A DNA stretch of 64,000 bases from Rhodococcus jostii NBRC 16295. Its GTDB lineage: Bacteria; Actinomycetota; Actinomycetes; Mycobacteriales; Mycobacteriaceae. Location: the NCBI RefSeq assembly GCF_001894825.1, contig NZ_BCWY01000049.1, positions 1-64,000 on the forward strand, read 5' to 3'. Under the pieces are notes generated by a model that made no database searches, was not told the origin of the DNA, and saw only the letters and a program-made list of their open reading frames with translations. A program made the translations under genes and the position numbers. Positions 1-64,000 of the stretch are shown here, one piece after another; position 1 is the first letter of the stretch, and each line of letters opens with the position of its first letter.

Positions 1-444
1 CGGCGGCCGGCCCTGCAGCGCGGCCGCAATGGCCGCCGCCAGACCCCGCGCGTCCGCGATCACATGCGAGCACACCAGTGACAGCACCGTGCCGCCCTCG
101 GCCGGTCGTGCGCAGGCCAGGCGCCAGCCGGGACCACGCTCGGGGTCCACCGGCAACGAACCCTGCTCGTCCGCCCACGCGAGAACCGACCCCGCAGCGA
201 TGTCGGAGTATTCGACGGGAAAGGCGTCGGAACTCGGCTCGAACCGGGGCCGCGCGCCGGGGATTCGCGGACGCACCACCCGCCGGCCCAGCGGCCCCCG
301 GGCGAGCTCCGCGGTCAGCGCATCGAGGGTCGTGGCGTCCACCCACCCGTCGGTACGCCACAGTCCCTGCATCACGATCGGCGTTCCCCACCCCCGATGG
401 GTGCGTAGAAACATCTCGTCGACGACGCTCAATCGGGCGCTCAC
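1..444 (-). CDS. Acyltransferase-like protein, C-terminal part outside the window
   Basis: This minus-strand frame reads from a GTG at 444 off the left edge of the window, so only about 148 N-terminal residues are visible. It opens with VSARLSVVDEMFLRTHRGWG and around residues 128-137 carries SHVIADARGL, which resembles a degenerate HHxxxDG active-site motif of the CoA-dependent acyltransferase / condensation superfamily (wax ester synthase/DGAT and PapA-like proteins). The first histidine of the motif is replaced by serine, so activity is uncertain. An ATG at 414 is an alternative start; no good Shine-Dalgarno precedes either. It is divergent from the ApbE-like gene across about 100 bp. The family call is inference from one motif and the compositional match. 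Confidence 0.5.
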   Translation of the reverse strand, partial: MSARLSVVDEMFLRTHRGWGTPIVMQGLWRTDGWVDATTLDALTAELARGPLGRRVVRPRIPGARPRFEPSSDAFPVEYSDIAAGSVLAWADEQGSLPVDPERGPGWRLACARPAEGGTVLSLVCSHVIADARGLAAAIAAALQGRPP

Positions 445-548
445 CAGCGAAGTGTACGACCGATCGAGACAGTTGCGGGACGTAGGCCTCTGGACAACCG
501 GCGCATAATGGAAGTGCAGCGCTGTACTGACCGCACACGGAGTCCGCC

Positions 549-1328
549 ATGGTTAGCGTCGAGAAATGGAAGGTGTGGGGTTCCGTCGTGGAGGTCGACG
601 TGACCGAAGGCGCCGCCCTTCCCGAGGCCGCCGCGTTGATCGCGGCCGTCATCGACGAGGCCGAATCGGTCTGCGATATCCACCGCGGCGACGCCGAGAT
701 CCATGCGGTCAACCTCTCGCAGGGCGCCCCGGTGAAGGTCAGCCGGCGAATGTCCGCACTGCTGCGTTCGGCGCTGTGGGCGGCGCGGATGACCGACGGC
801 GTGGTGAATCCGCTCGCCACCGAATCCGCCGACGAGGACCTGATCCCCACCGTGCATCCGGCGCCCAGCTTCCTCGACATCCAGATCGACGACGACGTCG
901 TGTTCGCGCCGTGGGGTGCGTCGTTCGACATCACCGACACCGCGAAGGCCGACACGGTGGATCGGGCGGCGGAACTGGTCGCCCGCCAACTCGAGTGCGG
1001 CGCCGCCGTGCGCATCGGCGACGTCGTCGCGACGGCCGGCCACTGCCCGGCAGGAGGCTGGCAGATCCCGGTGCCCGGCGACGGCGACGTGGAGTTGGTG
1101 AACGGGACGGCGATGGCGACGGCATTCGGGCCCCCGCTCACCGAACCGCCCACCGCCACCGAATGGGAGACGGTGACCGTCATCGCCGACGACGCACTCT
1201 GGGCGCACGCGGCCAGCGTCGCCGCCCTCGCCCGTGGCATCGGTGCGATCCGGTGGATCGAGCAGCACGAACTGCGGGCGCGGCTGGTCGATCGTTCGGG
1301 CCGGGTCTACACCACCGAGAGCTGGTGA
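549..1328 (+). CDS. ApbE-like protein (FAD:protein FMN transferase family)
   Basis: The 259-residue product resembles the ApbE family, whose members move FMN from FAD onto threonines of redox proteins or bind FAD. The N-terminal half (WGSVVEVDV, residues about 9-17; then a helix running to the segment MTDGVVNPLATES near residues 80-92) has the ApbE order, and residues about 127-143 (SFDITDTAKADTVDRAA) sit where the family has its GxxKGYAVD segment. The canonical GA and KG residues are only partly kept, so this may be a divergent or inactive member. It has no visible signal peptide or lipobox, unlike many periplasmic ApbE proteins. It converges on pgi with only one base between the stop codons. 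Confidence 0.6.
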   Translation: MVSVEKWKVWGSVVEVDVTEGAALPEAAALIAAVIDEAESVCDIHRGDAEIHAVNLSQGAPVKVSRRMSALLRSALWAARMTDGVVNPLATESADEDLIPTVHPAPSFLDIQIDDDVVFAPWGASFDITDTAKADTVDRAAELVARQLECGAAVRIGDVVATAGHCPAGGWQIPVPGDGDVELVNGTAMATAFGPPLTEPPTATEWETVTVIADDALWAHAASVAALARGIGAIRWIEQHELRARLVDRSGRVYTTESW

Positions 1329-1329
1329 A

Positions 1330-2982
1330 TCAGGCCCGTCCGCGCTGACGGCGGTACCAGCGCACCAGGCTGTCCGTCGACGAATCGCTCTGCGCGGCGG
1401 GCTCATCCGCGGCGGTCAGCACGGGCTGCAGCTCGACGGCCTGCGTCTTGCCGAGCTCGACACCCCACTGGTCGAACGAGTCGATGCCCCACACCACACC
1501 CTCGACGAACACCTGGTGCTCGTAGAGGGCGATCAGCTGTCCGATCACCGACGGCGTGAGCTTGGGCGCGAGGATCGTGGTGGACGGCCGGTTGCCGGGC
1601 ATCACCTTGTGCGGCACCAGATGTTCGGGTGTTCCCTCGGCCGCGATCTCGTCGGCCGTCTTCCCGAACGCCAGGACCTTCGTCTGGGCGAAGAAGTTGC
1701 TCATCAGCAGGTCGTGCATGCTGCCCGTGCCGTCGGCGGTGGGCAGGTCGTCGGTGGGCTCGCCGAAACCGATGAAGTCGGAGGGGACGAGCCGGGTGCC
1801 CTGGTGCAGGAGTTGGTAGAAGGCGTGCTGACCGTTGGTTCCCGGTTCGCCCCAGAAGATCTCACCGGTGGACGCGGGAACGGGGGAACCGTCGGCGCGC
1901 ACCGACTTTCCGTTCGACTCCATCGTCAACTGCTGCAGGTACGCCGGGAACCGCACGAGGTCATTGGAATACGGAAGCACGGCACGGGATTCGGCGCCGA
2001 AGAAATTCGAGTACCAGAGCCCGATCAGCCCGAGCAGGACCGGCGCGTTCTCCTCGAGCGGCGCAGTCCGGAAGTGCTCGTCCACGGCATGGAAGCCGGC
2101 GAGGAACTCCGCGAATCGCTCCTTGCCGATCGCCGCCATCACGGACAGTCCGATGGCGGAATCGACCGAGTACCGGCCGCCCACCCAATCCCAGAACCCG
2201 AACATGTTGGCAGTGTCGATGCCGAACTCCGCCACCCGATCCGCGTGCGTCGACACGGCGACGAAATGCTTTGCGACGGCGTCGTTTCCGAGGCCGAGGC
2301 CGGCGAGCAGCCACCGTCGCGCGGCGGTGGCGTTGGTGAGCGTCTCGAGCGTCGAGAAGGTCTTGGATGCCACGATGAACAGGGTGGTGGCCGGGTCGAG
2401 GCCCTGCAGGCTGCGCACCAGGTCGGACGGGTCGACGTTGGAGATGAACCGAACACTGATGCCGGCGTCCGCGTAGTGGCGCAGCGCGCGATACACCATG
2501 ACCGGGCCCAGGTCGGATCCGCCGATGCCGATGTTGACGACGGTCTTGATTCTCTCGCCCGTGGCACCGCGCCATTCGCCGGAGCGCACCCGATCCGTGA
2601 AGTCGCCCATGCGATCGAGGACGTCGTGAACGTCGGCCACGACGTCCTGCCCGTCGACGACGAGCGACGCGTCGGCGGGCAGCCTCAGTGCGGTGTGGAG
2701 GACGGCACGGTCCTCGGAGGTGTTGATGTGCTCGCCCGCGAACATCGCGTCACGGCGTGCCTCCACCTCTGCGGTGCGCGCCAGTTCGAGGAGCAACCCG
2801 ATGGTGTCGCGGTCGATGCGGTGCTTGCTGTAATCGATGTACAGGTCGCCGGCCGAGACGGTGAGTTCCTGGCCGCGTGCCGGGTCCTTCTCGAAGAGCT
2901 CTCGAAGATGGACGGACTGAATTTGAGCGTGATGATCACGCAATTTCTGCCAGGCAGCGGTTCCGGTGATGTCTGAGCTCAC
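1330..2982 (-). CDS. pgi: Glucose-6-phosphate isomerase
   Basis: Cytosolic enzyme of glycolysis and gluconeogenesis that interconverts glucose 6-phosphate and fructose 6-phosphate. The 550-residue length is normal for the family. Visible motifs are [11 protein letters not shown] near residue 150, the PGI signature [14 protein letters not shown] near 268-281 and [14 protein letters not shown] in the C-terminal third. The open frame continues far upstream into antisense sequence of the neighbouring aldehyde dehydrogenase gene; I chose the GTG at 2982 (protein starts [11 protein letters not shown]) because it gives the expected family N-terminus. No Shine-Dalgarno precedes it, so the message may be leaderless. 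It is divergent from the gabD-like gene. Confidence 0.95.
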
Positions 2983-3051
2983 GAGATTTGAGCTTAATGC
3001 CCGCGCGTCGAAACTTCCGTGTGAACTTCGGTGCGGCGCATGATGGACGTC

Positions 3052-4506
3052 ATGGATGCTGTCGAACTCATGCGAACCGTCCCCACCACCCTCTTCCTCG
3101 GCGGCGAGAAATGCGACGCCGAGAACGGCGCCACGTTCACCGTTTTCGACCCGGCCACCGGCGACGCCCTCACCGAGGTCGCGGACGCCAGTCCCGCCGA
3201 CGCGATGAAGGCGCTCGACTCCGCGGCCGCGGTGCAGCGGGAGTGGGCGGCGACCCCCGCGCGGGAGCGAGGGGAACTGCTGCGAGCGGTGTTCGAGAAG
3301 ATCACCGCCCGGGCCGACGACTTCGCCCTGCTGATGACGCTGGAGATGGGCAAGGCGCTGCCGGAGAGCGCGGCGGAGGTCAAGTACGGCGCCGAGTTCT
3401 TCCGGTGGTTCAGTGAGGAAGCCGTGCGCATCGCCGGCCGCTACACACCGGCGCCCGCGGGGAACGGGCGCATCCTCGTGACCAAGCAGCCCGTCGGGCC
3501 CTGTCTGGCGATCACCCCGTGGAACTTCCCGCTCGCGATGGGTACCCGCAAGATCGGCCCCGCCCTGGCCGCGGGCTGCACGATGATCGTCAAACCCGCC
3601 TCCGAGACTCCGCTGACGATGCTGCTGCTCGCCGACGTGATGGCGGACGCGGGACTGCCGAAGGGCGTGCTGTCGGTGCTGCCGACATCGAAGTCGGGGG
3701 AAGTGACCGGTCCGCTGCTCGACGACCCGCGACTGCGGAAGCTGACGTTCACGGGCTCGACCGGTGTCGGACGGATGCTCGTCGAGAAGTCGGCGAAGGG
3801 GCTGCTGCGTACCTCCATGGAGCTCGGGGGGAACGCGCCGTTCGTGGTCTTCGACGACGCGGACGTCGACAAGGCCGTGGCCGGCGCCGTCCTTGCCAAG
3901 ATGCGCAACGGAGGTGAGGCCTGCACCGCGGCCAATCGTTTCCACGTCGCGAACAGCGTGCGGGAGGAATTCACCGCCAAGCTCGTCGACAAGCTGTCGT
4001 CGTACACACTCGGTCCGGGCACGGACCCCGACACGACGCTCGGCCCGCTGATCAACGCGGATCAACTCGAGAAGGTCGGGGAACTCGTGCAGGACGCCGT
4101 CGGCGCGGGCGCGCGGGTGCGGCTCGGCGGCGTCGCGCCGGAAGGTCCGGGCTACTTCTACCCGGCGACGGTGCTGGACGAGATTCCCGCCCAGGCCCGG
4201 ATCCTGAAAGAGGAAGTGTTCGGACCGGTGGTCGCGATCGCCGGGTTCGACACCGAGGACGAGGGGATCGCCGCGGCCAACGACACGGAGTTCGGCCTGG
4301 CGTCCTACATCTTCACCCGCGATCTCGACCGCGCACTCCGCGTCGCCGACGCCCTCGAATCGGGCATGGTCGGCGTCAACCGTGGAGTCATCTCGGACAC
4401 CGCTGCCCCCTTCGGCGGCGTCAAAGCATCAGGCTTCGGGCGCGAAGGGGGCAGTGAAGGCATCGAGGAGTACCTGGACACCAAGTATGTGGCACTCGAG
4501 CCGTAA
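3052..4506 (+). CDS. gabD: NAD(P)-dependent succinate-semialdehyde dehydrogenase
   Basis: Class I aldehyde dehydrogenase oxidising succinic semialdehyde to succinate, the last step of GABA breakdown. The substrate motif [21 protein letters not shown], the general-base region SMELGGNAP (Glu near 257) and the nucleophile region [10 protein letters not shown] (Cys near 291) are all intact. The frame also has ATGs at 3031, 3040 and 3043; I took the ATG at 3052 because a GGACG lies just upstream, but this is not decisive. A closely similar paralogue is encoded at 35690-37144. Family-level function is secure; succinic semialdehyde as the substrate is inferred from the GabD-like motifs. Confidence 0.9.
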
Positions 4507-4544
4507 CGACCGCCGCCGGTGTAGGGGCAGGCCGCTTCGGGAAC

Positions 4545-4841
4545 TCAGTGACCGAGGCGGCCGCGCCCGAGGCGCAGCAACAGCATGGCGAGCGTGTGGC
4601 CTTCCTGGCCGAGCTCGTTGAACCGCTCGAGCACCTTCATCTCACGGCTGTGGACGAGACGGGGACCGCCGGACGCCATCCGGGTGCGCCCGATGAGCTG
4701 CGAGACCTCCGCGCGGCGCTTGATTGCGGCGAGAATCTCGGCGTCGAGCTTGTCGATCTCCTGGCGGAGAACCTCGATCTCGGCCTCGCTGGTGGGAACA
4801 GCGGTTTCCTTGGCGGCTGATGCGACGGTCTGAGTGCTCAT
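4545..4841 (-). CDS. aroQ: Chorismate mutase, AroQ class
   Basis: A 98-residue cytosolic AroQ-fold chorismate mutase that converts chorismate to prephenate, the branch point to phenylalanine and tyrosine. The helical core IEVLRQEIDKLDAEILAAIK (about 22-41), KRRAEVSQLIGRTRMASG and the C-terminal LLLRLGRGRLGH match the short actinobacterial type (M. tuberculosis Rv0948c), which is boosted by forming a complex with DAHP synthase through its C-terminus. Synteny with Rv0946c-Rv0949 supports the call. The start is well defined by an AGGGAG box at the right distance. Its leader holds an apparent attenuator with aromatic-codon leader ORFs (see 4917-5050), so expression is probably tuned by charged aromatic tRNA levels. 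Confidence 0.95.
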   Translation of the reverse strand: MSTQTVASAAKETAVPTSEAEIEVLRQEIDKLDAEILAAIKRRAEVSQLIGRTRMASGGPRLVHSREMKVLERFNELGQEGHTLAMLLLRLGRGRLGH

Positions 4842-4916
4842 TGGTTCGTCTCCCTCTTGTCAGAACTTGGATCGTTGTTTTGGCTCGAGTCGTTACCGAT
4901 CCAGGCTCGTTTGACG

Positions 4917-4951
4917 AAAAAAGCCCCGGATCCGGTGCGGACCTCGGGGCT
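4917..4951 (-). terminator. Intrinsic terminator in the chorismate mutase leader
   Basis: On the minus strand AGCCCCG (4951-4945) pairs with CGGGGCT (4928-4922); inside it, after one bulged A, GGTCCG pairs with CGGATC around a CAC loop. Six Ts follow (4922-4917). It lies between the leader ORFs and the aroQ start codon, so it either regulates aroQ by attenuation or shields aroQ from transcription coming from the TnpB element. The U-tract is unusually clean for this GC-rich sequence. Confidence 0.85.
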
Positions 4952-4961
4952 CGTGAGCTGT

Positions 4962-5033
4962 TCAGTTCACGGGCACCGGAGGCCGGTACCCGTAAAAAAA
5001 TCGCCACAGGGGGCGCGACGACGGTCTGAACAT
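4962..5033 (-). CDS. Candidate leader peptide with aromatic cluster (frame B)
   Basis: A 23-codon ORF starting at the ATG at 5033. Residues 9-16 read LWRFFYGY, that is Trp, Phe, Phe, Tyr and Tyr within seven codons, exactly before and into hairpin segment 1 of the attenuator. The stop codon TGA (4964-4962) follows segment 2. The weak point is the lack of a Shine-Dalgarno before this ATG. It overlaps a second leader ORF (4967-5050) in another frame; a run of seven Ts encodes Phe-Phe in both frames. Confidence 0.45.
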   Translation of the reverse strand: MFRPSSRPLWRFFYGYRPPVPVN

Positions 5034-5050
5034 GTGTACCAGTTTGCCAT
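4967..5050 (-). CDS. Candidate leader peptide with ribosome binding site (frame A)
   Basis: A 27-codon ORF from the ATG at 5050, preceded by GAGG seven bases upstream, which is a good ribosome binding site. It encodes Trp-Tyr at residues 4-5 and Phe-Phe at residues 18-19; the Phe codons lie immediately before attenuator segment 1 and the TGA (4969-4967) immediately after segment 2. It is therefore the better translated candidate, whereas frame B has the denser aromatic cluster. Only one of the two need be used. Confidence 0.5.
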   Translation of the reverse strand: MANWYTCSDRRRAPCGDFFTGTGLRCP

Positions 5051-5094
5051 GGCGGTACCTCGCAGGCCAAGCCGCTGTGACGCTGTCGGTACAC

Positions 5095-5250
5095 GCCGGT
5101 AAGTTTGATAGTTGTTAACGATTCCCCGAAGCAGTGGGATTTCCAGCTCTGACAGCACCTGCAACCGACCCAGAGGAGGGCTGCACATGTCTGACGTCAT
5201 CAACACTGGTGTGGCCTCGTTCTGCCACAGTCAGGATCACCCTGGCAGCG
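5095..5250 (-). ncRNA. Possible reRNA/omega RNA at the 3' end of tnpB
   Basis: In IS605/IS607 elements the guide RNA of TnpB is made from the last part of tnpB plus the right end, with the guide taken from flanking DNA. The last 15 codons here (…AGNPTASGNR) encode the typical end-proximal sequence and the DNA can form an imperfect hairpin around CCC-ACTGCTTC-GGG (5146-5132). If an omega RNA is made, its guide would begin near 5115-5100 in the minus direction. This is inference from the family, not seen directly. Confidence 0.3.
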
Positions 5251-6299
5251 TTCCGGTCCCGGTTGTCGGAGTGTCCGCAAGCGTGGCACCGGAAAGTGCG
5301 TTCGGCGAGTTCCAACTGCTGCTTGGCTCTCGCAAAGCAATTGGAGCACGTCATCGTCGTGTTCGCGGGCCGAACCATCACCACCTTCCGGCCCGCTCGA
5401 CGGCCGCGCTCGACCAGTTCTCGTTTAGCCGTTCCGACCGCAGCATCCGCGGCCTTACGGGCCATCGTCGACTTGGAGAGAACGCTGGGCTTGAAGTCCT
5501 CGACCGCAATCAGTTGGTGACGGTCGACCACACGTCGCGCCCAGACCCTGGCCTCGTGCAGGTTCTGGCGGGCGGCCTTCTTCCTAATTGCAGCTGCTTG
5601 GCGTTTTGCAAGCAGGTATCCCTTGGATTGGGCTTTGCCTTTCGGTCGACGACGCCGGGCCATCTTTCGTTGCGCCTTCGCCAGCTCCGCAGCGCAGCGT
5701 CGTCGGTGCCCGCGGTACGGCAGGTCGAACTCCGGGTCCGTGGTGGTCGCGGTGGTAGCAACACCCCAGTCCACCCCGATAGCACCGCCAGCATCGGGAA
5801 CGCGTTCGATCTCCCGCCGCACTACGAACGACGCGTACCAGTGTCCGAGGTTGTCCCGGTAGATGCGAACACTTGTCGGCAGCGAGGGCAACTCACGCGA
5901 CCACACCACCGGAATCGTCACGCCTTTGGCCAGAGCCAGTCTCCCGTCCACGAGGCGGAAGCCGCGGGTGGTGTACTCGACGGATGGGCGCGTTGTTTTC
6001 CGCGCCTTGTAGCCAGGTCGGCCGCGGCCCTTGACGGTGAAGGAATGGTTGAGCGACTGCCCGTACGTCCGCAACATCTGCTGCTGGGCGACCTGCGACC
6101 CGGCGCGGAGCCAGGTGTTGCGTGCTCGGGCTTCGGTAAGGAGTCTCGACAGCTTGCTGAACGACGGCTTGCCGCCCAACTTCTGCTGGTGAACGGCCTC
6201 ATTCCACAGGAACCGGCAGCGATTCCACTCCGCAATCAACGCGCGCTGCGCCGTTGCGCCAGGGCGCAACCGGTAGGTGTAACGCACGACCTCCCCCAT
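5115..6299 (-). CDS. tnpB: TnpB, RNA-guided nuclease of an IS200/IS605-type element
   Basis: A 394-residue TnpB with an apparently intact nuclease. The RuvC residues are present: Asp in GVDWGVATTA (near 176), Glu in AVEDFKPS (near 266) and Asp in DNRDRNAARV (near 349). A zinc ribbon with CSNC and CHACGH lies between the last two. The N-terminus (VVRYTYRLRPGATAQRALIAE) is typical. TnpB proteins are omega RNA-guided endonucleases related to Cas12. No partner transposase is nearby, so any movement would need TnpA in trans. The C-terminal codons double as the right end of the element. The gene is on the same strand as chorismate mutase, whose leader starts directly downstream. Confidence 0.93.
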   Translation of the reverse strand: MGEVVRYTYRLRPGATAQRALIAEWNRCRFLWNEAVHQQKLGGKPSFSKLSRLLTEARARNTWLRAGSQVAQQQMLRTYGQSLNHSFTVKGRGRPGYKARKTTRPSVEYTTRGFRLVDGRLALAKGVTIPVVWSRELPSLPTSVRIYRDNLGHWYASFVVRREIERVPDAGGAIGVDWGVATTATTTDPEFDLPYRGHRRRCAAELAKAQRKMARRRRPKGKAQSKGYLLAKRQAAAIRKKAARQNLHEARVWARRVVDRHQLIAVEDFKPSVLSKSTMARKAADAAVGTAKRELVERGRRAGRKVVMVRPANTTMTCSNCFARAKQQLELAERTFRCHACGHSDNRDRNAARVILTVAERGHTSVDDVRHVQPSSGSVAGAVRAGNPTASGNR

Positions 6300-6394
6300 G
6301 CCCGAACTCTAGCGAGAGGCACCGACATATATCCGCAACCATGCCGCCCCAAACATCCCACGGAAAGCTTCGGGAGTACCCCGGGTGATGGCAG

Positions 6395-8881
6395 ATGAAC
6401 ACTATCTCCGGCACCGCTTCTCCCCTGAGCAACGAGACGACTCCGCGCGCCGCCGCACCTGCGCGCACGGGGTCGGACGCGCTCCTCCAGGGCCTCAACC
6501 CACCGCAACGGGAAGCGGTCGTGCACGCCGGTTCTCCGCTTCTGATCGTCGCGGGTGCGGGCTCGGGCAAGACGGCGGTGCTGACCCGTCGCATCGCGTA
6601 TCTGCTGGCCGAGCGGGGGGTGATGCCCGGTCAGATCCTGGCCATCACGTTCACCAACAAGGCCGCCGCCGAGATGCGCGAGCGCGTCGCCCACCTCGTC
6701 GGCCCCCGGGCCAACAGCATGTGGGTGTCCACCTTCCACTCGAGCTGTGTGCGGATCCTCCGGGCCCAGGCGGCGCTGCTTCCCGGCCTCAACTCGAACT
6801 TCTCCATCTACGACGCGGACGATTCGCGGCGACTGTTGACGATGATCGCCAAGGACCTGAACATCGACACCAAGCGCTATTCGGCGCGGCTCCTCGCCAC
6901 GCACATCTCGAATCTCAAGAACGAGCTGATCGATCCGGAGCAGGCGAGTGCCGACGCCGACAAGGATCCGGCGGAACTGCCCCGGCTCATCGCGAAGGTG
7001 TACGGCCACTACCAGCAGCGGTTGCGTTCGGCGAACGCACTGGACTTCGACGACCTGATCGGTGAGACGGTCGCGATGCTGCAGGCGTTCCCCCAGGTCG
7101 CGGAGTACTACCGCCGCCGGTTCCGCCACGTGCTGGTCGACGAGTACCAGGACACGAACCACGCCCAGTACATGCTGGTGCGTGAGCTGGTCGGCGGAAC
7201 GGCGGACGGCGAGGACGCAGACCATCGGGTCGCCCCCGCCGAGCTGTGCGTGGTGGGCGACGCGGATCAGTCGATCTACGCGTTCCGCGGCGCGACCATC
7301 CGCAACATCGAGGAATTCGAGCGCGACTACCCCGACGCCCGCACCATCCTGCTCGAGCAGAACTACCGCTCCACCCAGAACATCCTGTCGGCGGCCAACT
7401 CGGTGATCTCCAAGAACACCGGTCGCCGGGACAAGCGGCTGTGGACCGACTCCGGCGTGGGTGAGCTCATCACCGGCTACGTCGCGGACAACGAGCACGA
7501 CGAGGCCTCGTTCGTGGCTTCGGAGATCGACAAGCTCGTCGACTCCGGCGACGCCAAGTTCGGCGAGGTGGCGGTGTTCTACCGCACCAACAACTCGTCC
7601 CGCGCACTGGAGGAGATCTTCATCCGGCTCGGCGTGCCGTACAAGGTCGTCGGCGGGGTGCGGTTCTACGAGCGCAAGGAGGTGCGCGACGTCGTCGCGT
7701 ATCTCCGCGTCCTCGCGAACGAGGACGACACCGTCAGCCTGCGCCGGATCCTCAACACTCCGCGCCGCGGCATCGGAGACCGCGCCGAGGCCTGTGTGGC
7801 CGTGCACTCCGAGCAGCGGGGCATCAGCTTCGCCGAGGCGCTGCGGGACGGCGGGGAGGGCCGGGTCCCGCTGCTGAACACACGTTCCCAGAAGGCCATC
7901 GCGGCGTTCCTCGAGCTCATGGACGGACTGCGGGTCCTCCTACCGCCGGAGACGACCGCCGTCGACGTCGTGCCCGATCAGCTCGGCGACATCGGTGACG
8001 TCGTCGAGGCGGTCCTCGAGCGGACGGGCTACCGCGCCGAGCTCGCGGCGAGCAGTGACCCCCAGGACGGGGCGCGGCTCGACAACCTCAACGAACTCGT
8101 CAGCGTGGCGCGTGAGTTCAGCTCCGACGCCCGGAACGCGGCCGGACTCGTCGATCCGCCCGAGGACGGCGACGTCGACGCCCGGGACGGCGAGCCCGAC
8201 CCCGGTTCCCTCGCCGCCTTCCTCGAACGGGTCTCTCTGGTCGCGGACTCCGATCAGCTGCCGGACAACGACGAGGGCGTCGTCACCCTGATGACCCTGC
8301 ACACCGCGAAGGGGCTCGAGTTTCCCGTCGTCTTCGTCACCGGGTGGGAAGACGGCCAGTTCCCGCACATGCGGGCGCTCGGCGACCCCGCCGAACTGTC
8401 GGAGGAGCGGCGTCTCGCGTACGTGGGCATCACCCGTGCCCGGCAGCGTCTGTATCTGACGCGGGCGGTCATGCGCTCGGCGTGGGGGCAGCCCATCCAG
8501 AACCCCGAGTCGCGGTTCCTGCAGGAGATCCCGTCGGATCTCGTGCACTGGCGCCGTGAGGACCCCGGAACGGGCATCGGCTCGGGCCACGCGATCGGCG
8601 GCGGCCGGGCGCGTGGATCGGGGTACGGCGGTCAGGGCTTCGGCGGCGGTTCCGGTTACGGCGGCGGCTCGGCAGGCACGCCGAGCTTCGGTGCCGCCCG
8701 CTCCCGCAACAACAATCTGGTCCTCGCGGTCGGCGACCGGGTCAGCCACGACAAGTACGGCCTCGGCACGGTTCTCGAGACCAAGGGCGCCGGACCGACG
8801 GCGACGGTCACGATCGACTTCGGCAGCGCCGGCAAGGTCCGGCTGATGCTGATCGGTGGCGTCCCGATGGTCAAGCTGTAG
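6395..8881 (+). CDS. uvrD1: ATP-dependent DNA helicase UvrD/PcrA (UvrD1)
   Basis: Superfamily 1A 3'-5' helicase for nucleotide excision repair and removal of stalled RNA polymerase. The 828-residue protein has Walker A GAGSGKT (about 54-60), motif II VDEYQDTNH (near 248), the QYRST-like motif LEQNYRSTQN, and motif VI VGITRARQRLYLTRA (near 676). A glycine-rich linker (about 730-765) leads to a C-terminal Tudor-like segment GDRVSHDKYGLGTV…, the RNA polymerase contact of PcrA. Synteny matches M. tuberculosis Rv0949. The ATG at 6395 gives the usual N-terminus; the ribosome binding site is weak. Transcription ends at a strong hairpin at 8892-8928. Confidence 0.95.
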   Translation: MNTISGTASPLSNETTPRAAAPARTGSDALLQGLNPPQREAVVHAGSPLLIVAGAGSGKTAVLTRRIAYLLAERGVMPGQILAITFTNKAAAEMRERVAHLVGPRANSMWVSTFHSSCVRILRAQAALLPGLNSNFSIYDADDSRRLLTMIAKDLNIDTKRYSARLLATHISNLKNELIDPEQASADADKDPAELPRLIAKVYGHYQQRLRSANALDFDDLIGETVAMLQAFPQVAEYYRRRFRHVLVDEYQDTNHAQYMLVRELVGGTADGEDADHRVAPAELCVVGDADQSIYAFRGATIRNIEEFERDYPDARTILLEQNYRSTQNILSAANSVISKNTGRRDKRLWTDSGVGELITGYVADNEHDEASFVASEIDKLVDSGDAKFGEVAVFYRTNNSSRALEEIFIRLGVPYKVVGGVRFYERKEVRDVVAYLRVLANEDDTVSLRRILNTPRRGIGDRAEACVAVHSEQRGISFAEALRDGGEGRVPLLNTRSQKAIAAFLELMDGLRVLLPPETTAVDVVPDQLGDIGDVVEAVLERTGYRAELAASSDPQDGARLDNLNELVSVAREFSSDARNAAGLVDPPEDGDVDARDGEPDPGSLAAFLERVSLVADSDQLPDNDEGVVTLMTLHTAKGLEFPVVFVTGWEDGQFPHMRALGDPAELSEERRLAYVGITRARQRLYLTRAVMRSAWGQPIQNPESRFLQEIPSDLVHWRREDPGTGIGSGHAIGGGRARGSGYGGQGFGGGSGYGGGSAGTPSFGAARSRNNNLVLAVGDRVSHDKYGLGTVLETKGAGPTATVTIDFGSAGKVRLMLIGGVPMVKL

Positions 8882-8891
8882 AGACACGAAA

Positions 8892-8928
8892 ACGACTGCG
8901 GCGCATGCAATGCATGCGCCGCAGTCGT
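8892..8928. terminator. Bidirectional hairpin between uvrD1 and the M23 peptidase gene
   Basis: A perfect 17-bp inverted repeat (8892-8908 with 8912-8928, loop AAT) lies between two convergent genes. ACGACTGCGGCGCATGC pairs with GCATGCGCCGCAGTCGT. A short A-run precedes it on the plus strand, which gives a T-run for transcripts from the minus strand. Confidence 0.85.
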
Positions 8929-8959
8929 CGTGGTTCGGGTGATGCCGGGGAGGTTCCGG

Positions 8960-10012
8960 TCAGTCCATCTCGGGGCCGAGGCTGATGCCGCGGGAGGCCA
9001 GCCAGGGCAGGGGATCGATCTTGTTCTCGCCGGCGAGGTGAACCTCGAAATGCAGGTGCGGGCCGGTGGAGAAACCGCGGTTGCCGACGGTCGCGATCTG
9101 GTCGCCCGCCATGACCTTCTGGCCGACGGTGACCGTGGAGGTGTTGATGTGGCCGTAGACGGTGATGGTGCCGTCGGCGTGCTTGAGGCGAACCCACATA
9201 CCGAACCCGGAAGCCGGACCCGAGTCGATGACCTCGCCGTCCGCGACGGCCACGATCGGGGTGCCGATCGGGGCGGCGATGTCGACGCCCGCGTGCAGGG
9301 TGCCCCAGCGGGTTCCGAAGTTGGAGGTGAACGTTCCCACGGCGGGGAGGACGAACAGCGGGCGGCGGGCAGCGGCTTCGCGGGCGGCGCGCTCTTCGCT
9401 GAAACGCTGTCCCTTGGCGAGGAGGTTGCTGAACTGCGACAGGTCCGTGGGGTTCGCGATGTTGAGGACCTGCGGTGCGTTCGAGTCGGACGCGGCGGTG
9501 TCGGCGACCGTGGAGAACTGCGCGGCCTGCGGTTCGGCGGTGGTTCCGATGGCGCTCGACTCGTCGCTGGCGAGGGCGACCTCGGAGTGGTCGGACGAGC
9601 CGGAGGATCCGTTGGTGACTGCGGCCTGGCCGGCGGCGACTACGGCGCCCGCGGCGACTGCGAGGACGGCGGCGCGGCCTTTGAGAGCTGAGGGGGGAGT
9701 CGGGAGTCGGTGGGCTCCGCGGCGGGAGTGGGAGGGTGCGCCCTCGGGGGACTCGGAACCGCTGCGGGGGGTGAAGCCGGGGATCTCGGACTCGGTGTCG
9801 ACGGTGGCGAAGCCGTTGGGGGCGTCGGCGCTGTCGGCGGCCGAACGGGAATTGCGAACGAACATGCTGGAAATCTCAGAACTATCGGTCTCGGAGTGAC
9901 GCTCGACCGATCTCGAGGGGTACGTGGGCGTGACTTCGTCCTTGTGACCCCGCAATTCGTCACCGTGGTGACTCACAAAACGGCTGGCCGTGAACTGGCT
10001 GCGGTGGTGCAT
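8960..10012 (-). CDS. M23 family peptidoglycan endopeptidase, membrane anchored
   Basis: A 350-residue cell-envelope peptidase counterpart of Rv0950c. A long polar N-terminus (1-107) precedes one membrane segment rich in Ala and Val (about 110-130), so the C-terminal domain should face outside. The M23 (LytM) zinc motifs are present: HAGVDIAAP (near 239) and HLHFEVH (near 315). The preceding segment FTSNFGTRWGTLHAG is typical. Such enzymes cleave peptide cross-links in the wall or activate amidases. The start could be internal (for example Met50), since the N-terminal 49 residues are low complexity. A CRP-type palindrome lies about 107 bp upstream. Confidence 0.88.
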   Translation of the reverse strand: MHHRSQFTASRFVSHHGDELRGHKDEVTPTYPSRSVERHSETDSSEISSMFVRNSRSAADSADAPNGFATVDTESEIPGFTPRSGSESPEGAPSHSRRGAHRLPTPPSALKGRAAVLAVAAGAVVAAGQAAVTNGSSGSSDHSEVALASDESSAIGTTAEPQAAQFSTVADTAASDSNAPQVLNIANPTDLSQFSNLLAKGQRFSEERAAREAAARRPLFVLPAVGTFTSNFGTRWGTLHAGVDIAAPIGTPIVAVADGEVIDSGPASGFGMWVRLKHADGTITVYGHINTSTVTVGQKVMAGDQIATVGNRGFSTGPHLHFEVHLAGENKIDPLPWLASRGISLGPEMD

Positions 10013-10118
10013 ACGCCCGTCCGTCCTCCTGCTCGTGACCTACCTGTGACTTAGACCTTGGCGACGGTAACGAAACGGTTGCGATGCGCGCAACCTGTAA
10101 CGCGAAGGAACGGCTACA

Positions 10119-10134
10119 TGTGATGCGCATCACA
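10119..10134. promoter_or_regulatory. CRP/GlxR-type binding site
   Basis: The sequence TGTGATGCGCATCACA is a perfect palindrome and an exact match to the TGTGA-n6-TCACA consensus of CRP/GlxR regulators (Cmr/CRP in mycobacteria). It sits 107 bp upstream of the M23 peptidase start and 110 bp upstream of the membrane protein gene at 10245, between divergent genes. cAMP-dependent control of cell-wall enzyme genes such as rpfA is known in the group, which makes the peptidase the likely target. Confidence 0.75.
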
Positions 10135-10244
10135 AACTGAGCTGGGGAAACGTCGAACCCACGTTTCGTCTCGGTTCAATCTCGCACCCCGCGAGGGCGT
10201 GTCACATCACGGGGGAAGTGGTCGCAAAGAGCTAGCGTCGGCCT

Positions 10245-12197
10245 GTGGCGTCATCTACTCGATCCCCGGACGGGCGCAGGGCCGAGCCCGAACGCATTCC
10301 CTCGTCCGGCGGCACCGGACCGACGGTCCGCGACGAGCCCGATCCCGCCCGGGCGCGCCGCGGGTGTGTGGTCGCGGTCGTCCTGGGCCTCGTCGGGGGC
10401 CTGGGAGTGGCGTCGGCGCCCGTCCTGCAGGCCGTCCGGTCCGTGGACGGAACGGCCACGCCGGCCGGGATCGGCTCGTCCGCGCTGTGGGCGGCCGTGT
10501 TCGCGGTCGCCGCGCCCCTCGTCGCCCTCCTCGCGGTTCTCGCCCGGCGCACCGCGGTGGCGGGTGCGCTGCTGGCCGGTGCCGGCGCGGTGTCCGTCGG
10601 CGCCGTCGTCCTCGACACGCAGCTGTGGACCGATGCCATCGACGCCAATCGACTCGAGCTGTTCCGGCCGACGACTGCAGCCGAACTCGCCGCCGGGTCC
10701 GGTGCGTACGCGGCCCTCGCCGGGCACGTCCTCATCGCCTTCGCCGGCCTGCTCGGCATGGTCGCTGTCCACCGCATGTCCCTGATGGACGGTTACGGCG
10801 ACGCGCGCAGCTCCGAACAGGTGGGGCGGGCAACCGGCGCCCGTGTCGGTTTCCTGCCGTCCGCCGTCGCGGTGATCGCCGCGGTCGTGCTCGTGGGCGC
10901 CCTGTTCGCTCCCGCGTTCGTGTCCGAGGATCCGGTGATCCTCGTCCAGACGGTGGTCGAGTCGGACCTCGCCGCATCTGCCGGTGCCGGCCTGATCGCG
11001 GCGGCAGTTCTGATCGTCGTCGCCTCCGCGCTGGCGTCCATCTCGCCGCCGGTCGCGTCGGGCGCACTCGTCGGGGCAGGACTGTCCGCGCTCGGCGTGG
11101 TCGGCACCCGCCTGGTCGCCGGGCTCGCGGCCGGTGAGCGGATCCAACCCGGACCCGGCGCGGTGTGGGGGACCGTCGGCGCCGGCGTCCTCGTGCTCGT
11201 CGGAGCCTGCATCCCGATGATCGACCGGACTCGCGACGGCAGGATCCTGAAGACGCTCGCCGCCGCGTCGCCGTCCGTTCCGACGCAGGGCGCACCGGGG
11301 AAGGCGGGCGTCGTCACGCTGTCCGCGAAGGGCGTCGCCAAGGCGGCTCTGCGGGCCGAAGCCGCCGCGGCGCGCGCCCGCATCGCGCGCTGGCACGTCG
11401 CCGCCGGGATCGCCGGAATCGTCACTGCCGCGCTCGCCGTCGCCGGCGCGCTGCTTCCCGTCCTCGACACCCCTGCAGGCATCACCCGCCCGGACGTCTA
11501 CGCGACCCGCGTCGTGCTCGTCGCCGCGCTCGTCCTCGTCGTCGGCTGCGTCTGGCTGCTGCTGTCGGAATTCGCCTCCGCCGTCCGACCCGCGGTCGGG
11601 GTGCTGTGGGTGACGATCCCGTTCTCCGTCGCCTCGGTGTCGCAGTCCGTGGTACTCGCCACCGACGTGCCGGGGATCGGCGCCGGAGCCGGAGCCGCCC
11701 TGCTGTGGTGCGCGGCCGTCACGGCCGGGATCACCGGCGTGCTGACGTGGTTCGCCGGTTCGGCGGAACGCGAGGAGATCGACACATCGGAGGAACCGTC
11801 CACGTCGATCGCGGTCCTCGCCGTCGGCGGCCTCGGCGCAGTCGCCGCAGTCGTCGGACTGGGGCTGCCCCTCTTCCACGGGACCGATGCACGCGGCGAC
11901 GACTACGCCCCCGCATCGTTCGCCGAATTCCCGTGGAACCTCGACGTGTGGGGTCGCGTGCTCCTCGGCGTCGCCGTCGTTCTCGCAGTGATCGTCGCCT
12001 CACGTGCCCGGCCCGCCAGGGCGGTGGCTCTGCTGCTCGGTTCGGCCGTTGCCGTGGGGGTATACCTCCTGTCGTGGCCGCTCACCGACGCCCGGGTCAC
12101 CGACCCCGAAACGGGGGCCGGTGTCGTCCCCGCAACGGTGGGCATAGTGTTGATTGCGGCTGCCGCGGCCCTCACGACACGCAGCAGAAAGCGGTGA
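10245..12197 (+). CDS. Large polytopic membrane protein, function unknown
   Basis: A 650-residue protein with a charged N-terminus (1-35) and roughly 12-14 Ala/Val/Leu-rich membrane segments, the first near residues 40-60 and the last near 625-645, separated by short loops. A cytosolic loop around 350-390 contains AKAALRAEAAAARARIARW. I do not recognise a conserved domain. It starts with GTG at 10245; a -10-like TAGCGT ends about eight bases upstream, so translation may be leaderless. It lies between the M23 gene and sucC, where mycobacteria have no equivalent gene, so it may be a rhodococcal addition. Confidence 0.75.
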   Translation: MASSTRSPDGRRAEPERIPSSGGTGPTVRDEPDPARARRGCVVAVVLGLVGGLGVASAPVLQAVRSVDGTATPAGIGSSALWAAVFAVAAPLVALLAVLARRTAVAGALLAGAGAVSVGAVVLDTQLWTDAIDANRLELFRPTTAAELAAGSGAYAALAGHVLIAFAGLLGMVAVHRMSLMDGYGDARSSEQVGRATGARVGFLPSAVAVIAAVVLVGALFAPAFVSEDPVILVQTVVESDLAASAGAGLIAAAVLIVVASALASISPPVASGALVGAGLSALGVVGTRLVAGLAAGERIQPGPGAVWGTVGAGVLVLVGACIPMIDRTRDGRILKTLAAASPSVPTQGAPGKAGVVTLSAKGVAKAALRAEAAAARARIARWHVAAGIAGIVTAALAVAGALLPVLDTPAGITRPDVYATRVVLVAALVLVVGCVWLLLSEFASAVRPAVGVLWVTIPFSVASVSQSVVLATDVPGIGAGAGAALLWCAAVTAGITGVLTWFAGSAEREEIDTSEEPSTSIAVLAVGGLGAVAAVVGLGLPLFHGTDARGDDYAPASFAEFPWNLDVWGRVLLGVAVVLAVIVASRARPARAVALLLGSAVAVGVYLLSWPLTDARVTDPETGAGVVPATVGIVLIAAAAALTTRSRKR

Positions 12198-12290
12198 GGT
12201 CTTCCTCGCCGATTTCAGTGAGGCCCGCCTCGAGTTTTCGGGTGAGGCTCGCCTCAAGTTTTCGGGTGAGGCTCGCCTCAATGTGCCAGA
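12195..12290. repeat. Four 24-bp tandem units with palindromic cores upstream of sucCD
   Basis: Units start at 12195, 12219, 12243 and 12267 and each opens with TGAGG. Units 2 and 3 share the 24-bp form beginning TGAGG(C/T)…, and units at 12243 and 12267 contain the 14-bp palindrome TGAGGCTCGCCTCA; the unit at 12219 has a near copy and the first unit is degenerate. The array lies 125 bp upstream of the sucC start codon and just after the membrane protein stop codon. It may be a tandem operator or a decaying minisatellite. Confidence 0.7.
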
Positions 12291-12414
12291 TCGCGTGATG
12301 TGGACCACATAGCAGACACGCGGGCGCAGACCGGGCCCGGCAACTGGTTAAAGTCCAAAACAGACCCGCTCCTACCCCTCGAGCGGGTGTCAACGCAGAC
12401 GAGACGGTGAGCAG

Positions 12415-13584
12415 ATGGATCTCTTCGAATACCAGGCGAAGGAACTCTTCGCCAAGCACGAGGTGCCGACTTCGGCTGGACGTGTTACCGACACGGTCGC
12501 CGGCGCACGCGAGATTGCCGAAGAAATCGGCAAGCCCGTGATGGTCAAGGCACAGGTCAAGGTCGGCGGCCGCGGCAAGGCGGGTGGCGTCAAGTACTCC
12601 GCCGACGTCGATGCAGCGCAGGCCAACGCCGAGGCGATCCTGGGCCTCGACATCAAGGGTCATATCGTCAAGAAGCTGCTGGTCGCAGAGGCGAGTGACA
12701 TCGCCGAGGAGTACTACATCTCCTTCCTGCTCGACCGCACCAACCGCACCTACCTGGCCATGTGCTCGGTCGAGGGTGGCGTCGAGATCGAGGTCACCGC
12801 CGAGGAGAACCCCGACGCACTCGCGAAGATCCCCGTGGACGCCGTCAAGGGCGTCGACCTCGCGTTCGCGCGCAGCATCGCCGAGGCAGGAAAGCTGCCC
12901 GCCGAGGTGCTCGACGCAGCGGCCGTGACGATCCAGAAGCTGTGGGACGTCTTCATCAAGGAAGACGCTCTCCTCGTCGAGGTCAACCCGCTCGTCCGCA
13001 CGCCCGACGACCAGATCCTCGCTCTCGACGGCAAGGTCACGCTGGACGAGAACGCTGCGTTCCGTCAGCCCGGCCACGAGGCGTTCGAGGACAAGGACGC
13101 CACCGACCCGCTCGAGCTCAAGGCCAAGGAAAACGACCTCAACTACGTCAAGCTCGACGGTGAGGTCGGCATCATCGGTAACGGCGCCGGCCTGGTCATG
13201 TCGACCCTGGACGTCGTCGCCTATGCAGGTGAGAAGCACGGTGGCGTGAAGCCCGCCAACTTCCTCGACATCGGTGGCGGCGCCTCCGCAGAGGTGATGG
13301 CGAACGGACTCGACGTCATTCTCAACGACGCGCAGGTCAAGAGCGTGTTCGTGAACGTTTTCGGTGGCATCACCGCGTGTGACGCGGTCGCCAACGGCAT
13401 CGTCGGCGCCCTGAAGACGCTGGGTGACGAGGCCAACAAGCCGCTGGTCGTCCGTCTGGACGGCAACAACGTCGAAGAGGGTCGTCGTATCCTCGCCGAG
13501 GCCGCCCACCCGCTGGTCACGGTCGTCGGAACCATGGACGAGGCTGCCGACAAGGCTGCCGAGCTGGCCTTCGCCGCAAAGTAA
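12415..13584 (+). CDS. sucC: Succinyl-CoA synthetase (ADP-forming), beta subunit
   Basis: TCA-cycle enzyme subunit that with SucD converts succinyl-CoA to succinate with ATP or GTP formation. The 389-residue length is standard. The N-terminus [18 protein letters not shown] begins the ATP-grasp domain, which includes [19 protein letters not shown], and the C-terminal ligase domain contains FLDIGGGAS and [18 protein letters not shown]. The gene is followed 15 bp later by sucD in the usual operon. A four-unit palindromic repeat lies upstream. Confidence 0.97.
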
Positions 13585-13599
13585 AGGGACTTAAATCAC

Positions 13600-14502
13600 A
13601 TGGCTATCTTCCTGACCAAGGACTCCAAGGTCATCGTCCAGGGCATCACCGGTGGCGAGGGCACGAAGCACACCGCGCTGATGCTCAAGGCCGGGACCCA
13701 GGTCGTCGGCGGTGTCAACGCCCGCAAGGCCGGCACCACCGTGACCCACGACGGCGGCGTCGAGCTGCCCGTCTTCGGCACCGTCGCCGAGGCCATCGAG
13801 AAGACCGGTGCGGACGTCTCCATCGCGTTCGTTCCCCCGGCCTTCGCGAAGGACGCCATCGTCGAGGCCATCGACGCGGAGATCCCGCTGCTCGTGGTCA
13901 TCACCGAGGGCATCCCCGTGCAGGACTCGGCGTACGCCTGGGCGTACAACGTCTCCAAGGGCAACAAGACCCGCATCATCGGACCCAACTGCCCCGGCAT
14001 CATCACCCCGGGCGAGTCGCTGGTCGGCATCACCCCGGCCAACATCGCCGGCTCCGGCCCGATCGGTCTCGTCTCCAAGTCGGGCACGCTGACCTACCAG
14101 ATGATGTTCGAGCTGCGTGACTTCGGCTTCTCGACCGCCATCGGCATCGGCGGCGACCCGGTCATCGGCACCACCCACATCGACGCCATCGAGGCGTTCG
14201 AGAAGGATCCCGAGACCAAGGTCATCGTGATGATCGGCGAGATCGGTGGCGACGCCGAGGAGCGTGCCGCCGACTACATCAAGGCCAACGTCACGAAGCC
14301 GGTCGTCGGCTACGTCGCGGGCTTCACCGCCCCCGAGGGCAAGACCATGGGCCACGCAGGCGCCATCGTCTCCGGCTCCTCGGGCACCGCGCAGGCCAAG
14401 AAGGACGCCCTCGAGGCTGCCGGCGTGAAGGTCGGCAAGACGCCGTCCGAGACCGCTGCGCTCGCTCGCGAGATCCTGCAGAGCCTGTCCGTCCAGGCGT
14501 AA
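13600..14502 (+). CDS. sucD: Succinyl-CoA synthetase (ADP-forming), alpha subunit
   Basis: Partner of SucC. The 300-residue protein has the CoA-binding Rossmann domain at the N-terminus ([16 protein letters not shown]), the motif [12 protein letters not shown] near residue 127 and the phosphorylated active-site histidine in [13 protein letters not shown] (His near 251). It begins 15 bp after sucC and ends before a long perfect hairpin, so the operon seems to be sucCD alone. Confidence 0.97.
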
Positions 14503-14514
14503 GCGCTCCGCGCC

Positions 14515-14556
14515 CGTGCGTGGTTGACGAGTCTCTGGACTCGTCAACCACGCACG
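14515..14556. terminator. Bidirectional terminator after sucD
   Basis: A perfect 19-bp inverted repeat: CGTGCGTGGTTGACGAGTC (14515-14533) pairs with 14538-14556 around a TCTG loop. It lies between the convergent sucD and IMPACT genes. No T-run follows, as is common for actinobacterial terminators. Confidence 0.85.
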
Positions 14557-14562
14557 AGCCGT

Positions 14563-15189
14563 TCAGGCATCGACCCACATTTCCCCGGCCGGATCGAGTG
14601 TCCCCGTCCCCGACGTGACGGCAGCGACCAGATCGGCCAGCTCCGCCGAGTCCCGCGCCGCGAGGGTGAGGACCGCGGATTCCGCGTACGCCGTGTCCAC
14701 CACGACGACGCCCCGCCCACGCAGTTCCGCCTCGACACGTCCCGCGTCGGCATGACCGACCGCGAGCGTGTGCAGGTCGCGGCGTTCCCTGCGTACGAGC
14801 GGTGCCGCATCCACGGCGGTGGCCACCGCGCCCGAGTAGGCGCGCACCAGCCCGCCGGCCCCCAGCTTGATTCCGCCGAAGTACCGCGTCACCACCACCG
14901 CGACGTCGACGAGGTCGCGGGCCTTGAGTACCTGCAGCATCGGAATGCCCGCGGTGCCACCGGGTTCGCCGTCGTCGCTCGCGCGCTCGACCCGGTCGCT
15001 GGGCCGGTTGCCGGTGATGTACGCCGAACAGTGATGTCGCGCATCGGGATACGCGCGCCGCTGATCCTCGACGAACGCCTGCGCCGCCTCCGCGTCCTCG
15101 ACGCGCCGCAGGGCGGCGATGAACCGGGAGTGCTTCACCTCCGTCAGGGCGGTGAGATCGGCGGTGCGGGGAGCGAGGGTATAGGGCAC
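14563..15189 (-). CDS. IMPACT/YigZ family protein
   Basis: A 208-residue member of the IMPACT (UPF0029/YigZ) family. The family signature VVVTRYFGGIKLGAGGLVRAY (near residues 97-117) and the earlier block SDDGEPGGTAGIPML (near 70) are intact. Family members share an RNase PH-like fold and a ferredoxin-like C-terminal domain; the eukaryotic homologue affects translation control through GCN2, while the bacterial role is not settled. It is convergent with sucD and divergent from the DUF5336 gene. Confidence 0.9.
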   Translation of the reverse strand: MPYTLAPRTADLTALTEVKHSRFIAALRRVEDAEAAQAFVEDQRRAYPDARHHCSAYITGNRPSDRVERASDDGEPGGTAGIPMLQVLKARDLVDVAVVVTRYFGGIKLGAGGLVRAYSGAVATAVDAAPLVRRERRDLHTLAVGHADAGRVEAELRGRGVVVVDTAYAESAVLTLAARDSAELADLVAAVTSGTGTLDPAGEMWVDA

Positions 15190-15332
15190 CGGACCATTGT
15201 CTCCTGCGCTGTTCTGTCTCCTGCGCTGTTCGGGGCGCCACGGGCCGCGACTGAGGGCAGTGACCGACGGGTATACGTAGGCTAGCGTCGGAAGAGCGCA
15301 CGCAGACGACCACTTGTCGACTAGGAGAAGTC

Positions 15333-16403
15333 ATGACGTTCACGCCCGGAGGGCCGAATTACGGTCCGCCCGCGCAACCGACTGCAGGGGGAGATTCGAA
15401 AGGCCTGGGCTTCTTCCTTCTGATCGGTGTCGCAGTTCTCGGTGTCCTCAACCTGCTGCTCGGCTTCGCGCCGTACGCCACCTTGGCCCGCGAGTCCGTG
15501 AACTCGTTCGAAGCCAACACGGACGGGCTCGGACTTCTGTTCCTCGGCGGTCTGCTCGCAGCAGCGTCCCTCCTCCCGAAGCAGTCCTATGCGGGCGCGG
15601 CAGCCGCGGCGTCCGTCGCGGGCTGGGTACTCGCGTTGTTCGTCTACCTCAACGTCGACGCGGATTCCGGTTGGGGCGCAATCTCGATCCTCGTTCTCGG
15701 ATTCATCCAGTCGGCGGTGGCGGTCGCAGCCGTGCTGTTCGAACTCGGTGTCCTCAAGCAGCCGGCGCCCCGGCCCGCCGCGGCCCCGGGCTACGGTCAG
15801 CCGGGACAGGCTCCGCAGGGTTACGGCCAGAGCGCCGCCCCGCAGGGCTACGGGCAGGCTCCGCAGCAGTCGTACGGGCAGCAGCCGCAGGGCTACGGCC
15901 AGAGCGCCCCGCAGGGCTACGGACAGCAGCAGGGCCAGTCGCAGCCCGGCTACGGTCAGCAGAATCCGCCGTACGGGCAGCAGGGTTACGGCCAGCAGGG
16001 CCAGCCGTCGCAGAGTCAGCCGGGATACGGTCAGGGCTACGGTCAGCCGTCGCAGCCCCAGCAGGGTTACGGCGCAGGTGCCGGGTCCGCGTCGTACGAC
16101 GCCCCGACCACCGCCTACCAGCAGCCGCAGTACCAGGGGTACTCGCAGCCGTCGAGCCCGTCGCAGGGCACCGGAACGCCCGGCTCGCAGTACCCGGCCG
16201 GAACGAGCTATGGCTCCGCTCAGCACGCGGCGCCGGCGTATGGCGCGCAGGCCGAGTCTTCGCCGGTGGAGCGCACGTTGGAATACGGCGAGCAGCCGGC
16301 CACCGAGGCGCAACCGGCCGAATCGGCGGAGAAGCCCGAATCGGAGGGGCTCAGCGCACCGACCCAGGCCTTCGACCCGCGTGCCGACAGGGACGACAAG
16401 TAG
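15333..16403 (+). CDS. DUF5336 membrane protein with Gly-Tyr-Gln-rich tail (Rv0954-like)
   Basis: A 356-residue homologue by position and architecture of the mycobacterial 34-kDa antigen family (Rv0954). Four membrane segments fill residues about 25-145 ([68 protein letters not shown]). The rest is low complexity: many GYGQ repeats between about 150 and 250, then a Pro/Ser/Gln-rich and acidic end. The Tyr/Gln/Gly repeat composition suggests a disordered, self-associating cytosolic tail. The start has a clear GGAGAA box. In mycobacteria the neighbour perM acts at the divisome, which suggests an envelope or division role here. Confidence 0.88.
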
Positions 16404-16418
16404 CGGCCTGTCCAGCAG

Positions 16419-16450
16419 GTGGCCTCTGACCGAGCGTGGTCGGAGGCCAC
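16419..16450 (+). terminator. Terminator after the DUF5336 gene
   Basis: GTGGCCTCTGACC (16419-16431) pairs with GGTCGGAGGCCAC (16438-16450) with one G-U pair and a six-base loop, followed by TTCT. It sits 15 bp after the DUF5336 stop codon. Confidence 0.75.
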
Positions 16451-16505
16451 TTCTGTGCGGCGCGCCTGACCGCTGTCGCGGCGTCGGAGTGCCACTCTCG
16501 AGGGG

Positions 16506-18095
16506 ATGAGTTCTTTGGTTGATCGTGCGCAGCGCGTCGCACAGGGTGCACGACGGCAGGCCGTCAGTGGTGACGAGCGGCGGGCCGTCAGTGGTGACGA
16601 GCGGCGGGCCGGTGACGCTGGTGCCGGCCGCGGTGATGCGCGGCAAGCCCCGCGACAGCGACCCGTGCCCGACGCCGACGAGATGCGGGCGTTGCTCGCG
16701 GTCGCGTTCCGGCCCGCGGGCGTTACCGTCGTCCTGTTGTCCGCACTCATCGTCGTCACGCTTGTGGCGGCGAACAGCGACCTCACGGGGACATTCGGTG
16801 CCATCGCGGCGTCGTGGCTGGCGATCCACCAGGTGCCGTTGACGATCGACGGCACAACCCTCGGTGTCCTTCCGCTGATCCCGACGGCGGGCATGGCGTG
16901 GGCGGTGGCCCGCGGATGCGCTGCGGTGGTGGATCCGGCGTCATCGCGGCGGCACGCACTACGGGTGATCGGCGCCGCGGTCGCGGGGCCGCTGGTCGTG
17001 ACGGCCATCGGCCTCGCTGTCGTCGCGGATGCGTCGGCGGTGATCCCGTTGTCGTCGCCGAACACGCTCGCCGCGTTCGGGTGGGTGCTGTTCGTGCATC
17101 TGCTCGCGGCGTCGATCGGCGTGGCGCTGGCGATGTGGCCGACGCTCGGTGCGGAGGTCCCGTCGTGGGTCCGGGGTGCCGTGCGGCCGGGGCTGCGCGC
17201 GATGATGGCGATTCTCGGGGCCGGTGCGCTGATGATCACCCTCTCGCTGCTGATGGAGTGGTCGACGGTCGGTTCGCTGCTCGAACGCGGCGACGGCGTC
17301 GTCGGAACGCTGGGGCTGACGATCCTGTCGGTGTTGTACCTGCCGAACGTCGTGGTGGGCGCCGCGGCCGCCGTCACAGGCGGGGCCGCGCAGATCGGGG
17401 ACGTCTCGGTCAGTGTCTTCGGGAATGTCGGTGGTTCACTGCCGCCGTTGCCGCTGCTCGGCGCCGTCCCCGACGGGGTGTCGGGCGGCGCGTGGCCTGC
17501 CCTGCTGGCGATTCCGCTGCTGATCGGCGTGATGCTGGGGCGCGACTGCGGACGCCGGGTCGCCGGGCAGGAAGCCCTGTTCACCGTACTGACCGCCGCT
17601 GCGGGTGTGGGCGTCGTGATGGCGGTCCTCGGCCTCGTGTCCGGCGGCCGACTCGGCGCCTTCGGAACGGTCGAGCTGAACTGGTGGGCGTTCGGTCTGC
17701 TCACGTTCGCGTGGCTCGGACTCGCCGGCGCCGTGACGGCGGTCATCGTGGCCTGGCACCGCAGCCGGGGCGCCGAGGACGAGGACGAGGCGGAAGACGA
17801 GGAACCGCATCTGCCCGGCGCGGAGGAGGTCCCGGCGATCGCCGCCCCCGTCGTCGACGAGCCGGAGGTCCCGGCCGGTGCCGCGCCGAGTCGGGTGATC
17901 GAAGCCGAACTCGTCGACGACACCGAGGCGCCGGCAGCGCCCGTCGCACCCCAGGACACCGGCGTCGAGGCCGAGGTCGTGGTGGACGCGGAGGTCGAGG
18001 AAGACGCGCCGACGGAGGAGCCCGAAGACCCCGCGGACGTCGACGAGGCGCCCGAAGCCGACCTGCCCCGAAGGCCCGCAACCCCCAGCGACTAG
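16506..18095 (+). CDS. perM: PerM-like polytopic membrane protein (DUF6350)
   Basis: A 529-residue protein at the position of M. tuberculosis Rv0955 (PerM), a membrane protein that stabilises the divisome under stress. After a polar N-terminus of about 60 residues there are some ten membrane segments up to residue 415, then a strongly acidic cytosolic tail (Glu/Asp/Ala/Pro-rich) to the end. Codons 19-34 come from a 24-bp exact tandem duplication (16561-16584 and 16585-16608), which repeats AVSGDERR. The start ATG follows AGGGG closely. Function is transferred from synteny and topology. Confidence 0.8.
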   Translation: MSSLVDRAQRVAQGARRQAVSGDERRAVSGDERRAGDAGAGRGDARQAPRQRPVPDADEMRALLAVAFRPAGVTVVLLSALIVVTLVAANSDLTGTFGAIAASWLAIHQVPLTIDGTTLGVLPLIPTAGMAWAVARGCAAVVDPASSRRHALRVIGAAVAGPLVVTAIGLAVVADASAVIPLSSPNTLAAFGWVLFVHLLAASIGVALAMWPTLGAEVPSWVRGAVRPGLRAMMAILGAGALMITLSLLMEWSTVGSLLERGDGVVGTLGLTILSVLYLPNVVVGAAAAVTGGAAQIGDVSVSVFGNVGGSLPPLPLLGAVPDGVSGGAWPALLAIPLLIGVMLGRDCGRRVAGQEALFTVLTAAAGVGVVMAVLGLVSGGRLGAFGTVELNWWAFGLLTFAWLGLAGAVTAVIVAWHRSRGAEDEDEAEDEEPHLPGAEEVPAIAAPVVDEPEVPAGAAPSRVIEAELVDDTEAPAAPVAPQDTGVEAEVVVDAEVEEDAPTEEPEDPADVDEAPEADLPRRPATPSD

Positions 18096-18227
18096 GCTCT
18101 TGGTCGGTCGACGATGCGACCGCCCCCATTTTCGCCCGTCTTTCGATTCAACCCGGCCTTTCGATTGTTCAGGAGTAGAGCGCTGACTTCCTCGCGTGAC
18201 CACCTGAGGCCCACGACCGGTTCGCCG

Positions 18228-18845
18228 GTGACGTCCGAGCTCGCTCGGATCGTCGTACTCGCGTCCGGTGCGGGAACTCTCCTGAGGTCGCTGATCGACG
18301 CAACCCACACCGACGGGTACCCCGCCGAGATCGTCGCCGTCGGCGTCGACCGCGACTGCGACGCCATCCGGCACGCCGAATCCGCCGGCATCACCCACTT
18401 CCGGATCGGGCTCCGCGACTACGCCGACCGCTCCGCCTGGGATGCCGCCCTGACCGAGGCCGTCGCGTCGCACCAGCCGTCACTGGTCGTGTCCGCGGGA
18501 TTCATGAAGATCCTCGGTCCCGCCTTCCTGGACCGCTTCGGCGGTCGCATCATCAACACGCATCCCGCGTTGCTGCCCGCATTTCCCGGTGCGCACGCGG
18601 TCCCGGATGCACTGGCGTACGGCGTGAAGGTGTCGGGTTCTACCGTCCACCTGGTGGACGCGGGTGTGGACACCGGCCCGATCCTGGCGCAGGAACCCGT
18701 ACCGGTGCTCGACGGCGACGACGAGTCGACCCTGCACGAGCGCATCAAGACTGTGGAGCGACGGTTGTTGGCGGACGTCATCGCCGCTGTCGCCACCCGT
18801 GGAGTTGTTTCCGATGGACGAAAGGCCGTGATCCCCAGTGAGTGA
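18228..18845 (+). CDS. purN: Phosphoribosylglycinamide formyltransferase
   Basis: Purine biosynthesis enzyme that formylates GAR with 10-formyltetrahydrofolate. The catalytic Asn-His pair is in [12 protein letters not shown] and the Asp in [10 protein letters not shown]; the N-terminal nucleotide-binding loop reads [14 protein letters not shown]. The start is uncertain: GTG at 18228 gives a family-length N-terminus without a nearby ribosome binding site, an AGGAG at 18171-18175 points to a CTG at 18183, and the first in-frame ATG is at 18114. The gene overlaps purH by 8 bp, so the two are translationally coupled. Confidence 0.92.
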
Positions 18846-20394
18846 ACGCAAGGCAGTACGCCGAGCGCTCGTCAGCGTCTACGACAAGACCGGTCTGGTC
18901 GAACTGGCTACGGGCCTGCACAAGGCAGGCGTCGAGCTCGTGTCGACAGGGTCGACCGCAGCGAAGATCGCCGACGCCGGCATCCCGGTCACCCCCGTCG
19001 AGGCGCTGACCGGCTTCCCCGAATGCCTCGAGGGCCGCGTCAAGACCCTGCATCCGCGGGTGCATGCGGGCGTCCTCGCGGACACCCGGAAGCCGGAGCA
19101 CCTCGCGCAGCTCGAGGAACTCGGCATCGAGGCGTTCCAGCTGGTGGTCGTGAACCTGTACCCGTTCACGCAGACGGTCGCATCGGGTGCGACGCCCGAC
19201 GAGTGCGTCGAGCAGATCGACATCGGCGGTCCGTCCATGGTGCGCGCGGCCGCGAAGAACCACCCGTCGGTGGCGGTCGTGGTGGATCCCGCTCGCTACG
19301 ACGACGTGCTCACCGCGGTCGCCGGCGGCGGTTTCACGCTGCCCGAGCGCACCGCCCTCGCCGCCCAGGCGTTCCAGCACACCGCGTCGTACGACGTCGC
19401 GGTTGCGAGCTGGATGACGTCCGCGCTGGTCGAACCCGGTGACTCGCAGTTCCCCGAATGGGCCGGTGCCACGTGGGACCGCTCGGCTGTCCTGCGGTAC
19501 GGCGAGAACCCGCACCAGGCTGCCGCCCTCTACGTGAACCCCGCCGCACCCGCGGGTCTGGCTCAGGCGCAGCAGCTGCACGGCAAGGAAATGTCGTACA
19601 ACAACTACACCGACGGCGACGCGGCCTGGCGTGCGGCGTTCGACTTCAGCGAGCCGGCCGTCGCGATCATCAAGCACGCGAACCCGTGTGGCATCGCGGT
19701 CGGAGCGGACATCGCAGAGGCACACCGCAAGGCGCACGCCTGCGACCCCGTCAGCGCGTACGGCGGAGTGATCGCCGCGAACCGTGAGATCACCGTGGAG
19801 ATGGCCGAGCAGGTCGCCGAGATCTTCACCGAGGTGATCATCGCCCCGTCCTACGCGGACGGTGCGCTGGGTGTGCTGCAGCGCAAGAAGAACATCCGCG
19901 TCCTCCTCGCCGAGGCACCCACCGCGACGGGAATCGAACTGCGTCCCGTGTCCGGTGGAGCGCTCCTGCAGGAGCGGGACGTGCTCGACGCCGAGGGCGA
20001 CGACCCGGCCAACTGGACGCTGGCCGTCGGCGACGCCGCCGACGAACAGACCCTGAAGGATCTCGAGTTCGCGTGGCGTGCGTGCCGTTCCGTGAAATCC
20101 AACGCGATCCTGCTCGCCTCCGACGGTGCGTCGGTGGGTGTCGGCATGGGCCAGGTCAACCGCGTCGACTCCGCGCACCTCGCGGTGCAGCGGGCCGGTG
20201 ACCGGGTGGTCGGGTCGGTGGGCGCGTCGGACGCGTTCTTCCCGTTCCCCGACGGACTGCAGGTGCTCGCGAACGCCGGCGTCAAGGCAGTAGTGCAGCC
20301 GGGGGGTTCCGTCCGCGACAACGAGGTGATCGATGCGGCCAAGGAAGCCGGAATCACCATGTACCTGACGGGCGCGCGGCACTTCGCGCACTAG
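18838..20394 (+). CDS. purH: Bifunctional AICAR transformylase / IMP cyclohydrolase
   Basis: Catalyses the last two steps of IMP synthesis. The 518-residue protein starts with the MGS-like cyclohydrolase domain ([15 protein letters not shown]…[15 protein letters not shown], then [13 protein letters not shown]) and continues with the AICAR transformylase domain, including the Lys-His pair in IKHANPCG (near 278) and [10 protein letters not shown] near the end. The GTG start overlaps the purN stop. A terminator hairpin follows at 20409-20440. Confidence 0.97.
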
Positions 20395-20408
20395 CGTTCG
20401 GCACTCTC

Positions 20409-20440
20409 GAACGGGCCTTGGCATCTGCCGGGGCCCGTTC
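20409..20440. terminator. Terminator after purH
   Basis: GAACGGGCC (20409-20417) pairs with GGCCCGTTC (20432-20440), with a smaller GGCA/TGCC helix in the loop. It sits between the convergent purH and the STAS-like gene. Confidence 0.75.
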
Positions 20441-20447
20441 TGCGTCG

Positions 20448-20681
20448 TCAGGCGGCTGCGGCCCCGTGCGCGCGGCCGGTGCCCTCGAGTTCGCGCGGCG
20501 AACCGGTGATGACCACGCGGGCGGCACCGCGGCTGCGGACCTCGCTGATCAGTTCACCCAGGCCGGCCTCGTGGGCGGCATCGCAGTGCGAGAGGTCGAG
20601 GGTGACGGCGTACCCGGTGAGGTCGTCCGGCAGGTCGATATACGGGGGAGACGTGGACAGTTGGTTGATGCGAAGTTTCAT
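20448..20681 (-). CDS. Small STAS-like protein, function unknown
   Basis: A 77-residue protein. Its middle (YAVTLDLSHCDAAHEAGLGELISEV, positions about 24-48, followed by GAARVVITG) resembles the beta-strand/helix core of STAS domains of anti-sigma-factor antagonists, but the usual phosphorylated serine motif (D-S-S/T-G) is not evident. The ATG at 20681 is chosen because CAGGAG lies seven bases upstream; the frame is open further upstream through the leader. An intrinsic terminator with a T-tract lies only 25 nt before this start codon, so expression must pass it. Confidence 0.6.
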   Translation of the reverse strand: MKLRINQLSTSPPYIDLPDDLTGYAVTLDLSHCDAAHEAGLGELISEVRSRGAARVVITGSPRELEGTGRAHGAAAA

Positions 20682-20705
20682 GGGGTGCTCCTGAAAGTGA
20701 AAGGT

Positions 20706-20742
20706 AAAAGAAAAGGCACCCGAGGGGTTTGCCCTGGGTGCC
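20706..20742 (-). terminator. Intrinsic terminator in the leader of the STAS-like gene
   Basis: On the minus strand GGCACCC (20742-20736) pairs with GGGTGCC (20721-20715), extended by AGGG/CCCT with one bulged C and a CAAAC loop, then TTTTCTTTT. It lies 25 nt upstream of the start codon at 20681. A second hairpin, CCCGAGAATG (20778-20769) with CATTCTCGGG (20750-20741), precedes it and shares two bases with it. Confidence 0.8.
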
Positions 20743-20764
20743 CGAGAATGACTTGGTTTGAGTC

Positions 20765-20863
20765 TCAACATTCTCGGGGTGCGCCGAACTTGGTGATGTG
20801 CTTGTCGGCGGAGCAGCGACGCCATGCGGGTACGGACGCGAAGAGCGCGTGAAGCTGCATCAT
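20765..20863 (-). CDS. Small leader ORF before the terminator
   Basis: A 32-codon ORF with two ATGs in a row (20863 and 20860) and a GGAAGG box eight bases upstream. It ends with …GAPREC and a TGA at 20767-20765, exactly at the foot of the hairpin 20778-20741. It ends with Cys, has a basic centre (AWRRCSADKH) and no run of one amino acid. It could be a regulatory leader peptide or a small protein with its own terminator. A -10-like GATAAT lies about 70 bp upstream (20940-20935). I do not recognise the peptide. Confidence 0.5.
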   Translation of the reverse strand: MMQLHALFASVPAWRRCSADKHITKFGAPREC

Positions 20864-20948
20864 GGCCGTACCTTCCTGCGTGTCGTTGCTGGTTGGTAGA
20901 TGACCGTACAGCACCGGTTGAGGGTTTGCACTTCCATTATCCGGTGGC

Positions 20949-20998
20949 TACGCAGAAATGCAGCGTGTGTACTCGATATTCACCTGCAGTTCTGCGCA
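20949..20998. repeat. Left copy of a 50-bp palindromic repeat flanking the DUF559 gene
   Basis: The stretch from 20949 to 20998 aligns with 21971-22020 at about 40 of 50 positions with one gap. Each copy is itself an imperfect inverted repeat: the outer arms read TACGCAGAAATGCA and TGCAGTTCTGCGCA here. The two copies are in the same orientation and bracket one gene (21086-21970). Confidence 0.7.
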
Positions 20999-21085
20999 TT
21001 GACGCCTCTGTGGGCAGAAGCGTGCGTTGTCCACAGACGCGGGATTCGTGGTCGCGGTCGGGTGCCGGACTGCCAGGGTTCGAGG

Positions 21086-21970
21086 ATGGGGGAATTCGGG
21101 CAGCCGTTCCGGGGGTCGGAAGCGCTGCGAGACGGGCGGCTCACCCGCCACGGGTTGCGCACCTTCCGACGTCTGCATCGAGATGTGTACGTCCTCGGGC
21201 GCGTCGAGGTGACCGCGGTCTCACGCGCCCGCGCGGCCTGGCTCTGGGCGAACGGGCAGGCGGTGCTCGCCGGCTTCTCGGCGGCCGCCGTGCACGGAAC
21301 CCGGTGGATCGGCGGGGACGAGTCGGCGACGCTCATCAGGCGAGGCAGCAGACGCTCCGTCGACGGCATCGAGGTGCGCTCCGATGCGCTGCTGCCTGAC
21401 GAGGTGTGCAGCGTGGACGGGATGCGTGTCACCACCCCCGCGCGAACCGCCTTCGACCTGGGCAGATGGCTGCCCGTCGATCGAGCCGTCGAGGTGCTCG
21501 ACGCCCTCTGCCACGTCACCGGACTGCGCCCGGCGGAGATTTCAGCGGTCGCCGGCCGGCATCGGGGTGAACGTGGGCTCGCGCATCTCCGCGACGTCGT
21601 GTCGCTCGTGGATCCCGGCGCCGAGTCCCCTCCGGAGACGCGCACTCGGCTCGTCTTGGTCCGCGGAGGGTTACCCGCACCGACAACACAGATACCGATC
21701 GCGGACCGGTCCGGTCGGATCTTCGCCCGCGCGCATCTGGGCTGGGAGCAGTGGAAGGTGCTCGTCGAGTACGACGGGGAACATCATTGGTCGGACGTGC
21801 GTCAGCGGTCGGACGAGCGTCAGCGCACCGGGGACATCGAGCGGATGGAACGGCTCGCCGAACTCGGGTGGGTGGTGGTGCGGGTGAACGCGGAACAGTT
21901 GCGTCGGCGACCGCAGGTCGTCGTGACGCGGGTGCGGGACCGCCTACGGGAGGCGGGCGCTCCGGTCTGA
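21086..21970 (+). CDS. DUF559 (VSR-like endonuclease) protein with AbiEi-like N-terminus
   Basis: A 294-residue protein of a type common in actinobacteria. The C-terminal third has the DUF559/PD-(D/E)xK-like pattern: VLVEYDGEHHWSD (near 227-239), an Arg-rich helix with DIERMERLAELGWVVVRV (near 252-269). The N-terminal two thirds resemble type IV antitoxin AbiEi-like winged-helix proteins (RHGLRTFRRLHRDVYVLG; AGFSAAAVHGTRWI). I chose the ATG at 21086, directly after GAGG. No toxin partner is adjacent. Two related 50-bp palindromic repeats flank the gene, which may mark past mobilisation. Biochemical activity is unknown. Confidence 0.75.
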   Translation: MGEFGQPFRGSEALRDGRLTRHGLRTFRRLHRDVYVLGRVEVTAVSRARAAWLWANGQAVLAGFSAAAVHGTRWIGGDESATLIRRGSRRSVDGIEVRSDALLPDEVCSVDGMRVTTPARTAFDLGRWLPVDRAVEVLDALCHVTGLRPAEISAVAGRHRGERGLAHLRDVVSLVDPGAESPPETRTRLVLVRGGLPAPTTQIPIADRSGRIFARAHLGWEQWKVLVEYDGEHHWSDVRQRSDERQRTGDIERMERLAELGWVVVRVNAEQLRRRPQVVVTRVRDRLREAGAPV

Positions 21971-22020
21971 GTGCGCAGAAGTGCACGTGTCCACTCGACC
22001 TTCGCCTGCAGAACTGCGCA
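21971..22020. repeat. Right copy of the 50-bp palindromic repeat flanking the DUF559 gene
   Basis: Starts at the base after the DUF559 stop codon. Its outer arms are TGCGCAGAAGTGCA and TGCAGAACTGCGCA, and its conserved inner blocks CGTGT, ACTCGA and CCTGCAG match the left copy at 20949-20998. Confidence 0.7.
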
Positions 22021-22175
22021 CTCGATCCCACCACTTTGGTTACAGGTTGCTTTCGATCCGGCCTCGAGCGGCACGCATCCGCGGTGCAGCTGATTCACTC
22101 GGGGCTGATGTGACTCGAGTGGCACCTGTGGAAGGAGAGTGGCGCCCGGACTGCGACGGTGCGCCCATTCCCGTT

Positions 22176-23267
22176 ATGAACCGAATTGCGATCAAGGCCG
22201 GCCTCGGCGCCTGCGTCCTGGGTGCGTCCGTGCTCATCCCCGCTCAGGTTTCGGCGGAGCCCGCCGCGACGGCGACCGGGACGGAGCTGTCCGGGATGAC
22301 GGTGTTCCTCGACCCCGGACATCAGGGTTCCAGCGACGGCCACGACCTCGCACAGCAGGTGAACGACGGCCGGGGCAACACCAAGGACTGCCAGACGAGC
22401 GGCATGACGTCGCTGGGCGGGGTGCCGGAGCACACCATCAACTGGAACGTCTCCCAGTTGGTGAAGAGCAGCCTCGAGAGTCTGGGCGCGAAGGTCGTCC
22501 AGAGCCGTCAGGACGACACCGGCTGGGGTGGGTGCGTCGACGAGAGAGCCCGTGCGGCAAGTGAATCGAACGCAGATCTGGCGGTGAGCATCCACGCGGA
22601 CTCGACGGCGCAGGGTGAGGACGCGAGCAAGCACGGATTCCACATGATCATCCCGTCGCTGCCGATCCCGGACGAGAAGGCGGACGCGGCGCAGTCGGGC
22701 GGCGGGCTCGAGGCGTCGAAGATGATGCGCGACGCCTACAAGTCCGACGGCTTCGTTCCCGCCAACTATGCCGGGGTGAACGACGGCCTGCAGACCCGCG
22801 CCGACGTGGCCGGACCGGCGCTGACGCAGGTCCCGCTGGTGTTCGTCGAGATGGGGAATGGTTCCAACAAGGAAGACTCCGCCCAGCTGGAAAGCCAGGA
22901 CGGCCAGTTGAAGCACGCGATCACCATCACGACGGGCATCGTCACCTACCTGCTGACCGGCTCGGGGTCGACGCCGTCGGAGGAGTTGGCGGCGGCTCCC
23001 GCCGACACCGCGACCCCCGAGGTGAGCGAGGACAGCGCGTCGTCGACCACCACCACGACGCCGAAGGCGACCACCCCGAAGGCGACGCCGAAGTCGACGG
23101 CACCGGACTCGGCTCAGTACTCGGAGCTGATGAAGATGCTCGCGCCGCTGCTCGAGGTCGAGGGACTCGACGGACTGCAAGACCTCGTCAACGACAAGAA
23201 CCTCGGGCTGGTGTCCGAGCTGGCGAGCACGCTGCTGGCCATGCTCACCGGGACCGGCGGCAACTGA
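22176..23267 (+). CDS. Secreted N-acetylmuramoyl-L-alanine amidase (Amidase_3)
   Basis: A 363-residue secreted cell-wall hydrolase similar in layout to mycobacterial Rv3717 (Ami1). The signal peptide MNRIAIKAGLGACVLGASVL ends near VSA-EPAAT (cleavage around residue 28). The Amidase_3 zinc ligands and catalytic residue are visible: His in FLDPGHQG, Glu in VPEHTIN, His in VSIHADS and the catalytic Glu in FVEMGN. A two-cysteine insertion (KDC and GGC) typical of the mycobacterial enzyme is present. A Thr/Pro/Lys/Ala linker (about 275-310) leads to a helical C-terminal tail. The ATG at 22176 fits the signal peptide. Confidence 0.9.
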   Translation: MNRIAIKAGLGACVLGASVLIPAQVSAEPAATATGTELSGMTVFLDPGHQGSSDGHDLAQQVNDGRGNTKDCQTSGMTSLGGVPEHTINWNVSQLVKSSLESLGAKVVQSRQDDTGWGGCVDERARAASESNADLAVSIHADSTAQGEDASKHGFHMIIPSLPIPDEKADAAQSGGGLEASKMMRDAYKSDGFVPANYAGVNDGLQTRADVAGPALTQVPLVFVEMGNGSNKEDSAQLESQDGQLKHAITITTGIVTYLLTGSGSTPSEELAAAPADTATPEVSEDSASSTTTTTPKATTPKATPKSTAPDSAQYSELMKMLAPLLEVEGLDGLQDLVNDKNLGLVSELASTLLAMLTGTGGN

Positions 23268-24233
23268 TCACAGCGAGGCGACCCACCGGCTGAACGGTTC
23301 GGTGAATTCTGCCGAAAAGGGCAGCGGTTCCACGTAATCCGGACCCGTGGAGGGGCGGTCGCCGACGTCCTTGAGGACGTGATTGGCGTTCGTCATCCGT
23401 ACGGGGGTCAACGCGGTGTGCGCGAGGGCGTCGTTCAGGCCGTCGACGTCCGTGAGCTGCACCTGAATGTCTTTGGCGGAGCAGCTGGTGAGGACGGGGA
23501 AACCTGCGGGCAGCCGGCCGGCGAGCGCGCGGGGGTCGAGAGCGTCCTCCTCGGCGAGGGCCTTGGCGTTGGCGTGGACGAGCCCGGCGTTCTGCAGGGG
23601 CTCGGGAAGGTCGTCGGGGATCGTGCCCGACGCGCGGAGCGATTCGACGGTGTCGGCGAGTGCGAGCCGGAGTTCGTCGGCCAGTTCCACCGGCAGTTGC
23701 CCGGCGCCGACGACGGCGTCGAGTTGGCCGTGGATCTGCGTGGTGAGCAGATCGAGGAGCCGGACGCTCAGCGGTTCGAGCAGTCCCACCGCGTGCACGC
23801 GGGACTCGTCCGCCGCGGTCGCGAGGGCGAGCGCGACGAGTCCGCCGTCGCTGTGGCCGATCACGAGCAGCTTCGACGGGTCGACCCCGGGTTGCGCGGC
23901 CAGGAAGTCCAGGCCGGCGGAGGCGGCATCGACGAAGGTGGTGAAGCCGAGGCCGCCGACCTCTTCGACCTCGTACGGGCCGAGGGCGGTTTCGCCGCTG
24001 CCGATCTTGTCGTAGCGCAGGCTTGCGATGCCGTGCTGCTCGAGTACGTCCGCGAGGAACCGGAGCGTGCCGATGTCACCGGGGAGCAGTGCGCTGTCGC
24101 CGTTGCGATCGGTGGGACCGCTGCCGGCGAGCAGCAGCGCGGCGGGGGCAGAACTGGTCGCGTGGTCGGGAGTGCGGAGGCTGCCGTAGTAGGTGACGGC
24201 ACCGCTGTCGAACGTGATCTCGGTGTCAGGCAT
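23268..24233 (-). CDS. Alpha/beta hydrolase
   Basis: A 321-residue cytosolic alpha/beta hydrolase of the dienelactone hydrolase/peptidase S9-like kind. The oxyanion region LLLAGSGPTDRNGD (about 33-46) and the nucleophile elbow VIGHSDGGLVAL (Ser near 127) are clear; the catalytic His is likely in NANHVLK near the C-terminus. Substrate is unknown. It is convergent with the amidase gene (stop codons adjacent) and is followed upstream by the DUF4126 gene on the same strand, 17 bp away. Confidence 0.85.
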   Translation of the reverse strand: MPDTEITFDSGAVTYYGSLRTPDHATSSAPAALLLAGSGPTDRNGDSALLPGDIGTLRFLADVLEQHGIASLRYDKIGSGETALGPYEVEEVGGLGFTTFVDAASAGLDFLAAQPGVDPSKLLVIGHSDGGLVALALATAADESRVHAVGLLEPLSVRLLDLLTTQIHGQLDAVVGAGQLPVELADELRLALADTVESLRASGTIPDDLPEPLQNAGLVHANAKALAEEDALDPRALAGRLPAGFPVLTSCSAKDIQVQLTDVDGLNDALAHTALTPVRMTNANHVLKDVGDRPSTGPDYVEPLPFSAEFTEPFSRWVASL

Positions 24234-24250
24234 GGGGACTGTCTACCAGT

Positions 24251-24823
24251 TCACGATGCGCGAGGTCGCCGCACCCGCTGCACGCCTCGCCACGCGAACC
24301 ACAGCAGGAACGCGAGCAGGGGGAGGACGAGCAGCGGAAGCAGCAGGGCGATCAGTGACGTGAGGAACGAGACGGCGTCCTCGACCACCGACACCACGGG
24401 ATTGGCCAGTCCGCCGGTGGAGGCCGTGCTCACCGCGCGGGTTCCGGTCTGCGCGGTGCTGAACGCGAGGGCGGTGGGTGCGCCGATCACGATTCCGGCG
24501 ATCGCGGCGGTCGACGGATCCACGTCCGCGAACGCCGCCCAGGTCGCGATGGCACCGGCGACGGGACCGGTGACGTTGCCGATCAGGGACAGCGCGTTGT
24601 CGACGAACGGAATGAGATCGGCGGTCAGTTCCACGACCGTCGCGATCGACAGCGCCACGAGTGCTCCGGTCGAACCGAGCCACCGCATCGACTCGTTCAG
24701 GGTCACGCCGAGCAGTTCGAAGTGCACGGCGGCGCTGAGCATGAGCAGCGGCAGGAACGTGCGCAGTCCCGAAGCGGCGGCGAGGCCGAGGCCGAGCAGG
24801 CCGGGTAGAACCCAGGTCTCCAT
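24251..24823 (-). CDS. DUF4126 membrane protein
   Basis: A 190-residue integral membrane protein with about five hydrophobic segments (LPGLLGLGLAAASGLRTFLP at the N-terminus, then helices near 35-65, 80-100, 105-125 and 155-180). The opening G-x-A-A-A-S-G-L-R-T-F-L-P matches DUF4126 proteins; function is not known. It precedes the hydrolase gene with 17 bp between them and may be cotranscribed. Confidence 0.8.
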   Translation of the reverse strand: METWVLPGLLGLGLAAASGLRTFLPLLMLSAAVHFELLGVTLNESMRWLGSTGALVALSIATVVELTADLIPFVDNALSLIGNVTGPVAGAIATWAAFADVDPSTAAIAGIVIGAPTALAFSTAQTGTRAVSTASTGGLANPVVSVVEDAVSFLTSLIALLLPLLVLPLLAFLLWFAWRGVQRVRRPRAS

Positions 24824-24987
24824 GCACGGAGTGTAGGGGCTCGGCGGTCGCGGGTGACGGGCATCGAGGCCGAGATCTCAGAGAAGCATCACAGAACTCA
24901 CACAATCGCGGATTAGCGTCAGGATCAGTAGTTGTCCCAACGGATTACGTCCGAGAAGACGCTCCGACTCCAGGAAGGTGCCGCACC

Positions 24988-25299
24988 ATGAACGTCGTAC
25001 AGTTGACCACCGGTGATGTCGTCGCCGCCATGTTCTCCCTCGACTTCGTCGACGGCGGATTCCGCCGGGAGGCCGTCGAGCGGATTCATCGGGGAGCGAT
25101 CGACGAGTGGGTGTCTGCGCTCACCGGGTCGGGCCTGTTCTCCAACCGGGCGGTCGCGGACGTGGTCCGGGCGTGGCGCGCCGACCCGCGACTGCTGCTC
25201 GATTCCCTTCTGGTGGAGGCTGATCGGGCGACCCTCGAGCGTTACCACGCCGCCTGGCGTGAGTTGGACGCGCAGCTTTCGTGCGGTGTCGCCGCGTAG
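24988..25299 (+). CDS. Hypothetical protein, 103 residues
   Basis: A soluble, mostly helical protein with no domain I recognise. GGAAGG lies 10 bp upstream of the ATG, which supports real translation, and codon usage is high-GC like the neighbours. It has no signal peptide or membrane segment and a single Cys near the C-terminus. It is convergent with the HxlR gene, 8 bp apart. Confidence 0.65.
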   Translation: MNVVQLTTGDVVAAMFSLDFVDGGFRREAVERIHRGAIDEWVSALTGSGLFSNRAVADVVRAWRADPRLLLDSLLVEADRATLERYHAAWRELDAQLSCGVAA

Positions 25300-25307
25300 G
25301 CGGAACG

Positions 25308-25952
25308 TCAGGGGATGCTGAAGATGTCGGCGAACGTGGCGAGTAGTGCCGGATCGCCGGTGACGGTCACGTTGCCGAGGGCGATGGCGTCCTCCGGCGT
25401 GATCTCGCGCGCCATCACTGCCTTCACCGCCGGCCCGGTCTCGATCACGAGATCGGGCCGCTCGGCCGCGCCCTCGACGACCTCGAGTTCGCCGCGCTCG
25501 ATGTGGGCGGACAGCACGATCGGCCCGAGGCGCAATTCGTAGGCGAGGGTGAGGTCCCGCGCGGCGTCGGGGTGGAACGTCGACCGCAGGGCCATCACCA
25601 TCGAGTCGACGGTCACGACGTCGTCCGGGTCGGGTTCGCCGAGAGTGCGCGCACCCCACCGCCCCAGCGACTTCACGGCGTCCTCCAGGGCGTTGCCGTA
25701 GTCGGTGAGTTCGTAGACGACGGCGTTCGACGGCCGGGGCAGGGCGCGCCGCGCGATCACGTCGGCTTCCTCGAGTTCCTTCAGGCGGGCCGAGAGAATG
25801 TTGGACGGGATGCCCGGCAATCCCTGCTTGAGATCCGTATATCGCCGCGGTCCGACCAGGAGATCCCGGACGATGAGCATTGCCCAGCGTTGTCCCACGA
25901 TGTCCAGGGCGTGCGCGAGTCCGCAGAACTGCCCGTATGCCTGCCTTGCCAT
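25308..25952 (-). CDS. HxlR-family regulator fused to an SCP2-like domain
   Basis: A 214-residue transcription factor. Residues 1-100 form an HxlR winged helix (CGLAHALDIVGQRWAMLIVRD…, RYTDLKQGLPGIPSNILSARLKELEEADVIAR, VYELTDYGNAL). The C-terminal half (about 110-214) looks like a sterol-carrier-protein-2-like domain ending with ALGNVTVTGDPALLATFADIF, a combination known in actinobacterial regulators and likely to sense a hydrophobic ligand. It is divergent from the VOC/DoxX operon, and an 18-bp palindrome lies 24 bp upstream of its start, suggesting autoregulation and control of the operon. Confidence 0.9.
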   Translation of the reverse strand: MARQAYGQFCGLAHALDIVGQRWAMLIVRDLLVGPRRYTDLKQGLPGIPSNILSARLKELEEADVIARRALPRPSNAVVYELTDYGNALEDAVKSLGRWGARTLGEPDPDDVVTVDSMVMALRSTFHPDAARDLTLAYELRLGPIVLSAHIERGELEVVEGAAERPDLVIETGPAVKAVMAREITPEDAIALGNVTVTGDPALLATFADIFSIP

Positions 25953-25975
25953 GTTTCAACTATAGACCGAAGTTG

Positions 25976-25993
25976 CCTATTGACATCAATAGG
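25976..25993. promoter_or_regulatory. Palindromic operator between HxlR and VOC genes
   Basis: CCTATTGA-CA-TCAATAGG is a perfect inverted repeat of 8-bp arms in an AT-rich intergenic region, 24 bp upstream of the HxlR start and 93 bp upstream of the VOC gene. GTTGC and GCAAC flank it as an outer, more distant pair. Best candidate for the HxlR binding site. Confidence 0.7.
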
Positions 25994-26086
25994 TTTCTTT
26001 TTGCAACATTGGTACGTGATCTGATCTCGAGGTCGCACGGCTCCTCACCCGAATCGGCTCCACTTCACCGACGGAAAGAGAATTCG

Positions 26087-26500
26087 ATGCCCACCATGAT
26101 CTTCGTGAACCTCCCCGTGAAGGACCTCGGCACGTCGACGGCCTTCTACGAGGCGCTCGGCTACCAGCGGAACCCCCAGTTCTCGGACGAGAATGCGTCG
26201 TCGATCGTGATCAGCGAGCACATTCACGTCATGCTGCTGACGGAGAAGTTCTTCTCCACCTTCACCAAGAAGGCCATCGCGGACGCCGGCACGACCACCG
26301 AATCCATCCTCTGCATCTCCGCGGAGAGCCGCGAGGCCGTCGACGTCCTGGCCGACAAGGCGCTCGCGGCGGGCGGATCGTTCTCCAACGAACCGATGGA
26401 CGAGGGATTCATGTACGGCCGCAGCTTCCAGGACCCGGACGGTCACCTCTGGGAAGTCATGTGGATGGATCCCGCAGCGGCACAGGGACACGAGTCGTGA
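26087..26500 (+). CDS. VOC superfamily protein (glyoxalase/dioxygenase-like)
   Basis: A 137-residue single-module VOC protein (MIFVNLPVKDLGTSTAFYEALGY at the N-terminus; GRSFQDPDGHLWEVMWMD at the C-terminus). Members act as glyoxalases, dioxygenases or resistance-binding proteins; this one resembles the YaeR/PhnB-like lactoylglutathione lyase-related group, with no certain substrate. The ATG follows GGAAAGAG. Its stop overlaps the GTG of the next gene by four bases, and the pair is divergent from an HxlR regulator, so expression is probably inducible. Confidence 0.85.
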   Translation: MPTMIFVNLPVKDLGTSTAFYEALGYQRNPQFSDENASSIVISEHIHVMLLTEKFFSTFTKKAIADAGTTTESILCISAESREAVDVLADKALAAGGSFSNEPMDEGFMYGRSFQDPDGHLWEVMWMDPAAAQGHES

Positions 26501-26913
26501 GCGCCACGGTCACTCCCGTCGCGGCGCAGTCGGGAACCGCGCGCAAGGTGGGCTGGGTCCTCAGCGGCCTCGTCGGCGCCTTCCTCCTCTTCGACGCCGT
26601 CGGCAAGATCCTGAAGCTCGGACCGGTAGAGGATTCGGCCGTCGAACTGGGGCTTCCCGCGCACATCATCGTCCCGATCGGGATCGTGCTGCTGATCTGC
26701 ACGGCGCTCTATCTGGTGCCTCGAACGGCCCCGCTGGGTGCGGTGCTGCTCACCGGATACCTCGGTGGGGCGGTACTCACCAACTGGCGCGTCGAGAAGC
26801 CGTTGTTCAGCACCGTTCTGTTCGCGGTGTACGTCGGCATCGTGGTCTGGGCGGGCCTGTATCTGCGCGACCGGAAGGTCCGCGAACTGCTCCCGCTGCG
26901 CCGCGAGGACTGA
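26497..26913 (+). CDS. DoxX-like membrane protein
   Basis: A 138-residue protein with four membrane segments (about 20-38, 52-70, 75-95 and 100-122). The motif FLLFDAVGKILK and the GYLGGAVLTNWRV segment match the DoxX-like group. It starts at a GTG that overlaps the VOC stop codon (GTGA), so the two are translationally coupled. Confidence 0.8.
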   Translation: MSATVTPVAAQSGTARKVGWVLSGLVGAFLLFDAVGKILKLGPVEDSAVELGLPAHIIVPIGIVLLICTALYLVPRTAPLGAVLLTGYLGGAVLTNWRVEKPLFSTVLFAVYVGIVVWAGLYLRDRKVRELLPLRRED

Positions 26914-26976
26914 CCCGGGCGGGCCGGCGCGTATTAACCGCGTGCCGATTCGCTCGAACCCTCGTAGCTTGGAGTG

Positions 26977-28362
26977 GTGACGTCATCGGAACACAGACCT
27001 TCCACCGTCGGCGAGCTCCGCGAGTCGGGCCACGTTCAACGCACCGTCAAGGAAGAGATCCGCGAGAACCTGCTCGCGGCCCTACGCGACGGTCGTGATC
27101 CGTGGCCCGGCATCGTCGGTTTCGAGGAGACGGTGTCACCACAGCTCGAACGGGCACTCATCGCGGGGCACGACGTGGTGTTGCTCGGCGAACGTGGTCA
27201 GGGTAAAACGCGCCTCCTCCGCACCCTCAATCTGCTCCTCGACGAATGGACCCCGGTGATCGCCGGTTCCGAACTCGGGGAGCATCCCTATGAGCCCATC
27301 ACCCCGGCGTCGATCCGCCGGGCGCAGGAACTGGGCGACAGCCTGCCCGTCGCCTGGCGGCACCGCAGCGAGCGGTACTCGGAGAAGCTCGCGACGCCCG
27401 ACACGTCGGTGGCGGACCTCGTCGGCGATGTGGACCCCGTCAAGGTCGCCGAGGGCCGCAGTCTCGGCGACCCGGAAACCATCCACTTCGGCCTCGTTCC
27501 CCGCGCGCACCGGGGCATCGTCGCCATCAACGAGCTGCCCGACCTCGCCGAACGCATCCAGGTGTCGCTGCTCAACGTGATGGAGGAACGCGACATCCAG
27601 GTCCGCGGATACACCCTCCGGCTTCCCCTGGACGTACTGATGGTGGCCAGCGCGAACCCGGAGGATTACACGAACCGCGGTCGCATCATCACGCCGCTGA
27701 AGGACCGGTTCGGTGCCGAGATCCGGACGCACTACCCGACCCGGCTCGACGACGAGGTCGCCGTCATCCTCCAGGAAGCGCACCTCACCGCCGAGGTCCC
27801 GGAGTACCTCCTCGAGATCCTGGCCCGGTTCACCCGCCTGCTCCGCGAATCGACGTCGGTCGATCAGCGGTCGGGTGTGTCCGCCCGTTTCGCGGTGGCC
27901 GGCGCCGAAACCGTCAGCGCCGCGGCGGTGCATCGCGGCGCGGTGCTCGGTGAGGCCGACCCGGTCGCGCGACCGGTGGACCTCGAGACCGTCGTCGACG
28001 TCCTGCGCGGCAAGGTGGAATTCGAATCCGGTGAGGAGGGGCGTGAAATCGAGGTCCTCGAGCACCTGCTGCGCCGGGCCACGGCCGACACGGTCCGCAC
28101 CCGGCTCGGTGGCATCGACCTGGCGGAACTCGTGGAAGCCGTCGAGCAGGGCGACCCGGTGGTGACCGGTGAGCGGATCACGGCGAAGGCGCTGCTGAAC
28201 GAGCTGCCCGAACTCGAGGTCCTCGACGTGCTGGCCGAGCGGCTCGGCGCCGAATCCGACGGCGAGCGCGCCGCCGCCGCCGAGTTCGCCCTCGAAGGGC
28301 TGTACCTGGCGCGGCGGATCTCGAAGAACCCGGACATCAACGGGCAGACGGTGTATTCGTAA
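26977..28362 (+). CDS. MoxR/magnesium-chelatase-like AAA ATPase
   Basis: A 461-residue AAA+ ATPase related to the ChlI/BchI subunit of magnesium chelatase, matching Rv0958. Walker A is GERGQGKT (near 70), the Walker B region is GIVAINELPDLAERIQ (near 185), and sensor 1 is VMVASANPEDY. A helical C-terminal domain follows. With the VWA gene that overlaps its stop it forms a MoxR/VWA-type chaperone pair, probably remodelling a protein partner rather than inserting metal into a tetrapyrrole. A -10-like TAGCTT ends 6 bp before GTG 26977, which suggests a leaderless message; GTG 26974 is the alternative. Confidence 0.88.
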   Translation: MTSSEHRPSTVGELRESGHVQRTVKEEIRENLLAALRDGRDPWPGIVGFEETVSPQLERALIAGHDVVLLGERGQGKTRLLRTLNLLLDEWTPVIAGSELGEHPYEPITPASIRRAQELGDSLPVAWRHRSERYSEKLATPDTSVADLVGDVDPVKVAEGRSLGDPETIHFGLVPRAHRGIVAINELPDLAERIQVSLLNVMEERDIQVRGYTLRLPLDVLMVASANPEDYTNRGRIITPLKDRFGAEIRTHYPTRLDDEVAVILQEAHLTAEVPEYLLEILARFTRLLRESTSVDQRSGVSARFAVAGAETVSAAAVHRGAVLGEADPVARPVDLETVVDVLRGKVEFESGEEGREIEVLEHLLRRATADTVRTRLGGIDLAELVEAVEQGDPVVTGERITAKALLNELPELEVLDVLAERLGAESDGERAAAAEFALEGLYLARRISKNPDINGQTVYS

Positions 28363-30335
28363 TGTCCCGCAAGGCGGAGCGCGGATCGCACAACGCGCGG
28401 TACGGGCCGTACGAGGGCGGTGATCCGCTGGCGCCGCCGGTGGACCTGCGTGAGGCCTTGGCCGCGATCGGCGACGACGTGTTCGCGGGCAGCTCGCCGC
28501 GACAGGCGCTGCGCGAGATGCTCCGGCGCGGCAACCGGGACATGCGCGGCCTGGACGAGCTTGCGGCCGAAGCCAATCGGCGGCGTCGTGAACTGCTGAA
28601 GCGGAACAACCTGAACGGAACCCTCGAAGAGGTCCGGGAACTCCTCGACCGCGCGGTGCTCGAGGAACGGAAGACGCTGGCCCGCGCGCTCGACGACGAT
28701 GCCCGCTTCTCGGAGATGCGCCTCGAGGAGCTGTCCCCGTCCACGGCGCAGGCCGTCCAGGAACTCGCCGACTACGACTGGCGCAGTTCGCAGGCGCGCG
28801 AGGACTACGAGAAGATCCGGGACCTGCTGGGCCGCGAAATGCTGGACCAGCGGTTCGCCGGCATGAAGCAGGCCCTCGAGGGTGCGACCGAGGCAGACCG
28901 GCAGGCGATCCGCGAGATGCTCGAGGACCTCAACGACCTGCTGGACAAGCACTCCCGCGGTGAGGACACGCAGGAGCAGTTCGACGAATTCATGGACAAG
29001 CACGGGGAGTACTTCCCCGAGAACCCGCGCAACGTCGAGGAACTCCTCGACTCGCTGGCGCAGCGGGCGGCGGCGGCCCAGCGTCTGCGGAACTCGCTGT
29101 CGCAGGAGCAGCGCGACGAACTGGATGCGCTGGCACAGCAGGCGTTCGGCGACCCGTCGCTGATCGGACAGCTGGACCGGCTCGACCAGCACCTGCAGGC
29201 GGCGCGGCCGGGCGAGGACTGGCAGGGCGCGCAGCGGTTCCGCGGCGACGACGGCATGGGCCTGGGCGAGGGCACCGGGGCGTTGCAGGACATCGCGGAA
29301 CTCGAGTCGCTCGCGGAGCAGCTGTCGCAGCAGTACGCGGGTGCGCAACTCGACGACATCGACGCCGAGGCGCTGGCCCGTCAGCTGGGCAACGAGGCCG
29401 CCGCGGACGCGAAGACGCTGGCCGAGCTCGAGAAGGCCCTGCGCGACCAGGGCTTCTTCGACCGCGGGGCGGACGGCCAGTGGCGCCTTTCGCCCAAGGC
29501 GATGCGCCAACTCGGGCAGACGGCTCTTCGGGACGTGGCTCAGCAATTGTCTTCGCGTGGCGGGCAACGGGAGACGCGCCGCGCCGGGTCGATGGGGGAG
29601 CCGACCGGGGCGTCCCGAGAGTGGGCGTTCGGCGACACCGAACCCTGGGACGTCACGCGCACCATCACCAACGCCGTGCTGCGGGCGGCGTCCGACCCCG
29701 GTGAGCGTGGTCGCGTCCCGGTCCGGTTGTCCGTCTCGGACGTGGAGGTGATGGAGACCGAGCAGCGGTCGCAGGCGGCGGTCGCGTTGCTGGTCGACAC
29801 GTCGTTCTCGATGGTGATGGAGGGCCGGTGGGTACCGATGAAACGCACCGCTCTCGCCCTGAACCACTTGGTGAGCACCCGGTTCCGCAGTGACGAACTG
29901 CAGCTCATCTCGTTCGGGCGGCACGCGCAGGTGCTGACGCCATCGGAGCTGGCCGGATTGGACGGCGCCTGGGACCAGGGCACCAACCTGCACCACGCGC
30001 TGTTGCTGGCGGCCCGGCATCTGCGCCGGCACCCCAACGCACAACCAGTGGTCCTGATCGTGACCGACGGCGAGCCGACCGCCCACCTCGAGCCGGACGG
30101 TTTCGCGTATTTCGACTACCCGCCGAGCGCCCGGACCCTCGGTCTGACGGTCCGGGAACTCGACACCCTCGCCCGGCTCGGCGCCCACGTCACGTTCTTC
30201 CGGCTCGGCGAGGATCCCGGTCTCGCGCGGGTGGTGGACCGGATGGCCGAGCGCGTGGGCGGACGCGTCGTCGCGCCCGGTCTGGACGGTCTCGGTGCCG
30301 CGGTCGTGAGCGACTACATGCGTCGTCGCCGCTAG
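28362..30335 (+). CDS. VWA-domain protein, partner of the AAA ATPase
   Basis: A 657-residue cytosolic protein. The N-terminal 400 residues are charged and helical, rich in Arg, Glu and Gln. The C-terminal von Willebrand A domain has an intact MIDAS: DTSFS (near 479), a conserved Thr in the middle of the domain and the Asp in TDGEPT (near 565). Its ATG overlaps the stop of the ATPase gene (TAATG). It corresponds to Rv0959. A long hairpin terminates the operon 10 bp downstream. Confidence 0.88.
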   Translation: MSRKAERGSHNARYGPYEGGDPLAPPVDLREALAAIGDDVFAGSSPRQALREMLRRGNRDMRGLDELAAEANRRRRELLKRNNLNGTLEEVRELLDRAVLEERKTLARALDDDARFSEMRLEELSPSTAQAVQELADYDWRSSQAREDYEKIRDLLGREMLDQRFAGMKQALEGATEADRQAIREMLEDLNDLLDKHSRGEDTQEQFDEFMDKHGEYFPENPRNVEELLDSLAQRAAAAQRLRNSLSQEQRDELDALAQQAFGDPSLIGQLDRLDQHLQAARPGEDWQGAQRFRGDDGMGLGEGTGALQDIAELESLAEQLSQQYAGAQLDDIDAEALARQLGNEAAADAKTLAELEKALRDQGFFDRGADGQWRLSPKAMRQLGQTALRDVAQQLSSRGGQRETRRAGSMGEPTGASREWAFGDTEPWDVTRTITNAVLRAASDPGERGRVPVRLSVSDVEVMETEQRSQAAVALLVDTSFSMVMEGRWVPMKRTALALNHLVSTRFRSDELQLISFGRHAQVLTPSELAGLDGAWDQGTNLHHALLLAARHLRRHPNAQPVVLIVTDGEPTAHLEPDGFAYFDYPPSARTLGLTVRELDTLARLGAHVTFFRLGEDPGLARVVDRMAERVGGRVVAPGLDGLGAAVVSDYMRRRR

Positions 30336-30344
30336 GTGCGGCTC

Positions 30345-30398
30345 CGCCCCTGTGAGTACTTGTTAACCACGGGCGGTTAACAAGTACTCACAGGGGCG
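30345..30398. terminator. 24-bp perfect hairpin between the VWA and AguA genes
   Basis: Arms 30345-30368 and 30375-30398 are perfectly complementary over 24 bp with a 6-base loop. They contain GTGAGTACTTGTTAACC, a core also found at 57839-57855, where an IS1380 copy has split the hairpin. It terminates both convergent genes; the minus-strand gene stop codon begins at the next base. Confidence 0.88.
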
Positions 30399-31421
30399 TC
30401 AGCGCACGGCGGGCTGGTGCTGGGTGATGCAGTGGATGCCGCCGCCGCGCGCGAAGAGCGGGCGGGCGTCGACCGACACGACCGTGCGTCCGGGGTAGGC
30501 CGCCGACAGGATCGCGACCGCCTCCTCGTCCGCGGGATCGTCGAAACTGCACGCGATGACGCCGCCGTTGACGACGAAATGGTTGATGTAGCTGTAGTCG
30601 ACGAAGCCCTCCTCGTCGCGCAGAACCTGCGGCGCGGGGACGGTGATGATCTCCCACGACTCACCGCGGGCGTCCGTGGTCTGCTTCAGCACGTCGATGA
30701 CGGCCTTGCTGACCTCGAAGTCGGGATGTTCGGGGTTGCGCTGATCGTGCACCAGGACGACACCCGGCGACGGGATGGCGGCCACGATGTCGACGTGCCC
30801 GCGCGTGCCGTACGTGTCCTGGTCCCGGGTCAGTCCGCGCGGCAGCCAGATGACCTTGGTGGCACCGATCGTGCGGGCGAGTTCGGCCTCGACGTCGGCT
30901 TTGGACAGTCCCGGGTTGCGTCCGGCGTCGAGTTGCACGGTCTCGGTCACCAGCACGGTGCCGAGGCCGTCGACCTGGATGCCACCGCCCTCGTTGACGA
31001 GCGGCGAGTCGACGAGGGCGGCCCCCGACCGTTCGACGACGAGCGCGCCGATCTTCGAGTCCTTGTCCCACTGCGCCCAGTCCTGGCCGCCCCAGCCGTT
31101 GAAGATCCAGTCGACGCCGCCGAGCCGTCCGTCCTCGGACAGCACGAACGTGGGTCCGATGTCGCGCATCCAGGCGTCGTTCAGCGGCGCCTCGAGGATG
31201 TCGATGTCGGCGGAGAGGTACTCCCGGGCCGCCGGCACCTGACCGGGATCGACGACGACGGTGACGGGTTCGAACCGCGCCACCGCGTGCGCCACCTCGG
31301 CCCACGTGGTGCGGGCCTCGTGGTGCTCCTCGGGGGTGTCGCCCAGGGAGTAGCCCTCACTGGGGTACGCCATCCAGGTGCGTTCGTGCGGTTCGCCTTC
31401 CGCGGGCATGCGCCAGGTCAT
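30399..31421 (-). CDS. aguA: Agmatine deiminase
   Basis: Cytosolic enzyme of the guanidine-modifying superfamily converting agmatine to N-carbamoylputrescine and ammonia. The 340-residue protein has the family segments MPAEGEPHERTWMAYPS, NDAWMRDIGPTFV (near 93-105), NEGGGIQVDG, TRGHVDIVA (catalytic His) and the nucleophile Cys in GGGIHCITQ (near 331). Its ATG overlaps the stop of the upstream amidase gene (TGATG), so aguB-aguA form a coupled operon for agmatine to putrescine. Peptidyl-arginine deiminase-like proteins are the main alternative, but the partner gene argues for AguA. Confidence 0.92.
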   Translation of the reverse strand: MTWRMPAEGEPHERTWMAYPSEGYSLGDTPEEHHEARTTWAEVAHAVARFEPVTVVVDPGQVPAAREYLSADIDILEAPLNDAWMRDIGPTFVLSEDGRLGGVDWIFNGWGGQDWAQWDKDSKIGALVVERSGAALVDSPLVNEGGGIQVDGLGTVLVTETVQLDAGRNPGLSKADVEAELARTIGATKVIWLPRGLTRDQDTYGTRGHVDIVAAIPSPGVVLVHDQRNPEHPDFEVSKAVIDVLKQTTDARGESWEIITVPAPQVLRDEEGFVDYSYINHFVVNGGVIACSFDDPADEEAVAILSAAYPGRTVVSVDARPLFARGGGIHCITQHQPAVR

Positions 31422-32395
31422 CAGGCCCTCCCGAACGGGGAGGCGTGGTCGACGGGCTCGGTGAGGACGCCGTAGGTGTCGGGGCGGCGGGTGGCCAGGA
31501 ACGGGAACAGGGCCAGCCAGTCCTCGCGCTGCTGGAGGTCGAGATCCGCGACGAGGACGGCGGACTCGTCGCGCGGGGCCTGCGCGAGGATCCGGCCGTA
31601 GGGGTCGGAGATGAACGACGAGCCGTAGAAGCTGATGAGGCCTTCGTTGCCGTGACGGTTGGGCACCACCATGAACGTGCCGTTCGCGATGCCGTTGCCG
31701 ACGATCACCTGCTGCCACAGCGGCTGGGTGTCGAACTGCGGGTGGTCGGGTTCCGAGCCGATCGCGGTGGGGTACACCAGGATTTCGGCGCCGCCGAGCG
31801 AGTAGGCGCGGGCGACCTCGGGGAACCATTCGTCCCAGCACGTCGGCAGTCCGAGCTTCACACCGCCCAGTGCCTCGTGCACCGGGTACGGGTTCTCGGC
31901 CGGACCGCCCCGGAAGTAGGTGTCCTCGTAGTAGCCGGCGGTGACGGGGATGTGCAGCTTGCGGGTGTGCGCGAGCAGTTCGCCGGACGGCGCGACGAGG
32001 ATGGCGGTGTTGAAGCCGAGTCCGTCCTCGTACTGTTCGCCGTTCTCGGCGTCGTTCCGCTCGTACAGCGAGGCGTGGACGAGGACACCGTGTTCTGCGG
32101 CCGCCTTGGCGGCGAACGTGAACGTGGGGCCGGTGAGGAGGTCCTCGGCCTGGCGGCCGGGGTTGTCACCGCCTTCGACGAACGCGGGATATCGGCTCAG
32201 GGTGAGCTCGGGAAGGAACACCACGCGCGCCCCGAGGTGAGCGGCTTCGGCGATGCCCTCGTCGAGTTCGGTCCGCAGATCCTGCTCGTTCTCGTGCCAG
32301 CGGTGCTGGACGAGTCCGACGCGGAGCGGGGTGCGTCCCGTCTCTCGGGTCCGCGACAGGGACTCGGGAGGGGTGAGTGCGGTAATCGTCAACAT
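31421..32395 (-). CDS. aguB: N-carbamoylputrescine amidase (nitrilase superfamily)
   Basis: A 324-residue C-N hydrolase that should release putrescine, CO2 and ammonia from N-carbamoylputrescine. The catalytic triad of the nitrilase superfamily is visible: Glu in FLPELTLSR (near 62), Lys in HTRKLHIP (near 146) and Cys in LPTCWDEWFPE (near 186). It is longer than the usual 290-300 residues by an N-terminal extension of about 25 residues. A 17-bp palindromic operator lies 38-54 bp upstream, overlapping the likely promoter. Confidence 0.9.
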   Translation of the reverse strand: MLTITALTPPESLSRTRETGRTPLRVGLVQHRWHENEQDLRTELDEGIAEAAHLGARVVFLPELTLSRYPAFVEGGDNPGRQAEDLLTGPTFTFAAKAAAEHGVLVHASLYERNDAENGEQYEDGLGFNTAILVAPSGELLAHTRKLHIPVTAGYYEDTYFRGGPAENPYPVHEALGGVKLGLPTCWDEWFPEVARAYSLGGAEILVYPTAIGSEPDHPQFDTQPLWQQVIVGNGIANGTFMVVPNRHGNEGLISFYGSSFISDPYGRILAQAPRDESAVLVADLDLQQREDWLALFPFLATRRPDTYGVLTEPVDHASPFGRA

Positions 32396-32432
32396 TGTGG
32401 TTCCTCGGATGTTCGGTTCGGCGAGCGCCTAA

Positions 32433-32449
32433 AACGAATTGGATTCGTT
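32433..32449. promoter_or_regulatory. Operator AACGAAT-n3-ATTCGTT between aguB and tetR
   Basis: A perfect 7-3-7 inverted repeat (AACGAATTGGATTCGTT). Related copies lie at 49008-49024 and 49062-49078, upstream of an MFS transporter and pucR; the first of these shares the flanking AAGTATG too. The length and symmetry fit a TetR-family operator, and the TetR gene starting at 32558 is the nearest regulator. Confidence 0.8.
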
Positions 32450-32557
32450 AAGTATGGTGGGTGAATGCCCGGCGATCAAGGGGTGGGGCGTGACGATTTC
32501 GATTCCTTCGGTATCGACCCCGGTCGCCGGTGACGCACACCGACCAGGAGGGCACCC

Positions 32558-33169
32558 ATGCCACGGCCATCACAGCGACTGCTGTCGCCGGAGATCATCA
32601 CCGAAGCTGCCATTCGCATGGTGGACCTCACCGGTGATTTCACGATGCCGGGCCTCGCCGAACGGCTGAAGGTACGGCCCTCCTCGCTGTACAACCATGT
32701 GTCCGGGAGGGCGGAGATCATCGAACTGATGCGTGCGCGTGTGATGGCGGGCATCGTGGTGGCGGACCCCGACGGCAAGTGGAGCGAGACGGTGGCCGGC
32801 CTGGCGCGCGAGTATCGGCGCAACTACGCCGAGCATCCTCGGCTGATTCCTCTGTTCACCGCGCACACAGTGCAGTCCGGTGTGGCATTCGCGCTGTACA
32901 ACGCTCTGGCGCAGGCGTTCTCGGACGGCGGCTTCACGCCCGAGGAGATTCTCCACGCGATCACGACGGTCGACAGCTTCGTGCTGGGGTCGGCGCTGGA
33001 CCTCGCCGCACCCGAGGTGGTCTGGGCGACCGCCCCGGAGGCGAACGAGTCCATGCGGGCCGCCCTGGCCACGTCCGGGCCGAACCCCGGACGGGCGGAT
33101 GCAGCATTCGAGTTCGGGCTGCGGACGCTTATCGCGGGCTTGGTGGCGCAGGCTCCGATCGAGCCGTGA
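32558..33169 (+). CDS. TetR-family regulator
   Basis: A 203-residue TetR-type repressor. The N-terminal helix-turn-helix (ITEAAIRMVDLTGDFTMPGLAERLKVRPSSLYNHV) is followed by a ligand-binding region similar to the TetR_C group with TVDSFVLGSAL. The start is fixed by AGGAGGG seven bases upstream. It is divergent from aguBA with a perfect palindrome between them, so it probably represses aguBA and itself, relieved by agmatine or a related amine. Its 3' end overlaps the 3' end of the convergent permease gene by 41 bp. Confidence 0.88.
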   Translation: MPRPSQRLLSPEIITEAAIRMVDLTGDFTMPGLAERLKVRPSSLYNHVSGRAEIIELMRARVMAGIVVADPDGKWSETVAGLAREYRRNYAEHPRLIPLFTAHTVQSGVAFALYNALAQAFSDGGFTPEEILHAITTVDSFVLGSALDLAAPEVVWATAPEANESMRAALATSGPNPGRADAAFEFGLRTLIAGLVAQAPIEP

Positions 33170-34709
33170 GATCGCCCTCGTCCCGCAGCGCGGACGTGTC
33201 GCGGTTGAGGGTCTTGCCCTCGAAGAACGCGGGACTGCGGAATCGCATGACCAGCATCAGCACGGCGCCGAGCAGGAGGATGCCGAAGCCGAGGAAGAAG
33301 ACGAGTCCGATGCCGCCGATCGACGCACCGCTCGCGTTCTCCGGGTCCATGCTCTCGTCGATCGAGATGACGAACACGGCGAGCAGCATGAGTCCGCCGA
33401 GCAGCGGGAACACGAACCGGAAGACGGCGTTGCGGACACTCGTGAACAGCCGGCCCCGGAAGTACCACACGCAGGCGAATGCGGTGATGCCGTAGTACCA
33501 GCAGATCATGATGCCCAGCGCGGCGATGGTGTCGAGCAGCGTGCGCTCGGACAGGAACGTGACGACGGTGTAGAACACCGCGGTGACGACGCCGGCGACG
33601 ACGGTGGCGTAGGACGGCACCAGGAATCGCGGAGACACCTCGGCGAGCTTCTTCGGAAAGGCGCCGTACGCGCCCATCGCGAGCATGGTGCGCGCCGCGG
33701 GGAGGAACGTGGTCTGCAGGCTCGCGACCGAGGAGACGAACACCGCGAGGAACAGCAGCATGCCGCCCCAGTTCCCGAGGACCGGATCCGCGAGGGCGCC
33801 GAAGACGTTCTCGGAGTTGTCCGGGTTACCGAGGCCGAGACCGTCCTCGCCGACGCCGGCGTACATCATCGCCGCGACCGACACGAGCAGGTAGGTCAGC
33901 AGGATCGTCAGCACGCACAGGAGTCCGGCGCGACCGGGGGTCTTCTTCGGGTTCTTCGACTCCTCGCCCAGCGTCAGGCAGGTGTCCCAGCCCCAGAACG
34001 CGAAGATCGAGCCGGTCAGGCCGATCACGAATGCGCCGACGGCCAGTCCCGTGAACGGGTTGAACCAGCTCAGGTCGAACGAGAGCCCGGCGGGGGCGGA
34101 CCCGTTGCCGACGTGAACCAGTGCCACCACCGCGAACGCGATGAGCAGCACCATCTGGAAGCCGACGAGCGCGACCTGCAGGCGCTCGCTGGTGGTGATG
34201 CCGCGACTGGCGATCCAGGTGGCCAGGGCGATGAACACGAGCGTCGTCCCGACGTTCACGAATTTGTTGCCCGGCAGATCCGCGATGCTCGGGGCGTCGA
34301 AGAGTTTCGCGATGAACAGATAGAAGAACTGGACGGCGATCGCCGCGAGGTTCGAGAGCACGATGATCGTGGCGATCACCATGCCCCAGCCGCACATCCA
34401 GCCGACGTACGGACCGAACGCCTTCGTCGACCAGGTGAACGACGCACCGCAGTCGGGTGATTCGGAGTTGAGCTCACGGTAGGCGTACGCCGTGAGGAAC
34501 ATGGGAATGAAGCCGGCGATGAAGATGGCGGGCATCTTCAATCCGACCGCCGCGACGATCAGCCCGATGCTGGCCGTCAGCGTGTAACCCGGTGCCACGG
34601 AGGAGATCCCGAGGATCGCCCCGGAGAAGGTCCCGACCGCGCCGGTGGCCAGCCCCTTGGAGCTCACGGCAACGTCGGCCGACGCCGGCGCGCCTTCGTT
34701 GTTCGTCAT
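33129..34709 (-). CDS. APC-family amino acid/amine permease
   Basis: A 526-residue permease of the amino acid-polyamine-organocation family with about 12-14 membrane segments. The first helix region GTFSGAILGISSVAPGYTLTAS, the segment ELNSESPDCGASFTWSTKAFGP and YRELN follow the family pattern. The open frame runs on upstream, but GGAGG precedes the ATG at 34709. Its substrate is probably an amine or GABA, given that it follows usp, ssadh and the amine oxidase on the same strand with gaps of 55 bp or less. Confidence 0.88.
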   Translation of the reverse strand: MTNNEGAPASADVAVSSKGLATGAVGTFSGAILGISSVAPGYTLTASIGLIVAAVGLKMPAIFIAGFIPMFLTAYAYRELNSESPDCGASFTWSTKAFGPYVGWMCGWGMVIATIIVLSNLAAIAVQFFYLFIAKLFDAPSIADLPGNKFVNVGTTLVFIALATWIASRGITTSERLQVALVGFQMVLLIAFAVVALVHVGNGSAPAGLSFDLSWFNPFTGLAVGAFVIGLTGSIFAFWGWDTCLTLGEESKNPKKTPGRAGLLCVLTILLTYLLVSVAAMMYAGVGEDGLGLGNPDNSENVFGALADPVLGNWGGMLLFLAVFVSSVASLQTTFLPAARTMLAMGAYGAFPKKLAEVSPRFLVPSYATVVAGVVTAVFYTVVTFLSERTLLDTIAALGIMICWYYGITAFACVWYFRGRLFTSVRNAVFRFVFPLLGGLMLLAVFVISIDESMDPENASGASIGGIGLVFFLGFGILLLGAVLMLVMRFRSPAFFEGKTLNRDTSALRDEGDLTARSEPAPPSPR

Positions 34710-34764
34710 GTCTGAACCTCCGGTCGGGGACGATCGTGGATCCGGGGCGGGTGTCGCGGACGGT

Positions 34765-35655
34765 TTACTCACTGTTTTCGAACTCCTGCTTGGGGACGAC
34801 CACCATGGGCACCGGCAGGACGCGGAGCATCTTGGCCGCGGTGGATCCCAGGAACAGTCGATGTGGTTGGGCGAGTCGGCTGGAGCCGACCATGATGAGG
34901 TCGCCGTCCTGCCACTCGAGCTTGCGGACCGCCGATTCCACGGTGGATCCGTCGGCGATGAGCACCGAGATCGGAAAATCCTCCGGGAGAGCGGACTTCG
35001 CGGTGTCGAGGGTGGTCTGCGCGTGGGCGACGGCGCGGTCGCGCACATCGTCGGGGGTGTCGCGATGATCGCGGAGGTCGTTCTGCGGGTCGAGGGCGAC
35101 GAGGGAGACGAGGCGGAGTGGGGTCTGCATCCGCTCGCACGTCCGCACGGCGGTTCGCAGCAGTACGTCCGCCCCCGTCCGGGTCCCGAGCGCGCAGGTC
35201 ACCTCGCGGATCTTCTTCGCGGTGGAGTGCCGCGACCCGCGGGGTGCGAGGGCCAGCGGGACGTGCGCGGAGTGCAGCAGTTCCGTCGACACCGATCCGA
35301 CGGAGTGCCGCCCCAGCAGGCCGTCCCCTGCGGCGCCGACGACGATCGCCTGCGCGCCCAGCCGAGACACCTCGTCGATGAGGCCCTGCGCGAACGATTC
35401 GTGGAAGCTGAGGTGCACTTCCACGTCGATGTCACTCGGCACCGACGACTTCGCGTCGTCCAGCCAGCGCTGGGCGCGGGAGGCGAGGACGTCGTCGTAG
35501 CCGGTCTCTGCCGGAACTCTCGCCGGGACCGTCCGGTCCGGCGGGAGAACCATGCAGATGTCGAGCTGTGCACCGAGACTGCGGGCGAGCTGCGCCCCGA
35601 GGGCCAGACCGTCCTCCCCACTGGGGGTGGCGAGATATCCAACGACCAAACGCAT
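34765..35655 (-). CDS. Universal stress protein with two Usp domains
   Basis: A 296-residue tandem Usp protein. Domain 1 (1-145) starts MRLVVGYLATPSGEDGLALG and ends with GAAGDGLLGRHSVGSVSTELL, the G-2x-G-9x-G-(S/T) ATP-binding pattern; domain 2 (150-296) ends with VGSSRLAQPHRLFLGSTAAK. Both look able to bind ATP. It lies between the aldehyde dehydrogenase and permease genes, a frequent place for Usp proteins in APC-transporter operons, where they may modulate transport. Confidence 0.88.
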   Translation of the reverse strand: MRLVVGYLATPSGEDGLALGAQLARSLGAQLDICMVLPPDRTVPARVPAETGYDDVLASRAQRWLDDAKSSVPSDIDVEVHLSFHESFAQGLIDEVSRLGAQAIVVGAAGDGLLGRHSVGSVSTELLHSAHVPLALAPRGSRHSTAKKIREVTCALGTRTGADVLLRTAVRTCERMQTPLRLVSLVALDPQNDLRDHRDTPDDVRDRAVAHAQTTLDTAKSALPEDFPISVLIADGSTVESAVRKLEWQDGDLIMVGSSRLAQPHRLFLGSTAAKMLRVLPVPMVVVPKQEFENSE

Positions 35656-35689
35656 GGTGACGGTTCCGATCTGTCTCGGGGCGGGCGGT

Positions 35690-37144
35690 TTACGCGAAGC
35701 CGACGTACTTGGTCTCGAGGTACTCCTCGATGCCTTCGGTGCCGCCCTCGCTGCCGAGGCCGGACTGCTTGACTCCACCGAACGGTGCGGCGACGTCGGA
35801 GATGACGCCGCGGTTGACGCCGACCATGCCGCTCTCGAGCTTGTCGGCGACGCGGAACGCCCGGTCGACGTTCTGTGTGTAGATGTATGCGGCGAGGCCG
35901 TATTCGGTGTCGTTGGCGGCGGCGACGCCCTCGGCCTCGGTGTCGAATCCGGTGATCGCGGCGACGGGTCCGAAGATTTCCTCGCGGACGATGCGCGCGT
36001 TCGCGGGCACCTCGTCGAGGACGGTGGGCTGGAAGAAGTAGCCGGGACCGTCGACGGACGTGCCGCCGGTGCGGACCCGGGCGCCCGCGGCGACGGCGTC
36101 GTCGACGAGGGACGCCACGTTGCGGCGCTGCTTCTCGTTGACGAGGGGGCCGACGTTGGTGCCGTCCTCGCTGCCCGGTCCGACCCGGAGTGCGGCGATC
36201 CGCTCGGTGAGCTTGGTGGTGAATTCCTCGCGCACCGAGTTCGCGACGATCAGGCGGTTGGCGGCGGTGCAGGCCTCGCCGCCGTTGCGCATCTTCGCTG
36301 CCATCGCGCCCTCGACCGCGGCGTCGATGTCGGCGTCGTCGAAGACGACGAACGGTGCGTTGCCACCGAGTTCCATCGAGGTGCGCAGAACCTGCTGGGC
36401 GGACTGCTCGATGAGGATCTTGCCGACCCGGGTGGATCCGGTGAACGTCACCTTCCGCAGGCGTGGGTCCGCGAGCAGCGGTTCGGTGACGGCGGCGGCG
36501 TTCGACGCGGGCAGCACCGACAGCACACCGGCGGGCAGGCCGGCCTCGGCGAAGATCTCGGCGAGCAGCAGCATGGTGAGCGGGGTGTCCTCGGCGGGCT
36601 TGACGATGATCGTGCAGCCGGCGGCGAGCGCGGGACCGATCTTGCGGGTGCCCATCGCGAGCGGGAAGTTCCACGGGGTGACGGCCAGGGTGGGTCCGAC
36701 CGGGACCTTGGTGACCATGATCCGGCCGCTGCCCGACGGTGACGTGGTGTAGCGGCCCTGGATGCGGACGGCTTCCTCGCTGAACCAGCGCAGGAACTCG
36801 GCGCCGTAGTTCACCTCGCCGCGGCTCTCCGGCAAGGCCTTGCCCATCTCCATCGTCATCAGCAGCGCGAGGTCGTCGGTGCGCTCGATGACCTTCTCCC
36901 ACGCGGACCGCAGGATGATCGACCGCTGCCTCGGCGCGGTGGCGGCCCATTCCTCCTGGACGGCGGCGGCGGAGTCGAGTGCGCGCATCGCGTCCTTGCC
37001 ACCGGCATCGGCGACGTCGGCGATGAGGGTCCCCGTGGCGGGGTCGTAGACCGGGAAGGTGCCGCCGTCGATCGGGTCGGTCTGGGCGCCGTCGATCCAC
37101 AGACCGGTGGGCAGGGTGGCACGGAGCCGTTCGAAATCAGTCAT
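35690..37144 (-). CDS. gabD: Succinate-semialdehyde dehydrogenase paralogue
   Basis: A 484-residue class I aldehyde dehydrogenase very similar in all motifs to the one at 3052-4506: [30 protein letters not shown] (Glu near 256) and [11 protein letters not shown] (Cys near 289). It most likely oxidises succinic semialdehyde made by the nearby GabT, or aldehydes made by the amine oxidase whose stop codon overlaps its start by 8 bp. The tight coupling with the amine oxidase favours a role in amine-derived aldehyde oxidation. Confidence 0.88.
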   Translation of the reverse strand: MTDFERLRATLPTGLWIDGAQTDPIDGGTFPVYDPATGTLIADVADAGGKDAMRALDSAAAVQEEWAATAPRQRSIILRSAWEKVIERTDDLALLMTMEMGKALPESRGEVNYGAEFLRWFSEEAVRIQGRYTTSPSGSGRIMVTKVPVGPTLAVTPWNFPLAMGTRKIGPALAAGCTIIVKPAEDTPLTMLLLAEIFAEAGLPAGVLSVLPASNAAAVTEPLLADPRLRKVTFTGSTRVGKILIEQSAQQVLRTSMELGGNAPFVVFDDADIDAAVEGAMAAKMRNGGEACTAANRLIVANSVREEFTTKLTERIAALRVGPGSEDGTNVGPLVNEKQRRNVASLVDDAVAAGARVRTGGTSVDGPGYFFQPTVLDEVPANARIVREEIFGPVAAITGFDTEAEGVAAANDTEYGLAAYIYTQNVDRAFRVADKLESGMVGVNRGVISDVAAPFGGVKQSGLGSEGGTEGIEEYLETKYVGFA

Positions 37145-39098
37145 CGGAGTCCTCGTGGTGGGAATGGTGGTGATCGCACGCCTCCGGGGTGGGGGCGACG
37201 TCGAGGGCGGGGTTGCGGTCGAAGAATCCGACCGGTTTCAGCCAGAACGACACGGTGTCGGCAGGCATGATCGGCCAGTCCTCCGGCCGGGGAATGTGGT
37301 GGATCCCGAATGTGTACCAGAGCACCACGTCGGTGTTCTCGATCGGCCGGTCGGCCGCGGTCCACTCGGGAAGTCCGTGATCGTCCTTGCTCTGGTTCAC
37401 GAATTCCCCTGCAGGCCAGCGTTCGTCGGGGGAGTTGGGGGTCACCCAGACGGTGTGCCCGATCGCGCCGGTGCGCTGGAAGATCGGCGACGCCGGGTCG
37501 AACATCGACGGGATCGCGCCGCCGGGAACGAGCTTGTAGGCGGGGGCGGTGCCGAGTCCGGTGGTCGTGTTGTCGTTGACGACCTTCCAGGCGCGCTGGC
37601 TCTGCCAGTCGAAGTCCTGCCTGCCTTCGAGTTCGGTGCGAAGCGGAGTGTTCTTCTGGCGCAACGCCAGACCCAGCGGGTTGTCCGGCCCCATCGGCAC
37701 CATCTCGGTCTCGGTCGCGTACACCGTGTTCTCGGTGCCGTCGACGTCGAGATCGAGCCGGGCGATCAGGAAGTGCTGGTGGAACGGCGCGTACGTGCGG
37801 TTGTCGACCAGCGTGCCGCTCGGATGCTCACCGCCTTCGGGGAAGTGGCTGACCACCATGATGCCGGTGGCGCGGACCTCGCACTCGATGTTGCCGTCCT
37901 GGTAGAACCGCCAGTAGACGAGATACTCGTAGTTGGCGACCGTCACGTGCGTCGACACCGTCAGCCGCCGCATGCGGCGCACCTCGGTGCCCGCGTCGTG
38001 GTCGACGTGCTTCCAGAGGACGGCGTTGTCCTCCTCGTGGATGCAGATCGCGTTCTCGATCGTGTACGGCTCGCCCTTGCTGTCGTGGAGGACGGCGTCG
38101 AGGTACCGGATCTCGCCGAGGCAATCGCAACCCAGGGTGAGCGAGGTGGTCATGAAACCGATGCCCCACTCGCCGATGTCGAAGGCGGTGCGCCGGTAGT
38201 GGTCGGTACTGGTGTCGCGGTACGGCACGGCCATCTCCGCGAACGACATCCGGTTCGCGATCGACCGAACCCGGCCGTGATCGTTGTAGGTCACCGCGTG
38301 CAGGGTCATGCCCTCGCGGTAGTTGAACCCCACGCGCAGCGACCAGTTCTGCCATTCGAGTTTGTTGCCGTCGAGGGTGAACGACGGCCCCTCCGACTGG
38401 ACGATGTCCAGGGGCTTCAACGGGGCCCGGGTGCTGGAGTTCCGGATCCGCTCGGGGATGTGCCGGGGCACGTACTCGCCCATGACCTCGGGACGTTCGA
38501 CGCTGAACGTGTCCTCGATCTCGAGCAGTTCCATGCTGTTCACGTCGATGACGCAGTGGAGACCGTTGACCGGGCCCGCGTACGGATTCGCGCCCTCGGC
38601 CGCCCGGACCCAGGTGTCCGACCAGCCGAGCCGGCGGCCCTTGTACTTCTCCGGGGTCACCGCGTCGCCGTACGTCCACACGTCCATGAACACCCGGCTC
38701 ATGTCCGTGACGCCGCGCTTCGCCAGCGCCGCGATGACGTCCGGGTGCCCGCGCAGGAAGGCGTCCGCCTCTTCCCATTCGTCCACCGTGAAGTTGGCCT
38801 GGACGTCCGGGATGTGCTGCCAGGAGACGACGTTGTCTCCGGTGAGCGAGACGAGCGCCTTGTAGGTTTCGTTCTTGCGGCGGTCGAAGCACACGACGAT
38901 CGCCCGGCGGTCCGGGACGGTGCCCGACGCGTCGAAGGCCACCACCTCCGCCTTGGTCGGCTCGGCGAGTTCGATCGACGCGAACCGCCAGCCGTCCCCG
39001 ACGCCGTGTTCACGGGCGAGGACGGCTGCGGCCTGCGCGAATTCGTCCGCTCCCAGAGGGTCCAGAGGATGGAACGTGCCGGTGGTGGTCCGGGTCAT
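37137..39098 (-). CDS. Copper-containing primary amine oxidase
   Basis: A 653-residue topaquinone enzyme that oxidises primary amines to aldehydes with release of ammonia and hydrogen peroxide. The topaquinone precursor is the first Tyr of NYEY (Tyr390); the catalytic base Asp is in RTAFDIGEWG (near 307); copper-ligand histidines are in FHQHFL (near 438) and further on near GIHHIPRPEDW. The C-terminus is unusual: it ends in a His/Asp/Glu-rich tail with HHHSHH, a possible metal-binding extension. No signal peptide. The ATG at 39098 follows AGAGGAGA. Related enzymes act on phenylethylamine, tyramine or histamine; the substrate here is not known. Confidence 0.93.
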   Translation of the reverse strand: MTRTTTGTFHPLDPLGADEFAQAAAVLAREHGVGDGWRFASIELAEPTKAEVVAFDASGTVPDRRAIVVCFDRRKNETYKALVSLTGDNVVSWQHIPDVQANFTVDEWEEADAFLRGHPDVIAALAKRGVTDMSRVFMDVWTYGDAVTPEKYKGRRLGWSDTWVRAAEGANPYAGPVNGLHCVIDVNSMELLEIEDTFSVERPEVMGEYVPRHIPERIRNSSTRAPLKPLDIVQSEGPSFTLDGNKLEWQNWSLRVGFNYREGMTLHAVTYNDHGRVRSIANRMSFAEMAVPYRDTSTDHYRRTAFDIGEWGIGFMTTSLTLGCDCLGEIRYLDAVLHDSKGEPYTIENAICIHEEDNAVLWKHVDHDAGTEVRRMRRLTVSTHVTVANYEYLVYWRFYQDGNIECEVRATGIMVVSHFPEGGEHPSGTLVDNRTYAPFHQHFLIARLDLDVDGTENTVYATETEMVPMGPDNPLGLALRQKNTPLRTELEGRQDFDWQSQRAWKVVNDNTTTGLGTAPAYKLVPGGAIPSMFDPASPIFQRTGAIGHTVWVTPNSPDERWPAGEFVNQSKDDHGLPEWTAADRPIENTDVVLWYTFGIHHIPRPEDWPIMPADTVSFWLKPVGFFDRNPALDVAPTPEACDHHHSHHEDSDD

Positions 39099-39135
39099 GG
39101 TGTCTCCTCTGGTCGATGGGTGGGCACTTCGTGCT

Positions 39136-39177
39136 CGTGCGCCTTTTCGGTAGCGGGGGCCACCGAAAAGGCGCACG
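39136..39177. terminator. Terminator after gabT
   Basis: CGTGCGCCTTTTCGGT (39136-39151) pairs perfectly with 39162-39177 around a 10-base loop. It lies 2 bp downstream of the gabT stop codon and 37 bp upstream of the amine oxidase start, so the two should be separate transcription units unless read through. Confidence 0.8.
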
Positions 39178-39179
39178 GG

Positions 39180-40520
39180 TCAGACGAGCGAGCGAACGAT
39201 CTGCTCGATGACGGTCAGCGCGTCGTCGAGCAGGTCGTCGCCGATCACCAGCGGCGGAAGCAGTCGGATGACGTTTCCGTACGTACCGCACGTCAGCAGA
39301 ATGACACCTTGTGCGAGCGCGTGGGCGGCAATGGCCTTCGTCAGTTCGGCGTCCGGCTCGTTCGTGCCGGGCTTGACGAACTCCATCGCGAGCATCGCGC
39401 CGCGTCCGCGGACGTCACCGATGACGCCGACCTCGGCGGCCAGGGCGTTCAGCCGCGGCAGGGCGAGGTCGCCGATGTGCTGTGCGCGAGCGGGCAGGTC
39501 GAACTTCCGCATGCTGTCGATCGCGGCGAGCGCAGCGGCGCACGCGACGGGGTTGCCGCCGTACGTGCCGCCCAGTCCGCCGGGGTGCACCTTGTCGAGC
39601 AGTTCGGCGCGGCCCGTGATCGCGGACAGCGGCATGCCGCCCGCCATGCCCTTGGCCATCGTGATGATGTCCGGGACGATCTCCTCGTGCTCGCACGCGA
39701 ACCAGGCGCCGGTGCGGGAGAAACCGGTCTGCACCTCGTCGGCGATGAACACGACACCGTTGGCGCGCGCCCAGTTCACCAGGGTGGGGAGGAATCCCTC
39801 GGCGGGAACGATGAATCCGCCCTCGCCCTGGATCGGCTCGATGATGATCGCCGCGAGTGAGTCGGCGCCGATCTGCTTCTCCATCTGGCTGATGGCGCGC
39901 TGGGCGGCCTGCTCACCGGTCAGTCCGTCCTGGTCCCGGTAGGGGTAGGACATCGGGAGCCGGTACACCTCGGGCGCGAACGGGCCGAAGTGGGCCTTGT
40001 ACGGCATCGACTTGGCCGTGAGGGCCATCGTCAGGTTGGTGCGACCGTGGTAGGCGTGGTCGAAAGCGACGACGGCGTCGCGGCCGGTGGCGAGGCGGGC
40101 CACCTTGATCGCGTTCTCCACGGCCTCGGCGCCCGAGTTGAACAGCACGGTGCGCTTCTCGTGATCGCCGGGGGTGAGGGCGGCCAGCTCTTCGGCGACG
40201 CGGACGTAGCCCTCGTAGGGGGTGACCATGAAACAGGTGTGGGTGAAGTGCCCGACCTGCTCCCGGACCGCCTCGGCGACAGCCGGATCGGATGCGCCGA
40301 CGCTGGTGACGGCGATACCCGAGCCGAGGTCGATCAGGGAGTTGCCGTCGACGTCGACGACCACACCACCGTCGGCATCCGCCGCGTACACGGGGACGCT
40401 GGAGCCGACGCCCGCGGCCACGGTGGCGCGGCGGCGAGCGGTGAGGGCCGCCGACTTCGGGCCGGGGAGCTCGGTGACCAGGGCGCGCTTCTGCGGCAGC
40501 CGGTACTGGATGTCGTTCAT
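39180..40520 (-). CDS. gabT: 4-Aminobutyrate aminotransferase
   Basis: PLP enzyme (class III aminotransferase) converting GABA and 2-oxoglutarate to succinic semialdehyde and glutamate. The 446-residue protein has [14 protein letters not shown] (near 254-267) with the PLP-contacting Asp and the Schiff-base Lys in [14 protein letters not shown] (near 289), plus [15 protein letters not shown] near 128. It lies 52 bp downstream of the aminobutyraldehyde dehydrogenase gene, the preceding step of putrescine breakdown. Confidence 0.93.
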
Positions 40521-40572
40521 GTTGGTGCAGTCCTCAGGGTCGTGACGTGGATGGGTATGGGGTGGGGCGACG

Positions 40573-42003
40573 TCAGTCGTTTGAGCTCATGACGTGCTTG
40601 ATGCGGGTGTAGTCCTCGACGCCGTAGCCGGAGAGGTCCTTCCCGTAGCCGGAGTACTTGAATCCGCCGTGGGGCATCTCGGCGACGAGCGGGATGTGGC
40701 AGTTGATCCAGACGGCACCGAAATCGAGTGCGGCCGACAGTCGTTGCGTGACGCCGTGATCGTTGGTCCACACGCTCGACGCGAGACCGTACCGGACGTC
40801 GTTGGCCAGAGTCACGGCTTCCTTCTCGTCGGAGAAGCTCTGCACGGTGAGGATGGGACCGAACGTCTCCTCCTGCACGATGTCGTCGCGCTGGTCGACG
40901 CCGGTGATCACGGTGGGTTCGAAGAAGAATCCCTGCTCGCCGGAACGCTTTCCGCCGGTGACGATCTTCGCCGACGCGGGGAGCGCGGCGATCTTGGAGC
41001 TGACCGCGTTGAAGTGGTTGACGTTGTTGAGCGGTCCGTAGAACGTGTCCGGGTCGTCCGGGAGGCCGGGCTTGAGGGTCTCGGCCTTGCGGACGAGGGC
41101 GTCGACGAGCTGGTCGTGGATGGACTCGTGGACGAGCACGCGGGTGGCGGCGGTGCAGTCCTGGCCGCCGTTGAAGAACGCGGCCTCGGCGATGCCGCTC
41201 GCGGTCTTCTCGATGTCGACGTCGTCGAACACGATCGCCGGCGCCTTGCCGCCCAGTTCGAGGTGGGCGCGCTTGAGCTGGCGGGCGGCGGACACGGCCA
41301 CGGCGATGCCGGCCCGCACCGAGCCGGTGATCGACACGAGTCCGAGGGCGGGGTTCTCCACGAGCGTGGCACCGGTCTCACCGTTGCCGAGGACGACGTT
41401 GAAGACGCCGTCCGGCAGGATCCCCTTGGTCAGCCGGGCCAGCACGAGGGTGCTGTTCGGGGTGGTGTCGCTGGGCTTGAGGACGATCGTGTTGCCGGCT
41501 GCGAGCGCGGGACCGATCTTCCACAGGGCCATCATGAACGGGTAGTTCCACGGGGTGACCTGGCCGACGACGCCGATCGGCTCGCGGCGCACGTAGGACG
41601 TGAAGCCGTCCATGTACTCGCCGGCGGCCTTGCCCTCGAGCATGCGGGCCGCGCCGGCGAAGAACCGGAGTTGGTCGGCACCGACCTTGATCTCTTCGTC
41701 GGCGATGACCTGCTTGGGCTGCCCGGTGTTGCGGCACTCGGCCTCGACCAGTTCGTCGCTGTGCGCCTCGATCGCGTCGGCGAGCTTCAGCAACGCGGTC
41801 TGACGCACGCTCGGAGTGGTCTTGCCCCACGAGACGAAGGCGCGTTCGGCTGATTCGACGGCGGCGTCCACGTCGGCCTTGGTGGACACGGGTGCACGCC
41901 CGACGACGCTCTCGTCCACGGGGTTGATCAAGTCCAGCGTCTCCGTCGCGGATGAGGCGACGAACTCACCGTTGATGTAGTTCTCGAGTACGTCGATCGA
42001 CAT
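40573..42003 (-). CDS. patD: Gamma-aminobutyraldehyde dehydrogenase
   Basis: A 476-residue aldehyde dehydrogenase of the YdcW/PatD type that oxidises 4-aminobutanal to [26 protein letters not shown], the general base in HLELGGKAP (near 251) and the nucleophile Cys in NGGQDCTAATR (near 281) are typical, as is the C-terminal PHGGFKYSGYGKDLSGYG. AGAGGA lies nine bases before ATG 42003. It directly precedes gabT. It would take the product of putrescine oxidase (gene at 50775-52136). Confidence 0.92.
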   Translation of the reverse strand: MSIDVLENYINGEFVASSATETLDLINPVDESVVGRAPVSTKADVDAAVESAERAFVSWGKTTPSVRQTALLKLADAIEAHSDELVEAECRNTGQPKQVIADEEIKVGADQLRFFAGAARMLEGKAAGEYMDGFTSYVRREPIGVVGQVTPWNYPFMMALWKIGPALAAGNTIVLKPSDTTPNSTLVLARLTKGILPDGVFNVVLGNGETGATLVENPALGLVSITGSVRAGIAVAVSAARQLKRAHLELGGKAPAIVFDDVDIEKTASGIAEAAFFNGGQDCTAATRVLVHESIHDQLVDALVRKAETLKPGLPDDPDTFYGPLNNVNHFNAVSSKIAALPASAKIVTGGKRSGEQGFFFEPTVITGVDQRDDIVQEETFGPILTVQSFSDEKEAVTLANDVRYGLASSVWTNDHGVTQRLSAALDFGAVWINCHIPLVAEMPHGGFKYSGYGKDLSGYGVEDYTRIKHVMSSND

Positions 42004-42110
42004 CGGTACCGGTTCCTCTCGTGGGGTCGAAACTCGTGGTTCGGAGCGGGCCGTCGGTCGAACGTTCCGACCTGGGCCTGCAGTTGCAGAACATCTGAGA
42101 ACAAGTGTGC

Positions 42111-42134
42111 GCTGCCTCACAAGCGGAAGGCAGC
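42111..42134. terminator. Short hairpin after the amidohydrolase gene
   Basis: GCTGCCT (42111-42117) pairs with AGGCAGC (42128-42134), 10-base loop, in the 185-bp gap between the amidohydrolase stop and the patD start. It has no T-run. The rest of this gap should hold the patD promoter, which I cannot place. Confidence 0.35.
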
Positions 42135-42188
42135 TGACAAAATGGTGAAAGACGCGCCGCTCGCCGCGCCGAGTTGTCCACTCCGGCG

Positions 42189-43865
42189 TTACCCGTGCGA
42201 GCAGGTGTGGCCTGCCGCGCCGGAGCCGGCGAACGGCACGTCCGCCCCGGTGCTCGCGTCGGCGTCGGCGTCGTGCACGATCGCGCCGCCGACGAGGGTG
42301 AGGTCGGCCCGCTGGTCCAGCAGGTGCCCGGGCTCGAGCGTGTAGAGGTTCGCCGACCAGACGACCAGATCGGCGCGGGCACCCGGCCGGATCACGCCCA
42401 GCTCGTCCTCGGCGTGCCACGCCCACGCGCCGCCGCGGGTGTACGCGCGCAGCGCCGAATCCAGGTCCATCCGCTCGTTCGGGGTCCAGTCGGTCCCGCC
42501 GTCCAGACCGGAGCGGGTGAGAGCCGAGTACAGGCCGACGAGCGGGTCCATCTCCCCGACCTGCCAGTCGCTCGAGAACGCCAGCGCCGCCCCCGACTCG
42601 GCGAGCGAACGGAAACGCCACGCCCGGTCCCACCGATCCTCGCCGACGTTCTCCATCCACGTTCCCGCGACGAGGTCGGGGGAGCAGTGCCGCGGCTGCA
42701 TCGCCGCGACGACGCCGAGGTCCCGGAACCGGGGAAGGTCGTCCGGGTGGAGGCACTCGACGTGGACGATGCCGTGCCGGCGATCGACCGTCCCGTTCAC
42801 CCGGCCGGCGTGCTCGATCGAGTCGAGGGCCAGGCGGATACCCCAGTCGCCGGTCGCGTGCGTATGCGTCTGGAAGCCGAGACGGTCGAGTTCGGTGAGC
42901 ATCGCGGTGAACTCCCGCGGGGGCAGGCTCGGGGCGCCGCGGTGGCCCGGCCGGTTCGCGTATTCGGACAGCATGGCCGCCGTGTGCGGTTCGATCACGT
43001 CGTCGGCGTACAGCTTCACCGGCCCGAGCCGCAGCATGTCGTCGACGGGTGCGCCGTCGACGGCCTCCCGTAGGTCCCGGCGGAACGCGGCGTCGGCGCC
43101 GACGGGATGGAACAGGGCGGTGATCACCCGCGAATGCATCCGCCCCTCGCCGCGCGCCCGGTACATCAGATCGAGTTCGGCCAGCGGGACCTGCGGTTCG
43201 ACGACTGTGGTGATGCCACTCGCGGTCGCCATCTCGAGGCTGGACGTGATGCGGCAGTATCGGCGGTCGGGCGAGTACATCGGGATGTCGCGTTGCAGCC
43301 CGGCCAGACCGGAGCGGGTCATCGCGCTGGTGTAGAAGTCCGTGACCCAGCCGGTGGGTGCGCCGTCGGCGTCGAATTCCGGTCGCCCCCAAGGGATCTG
43401 TGTGCCCCGGTCGATGCCGAGCACCCGCAGGGCGGCGTCGTTCAGCCACACCGAGTGCTGGTCGTAGGTGGTGATGAACACCGGACGGTCCGTGAGGCCG
43501 CGGAGGTCGTCGGCGTTCGGGCGGCGCCCGCTCACCACGGAGTAGACGGCGTTCTCGGCGCAGATCCAGTCGAGGTCGGGGCGGGCGGCCGCGTGCGCGG
43601 CGATCCGTCGCCGGACCTCGGGAAGGTCGTGTGCGCCTTCGAGACTCACTGCGTCGGGGTCGAAGCCGAGAAGCAGATGGTTGTGGCTGTCGATGATGCC
43701 AGGGGTGAGCAGCCGTCCCCGCAGATCGATGGTTCGCCGGGCGGCGGGGGCGTCCTCGGTGGTTCCGACGTACCGGATCCGGCCGTCCGCGACGCCCACG
43801 GCCTCGGCCCAGCCGGGGGTGTCGAAGGTGCGCACGACGCCGTTGGTCAGCAGCAGGTCGAGCAT
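42189..43865 (-). CDS. YtcJ-type amidohydrolase (metal-dependent hydrolase), 558 residues
   Basis: TIM-barrel amidohydrolase of the exoenzyme-regulatory AepA/YtcJ group. The metal-binding HxH is in IDSHNHLLLG (near 58-60); further ligands lie in HTHATGDWGIRLALDS and HVECLHPDDL, and the late Asp in AFSSDWQVG. The N- and C-terminal beta sandwich is present (GVVRTFDTPGWAEAVGVADGRI; ADLVVWSANLYTLEPG). Members hydrolyse N-substituted formamides or amides; the substrate here is unknown. Its ATG overlaps the stop of the upstream APC permease gene (TGATG), so transporter and hydrolase form an operon. Confidence 0.85.
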   Translation of the reverse strand: MLDLLLTNGVVRTFDTPGWAEAVGVADGRIRYVGTTEDAPAARRTIDLRGRLLTPGIIDSHNHLLLGFDPDAVSLEGAHDLPEVRRRIAAHAAARPDLDWICAENAVYSVVSGRRPNADDLRGLTDRPVFITTYDQHSVWLNDAALRVLGIDRGTQIPWGRPEFDADGAPTGWVTDFYTSAMTRSGLAGLQRDIPMYSPDRRYCRITSSLEMATASGITTVVEPQVPLAELDLMYRARGEGRMHSRVITALFHPVGADAAFRRDLREAVDGAPVDDMLRLGPVKLYADDVIEPHTAAMLSEYANRPGHRGAPSLPPREFTAMLTELDRLGFQTHTHATGDWGIRLALDSIEHAGRVNGTVDRRHGIVHVECLHPDDLPRFRDLGVVAAMQPRHCSPDLVAGTWMENVGEDRWDRAWRFRSLAESGAALAFSSDWQVGEMDPLVGLYSALTRSGLDGGTDWTPNERMDLDSALRAYTRGGAWAWHAEDELGVIRPGARADLVVWSANLYTLEPGHLLDQRADLTLVGGAIVHDADADASTGADVPFAGSGAAGHTCSHG

Positions 43866-45295
43866 CAGGGGGTCTCCTCGGGGGCGGCGTTCAGCAGCAG
43901 CAGGTGGGTGTTCTTGCGCGGGCGCAGGTACAGGGCGTAGTAGGCGAAGCCGGCGGCGACGAGGCCGAGGGAGATGCCCAGGCTGAGCCACTGTTCCGGG
44001 TCGAGCAGCGTGACGACGAAGACGAGGCCGAGTGCGGCGATGCAGATTCCCGGCGCGAGTGGCCAGAGCGGCATGCGGTAGCCGGGGCGGTCGGTGTCGC
44101 CGCGGCGGTGGTTGATCGCGGCCAGCGCGATGAACAGGTACGTGAAGGTGAGCGTCGACCCGGTGGCGGTGAGCAGCACGTCGAGGGGGACGAAGCACGC
44201 GGCGAACGCGATGGCGCCCATGACGACGGTGGCGAGCACGGGGACGCGGCCCTTGGTGCTGACCGCCTGCAGAGGCACCGCGATCGTCTGGGGCAGGGCG
44301 CGATCGCGAGCTGCGGCGTAGAGAAGCCGGCCCGCCTGCAGCGTGATGGCGATGATGGCGTTGATCACGGCGAGGGCGATCGAGAGCAGAACCACCATCG
44401 CGACGGCGTGACCGGCGCGTTCGGTGAGAAACGCCTCGACGGGAAGGCTGGAATTGAACAGTGCGGTCTGGGAGCGGGCACCCACCATGATCGCGATCAG
44501 CGGGACGAGTTCGGTTGCGACGGTGATGACGGCGCTCCAGATGACCGCCTTCGCGATCGAGCGGGCCGCGTTCTTGGTCTCCTCGGCGAAATAGACGGCG
44601 CCGCCGTACCCGTTGTACGCGAAGATGCCCTGGGTGACGGCCAGCATCAGCCCGGAGATCGCGAGGGGCGCGAGTTGTCCGGTGCTCGGATCGAGCACCT
44701 CCGGGCTGAGGAGGCTGGTCAGCGGACGCTCCATGTGGACGAATCCGAGGACGGTGAGCAGGGCCAGGGCCGCCATTTCGACGCCGAGGAAGACCCCGGT
44801 GAGCCAGGCGTTCGTCCGGATGTCGAAACACGCGGTCACGGTGGTGATCACGACGACGACGAGCGCGGTCTGTTGCGGCGACAGGCCGTGGATCGCGACG
44901 CCGAGGTAGTCGGCGACCCCGAGGGCGAAGACCGCGATGATCAGCGGCAGCGAGATGAGGCTGATGAAGAACGTCGCGACGCCGAACGCCGGTCCGAGTG
45001 CGCGCGACACGAGCGAGTAGTCGCCGCCGGCGACGGGATACGCGGAGGCGAGTTCGGCGTAGCAGAAGGCGATGAGGATGCTCACGATGCCGGCGACGAG
45101 GAACGCCCAGAACACTCCGGTGCCGAACATGGCGAGTGCCGCGCCGCCGAGGATGAAGACGCTCGACGCCGGCGAGATCGACGACAGGGTGATGAGGATG
45201 TTGCCGCCGACGCCGATGCTGCGGGAGAGCGAGGCCTCGTAGGTGCCGGGTGCGGTGGGGGGAGTGACGGTCGGAGGCCGGGCTGTCTGGTCCAT
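43865..45295 (-). CDS. APC-family permease
   Basis: A 476-residue permease with 12 predicted membrane segments. The N-terminal SIGVGGNILITLSSISPASSVFILG and the segment ELASAYPVAGGDYSLVSRALG are standard APC features; YNGYGGAVYFAEETKNAARSI marks the central loop. It is coupled to the amidohydrolase and is divergent from a TetR gene with a palindromic operator between them. I used the ATG at 45295 rather than the longer frame from 45355, because the longer one would run across the operator. Confidence 0.88.
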   Translation of the reverse strand: MDQTARPPTVTPPTAPGTYEASLSRSIGVGGNILITLSSISPASSVFILGGAALAMFGTGVFWAFLVAGIVSILIAFCYAELASAYPVAGGDYSLVSRALGPAFGVATFFISLISLPLIIAVFALGVADYLGVAIHGLSPQQTALVVVVITTVTACFDIRTNAWLTGVFLGVEMAALALLTVLGFVHMERPLTSLLSPEVLDPSTGQLAPLAISGLMLAVTQGIFAYNGYGGAVYFAEETKNAARSIAKAVIWSAVITVATELVPLIAIMVGARSQTALFNSSLPVEAFLTERAGHAVAMVVLLSIALAVINAIIAITLQAGRLLYAAARDRALPQTIAVPLQAVSTKGRVPVLATVVMGAIAFAACFVPLDVLLTATGSTLTFTYLFIALAAINHRRGDTDRPGYRMPLWPLAPGICIAALGLVFVVTLLDPEQWLSLGISLGLVAAGFAYYALYLRPRKNTHLLLLNAAPEETP

Positions 45296-45334
45296 GGGTG
45301 TCCGTTCGGGGAGGGGACGAGGAGCGAATAGTTT

Positions 45335-45352
45335 TTTGACAAGTCCGTCAAA
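45335..45352. promoter_or_regulatory. Palindromic operator TTTGAC-n6-GTCAAA
   Basis: Perfect 6-bp arms around AAGTCC, 40 bp upstream of the permease start and 46 bp upstream of the TetR start. TTTGAC also resembles a -35 element. Its sequence differs from the AACGAAT operator elsewhere, so the two TetR proteins should control separate sets. Confidence 0.65.
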
Positions 45353-45397
45353 CAACTCGGCCGAGTGTCACAGATCACGTCGGCTAGTGTCAACGGC

Positions 45398-46021
45398 ATG
45401 GCGCGACCGAACACTCAGAAACAGCGGCGTTCCGAACTCATCGAGGCGACGCTGCAGGCCGGATCCGCGCACGGGCTCAGGTCGCTGTCGCTGACCGACG
45501 TCGCGAAACGGGCGGGTCTGACGCGGGGCGCACTGCTCTACTATTTCGACGATCTGGATTCGCTCCTCGTCGAGGCCCATCGGGCCGGCACCGAGCGCTA
45601 CTGCGATCTGCGGGACGAGGCCGTCGCCGCGCAGTCGTCGTACGCCGCCAAGCTGCGCACCGCGATCGACGCCGGACTGCCGAGCGGCCCCGACGACACC
45701 CTGATGCGGTTGCTCTACGAATTCGATTTCATGACAGGCACTTCGGCGCTGCACGACGAACTGGTGCAGAAGATGTATCTGCGGCAACTCGCGACGTACC
45801 GCGCCGTCCTCGGCGACGGTCAGGCGGCGGGGGAGTTCGCCGTGCGCGGCGACATCGACCAGGCAGCAATGAATCTGGTGGCCCTCGAGGACGCGTACGG
45901 TCTGCACATCGTCGGGGGCAACAGTCTCATCACGGTCGATGCCGCGCGCACGGCCATGCTGGCGTTCTGTGAACAGATAGGCTGCACCGTCACGGAAGCA
46001 GCCGGGGCGGAACAGGACTGA
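45398..46021 (+). CDS. TetR-family regulator
   Basis: A 207-residue TetR regulator. The HTH spans RRSELIEATLQAGSAHGLRSLSLTDVAKRAGLTRGALLYYF. The ATG at 45398 is preferred over an upstream GTG at 45365; a -10-like TAGTGT ends 7 bp before it, which suggests a leaderless message. Its C-terminal domain (DFMTGTSALHDELVQKMYLRQLATYRAVL) is of the BetI-like kind. It probably controls the divergent permease-amidohydrolase operon through the palindrome at 45335-45352. Confidence 0.88.
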   Translation: MARPNTQKQRRSELIEATLQAGSAHGLRSLSLTDVAKRAGLTRGALLYYFDDLDSLLVEAHRAGTERYCDLRDEAVAAQSSYAAKLRTAIDAGLPSGPDDTLMRLLYEFDFMTGTSALHDELVQKMYLRQLATYRAVLGDGQAAGEFAVRGDIDQAAMNLVALEDAYGLHIVGGNSLITVDAARTAMLAFCEQIGCTVTEAAGAEQD

Positions 46022-46030
46022 GCGAGGCGG

Positions 46031-47677
46031 CTACACGTGGTGGCTGCCGACCACCTCCGCCTCGTGCCGCACGGAGCCGGCCACCACGGTGAGTTGCACC
46101 CGCGCGGTGAGCAGGGAATCGGTGCCCGCCGTGAACGGATCACCGTCGAGGACGACGAAATCGGCGGCCTTGTCCGCGACGAGTTGTCCGGTGAGGTCGT
46201 CCCACCGGCAGGAGTAGGCGGCGTCGCGGGTGGCGTGCGCGAGCGCGTCGGCCATCGGCAGCGCGTACTCGGGCAGGTTGGGTGCCAGCGTCGGATCGAT
46301 CGCGGACTTGCGTGTCGTCGCGATGTACATGTTGGGCAGCGGTGGATGCGGTGCCGTCGGTGCGTCCGAGCCCAATGCCAGGACGGCGCCGGCCGCCGTC
46401 ATCTCGGTCCACGGGAACGCCCGCTCCACCCTGTGGTCGCCCAGCATGGCACGCCAGTTGTCCTGGATCGCGGGGTCCGCGTGGACCGGCTGCATCGACG
46501 CGACGACGCCGAGGCGCGCAAGCCGCTGCACGTTGTCCTTCGTGATCGTCTCGAGGTGCTCCATCCGGTGCCGACGCGGGCGGATCCCGTTGGCGGCGAT
46601 CGCCTGTTCGAGTGCGGCGAGCGCGATCTCCGACGCCTCGTCACCGATGGCGTGCATGGCCACCTGCAGGCCGGCGGCATCCGCCGCGGCGACCACCGGT
46701 GCCAGCGAGGCGAGGTCCCAGATCGGCTCGGCGTTGGTGCCGTCCGAGTACGGCTCCTTCATCGCCGCGGTGCAACTGTCGATGACGCCGTCGATGATGA
46801 TCTTGATCCCGGCCATCCGCAGCCACGGACCCTGCAGCCGCTTCTGATGCTCCACCGCCTCGTGCACCTGGCGGACGTTCTCCTCTTCGGAGTCGGTTCG
46901 TTCGATCAGCCAGTGCCCGGCCACCCGCAGCGGCAGCGTGCCCCCGCCGGCGGCCAGTGCGCGTTCGAGCGCCTCGACCTCGTCCGCGCCGAGCGCCATG
47001 TCGACCGCCCCGGTGACACCGTCGGCGAGGTACTGCTCGAACGCGGCCGCGAGGGCGACGTCCCGTTCGGAGTCGCTGACCAACTTCGCGAGGGCGGGCC
47101 ACACGATCTGGGTCACCGCCGTCTCGAACAGCATTCCGGTGGCCTCCCCGGTCACGGGATCACGCTCGATCCGGCCACCGATCGGGTCGGGGGTGTTCGC
47201 GTCGATGCCGAGTTCGCGCAGCGCGGCGGTGTTCACCCACGCCGAGTGCACGTCGTTCGAATCGAGGTACACGGGACGATCGGCTTCCGCCGCGTCGATC
47301 ATCTGCCGCGTCGGCGGGTGACCGCCCAGCGCGGGAAACAGCCAGCTGCGTCCCAGGATTCGCGGTGCGTCCGGATCGTCGGCCGCGAACCTCCGGATGC
47401 GGTCCTGGATGTCGCCGAGGTCGGCGGCGCTCTGCAGGTCCAGCTTCTGGAGGGCCTGCCCCATCATCAGCAGGTGCGTGTGCGCGTCGATGAAACCGGG
47501 CAGGACGAAGGCTCCGCCGAGGTCGACGACGCGGGCGTCCCCGGCGAGCGTGTCGGCCGTCGCGGTGTCGCCGACGAAGGTCAGGCGCTCGCCCCGGACG
47601 ATCATCGACTCGGCCCAGGCGGGTTCGGCTGCGGTGAAGATCCGGCCGCCCCGGTAGTGAGTCGTCTCCGTGTTCAT
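46031..47677 (-). CDS. YtcJ-type amidohydrolase, 548 residues
   Basis: A second amidohydrolase of the AepA/YtcJ group, clearly related in layout to that at 42189-43865. The metal motif is in IDAHTHLLMMG (near 64-66), with MHAIGDEASEIALAALEQ and RHRMEHLETI further on and LGSDAPTAPHPPLP near the end carrying the last metal-ligand Asp. The substrate is unknown. It follows the MFS gene in the adjacent minus-strand region: the MFS gene lies upstream with its start at 48935 and its stop 19 bp before this gene is not possible to read as coupled in reverse, since this gene begins at 47677 and the MFS gene ends at 47697, so they are in tandem with MFS first and 19 bp between them. Confidence 0.85.
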   Translation of the reverse strand: MNTETTHYRGGRIFTAAEPAWAESMIVRGERLTFVGDTATADTLAGDARVVDLGGAFVLPGFIDAHTHLLMMGQALQKLDLQSAADLGDIQDRIRRFAADDPDAPRILGRSWLFPALGGHPPTRQMIDAAEADRPVYLDSNDVHSAWVNTAALRELGIDANTPDPIGGRIERDPVTGEATGMLFETAVTQIVWPALAKLVSDSERDVALAAAFEQYLADGVTGAVDMALGADEVEALERALAAGGGTLPLRVAGHWLIERTDSEEENVRQVHEAVEHQKRLQGPWLRMAGIKIIIDGVIDSCTAAMKEPYSDGTNAEPIWDLASLAPVVAAADAAGLQVAMHAIGDEASEIALAALEQAIAANGIRPRRHRMEHLETITKDNVQRLARLGVVASMQPVHADPAIQDNWRAMLGDHRVERAFPWTEMTAAGAVLALGSDAPTAPHPPLPNMYIATTRKSAIDPTLAPNLPEYALPMADALAHATRDAAYSCRWDDLTGQLVADKAADFVVLDGDPFTAGTDSLLTARVQLTVVAGSVRHEAEVVGSHHV

Positions 47678-47696
47678 GCTGTTCTCTCTCTTTCCC

Positions 47697-48935
47697 TCAG
47701 ACGACAGTCGAGGTGGTGTACCGGGCAGTGGGATCCTGTCCGGGTAATGCGGAGGCCTGCTCGGTGCGAGTCGAGAGTCGGGCGATCGCGACGATCGGCA
47801 CGAGCAGGACGAGGCTGATGCCGGCGAGGACGAAGCCGAACGCGACGTAGCCGACCGCGCCGGTCACGAGGGTCCCGAAGAGCGGGGCGAACGCCGAACC
47901 CACCAGATAGGTGCCGAGCAACGGGGCCGACCAGCGGCCGGACGAATCCGTTGCGGCCGCGATGGCCACCACGTAGATGAAGGCTGCGGCGTACACGGTG
48001 TTCCAGGCGATGATGAGCACCAGATACGCGGTCGAGTCGGTGGCCAGGCACGAGCCCAGTTTCAGGGCGGCGCCGAGGACGAGGAGGACGGCGGTGGGTG
48101 CGGTGCGTCCGAGCCGCGAACCGAGCGCGGTGAGGACGAGGGCGGCGCCGATGCCGCCCGCAGTCGAGAGGCTGAGGGCGAGCCCCATCTGCTGCTCCGT
48201 CAGGGAGGCGTGCTCGGCGCCCATGATGCCCGACACCGCCCACAGCGAGTCCTCGCCGATCGCCCAGATCGCGAAGAGCACGAGGAGCGAGAACCCGGCG
48301 ACGGCCAGTTTCTTCTCGGTGACGCCCTCGGGCAACGGGGTTCGGGTGTGCGCCGCGCTCGGCTGGTCGTCGTCGACCGCGGGGGCGGACGGCAACCAGG
48401 GAATCGTGAAGGCCGTGGCCAGCGCCAGCACCGCGACGATCCCGAAGGCATTGGTCATGTGCAGTCCGAGGATCGGGATCAGCGCCAGGACGCCGGTGAC
48501 GGCGGTGCGGTTGACGAGTCCGTTGATCCCGGACACCCGGTTCGGGTTGTTCAGCGCGGCGAGTGCCGCGCCGCCGACCGCCACCGCGCCGCCGGCGCCG
48601 ATGCCGCCGACGATGATGGCGACGCACGCGACCGGTGCCGAGTGGATGGTGGCGGCGACGGCGAACCCGGCGGCCATGACGACGAGGCTGACGCGGCCGA
48701 GCAGGTGGCGGGAGCGTCCGGACGCCCACCGGGTGGTCGCGAGGCAGACGAGGGCGGTGGCCAGCAGGGAGCCGGTGAGGACGGCGCCGGCGACGGTCTG
48801 GGTGACGCCGAGATCGTCGACCATTGCGATGATCATGAGCGGGATGAGGTTGGCCGTGATGTAGCCGACGACGAAGATGCTGAACGTGGCGATTCCACGG
48901 CGGAGTGTCAGGGGGACGCGGGTGGCGGCGGTCAC
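47697..48935 (-). CDS. Major facilitator superfamily transporter
   Basis: A 412-residue MFS transporter with 12 membrane segments, similar to the CynX/NimT and AraJ-type permeases. It is followed 19 bp later by an amidohydrolase gene, suggesting uptake of the hydrolase substrate or export of its product. I chose GTG 48935 because AGGA lies seven bases upstream; GTG 48956 is an in-frame alternative. Two operators of the AACGAAT-n3-ATTCGTT type lie 73-143 bp upstream, shared with the aguBA locus. Confidence 0.85.
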   Translation of the reverse strand: MTAATRVPLTLRRGIATFSIFVVGYITANLIPLMIIAMVDDLGVTQTVAGAVLTGSLLATALVCLATTRWASGRSRHLLGRVSLVVMAAGFAVAATIHSAPVACVAIIVGGIGAGGAVAVGGAALAALNNPNRVSGINGLVNRTAVTGVLALIPILGLHMTNAFGIVAVLALATAFTIPWLPSAPAVDDDQPSAAHTRTPLPEGVTEKKLAVAGFSLLVLFAIWAIGEDSLWAVSGIMGAEHASLTEQQMGLALSLSTAGGIGAALVLTALGSRLGRTAPTAVLLVLGAALKLGSCLATDSTAYLVLIIAWNTVYAAAFIYVVAIAAATDSSGRWSAPLLGTYLVGSAFAPLFGTLVTGAVGYVAFGFVLAGISLVLLVPIVAIARLSTRTEQASALPGQDPTARYTTSTVV

Positions 48936-49007
48936 GTGGGGTTCCTGCGGTGGCACAAGGACAACTCCGTGTCTCGGGTGGCGGCCCGCGTGAGACGTGG
49001 GTCACTT

Positions 49008-49024
49008 AGCGAATGGGATTCGTT
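49008..49024. promoter_or_regulatory. Operator copy 2 (AGCGAAT-n3-ATTCGTT)
   Basis: AGCGAATGGGATTCGTT differs from the perfect site at 32433-32449 in only two bases of the 17, and both are followed by AAGTATG. It lies 73 bp upstream of the MFS start codon at 48935 (52 bp from the alternative start). Confidence 0.7.
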
Positions 49025-49061
49025 AAGTATGCGGAGAGCTCGCCCTGTACGCAAGGGGGCA

Positions 49062-49078
49062 AACGAACTCAATTCGTT
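49062..49078. promoter_or_regulatory. Operator copy 3 (AACGAAC-n3-ATTCGTT)
   Basis: AACGAACTCAATTCGTT keeps the 7-3-7 symmetry with a single arm mismatch, 54 bp centre-to-centre from copy 2 and about 146 bp upstream of the pucR start. Two sites in one promoter region could allow cooperative binding. Confidence 0.65.
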
Positions 49079-49223
49079 AATGTTCCGTTTCGGCGTTGTT
49101 CGAGGTCGGCGTCTGACACAATGGAGTAGCCGTTCGTGTCCAGCTGGCCAACTTGTCCAGCGCCATCCCGATTCCGACCGGTCAGGGTGACACGGACCAG
49201 ACCGCAACCGCGCAGGAGCCGAC

Positions 49224-50750
49224 ATGACCGTCCCCGTTCGCTGGATGTTGTCCCAGCCGGACCTGGCTCTCGAACTGAAGGGCGGCGCCGCCGGTCTCGG
49301 CAACGAGATCACGTTCGCCCACACCACCGAACTGCAAGACCCCTTCCGATGGCTCTCCGGCGGAGAACTGCTCCTCACCACCGGCATCCGGCTCCCGCTG
49401 ACCGCCGCCGACCGGGCCCGATACCTGCGCGGCCTCGGCGACGCCGGGGTAGCAGCGGTCGGGTTCGGCACCGGACTCTCCCATCCCGAGGTGCCCGCGG
49501 ATCTGGTGGCCGTCGCCGACGAGATCGGACTGCCGCTCCTCGAGGTGCCGTTGCCGACTCCGTTCGCGGCCGTGGTCAAGAGGGTCATGAACCGTCTCGC
49601 GGAGCAGGAGTACGAGGCGGTGCTGCGGGCATCGCGGGCGCAACCGCGGATGACGCGCGCCGTCATCCAGGGCGGCACCGGCGCCACCGTGCGCGAACTG
49701 GCCGTCGCCACGGCGGCCACCGTCCTGCTCCTCGACCTGTCCGGGCGGGTGCTGGAATCGCATCCGGCGCAGCCCACCGAGGACGTGCTCGGGGAACTGC
49801 GGGAGGTGCTCGAGGCCGGCACCGGCGGGGCGTCGAGCAGTGTGTCGCTGGCGCGGTCGGGGGCGTCGATCACGGTGCAGCAGATCAGCGTCGGCAGCAC
49901 ACCGCACGGCCACCTCGCCGTGATCAGTCCCACCGCGCTCAGTCACGTCGACCAGATCCTGCTCGGTCACGCGAACTCGTTGCTCGCGTTGGACTTCGAG
50001 AAACCGGTCCGGCTCAGGACCGCGCAGAACCGGCTCAATTCCCACGCCCTCGGTCTGCTGCTCACGGAGGATCGCGATCTCGCCCCCGCCTGGTCGCAGA
50101 TCCGGCACGCCGCGGACACCGACGGGGTGGTGCGCGGACTCACGGTGGTCGCCGAGACGCCTGCGCTCGCGGACCGGGTGGAGGTCGCGGTCGCGGTGGC
50201 CATGAACAAGGCCGGACGGCAGCTCTTCTCCCGCCGTCAGGATTTGCGGGTCACCGTACTGCTGAGGGGAACCGACGACGTCGACTTCGCGCGGACGATG
50301 CTGCGCGGACTGTCCGCGCCGGAGCGGAAGGGGATTCGTGCCGGGTTGAGCGGGAGGCGGGAGGTCGCCGGACTCGTGGCGGCCATCGAACAGTCCCAGC
50401 TCGCGGCGTCGGCTGCCGAATCGGGGGCCGAGCCGCTGGAGTTCGCGGCGCTCACCGGCAGTGCGCTGCTCGCGTTCAGCGCGACGCGGGAGGTGCTGAA
50501 CTCGTTGGCGGACACGATGATCGCACCGATCGACGACTACGACCGGACCAACGGCACGGAGCTGCTGGGGTCGTTGCGGGCGTTCCTCGAGGCGAACGGG
50601 CACTGGGAGTCGGCGGCCGCGGCGATGGGCGTGCACCGGCACACCCTGCGCAGCCGCATGGCGCGCATCGAATCGCTGATCGACTGCAGGCTGGACGTGG
50701 CGCGGGTGCGCGCGGAACTGCTGCTCGCGATCATCGCCCGGCAGTCGTGA
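49224..50750 (+). CDS. PucR-family transcriptional regulator
   Basis: A 508-residue activator-type regulator. The N-terminal PucR domain (LSQPDLALELKGGAAGLGNEITFAHTTELQDPFRWLSGGELLLTTG) is followed by a GGDEF-like/CdaR segment and a C-terminal PucR helix-turn-helix (LRAFLEANGHWESAAAAMGVHRHTLRSRMARIESLI). Relatives control purine, amide and amine catabolism. AGGAG lies eight bases before the ATG. It is divergent from the MFS-amidohydrolase pair and convergent with putrescine oxidase, so it may regulate either. Confidence 0.92.
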   Translation: MTVPVRWMLSQPDLALELKGGAAGLGNEITFAHTTELQDPFRWLSGGELLLTTGIRLPLTAADRARYLRGLGDAGVAAVGFGTGLSHPEVPADLVAVADEIGLPLLEVPLPTPFAAVVKRVMNRLAEQEYEAVLRASRAQPRMTRAVIQGGTGATVRELAVATAATVLLLDLSGRVLESHPAQPTEDVLGELREVLEAGTGGASSSVSLARSGASITVQQISVGSTPHGHLAVISPTALSHVDQILLGHANSLLALDFEKPVRLRTAQNRLNSHALGLLLTEDRDLAPAWSQIRHAADTDGVVRGLTVVAETPALADRVEVAVAVAMNKAGRQLFSRRQDLRVTVLLRGTDDVDFARTMLRGLSAPERKGIRAGLSGRREVAGLVAAIEQSQLAASAAESGAEPLEFAALTGSALLAFSATREVLNSLADTMIAPIDDYDRTNGTELLGSLRAFLEANGHWESAAAAMGVHRHTLRSRMARIESLIDCRLDVARVRAELLLAIIARQS

Positions 50751-50762
50751 CTGCCGGGCGAT
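50733..50762. terminator. Bidirectional hairpin between pucR and puo
   Basis: ATCGCCCGGCAGTC (50733-50746) and GACTGCCGGGCGAT (50749-50762) form a 14-bp inverted repeat with only two bases between them, and it contains the pucR stop codon. It serves two convergent genes. Confidence 0.75.
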
Positions 50763-50774
50763 GACCGGACGGGG

Positions 50775-52136
50775 TTACTTGCCGAGGCGGGCGGCGATGT
50801 CGGCGGCGGTGCGCTGACCCATCCGCACGGCGCCGTCCACGTGCTGGTAGCCCTCGGCGGCGATGTCCGAGCAGGAGAAGTGGATCGGGCCGACCGGCGT
50901 GCGCGTGTCCGCCCCGTACCGGTGCAGACCACCGAGGTCGAAGCTCGCGGCGTACGCGCCCCGGGTCCATTCCTCGGATCCCCAGTCGGACTCGTAGTAC
51001 ACCACCGGCTCCGCGGCCTTCGGTCCGAGGTAGCGGGCGAGCGAGCCGAGAATCGTTGCGCGACGCTCCTCCTCGCTCAGCGCGAACATCGCGTCGGCCT
51101 TCTCGTCCGAGACGAAGGCGACGAGGGTGCCCCGGGTGTCCTCGTGGTTCGTGTTGTCGTACACCTCCTGGACGACCTCGGAGGCGCCGAATCCGGTGCC
51201 CGCGAGTCCGTCTTCACGCCAGAACGGGGTCTCGTACACGGCGTGCACCTTGATGACGAGTCCCAGCGACTGGTGCTGGTGCATCTGGTGCTGGCGGCGC
51301 GGCAGCGGCGGGTCGTAGGAGATGCGGGAGTACAGGTTCGGCGGGACGGCGAGCACGACGCGGGACGCTTCCACGCGAATGTCCCCGTCGGCGAGGACGA
51401 CCGCGCCCTGCTCGCTCCACTGGACGGTGCGGACGGGGGCGTTCAGGAAGACGTCGTCACCGAGAGCCGCCGCCATCCGGATCGACACCTGCTGCATGCC
51501 GCCGATGACGCGCTTGTCGAGGATGAAGTCCTCGTCCACCAGGTGCGAGAACGATCCGGCGGACGCGGCCATGAGGACGGCCTGCAGTGCCGAGAACGAG
51601 TGCGCCGGCTTGGTCAGCATGCCGCCGGCGATGAACAGGCCGATGTTGTCGCGGGCCTCGGCGTCGTCGGACTGCTCGATCAGCCAGTGCTTGAACGAGA
51701 TCGTGTCCAGTTCGCGGGCCAGCGGGTGCGCCCACGGCTCCTCCGCCCCCACCTGCGCGGCCAGGTCGTCGAGGATCTGGATAAGCCGGTCCATCTCCTT
51801 GCGCGTCGTCTCGTCGACGGGGAAGGACTCGCCCGTGTAGCGGGTGCGCTCACCGGCTGCGGAGATGTAGACGGACTCACCCTCGCGGTAACGGTCGAAC
51901 GTCTCGAGGCCGAGTTCGTCGAGAAGCGAGATCAGCGTCGTCTGGTCGGGGGAGACCCACTGGCCGCCGATCTCCAGCATCGCGCCGTCGATGGTGTCGG
52001 TCCAGGTGCGCCCTCCGACGCGGTCGCGCGCCTCCAGGACCGCGACGGACAGCCCCGCCTTGCGCAGCGCGGTGGCCGCGGCCAGACCGGACGGGCCGGC
52101 ACCGACGATGGCGACATCACGTTGGAGAGTAGGCAC
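50775..52136 (-). CDS. puo: Putrescine oxidase (FAD-dependent)
   Basis: A 453-residue flavin amine oxidase that converts putrescine to 4-aminobutanal, ammonia and hydrogen peroxide. The length and sequence run closely parallel the characterised Rhodococcus erythropolis enzyme as I remember it. Visible motifs are the dinucleotide-binding VAIVGAGPSGLAAATALRKAG at the N-terminus, LEARDRVGGRTWT, GGQWVSP, and the FAD-contacting C-terminal segment GYQHVDGAVRMGQRTA. The residue in GAYAASF is Ala, consistent with non-covalent FAD. It starts 51 bp after the glutamate dehydrogenase gene, so the two may be cotranscribed. It supplies PatD (40573-42003). Confidence 0.93.
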   Translation of the reverse strand: MPTLQRDVAIVGAGPSGLAAATALRKAGLSVAVLEARDRVGGRTWTDTIDGAMLEIGGQWVSPDQTTLISLLDELGLETFDRYREGESVYISAAGERTRYTGESFPVDETTRKEMDRLIQILDDLAAQVGAEEPWAHPLARELDTISFKHWLIEQSDDAEARDNIGLFIAGGMLTKPAHSFSALQAVLMAASAGSFSHLVDEDFILDKRVIGGMQQVSIRMAAALGDDVFLNAPVRTVQWSEQGAVVLADGDIRVEASRVVLAVPPNLYSRISYDPPLPRRQHQMHQHQSLGLVIKVHAVYETPFWREDGLAGTGFGASEVVQEVYDNTNHEDTRGTLVAFVSDEKADAMFALSEEERRATILGSLARYLGPKAAEPVVYYESDWGSEEWTRGAYAASFDLGGLHRYGADTRTPVGPIHFSCSDIAAEGYQHVDGAVRMGQRTAADIAARLGK

Positions 52137-52187
52137 TTTCGAGCTCCTTTGGTTGAAGTGCTTGAGGTGGACGAATGGTGGATCTGG

Positions 52188-55100
52188 TCAGTGGCGGGTG
52201 AGTGCGAGCGACAGTTCGGCGTCGATCACGCAGATGCTCGAATTGTCCACGCGGTCGTGGCTCCGCAATTCGCAGAGCATCTGGGCCAGACGGTCGGCGG
52301 CGGTGGTGTGTTCGGTCAGCCAGCCGGCGACGGCGTCGGCGGCGGACGTCGCGGGGGAGGCGTCGCGCAGCACGAGTCCGATCAGGCCGTGCCAGTGCTC
52401 CTGCAGGTTGTCGACGAGGACGGCCCCGGCCATCGCCTCCCAGTACGCGGTCCCGGTCTCGCCGACGGAGAACCGTTCCGACAGCCAGTCGAGTCCGACC
52501 ACGCGGCCGAACTCGCGGTACGTCTCGGCGACCTGCGTGATCGGCAGGCCGAGCGACTGCGCGGTGGTCTCCAGCGCGAAGGCCTGCGCGAGGATCCGCA
52601 GCGTCCCGAGGTCCTGGGCCGGTGCCCCGGTGAGGCGGGGCAGCGCGGCGGCGAGTTCCTGGACCGGCTTCGCGAAACGCTCGATGAGCGCCTGCGCATC
52701 CGTGCCCGCGGTGCGGTGCCGCAGCAGCCACGACGTGGTGCGCTCGATCAGGTCCTGGATGCCGAAGTGCAGGTTCAGCCGGGTGCGGTGGGACGCACCG
52801 GGCAGGGTGAGGACCTCGTTCCACAGGCGGTCGATGTCGAACACCTGACGCACTACCGCGTACGCGACGGTGATCTCGGGGGTGCCGACGCCGAGGCGCT
52901 CCTCGAGTCGGTGGATCAGGCCCGGACCGACCCGGTCGATCATGTCGCCCGCCACGAGCACGGCCACGATCTCCCGGGCGAGCCGGTGACCACTGATCTG
53001 CTGGGGGACGCGCTCGCGGATGGACGCCGGGAAGTAGTCGGCGAGCACACCGTCGAACACGGCGTCGTCGAGGACGGGGGAGGCGAGCAGTTCGGTGACG
53101 ACGAGGTTCTTCGACTGTGCGAGCAGAACCGCGATCTCGGGCCGGACCAGACCCTGGCCGGCGCGGTGCCGCGCCGACAGTTCCGCCGCCGACGGCAGGA
53201 CCTCGGCGGCCCGGCTGATGCCGGCGTCCCGCTCGAGGTTCTCGATGAGTCGCTCGTGCCGCCCGAGCAGGAACGGTGCATGTACTTCGGCGAGGCTGAT
53301 GGCGAGCGTCTGGGAGGCGGCGTCGGCGAGCACCGATTCGCCGATCTCGTCCTGGACCCGGGCGAGCAGCGTGTTCCGTTCCGCGGCGGGGAGTTCACCC
53401 GACGCCACGGCCGCGTCCAGCGCGACCTTGAGATTCACCTCGCGGTCCGAGGTGGCGACGCCGGTGGCGTTGTCGATGAAGTCGGCGTTGATCCGGCCGC
53501 CGTGCAGCGCGTACTCGATGCGGGCGCGTTGGGTCAGACCGAGGTTGCCGCCCTCGCCGATCACGGCGGCGCGCACGTCGGCCGCCTCCACCCGGACAGC
53601 GTCGTTGGCGGGGTCGGCGGCGTCGGCGTGAACCTCCGTCGACGCCTTGACGTACGTGCCGATTCCACCGTTCCACAGCAGGTCGACGTCCGCGGTCAGC
53701 AGCGCCTTCACCACCTCGTGCGGAGGCAGTTCGGTGGCGGTGACGCCGAGGCGTTCACGCACCTGCGGAGACAGCGGGATCTTCTTCGCCGTCCGCGGCC
53801 ACACGCCGCCGCCCGCCGACACGAGGCTGCGGTCGTAATCGTCCCAGCTGCTGCCCGGGACGGTCGCGAGGCGCTCGCGCTCCCGGTACGAGGCCTCGGA
53901 ATCCGGTTCGGGATCGAGGAAGATGTGCCGGTGGTCGAACGCGCCGACCAGTCGGATCGCGCGGCTCAGCAGCATGCCGTTGCCGAACACGTCCCCGGAC
54001 ATGTCGCCGATACCGACCACGGTGAACGCGTCCGTGTCGACGTTCTTGCCCATCTCGGCGAAATGCCTGCGGACGGACACCCATCCGCCGCGCGCCGTGA
54101 TGCCCATCGCCTTGTGGTCGTAGCCGGCGGAACCGCCGGACGCGAACGCGTCACCGAGCCAGAACCCGCGCCGCGTCGCAATGCTGTTGGCCAGATCGGA
54201 GAATCGGGCGGTGCCCTTGTCGGCGGCCACCACCAGGTACGGGTCCGCGTCGTCGTAGATCACGGTGTCGCTGGGATGCACCACCTCGCCGTCGACGATG
54301 TCGTCGGTGACGTCGAGCAGTCCGTCGATGAAACTGGTGTACGCGGCCCGGACCGCGTCGGGGGTCGTCTCGGTGCGCACCACGAACGCGCCCTTCGCGC
54401 CCATCGGGACGATCAGCGAGTTCTTCACGTGCTGCGTCTTCATCAGACCCAGAACCTCGGTGCGGAAATCGTCCTTGCGGTCCGACCAGCGCAGGCCGCC
54501 GCGCGACACCGGGCCGCTGCGGACATGGCTGCCCTCGACGATCGGCGAATGCACGAAGATCTCCCGGTAGGGAGTCACGGCCGCGGACAGCGACAGCAGC
54601 GACGGGTCGATCTTGAACGCCGCCGGGGCGGCGCTGATCGTGCGGTCGTGTCGAAACCAGTTGGTGCGCAGCACGGCCGACGTGAACGACAGCAGTCCGC
54701 GCAGCAGGCGGTCCTCGTCCATGGTGGCGGTGCGGTCGATCGCCGCGAGCAGCACGCGCTCGGCATCGGCGACGGCGACGTCGCGGTCGGCTCCGGCCAC
54801 GGCGGGATCGAAGCGGGCGGTGAACAGGTCGCGGAACCCGCGCACGAAGTCGCTGTGCCGCAGCAGGATCGCCACGATGTTGGGTTCCGACAGTCCCAGC
54901 CCCACCTGGCGCAGGTAGCGGCACGCGGCCCGGACCAGGACGGCGTCCGTCCACGTCAGGTTCGCTGCGGCGACGAGGCGGGTGAATCCGTCGACCTCCA
55001 GGTGTCCGGCGGCAGCGGCCTCGAAGGCGTCGGACAGCAGACCCGGAGTCTCGGCGTCCCAGGCGAAGTCGCCGGTGCTGAAGTCGAACCGGTGGACCAT

Positions 55101-55370
55101 CGGGGTGCCGGACTCACCGGCGGGCAGCTGCTCGTGGGACGCCACCTGCAACCCCAGGTCGGCGAACAGCGCGACCAGCTCGGCGAGCAACGGGGTGCCC
55201 TGCGGCCACACCATGACGGCGGCCGGCTCGGGCAGTGCATCCGCGGAATCGACGAAACGCAACCGCGGGGTGGTACCTCCGGACGCCAGGACCGCGCTCG
55301 ACACGGCGTCCTCGTCCCGGCGTGGACGGGGTGTGTCGGTCGTGCTCGGAATGACACCGGTAAAGCTCAT
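52188..55370 (-). CDS. gdh: NAD-specific glutamate dehydrogenase, large single-chain type
   Basis: A 1060-residue enzyme of the Bac_GDH family that oxidatively deaminates glutamate to 2-oxoglutarate. Family segments include RSGPVSRGGLRWSDRKDDFRTEVLGLMKTQ with the downstream KNSLIVPMGAKGAF (catalytic Lys region), VVGIGDMSGDVFGNGML and LLWNGGIGTYVKAS (NAD domain). It is shorter than the about 1600-residue form (M. tuberculosis Rv2476c) because the long N-terminal regulatory part is missing; it falls in the 115-kDa class. The frame is open up to 55442, but ATG 55370 (MSFTGVIP) gives a likely start. Its place before putrescine oxidase suggests it drains glutamate formed by GabT. Confidence 0.92.
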   Translation of the reverse strand: MSFTGVIPSTTDTPRPRRDEDAVSSAVLASGGTTPRLRFVDSADALPEPAAVMVWPQGTPLLAELVALFADLGLQVASHEQLPAGESGTPMVHRFDFSTGDFAWDAETPGLLSDAFEAAAAGHLEVDGFTRLVAAANLTWTDAVLVRAACRYLRQVGLGLSEPNIVAILLRHSDFVRGFRDLFTARFDPAVAGADRDVAVADAERVLLAAIDRTATMDEDRLLRGLLSFTSAVLRTNWFRHDRTISAAPAAFKIDPSLLSLSAAVTPYREIFVHSPIVEGSHVRSGPVSRGGLRWSDRKDDFRTEVLGLMKTQHVKNSLIVPMGAKGAFVVRTETTPDAVRAAYTSFIDGLLDVTDDIVDGEVVHPSDTVIYDDADPYLVVAADKGTARFSDLANSIATRRGFWLGDAFASGGSAGYDHKAMGITARGGWVSVRRHFAEMGKNVDTDAFTVVGIGDMSGDVFGNGMLLSRAIRLVGAFDHRHIFLDPEPDSEASYRERERLATVPGSSWDDYDRSLVSAGGGVWPRTAKKIPLSPQVRERLGVTATELPPHEVVKALLTADVDLLWNGGIGTYVKASTEVHADAADPANDAVRVEAADVRAAVIGEGGNLGLTQRARIEYALHGGRINADFIDNATGVATSDREVNLKVALDAAVASGELPAAERNTLLARVQDEIGESVLADAASQTLAISLAEVHAPFLLGRHERLIENLERDAGISRAAEVLPSAAELSARHRAGQGLVRPEIAVLLAQSKNLVVTELLASPVLDDAVFDGVLADYFPASIRERVPQQISGHRLAREIVAVLVAGDMIDRVGPGLIHRLEERLGVGTPEITVAYAVVRQVFDIDRLWNEVLTLPGASHRTRLNLHFGIQDLIERTTSWLLRHRTAGTDAQALIERFAKPVQELAAALPRLTGAPAQDLGTLRILAQAFALETTAQSLGLPITQVAETYREFGRVVGLDWLSERFSVGETGTAYWEAMAGAVLVDNLQEHWHGLIGLVLRDASPATSAADAVAGWLTEHTTAADRLAQMLCELRSHDRVDNSSICVIDAELSLALTRH

Positions 55371-55493
55371 CGTGTGGCTCCTGACCCCTGATCTGACGAA
55401 CTGTGACTGGAGACCAGTGTGTCGAGGAGAGACGCACGCCACATCCGACGAAGTGGAGCGTCGTCCGGCGACGGACGCGACGTTTCGGAGCGT

Positions 55494-57311
55494 CTACGTA
55501 GATCTCACACTATCTGCCACTAGTATGGCGGACGCCTGAGATGTACGTGTGTCGCGGCTACCGGTATCACCGTGCGGTGGTGTGGGTTTGACCGTGTCCC
55601 ACACCGACGCTTGTGGTGCAGGAACATGCTGTTTCGGATTCACCCCCAACCGCTGTGTCACGTCAGGGAGGCTGCGGCGGACCCGGCGGTGCCGTGGTCT
55701 GCTCGGGGTGGGACCGTGCTTGTCCCGGCACTGGCGCACTAGCGCATGTTTGGCCGCCCGGACCGCGGGCATCTGCCCCCGCCGACGAGTGACGTTGTTC
55801 TTGCCGAGCAATGCGCGTTTGGCCAGGTTCACCCCCGCCACGTGGTCGCGGTTACCACCGACCCGGCAGCGAGGACACCACGCGTCGTGATAGCCGCCGG
55901 GGCGGGAGAGCGGTTCGTCGCAGCCCGGACACTGTGCGGAGGATCCCCGGGCGGGCACCGAGACCACCGTGATGCCGAGACCTGCGGCGGTGTGCGCGAG
56001 CGCGGTGGCCGCTTGGCGGCGGGCGGACTGCGCGGCCCGATTGTTGTTCACCCGTCCGTGTCCGCGGGTCTCGAGGGTGGTGAGATCCTCCACCGCGATC
56101 ACCTGCGCGCCCGCCGCGGCGGCGTACTCGGTGACCTGCCGGGCGAAGTCGAAGGCCAGTTCCCGGTTGATCTTCCCCCTCTTGATACCCACCGCGGTGC
56201 GGTGCGCGTCGAGGACGGCGATCTTCTCCTCCAACTCGGCGCGGACCTCGGGTGGGGCGGTGGCGGACAGCCGTGTCAACCGGGCCGCCTTGGCGTGCAG
56301 CAGCTGCCCCTCCGCTTGCAGGCGCGCCAGTTTGATCCCGAGGCCGCGGTCGTCGTAGGTCCAACCCCGGAAGTTCGAGGACAACCCGCCGGAACCCTCT
56401 GCCACGATGGCGGCGGCACCCAGAGTGGTCGGTGACCAATCCACCCCCACAGCGACCGTGGCCGAGTCCAGGTCGGCTGCCGGGACGAGTTCGGTGGCCG
56501 CGCACCGCCACAGCAAGCCCCGGTGGTCGAGGACCAGGGTCGGCAGATGCCAGTCGGTGATCGCCCTGCCGTATAGATGCTCGGGGATGGTCGCGGTCAG
56601 CCGGACACTGCGCCACTGCGCCCGCCCGGCCGGGGTCGGGCAGGTCGGCAGCTTCACCGTCAACACCAGCTCACGCTCCGCCACGGTGATCTGCGCGAGT
56701 TGCCGATCGGCGGCCGACAGTTGGGCCATCGCCGCCATCCGGGGTGGTCCCTGCACGTCGGTGATCCGCAATCGGGTCGACTGCGCCCCGTCGGTGCGGC
56801 GGGCGTGTGCGGCGAGCTGGCGTCGTACTCCTCGAGCGAAACCCGACGGCACAGCGTCGCCCGGCCCGGTCGGCGGTGCCACAGCCCCGGTGGCCGGGTC
56901 GAATCGGGCCGACAGCGCCGTGATCGCGGCATCCCGGTAGGCCAGGGTCCGCAGGGTCGCCATCACCTGCGCCGTCACCACCCGCGTGACCCGTGACGGC
57001 ACATAGATTCCGTCCGGGTAGATCGGAGTCCAGCCGAGGCGGGCCGCGGCGACATGGCCCTGTGCGGGCAGCCTGCGGTCCTGGCGGTCCAGGCCGGCGG
57101 CGAGCAGATCGAACGTCGCCGGCTGCCACAGTCGTGACACCAACTCGCCACCGGCACTGGCAATCAGGTTGAGCAGCCACCCCACCCGGGTGTCGACGTC
57201 GTCGAGGCCGATCGGCTCGCCGGTCGCGTCGTCGACCGCCACATGGGCGCGGGTGGTCACCGAAAACTGCCGCGCAGCAACCGCAGTCCGACGATCCCCG
57301 CTGGTACTCAT
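55494..57311 (-). CDS. tnpB: Large TnpB-family protein of an IS607-type element
   Basis: A 605-residue TnpB, about 200 residues longer than the compact kind at 5115-6299. The RuvC catalytic residues are intact: Asp in AVGVDWSPTTLG (near 292), Glu in IAVEDLTTLETRGHG (near 404) and Asp in GNRDHVAGVNLAKRAL (near 490). The zinc ribbon CPGC…CPRC lies before the last of these. The N-terminal 280 residues hold the larger recognition domains (for example LVSRLWQPATFDLLAAGL). The C-terminus has a basic linker and then WDTVKPTPPHGDTG, seen in actinobacterial relatives. Its size overlaps that of small Cas12 effectors, but no CRISPR array is present. Intact coding beside a dead recombinase is notable. 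Confidence 0.9.
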   Translation of the reverse strand: MSTSGDRRTAVAARQFSVTTRAHVAVDDATGEPIGLDDVDTRVGWLLNLIASAGGELVSRLWQPATFDLLAAGLDRQDRRLPAQGHVAAARLGWTPIYPDGIYVPSRVTRVVTAQVMATLRTLAYRDAAITALSARFDPATGAVAPPTGPGDAVPSGFARGVRRQLAAHARRTDGAQSTRLRITDVQGPPRMAAMAQLSAADRQLAQITVAERELVLTVKLPTCPTPAGRAQWRSVRLTATIPEHLYGRAITDWHLPTLVLDHRGLLWRCAATELVPAADLDSATVAVGVDWSPTTLGAAAIVAEGSGGLSSNFRGWTYDDRGLGIKLARLQAEGQLLHAKAARLTRLSATAPPEVRAELEEKIAVLDAHRTAVGIKRGKINRELAFDFARQVTEYAAAAGAQVIAVEDLTTLETRGHGRVNNNRAAQSARRQAATALAHTAAGLGITVVSVPARGSSAQCPGCDEPLSRPGGYHDAWCPRCRVGGNRDHVAGVNLAKRALLGKNNVTRRRGQMPAVRAAKHALVRQCRDKHGPTPSRPRHRRVRRSLPDVTQRLGVNPKQHVPAPQASVWDTVKPTPPHGDTGSRDTRTSQASAILVADSVRST

Positions 57312-57319
57312 CGGTTACC

Positions 57320-57780
57320 CCGACCCCCACCGTGCTGAGGCGTCGCCCCGCCGCCTGCGCTGATTCCGCGGCCGGCAGCACCGCCGGGAAGCGACACCAA
57401 CAACACCCATGAAGTCATCCACCAGCTCCTTTACCAGCAACATGTCGCCCCGATCGCGCCCAACCCGGACAGTAACCCCCGCCTACGACAAAGAACGCTC
57501 GATCCACGCCACCAACGAACCCGGCCAACCGGTCTCGCCCGGTTTTCCAGCGATGACTCTTGCCCTGCGGAGTCCGGCACCGGGTAATACAGCGCTTCCA
57601 CCCGTTCCCGGCGCCACCGAACCCGTCGCGGGCCTGCCCAGGTCAACGTCCAGATCCGCGCGATCAAATATCCGGTGCCCGCACCGGTACGCCGAGACGG
57701 CAACCGACCCTCGACGCCGCCTCACGCACCCCGCCACCGACATGCCCAGGTACTCCGAAGCCTCACCAATCCACCTGCCG
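57320..57780 (-). pseudogene. Decayed IS607 serine recombinase (tnpA)
   Basis: No single frame is intact, but three frames together give recombinase pieces in the right order on the minus strand: an excisionase/MerR-like HTH, WIGEASEYLGMSVA (about 57775-57735) continuing as EGRLPSRRTGAG and then GHRIFDRADLD after a frameshift; RDRLAGF from the catalytic domain (about 57560); and LVDDFMGVV with a basic tail near the end (about 57425-57330). The Ser-containing YARVS motif was not found. At least two frameshifts and probably an internal deletion have inactivated it. Confidence 0.55.
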
Positions 57781-57836
57781 CAGATAGTAATAGCTACTAT
57801 GAGATAGTCACAGAAATTCGATTAACATCGGGAAGC

Positions 57837-57866
57837 CTGTGAGTACTTGTTAACCGCGGCGGTTAA
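57837..57866. repeat. Left half of a hairpin split by IS1380
   Basis: The arm CTGTGAGTACTTGTTAACCGC… (57837-57857) and the first bases of its partner (GCGGTTAA, 57859-57866) stand left of the IS. The rest of the partner, TTAAGAAGTACTCACAG, stands right of the IS at 59564-59580. Joined, they form a hairpin of about 21 bp with one mismatch, close to the terminator at 30345-30398. Confidence 0.75.
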
Positions 57867-59563
57867 TCCTGAATCCACCGATGCGGTGTCGGGGTAGGTG
57901 AGTCGAAACGGCGAGATGCCCTTGCGTGCTGACAGAATTGGACTTCTCACAGAACCAGTTCGATCGACACGCATCTCTAGGGTGCAACTATCCCATACCC
58001 GCCCGGTGAAGGCCGCGGCGTTCGACGACCGCAACCTCCTCGCCTCGGCCGGCCTGATTCCGGCGCTCGGGTTGGCACACCAATGTGGCCTGGAAGCCTT
58101 GGCGGATGTGCATGTGTCGGTGCCGACCTATCGGGGCGCGCATGCGGGCCGGAGGGTGTCCGCACTGGTCGCCGGGATGGTCGCGGGCGCCGACAACATC
58201 AACGACATGGCAGTGTTGCGGCACGGCGCCATGCCGACGGTGTTCGACCGCCCGTATGCCCCGTCGACGCTGGGCTCGTTCCTGCGGTCGTTCACCTTCG
58301 GGCACGTCCGCCAACTCGACGCCGTCGCCACCCGATTCCTGTGTGGCTTGGCCGAACGGACACCGCTGGTCGTTGGTCCCGAACCAGGTGGGCGGGTGCT
58401 CGTCGACCTCGACGCTCCCCCAAGCACTTCGTGCAGGGCGGTACCCCCGCCATCGTGCCGGTGCACGGGCACGGCAAGCAGGGGTCGGGTTACGGATATA
58501 CGGGGGTCCAGGGGTTGAACGCGTTGATCGCCACCGCCACCGCCACTTACGACAGGCGGGCTCCGGTGATTGTCGGGCAGCGTCTGCGCCGCGGCGGCTG
58601 CGGATCCCCGCGCGGGGCAGCGCGGATGGTCACCGACGCCGTTTCCGCAGTCCGCCGCCTGCACCCGCGCACACCGGGTGGGGTGTTGGTGCGGGCCGAT
58701 TCGGCGTTCTACGGGCACAAGATGGTGTCCGCGGCGATCCGGGCCGGGGTGGATGTGTCGGTGACCGTGCGGATGACGGCGAAGGTGAAAGCGGCGATCG
58801 CCGCCATCGACGAGACGGCGTAGACACCGATCGAATACACCGACGCCGTCTACGACGAACCGAGCGGCCGGTGGATCCCCCGGGCCGAGGTCGCCGAGAT
58901 CGACTTCACCGCCTTCACTCGGCTCGCGTCCGAGCGGACACCGGCCGGTTGGTGGTGCGCCGCATCCCCGACCTCAATCCCCAGGCCGGGGACGGGCAGA
59001 GCGGCTTGTTCGATACGTGGCGTTTCCACGCGTTCTTCACCCTACCGACCCGGCGATGCTGGACACGGTGACCGCGGACAAGGTGCATCGCGGGCACGCG
59101 ATCATCGAGCAGGTTCACGCCGATCTGAAGAATTGTGCGCTCGCGCACCTGCCCTCGGGGCGGTTCGCCGCCAACAGTGCCTGGCTGGTGCTGGCGGTGA
59201 TGGCGTTCAACCTCACCCGCGCTGCCGCCACCATCGCCGGCACACGGCTGGCCAAGGCGACGACCGCCACCATTCGCCGCACCCTCATAACCGTCCCGGC
59301 TCGGATCGCTTCCTCGGCACGCCGTCTCACCCTGCATTTGCCTCGGAACTGGCCCTGGGCAACCGAATGGAACCAACTCTTCACCAACACCTGGAGACGA
59401 AAACCGCAGGCCACCTAGTCCGCCCGGCCACCCCCGGCCCCGACCCGAAAGACCCAGTGGAACAATCCGACACCGCGGTTGGACGATCACCCACACCCAT
59501 AGAGCTCACCAACGCCCACAACCGGATCCGTCACCCGACCAACACCCCATCGGTGGATCCAGG
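57867..59563 (+). mobile_element. IS1380-family insertion sequence, decayed copy
   Basis: About 1.7 kb, bounded by inverted repeats that begin CCTGAATCCACCGATG on the left (57868) and CCTGGATCCACCGATG when the right end (59563) is read inwards. It is flanked by the 4-bp duplication TTAA (57863-57866 and 59564-59567), as known for the IS1380 family. The only gene is a broken transposase. It sits inside a terminator hairpin of the MFS gene at 59564-60724. Confidence 0.88.
57982..59418 (+). pseudogene. IS1380-family transposase, frameshifted with an in-frame stop
   Basis: The N-terminal part (from GTG 57982: VQLSHTRPVKAAAFDDRNLL…, TLGSFLRSFTFGHVRQLDAV) is followed by a break at about 58415-58448 within the first catalytic Asp region (VDLDA). 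The next frame continues VHGHGKQGSGYGYTGVQGLN… to a TAG at 58821-58823 where relatives have Trp. A frameshift near 58940 leads to GRLVVRRIPDLNPQAGDGQ and another near 59040 leads to the intact C-terminus (HRGHAIIEQVHADLKN … SARRLTLHLPRNWPW). At least three frameshifts and one stop make it inactive. Confidence 0.9.
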
Positions 59564-60724
59564 TTAAGAAGTACTCACAGCTCGCCAGGTGGAAACCGCC
59601 GCGGTACCCAGCAGGCCGCCGGTGATCACGAAGATCGACGACGTGCCCGCGACCCCGGCCGCGGCGCCCGCGGCCAGCGGAATCAGGACCTGCCCGAGCC
59701 GGTTGCCGGTCAGCCGCAGCGACAACGCGGCCGCCCGGTTCGCGGCGGTGACGAGTCCGGCCACCCACGTCATGGTCAGCGGTTGGCCGATGCCCCAGAA
59801 GAATCCGGCCACGACGAGGAGCAGCGCCATCCCGACCGGGTCGGACACGAACGGCAGCAGCGCGGTGGGCAGCGCCGAGCACAGCGTGGCCGAGATCAGC
59901 AGTCTGCGCCGCGGCACCCGGGTGAGCAGCCACGGGAGGAACGCGCGCGACACGATGGACGCCGCGGTGCGTGCGGTCAGCAGCAACGTCACCAGGAGGA
60001 CGCTGAAACCGAACTCGTGCCCGAGCACCGGGAGATACGCGACGACGACGTCGACCGATGCCAGCACGATCAGACTGCTGAATACCGCAGGCCGCATCCC
60101 GGTCGTCGAGATCATGCTGAACACGGACTGCCGGTCGCCGGGCGACGGCGACTCCGCGGTCTGCGGGCGTTCGCGAATCGGCCAGGCGAACGGGATCGCG
60201 GCCAGCGACACCACACCCATCACCGTCAACGCGAGAGTGGTCTGGACGACGCCGCCTCCCGAGCTGCCCGCCGCGATCAGACCGACGAGCGGGACGCCGA
60301 CGGCCTGTCCCATCGAGACGCCGAGCGTCAATCCGGCGAACCCCCGGTCCAGTTCACCCGGTGGGGAGAGGAGCGTGATGAACCCCTGTCCGGCGACGGT
60401 CACGAGGATCTGCCCGAACCCGAGGACGACGTTGCCCAGCGCGAGGACGATCAGGTCGCCGCTCGCCGCGATCACCAGAACACCCAGCGCCGTCAGCAGC
60501 ACACCGGTCCGCAGGACCGCGGCGGCGTGCCGCCGGTCCACGGCGCGTCCGATCCGGACCGCGACGAGGAGGGGCGCCAGCGAGAACAGGGCAGTGACGA
60601 CGCCGATCGTGACAGCGTCGCCGCCGAGCGCGAGAACGCGGTAGGAAACGAGCACGCGGACAGCGTGATAGACGGCCTGGAGGAGAGCAGTGGCGATGCA
60701 GACATTGGGGAACCAGTGCTTCAC
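59564..60724 (-). CDS. MFS exporter-like transporter
   Basis: A 386-residue MFS protein with 12 membrane segments. The loop between helices 2 and 3 reads GRAVDRRHAAAVLRTG, a variant of the MFS motif A, and SPPGELDRGFAGLTLGVSMGQAVGVPLVG fits helix 5 of drug-exporter types. Substrate unknown. Its TAA stop codon lies within the TTAA target duplicated by the IS1380 insertion, so the insertion left the reading frame complete but removed the gene's terminator hairpin. It follows the lipoprotein gene by 4 bp on the same strand. Confidence 0.85.
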   Translation of the reverse strand: MKHWFPNVCIATALLQAVYHAVRVLVSYRVLALGGDAVTIGVVTALFSLAPLLVAVRIGRAVDRRHAAAVLRTGVLLTALGVLVIAASGDLIVLALGNVVLGFGQILVTVAGQGFITLLSPPGELDRGFAGLTLGVSMGQAVGVPLVGLIAAGSSGGGVVQTTLALTVMGVVSLAAIPFAWPIRERPQTAESPSPGDRQSVFSMISTTGMRPAVFSSLIVLASVDVVVAYLPVLGHEFGFSVLLVTLLLTARTAASIVSRAFLPWLLTRVPRRRLLISATLCSALPTALLPFVSDPVGMALLLVVAGFFWGIGQPLTMTWVAGLVTAANRAAALSLRLTGNRLGQVLIPLAAGAAAGVAGTSSIFVITGGLLGTAAVSTWRAVSTS

Positions 60725-60728
60725 CAGG

Positions 60729-61211
60729 TCACCCGTTGATCACCTGGCGATTGCCGAGTGGCGCCTGCAACTGGACCTCGAGGGTGCCGAACACCGCGAC
60801 GAGGATGCACATCTTGTCGGCCGCCTCCGGCAGTGTGCCGGTGCGCAGCGAGATCGTGACGGTGGTGTCCGTCTCGGCGACCGTCGCGTCGGCGCCGTAA
60901 CACTCCGGGGTTCCGGTGACGAAGTGGATTGCCACCTTGTTGCCGTCCGCGCGCGACCACGACTCGAACGGTGTCGGATTGGCCCGGACGATGTCGGGGC
61001 GTGGTTCGAAGACGGTGCCGAACTCGTCGCCGGGCACTTCGGAGGGAATGGGCATCCCCGAGGACGGGTTGGTGGGACTCGGATCGACTGCGGACGCGAT
61101 CTCCGGGGGAATCGTCGGTTCGTCGGTGCTCGAACCGGACCCGCATCCGGCGAGGGCGAGGCAGGCCAGCACTGCGAGGGCGATTACGCGCATAAGCCAC
61201 GGTAACCTCAT
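60729..61211 (-). CDS. Putative lipoprotein
   Basis: A 160-residue exported lipoprotein. The signal peptide ends in the lipobox LALAGC (Cys near 23), followed by a Ser/Pro/Thr-rich linker and a small folded domain with two Cys (TPECYGAD and DKMCIL) that may form a disulfide. I took ATG 61211 because it overlaps the stop of the upstream permease gene as ATGA; ATG 61193 is possible. No known domain is recognised. Confidence 0.8.
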   Translation of the reverse strand: MRLPWLMRVIALAVLACLALAGCGSGSSTDEPTIPPEIASAVDPSPTNPSSGMPIPSEVPGDEFGTVFEPRPDIVRANPTPFESWSRADGNKVAIHFVTGTPECYGADATVAETDTTVTISLRTGTLPEAADKMCILVAVFGTLEVQLQAPLGNRQVING

Positions 61212-62137
61212 CCCGCGAGCAGGCCGGAGACCAGCGCAATCCCCGGAATCGCAGCCAAAGTCGTGACGAACGCGGTGTCGCGGGCCAGCACCGTTCCCAC
61301 CCCGTACCGGCTGGCGTACACGAAGACGTTCTGCGCCGTCGGCAGTGTCGCCACCACCACGATGGCGAACAGTTCGTGGCCGTCGAGCCCGAGCAGGTAC
61401 CGCGCCATCAGGTAGGCCAACACCGGCTGCACGACGATCTTCAGCACCGACGCCAGCGCGACGTCCCGCCGCGGACTGGTCCCCTTCTCCAGCACCCGCA
61501 CCCCGTACAGCGAGATGCCGAACGCCAGCAGCGCACCCGGCACCGACGCGCCGCCCATGAGCCGGAACGGCTGCATCAGTGCCTCGGGTGGTGTCCAGCC
61601 GACGAGTGCGATCAGCAGTCCCGCGGCGCCCGCCACGACGATCGGGTTCTTGAACGGCGCTGTGACCGTCTCGAGCCGTGAGGCGCCGCGCCGGAGCGTC
61701 GTGACGTCGAGGATGGTGAGGGCGATCGGGGAGTACGCGATGATCTGGAACAGCAGCAGCGGAGCCACGAACGAGGCGTCGCCGAGCACGAAGACGGCGA
61801 TGGGAATGCCGAGATTCGCGGAGTTCACGTACGACGCCGACAGCGCGCCGATCGTCAGTTCCGGAAGGGACCTGCGTAGCCACACCTTCGCGACCACCAT
61901 GTACAGTGCGCCGACCGTCAAAGCCGTGGCCGACGCGACGGCCAGGGTGGGCGAGAAAATCACGGAGAGGTCGGACGATGCGAGCGAATCGAACAGCAGC
62001 GCCGGTGTGGCGACGAAGAACACCAGCCTGCCCAGGACGGATTCGCCCTCCGCGCCCAGCGTCCCGCGCCGGCCGAGAATGTAGCCGATCGCGATGATCA
62101 CGAATATGACGGTGAATCCCGCAACCACTCCCGACAC
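61208..62137 (-). CDS. AEC-family permease (auxin efflux carrier-like)
   Basis: A 309-residue permease with about ten membrane segments in two halves. The segments VNSANLGIPIAVFVLGD and VVATLPTAQNVFVYASRYG are the paired conserved motifs of the AEC/bile-acid-arsenite-riboflavin superfamily. The start is uncertain: GTG 62137 lies 11 bases after GAGGAGG; TTG 62179 would add 14 residues. It is coupled to the lipoprotein gene by a 4-bp overlap. Substrate unknown, probably a carboxylate or small metabolite. Confidence 0.85.
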   Translation of the reverse strand: MSGVVAGFTVIFVIIAIGYILGRRGTLGAEGESVLGRLVFFVATPALLFDSLASSDLSVIFSPTLAVASATALTVGALYMVVAKVWLRRSLPELTIGALSASYVNSANLGIPIAVFVLGDASFVAPLLLFQIIAYSPIALTILDVTTLRRGASRLETVTAPFKNPIVVAGAAGLLIALVGWTPPEALMQPFRLMGGASVPGALLAFGISLYGVRVLEKGTSPRRDVALASVLKIVVQPVLAYLMARYLLGLDGHELFAIVVVATLPTAQNVFVYASRYGVGTVLARDTAFVTTLAAIPGIALVSGLLAG

Positions 62138-62278
62138 GCTGCGGGGCACCTCCTCGACAGGTCGGCCTCGTGTCGGCAAACCTTCCGAAGTCTAGTGCCC
62201 GGCGTTCGGGTGGGTGACAATTGCCTCCGGTCGGGGAGACCGTCTGCACGCGCGTTCCGCCGTGCCCGAGGAGCCGCA

Positions 62279-63331
62279 ATGCTGCGTCGAACGACCGTCT
62301 TCTGTGCGCTGCTCTGCGCCTGGACCCTCGCCTGGGGTGCGGCCCCGGTGGCGTCGGCGCTGGCCCCGCCGTCGAGTGGCGACCCGCACCTGATCGCCCT
62401 CGCCGGGCAGGTCCTCGGACGTAGCTACCGCGAGAACGTGAGCGTCGCGTACATCGACGCGTCCGGCACCCGGTTCGCGAACTTCGGGGCGACCGAAGAC
62501 ACCGACTTCGAGATCGGTTCCGTCACCAAGACGTTCACCGCCGAACTGTTCGTCGACGCCGTCGGCCGGGGCGAGGTGCGGGAAGACACGAAGGTCGGGG
62601 ACCTGCTGCCGCTGCAGGGTGCACCGGTCGGCGACGTGACGTTGCTCGAACTCGCATCCCACACGTCCGGGCTGTCGCAGTTCCCGATGAGCACCGACAC
62701 CGTGCTGGCTGTCGGGCACTGGATGGTCGCGTCCAACCCGTTCACCTACGACCGTGACACCCTGCTGCAGCAACTGCAGTCGGCGCCGCTCACGACCCGC
62801 GGCGTGTACTCGTACTCGACCGTCGGCTTCGCGTTGCTCGGCCAGGCGCTGGCCGCGGCCGCGCACACCGACTACCCGTCGCTGCTCCGCGAGCGCATGC
62901 TCGTCCCGCTCGGACTGTCGCAGTCGTGGATGCCGCTCACCACCGCCGACCTGCCCGCGGACGTGACCCGCGGGTTCGACGTCCTGCACAGGTCGCAGGA
63001 CCCGTGGCCGCTCGACGCGTACGCCCCTGCCGGCGGGTTGCGGTCCACGGCGAACGACATGTCGCGGTACGTCCGGGCGCTCCTCGACGGCATCGTCCCC
63101 GGGAGCACGGCCATGGACGCGCGCTGGATCGGCGACAACTATCGTGCGCTGACGTGGTCGATCGTCCCGTTCGAAGGCCGCGACTACACACTGCACGGCG
63201 GTGCGACGGGCGGCTTCCAGTGCACCGTCGTCCTCGACCGCGAGAACGATCGCGGGCTCGTCATCCTCACCGACACCATCGGCGGACTCGAGCAGCAGGG
63301 TCTGGAGATCCTCGCCCACACCCCCATGTGA
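62279..63331 (+). CDS. Secreted serine beta-lactamase-like hydrolase
   Basis: A 350-residue class C beta-lactamase/penicillin-binding-protein-like serine hydrolase. A signal peptide (MLRRTTVFCALLCAWTLAWG, cleavage near residue 28) is followed by the SxxK motif in EIGSVTKTF (Ser near 80), the YxN-type motif as YSYSTVG (Tyr near 180, with Ser in the Asn position) and a HGG motif (LHGGATGGF, near 305). The start follows GAGGAG six bases upstream. It may be an esterase or D-aminopeptidase rather than a true beta-lactamase. A hairpin follows its stop. Confidence 0.88.
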   Translation: MLRRTTVFCALLCAWTLAWGAAPVASALAPPSSGDPHLIALAGQVLGRSYRENVSVAYIDASGTRFANFGATEDTDFEIGSVTKTFTAELFVDAVGRGEVREDTKVGDLLPLQGAPVGDVTLLELASHTSGLSQFPMSTDTVLAVGHWMVASNPFTYDRDTLLQQLQSAPLTTRGVYSYSTVGFALLGQALAAAAHTDYPSLLRERMLVPLGLSQSWMPLTTADLPADVTRGFDVLHRSQDPWPLDAYAPAGGLRSTANDMSRYVRALLDGIVPGSTAMDARWIGDNYRALTWSIVPFEGRDYTLHGGATGGFQCTVVLDRENDRGLVILTDTIGGLEQQGLEILAHTPM

Positions 63332-63370
63332 GTGTTTTCGCGTCCCGGGGCACGCATTGCCACTCACGTG
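63325..63370. terminator. Probable terminator after the serine hydrolase gene
   Basis: CATGTGAGTG (63325-63334) pairs with CACTCACGTG (63361-63370) with one G-U pair. The 26-base loop makes it a moderate candidate. The stop codon is inside the left arm. Confidence 0.5.
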
Positions 63371-63411
63371 CCCGGGTACCCCCAATGGGTATGTCCGGTT
63401 ACAGTGGTGGC

Positions 63412-63801
63412 GTGGAGACGGCAGCAGTGCGGAGGCGCACACTCGTGGCGCGCGCGGCTTTGCTACTCACTCTCGCCGCCGGTGTGCTCCTGATGCACAG
63501 CCTGATCGCCCCGACCGCGATCGCCGCGACACATGAGCAGCCCTCGATCACCGCGTCGCACACCGAAGACCCCCACGACTGCGGTGGTGACGGCTGCGAG
63601 CAACCGCACCTCACCGGACATCAGTGCGCCGGCGTGATCGTGGTCGTCGTAGCGCTGACGTCGGTGATGTTGCTGTGGTGGCATGCGGGGGATCCCGTGG
63701 CGCGACGGTCGCGGGTGAGTGTCGACCGCGTGCAGTCGGGCCGCGGACCACCATCGTGGACGGTGTTGTCGCTGGCCGAACTCTCGATTCTGCGGGTGTG
63801 A
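63412..63801 (+). CDS. DUF6153-like small membrane protein
   Basis: A 129-residue protein with two membrane segments (about 8-30 and 60-82) and a His/Cys-containing outside loop between them (ASHTEDPHDCGGDGCEQPHLTGHQC), which could bind metal. The C-terminal LAELSILRV matches the end of DUF6153 proteins. GTG 63412 lies seven bases after a -10-like TACAGT, so it is probably leaderless; ATGs at 63385 and 63391 are alternatives. DUF6153 genes commonly precede DUF305 lipoprotein genes, and a lipoprotein gene follows here. Confidence 0.7.
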   Translation: METAAVRRRTLVARAALLLTLAAGVLLMHSLIAPTAIAATHEQPSITASHTEDPHDCGGDGCEQPHLTGHQCAGVIVVVVALTSVMLLWWHAGDPVARRSRVSVDRVQSGRGPPSWTVLSLAELSILRV

Positions 63802-63804
63802 CGG

Positions 63805-63835
63805 GGAGCCCGGGGCCGTGTGCCCCGGCGGCTCC
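63805..63835. terminator. GC-rich hairpin after the DUF6153-like gene
   Basis: GGAGCC-CGGGGC (63805-63816) pairs with GCCCCG (63822-63827) and GGCTCC (63830-63835), with a two-base bulge and a five-base loop. It may reduce, rather than stop, transcription into the following lipoprotein gene. Confidence 0.5.
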
Positions 63836-63873
63836 GACTGTCATATTCCGAATTTGATCTCGAGGAGTTCCTC

Positions 63874-64000
63874 ATGCGTACCACCAAGACTGCCCTGATC
63901 GCCGCCGCGGCAGGCGCCGTTCTCGTCCTCGCCGGCTGCAGCACCGGCGCGTCCGACTCGTCCGCCGCACCGTCGACGCCCACGACGTCCGCGGCCGAAT
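63874..64000 (+). CDS. Lipoprotein, N-terminal part only (probable DUF305 protein)
   Basis: Forty-two residues are visible before the window ends. MRTTKTALIAAAAGAVLVLAG-C has a clear lipobox (LAGC, Cys near 22) and is followed by a Ser/Thr/Ala/Pro linker. GAGGAG precedes the ATG. The identity as DUF305 rests only on its position after a DUF6153-like gene; the domain itself is outside the window. Confidence 0.6.
   Translation, partial: MRTTKTALIAAAAGAVLVLAGCSTGASDSSAAPSTPTTSAAE

What the first reader, a model, noticed from the sequence alone, without database searches (positions are those of the whole stretch)
4917..5050. Apparent aromatic amino acid attenuator controlling chorismate mutase
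Seen directly on the minus strand: two overlapping short ORFs with Trp/Phe/Tyr codons (one with LWRFFYGY, the other with a good ribosome binding site and Phe-Phe), a 10-bp hairpin 1:2 (4992-4983 with 4979-4970), an 8-bp alternative pairing of segment 2 with the terminator (4980-4973 with 4938-4931), and a 13-bp terminator followed by six Ts. Both leader ORFs stop just after segment 2. This is the layout of trp/phe-type attenuators, here before a stand-alone AroQ chorismate mutase. Attenuation of amino acid operons is known in actinobacteria; I do not know of this one. That ribosome stalling controls it is inference.
Basis: partly seen in the sequence, partly recalled or inferred. Interest (0 to 1): 0.86.

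Follow-up and report, generated by a model that had tools for sequence, protein, structure and literature searches.

The report
Phe/Tyr attenuator before chorismate mutase
A short RNA leader that reads Phe and Tyr codons very probably switches the chorismate mutase gene on when those amino acids run short, and the same leader is found across a whole order of actinobacteria, apparently including mycobacteria.

Summary
The features are real and at the stated coordinates. Comparison with other genomes shows a conserved ribosome-mediated transcription attenuator, with three corrections. (1) The leader is ORF 5033-4962 (MFRPSSRPLWRFFYGYRPPVPVN), predicted leaderless: a -10 element ends 7 nt before its ATG. 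The second ORF starts inside that promoter and is very probably spurious. (2) The sensed codons are Phe12-Phe13-Tyr14, not Trp: in masking folds a ribosome held there frees segment 2; one held at Trp10 does not. (3) The conserved antiterminator pairs segment 2 with the terminator's 5' arm (4985-4967 with 4956-4938). The element matches 128 of 148 genomes of an unnamed, mycobacterium-like genus and 90 of 121 genomes of the order, in 14 of 16 families drawn; in each of the 14 at least one fetched match lies before chorismate mutase. A related leader precedes DAHP synthase in another family. Where one part is lost, the others usually go too. Rfam has no match, and ten full-text searches and passages of ten papers did not describe it. 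Ribosome stalling and regulation by Phe/Tyr are inferred, not shown.

The parts
5065..5070 (-). -35-like hexamer TTGGCC, 18 nt from the -10
   Evidence: Read; the counterpart stretch holds CTTGG, TTTTGC, TTTGCG or TTGACA in relatives. By eye, not scored.
5041..5046 (-). -10 element CAAACT (YANNNT type); predicted transcription start at A5033, 7 nt downstream
   Evidence: In 85 of 95 element loci a YANNNT ends 6-8 nt before an in-frame leader start codon (59 at 6 nt, 25 at 7, 1 at 8; gaps 5-8 searched). Where the leader is deleted the same motif stands directly before the mutase gene (L015; L129; L280-L282).
4962..5033 (-). predicted leaderless leader-peptide ORF MFRPSSRPLWRFFYGYRPPVPVN
   Evidence: counterparts with the core RFFYGYR or a variant in the order.
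4992..5000 (-). regulatory codons Phe12 (TTT), Phe13 (TTT), Tyr14 (TAC)
   Evidence: First Phe position aromatic in 95 of 95 model-selected rows (91 Phe, 4 Tyr), TTT in 87 of the 91 Phe; TTT is 11 of 447 Phe codons in 30 long window ORFs; masking folds.
4983..4996 (-). segment 1, 5' arm of hairpin 1:2
   Evidence: 11 of the hairpin's 14 pairs show a change on both sides, 85.6% of cells paired.
4966..4979 (-). segment 2, 3' arm of hairpin 1:2; with the loop 4982-4980 part of the antiterminator
4967..4985 (-). 5' strand of the antiterminator 2:3
   Evidence: Pairs with 4956-4938 in the nascent-RNA fold with a ribosome on Phe13; over the order 33 cells changed on both sides against 16.2 in shuffles, 0 of 500.
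4938..4956 (-). 3' strand of the antiterminator; includes the 5' arm of the terminator (segment 3, 4951-4938)
4917..4951 (-). intrinsic terminator: 13-bp stem 4951-4938/4934-4922 and T-run 4922-4917
   Evidence: 10 of 12 modelled stem pairs show a change on both sides across the order, 94.7% of cells paired.
4545..4841 (-). regulated gene: stand-alone AroQ chorismate mutase
   Evidence: Pfam CM_2 E 6.4e-12; NCBIfam TIGR01808 and NF005894/PRK07857 above cut-off; solved relative Rv0948c, 2QBV, E 1.5e-33.

Best explanation
The region is a ribosome-mediated transcription attenuator that senses Phe (and Tyr) through tRNA charging and controls chorismate mutase, the entry to Phe and Tyr synthesis. 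Transcription starts at the A of the leader ATG, so a ribosome can load on the 5' end and follow RNA polymerase. If charged tRNA-Phe and tRNA-Tyr are plentiful, the ribosome runs to the stop codon (4964-4962), covers segment 2, and the terminator forms; without a ribosome, hairpin 1:2 also lets the terminator form. If Phe or Tyr is short, the ribosome waits on Phe12, Phe13 or Tyr14, which lie just before and in segment 1. It blocks hairpin 1:2; segment 2 pairs with the 5' arm of the terminator (antiterminator) as that arm is made, and polymerase reads on into chorismate mutase. Shown here: sequence layout, conservation of promoter, codons and three mutually exclusive helices with compensatory changes, predicted codon position of the switch, and joint loss of parts. 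Inferred: the start site, translation of the leader, stalling, termination, and response to Phe/Tyr.
For: Compensatory changes in hairpin 1:2 and terminator and in the antiterminator. WRFF is kept while the residues after it change and the hairpin is re-formed by paired changes (L092 ..WRFFSQAPEAGA, L093 ..WRFFVRHRLPVLDN). Masking folds: with the A site on the first Phe, second Phe and first Tyr positions the nascent RNA folds into 2:3 in 91, 92 and 92 of 95 rows; on the preceding Arg position in 42 of 95, one codon earlier in 28 of 95; in the window Trp10 and Arg11 keep 1:2 and Phe12, Phe13, Tyr14 give 2:3. The unpreferred codon TTT in 87 of 91 Phe at the first position against 11 of 447 in 30 long window ORFs. 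Distribution: 128 of 148 genomes of one genus, 90 of 121 order genomes. The mutase lies on the same strand, 39-118 nt downstream of the match to the point where the mutase alignment begins, in 88 of 90 fetched model-located loci of that genus; in 35 of 40 loci fetched (31, 4; the other 5 are not leaders); and in 20 of 20 order loci. Joint loss or decay in the 17 model-negative genomes that have a mutase gene.
Against: No transcript, terminator or ribosome data were available for any locus. When the RNA is folded complete, the terminator is in the minimum-energy structure at every ribosome position tried in the window, Phe12 and Phe13 included: antitermination must be kinetic, 2:3 forming before the 3' arm is made. 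In 28 of 95 rows the partial RNA prefers 2:3 to 1:2 even with the ribosome two codons before the first Phe. The antiterminator is only moderately better than chance in single sequences: duplex energy beats mononucleotide shuffles at 5% or less in 1 of 28 rows; with the terminator arm dinucleotide-shuffled, 10% of shuffles fold as well on average, none of 40 in only 32 of 95 rows. A one-column slide pairs almost as completely (80.7% against 81.8%), and in the 28-row alignment the antiterminator had no compensatory change. U-tracts are weak in many relatives (such as GGGGCTCGTCTCT). Lineages such as Nocardia and the R. fascians group have lost the aromatic core and the terminator, so the device is dispensable.
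Confidence: 0.9

Rival explanations
1. A structured 5' UTR that senses something else (riboswitch-like or protein-bound): the start-codon region pairs with the stop-codon region (5032-5026 with 4965-4959), enclosing two hairpins next to the terminator, and the ORF is incidental.
For: The minimum-energy fold is a closed multi-branch structure, and CGATTT is almost invariant at the nucleotide level in genus g29 (CGA 79 of 82, TTT 81 of 82).
Against: The leader length varies between 18 and 35 codons while the start stays in frame with the core, so no fixed enclosing structure is kept. Aromatic codons persist where nucleotides change (TAC TTT in the R. erythropolis group). No Rfam family: best E 0.62 in window 4000-6500, far below its gathering score, none at E 1 in six other loci.
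Confidence: 0.05
2. A constitutive premature terminator or translation-coupled leader with no amino-acid sensing; the aromatic codons reflect a T-rich sequence before the hairpin.
For: The first Phe is almost always TTT, and the second position varies (Phe 72, Pro 9, Tyr 6, Ser 4, Leu 3, His 1 of 95).
Against: The first position is aromatic in 95 of 95, including TAC in four rows; the T-run is broken in the R. erythropolis group while Tyr-Phe is kept; aromatic codons, hairpin and terminator decay together; the structural switch coincides with the Phe codons.
Confidence: 0.05

Closest known systems
pheA (pheL) and trp attenuators of E. coli (recalled; summarised in passages of PMC11802643 seen)
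   Same: Leader peptide with codons of the pathway product, 1:2, 2:3 and 3:4 hairpins, stop codon after segment 2; pheA also encodes a chorismate mutase activity.
   Different: Here the leader is predicted leaderless with no Shine-Dalgarno site; the core is Phe-Phe-Tyr-Gly-Tyr; the gene is a stand-alone AroQ mutase. Sequence relatedness to pheL was not tested beyond the Rfam scans.
aroR attenuator before aroF (DAHP synthase) of Corynebacterium glutamicum, Neshat 2014 (seen only as cited in passages of PMC11802643 and in PMC4046766)
   Same: Actinobacterial Phe-Tyr-Phe leader controlling an aromatic-pathway gene, reported to respond to Phe limitation.
   Different: Different gene. The DAHP-synthase leaders of L345/L347 suggest a possible link.
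Leaderless leader peptides of S. lividans (trpL, leuL, ilvL; PMC8079986, passages) and the ilvB1 attenuator of M. tuberculosis (PMC13236596, passages)
   Same: Attenuators with short leader ORFs in actinobacteria, leaderless in S. lividans.
   Different: Other amino acids and genes; 'chorismate' occurs 0 times in the main text of each.

Membership tests
ribosome-mediated transcription attenuator (trp/phe type) | short leader ORF with codons for the end product of the regulated pathway | tested here: met
   Phe-Phe-Tyr core; first position aromatic in 95 of 95 rows; gene is chorismate mutase.
ribosome-mediated transcription attenuator (trp/phe type) | mutually exclusive 1:2, 2:3 and 3:4 helices | tested here: met
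   Compensatory changes in all three across the order, weakest for 2:3 (none in the 28-row set).
ribosome-mediated transcription attenuator (trp/phe type) | intrinsic terminator between leader ORF and gene | tested here: met
   13 bp plus six T here; stem conserved, U-tract weak in many relatives. Termination itself not measured.
ribosome-mediated transcription attenuator (trp/phe type) | regulatory codons placed so that a stalled ribosome frees segment 2 | tested here: met
   Masking folds of nascent RNA; a 3' edge 12 nt past the first A-site base was assumed, and the complete RNA always favours the terminator.
ribosome-mediated transcription attenuator (trp/phe type) | leader is translated and read-through rises on starvation | not testable with these tools
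   Needs RNA and reporter data.
any Rfam family (including leader families) | covariance-model match at gathering score | tested here: not met
   Window 4000-6500: best E 0.62, below gathering score; six other loci: no match at E 1.

The most novel reading that the evidence does not exclude
One ancestral leaderless Phe/Tyr attenuator has been inherited since the origin of the order, is the main transcriptional control of the chorismate branch point in most of it, mycobacteria included, has a copy or relative before DAHP synthase in another family, and senses Phe through an unpreferred UUU codon kept against strong GC bias.
Probability: 0.5. Interest if true: 0.75.

Novelty: new member of a known kind. 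Interest (0 to 1): 0.63.

Why it matters
[quoted passage not shown] This element contradicts that across an order and gives a testable account of how chorismate mutase is controlled at the RNA level; the M. tuberculosis form of the enzyme is poorly active unless bound to DAHP synthase (start of the abstract of PMC7762937 in the listing). It offers a candidate Phe/Tyr sensor for engineering of Rhodococcus, and several losses that serve as natural experiments.

Tried and rejected
The second ORF (Phe-Phe frame with a ribosome site) was rejected: its start is inside the promoter motif and reads GTG in many relatives. Trp as a regulatory codon was rejected by position and because 63 of 82 leaders of genus g29 have no Trp. 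Weak model matches elsewhere are not leaders: L325-L329 and L346. In the own genome the next match after the mutase site has E 0.0014. A first start-finding script located the mutase in only 3 of 110 loci and was replaced. The leader list (116 distinct) was chosen with a pattern that demanded Phe, Tyr or Leu at the first position, so its residue count there is partly circular; seven of the 116 (L277, L094, L278, L279, L041, L069, L052: no terminator or not the element) were dropped. One search repeats the count on rows chosen by model score, though the 28 seed rows of the model carried the aromatic codon too; four rows of the R. erythropolis group were shifted by one base by hand there, and were not shifted. 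A2 rows come from 95 sources that I chose among the loci held, redundant ones left out; its 2 antisense rows stayed in the tool counts and in model R2 and were left out.

Full report
What is there. On the minus strand of the window, between a tnpB-type gene (5115-6299) and a stand-alone chorismate mutase gene (4841-4545), lie a promoter-like motif, a 23-codon ORF, a hairpin and a terminator. The gene product matches Pfam CM_2 (E 6.4e-12) and NCBIfam chorismate mutase models above cut-off; its closest solved structures are M. tuberculosis Rv0948c and relatives. Leader RNA of 147 nt folds far better than shuffles (z -5.15, 0 of 200).

Which ORF. Of 80 named Rhodococcus and Nocardia loci, 78 carry TG[GT]CANRMT within 330 nt upstream of the mutase (not in L009 and L023), usually as TGGCANACTGG followed by ATG or GTG. 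Its -10 element CAAACT ends 7 nt before ATG 5033, as for a leaderless mRNA. Over 95 element loci a YANNNT ends 6-8 nt before an in-frame leader start in 85 (not in L244, L296, L298, L301, L302, L304, L310, L319, L330, L331). These loci share ancestry, so this is not 85 independent observations. The ATG of the second ORF (5050) is part of the motif, so that ORF would begin upstream of the predicted transcript. Where the leader is deleted (L015, L129; with a short remnant in L120, and L128) the motif stands before the mutase gene, which supports its reading as the promoter. No start site was measured.

Conservation of the switch. A model from A1 (R1) matched 128 of 148 genomes of genus g29 at E 0.01 or below; all 28 own-genus genomes at E 1 or below, of which 25 score below 1e-14 (G018 is weak with a scrambled leader, G013 and G019 have none that scores); 71 of 301 family genomes at 1e-4, in 8 of 31 genera, of which the single g9 and g14 matches proved to be other terminators; and 48 of 121 order genomes at 1e-3. 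With 95 rows across the order (A2; 97 with two antisense rows), 21 of 26 pairs of hairpin and terminator show changes on both sides and 93 such cells against 26.8 in shuffles (0 of 500). The antiterminator, which was not part of the model, has 33 against 16.2 (0 of 500), for example GGACTCCGG with CCGGAGTCC in family f14 and GGTCCGCGG with CCGCGGTCC in g29; a one-column slide pairs nearly as completely but with 5 such cells. The shuffle control does not remove relatedness.

Which codons. With a ribosome whose 3' edge lies 12 nt past the first A-site base, RNA made up to the terminator loop was folded. In the window, ribosomes on Trp10 or Arg11 leave hairpin 1:2; ribosomes on Phe12, Phe13 or Tyr14 give the antiterminator at -23.9, -23.6 and -18.5 kcal/mol; a ribosome at the stop codon leaves only the terminator (-22.8). 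When the terminator's 3' arm is included, the terminator wins at every position, so the switch has to be kinetic. Across 95 rows 2:3 forms in 28, 42, 91, 92, 92, 90, 61 and 42 for successive codons from two before the first Phe to the second Arg. Shuffling the terminator arm with the A site on the second Phe gives five or more 2:3 pairs in 83% and ten or more in 52%, against 97% and 94%, so part of the absolute number reflects G+C content. The first position is Phe in 91 and Tyr in 4 of 95; Phe is TTT in 87 of 91, although TTT is 11 of 447 Phe codons in 30 long window ORFs. Trp occurs somewhere in 19 of 82 g29 leaders and in 26 of 27 others.

Gene context. Ninety model-located g29 loci were fetched; in 88 the mutase lies on the same strand 39-118 nt downstream. 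L189 sits at a contig end, and in L222 a frame that looks like a transposase follows the terminator. Of 40 loci are leaders before a mutase (31 by tblastn; L312, L315, L316, L320 by reading the downstream frame), and L325-L329 are not leaders. A second model R2 found 90 of 121 order genomes, 36 of 50 genera and 14 of 16 families at 1e-4; all 20 further loci fetched have the mutase. Each of the 14 families has at least one such locus. At class level 16 of 197 genomes match, 11 of them from the order; of the five others, L340 and L344 precede a mutase, L345 and L347 (family f31) carry leaders MQR.FWRFYGYRP.. before DAHP synthase, and L346 looks false.

Losses. Twenty g29 genomes had no match. 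Three are 63-73% complete and showed no mutase; in the other 17 the upstream region was read. In four (L278, L279, L283, L286) leader, hairpin and terminator are decaying together; in 13 the leader region is gone or a stub and the mutase follows the remains of the promoter closely. The two 3.27-Mb genomes (L216, L226) keep a leader but score poorly. Nocardia and R. fascians-group loci keep a short leaderless ORF without the aromatic core or the terminator.

Literature. Ten full-text searches and passages of ten papers gave no description of this element. PMC1262725 states that none was seen for Phe and Tyr operons of Actinobacteria. The C. glutamicum aroR leader before aroF is the nearest known relative; Neshat 2014 itself was not read, nor the termination study cited in PMC13236596 (not held). 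Subscription papers and supplements were not searched, so absence from print is not proven.

Verdict. A real, widely conserved Phe/Tyr attenuator of classical type with a predicted leaderless leader; a new member of a known kind, with unusual breadth. Experiments are lacking at every step.

Noticed in passing
window 5114-6394: A tnpB gene (Cas12f1-like TNB and OrfB_IS605 domains) sits between pcrA (6395-8881) and the leader promoter; in close relatives (L083-L091) the pcrA start follows directly. Its stop codon is at the edge next to the ancestral flank and its other edge abuts GTGTTCAT, possibly its target.
   Followed up: partly
window 4902-4869: A second conserved inverted repeat GGATCGGTAACG..CGATCC between the terminator and the mutase ribosome site, shared with Nocardia and partly with the R. 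fascians group; role unknown.
   Followed up: no
L345, L347: A related FYGYR leader with terminator before DAHP synthase in another family of the class.
   Followed up: partly
L022, L025, L027 and other Nocardia loci; L012, L013, L018 and other R. fascians-group loci: A leaderless short ORF is retained at the same place without aromatic core or canonical terminator; it may serve another control.
   Followed up: no
window 5032-5026 with 4965-4959: The start-codon region can pair with the stop-codon region (TGTTCAG/CTGAACA) in the minimum-energy fold.
   Followed up: no
G000 contig 47, 47105-47341 (L082): A second chorismate-mutase-like frame in the own genome, 44% identical, without the promoter-leader motif.
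   Followed up: no
L222: A transposase-like frame follows the terminator where the mutase is expected.
   Followed up: no
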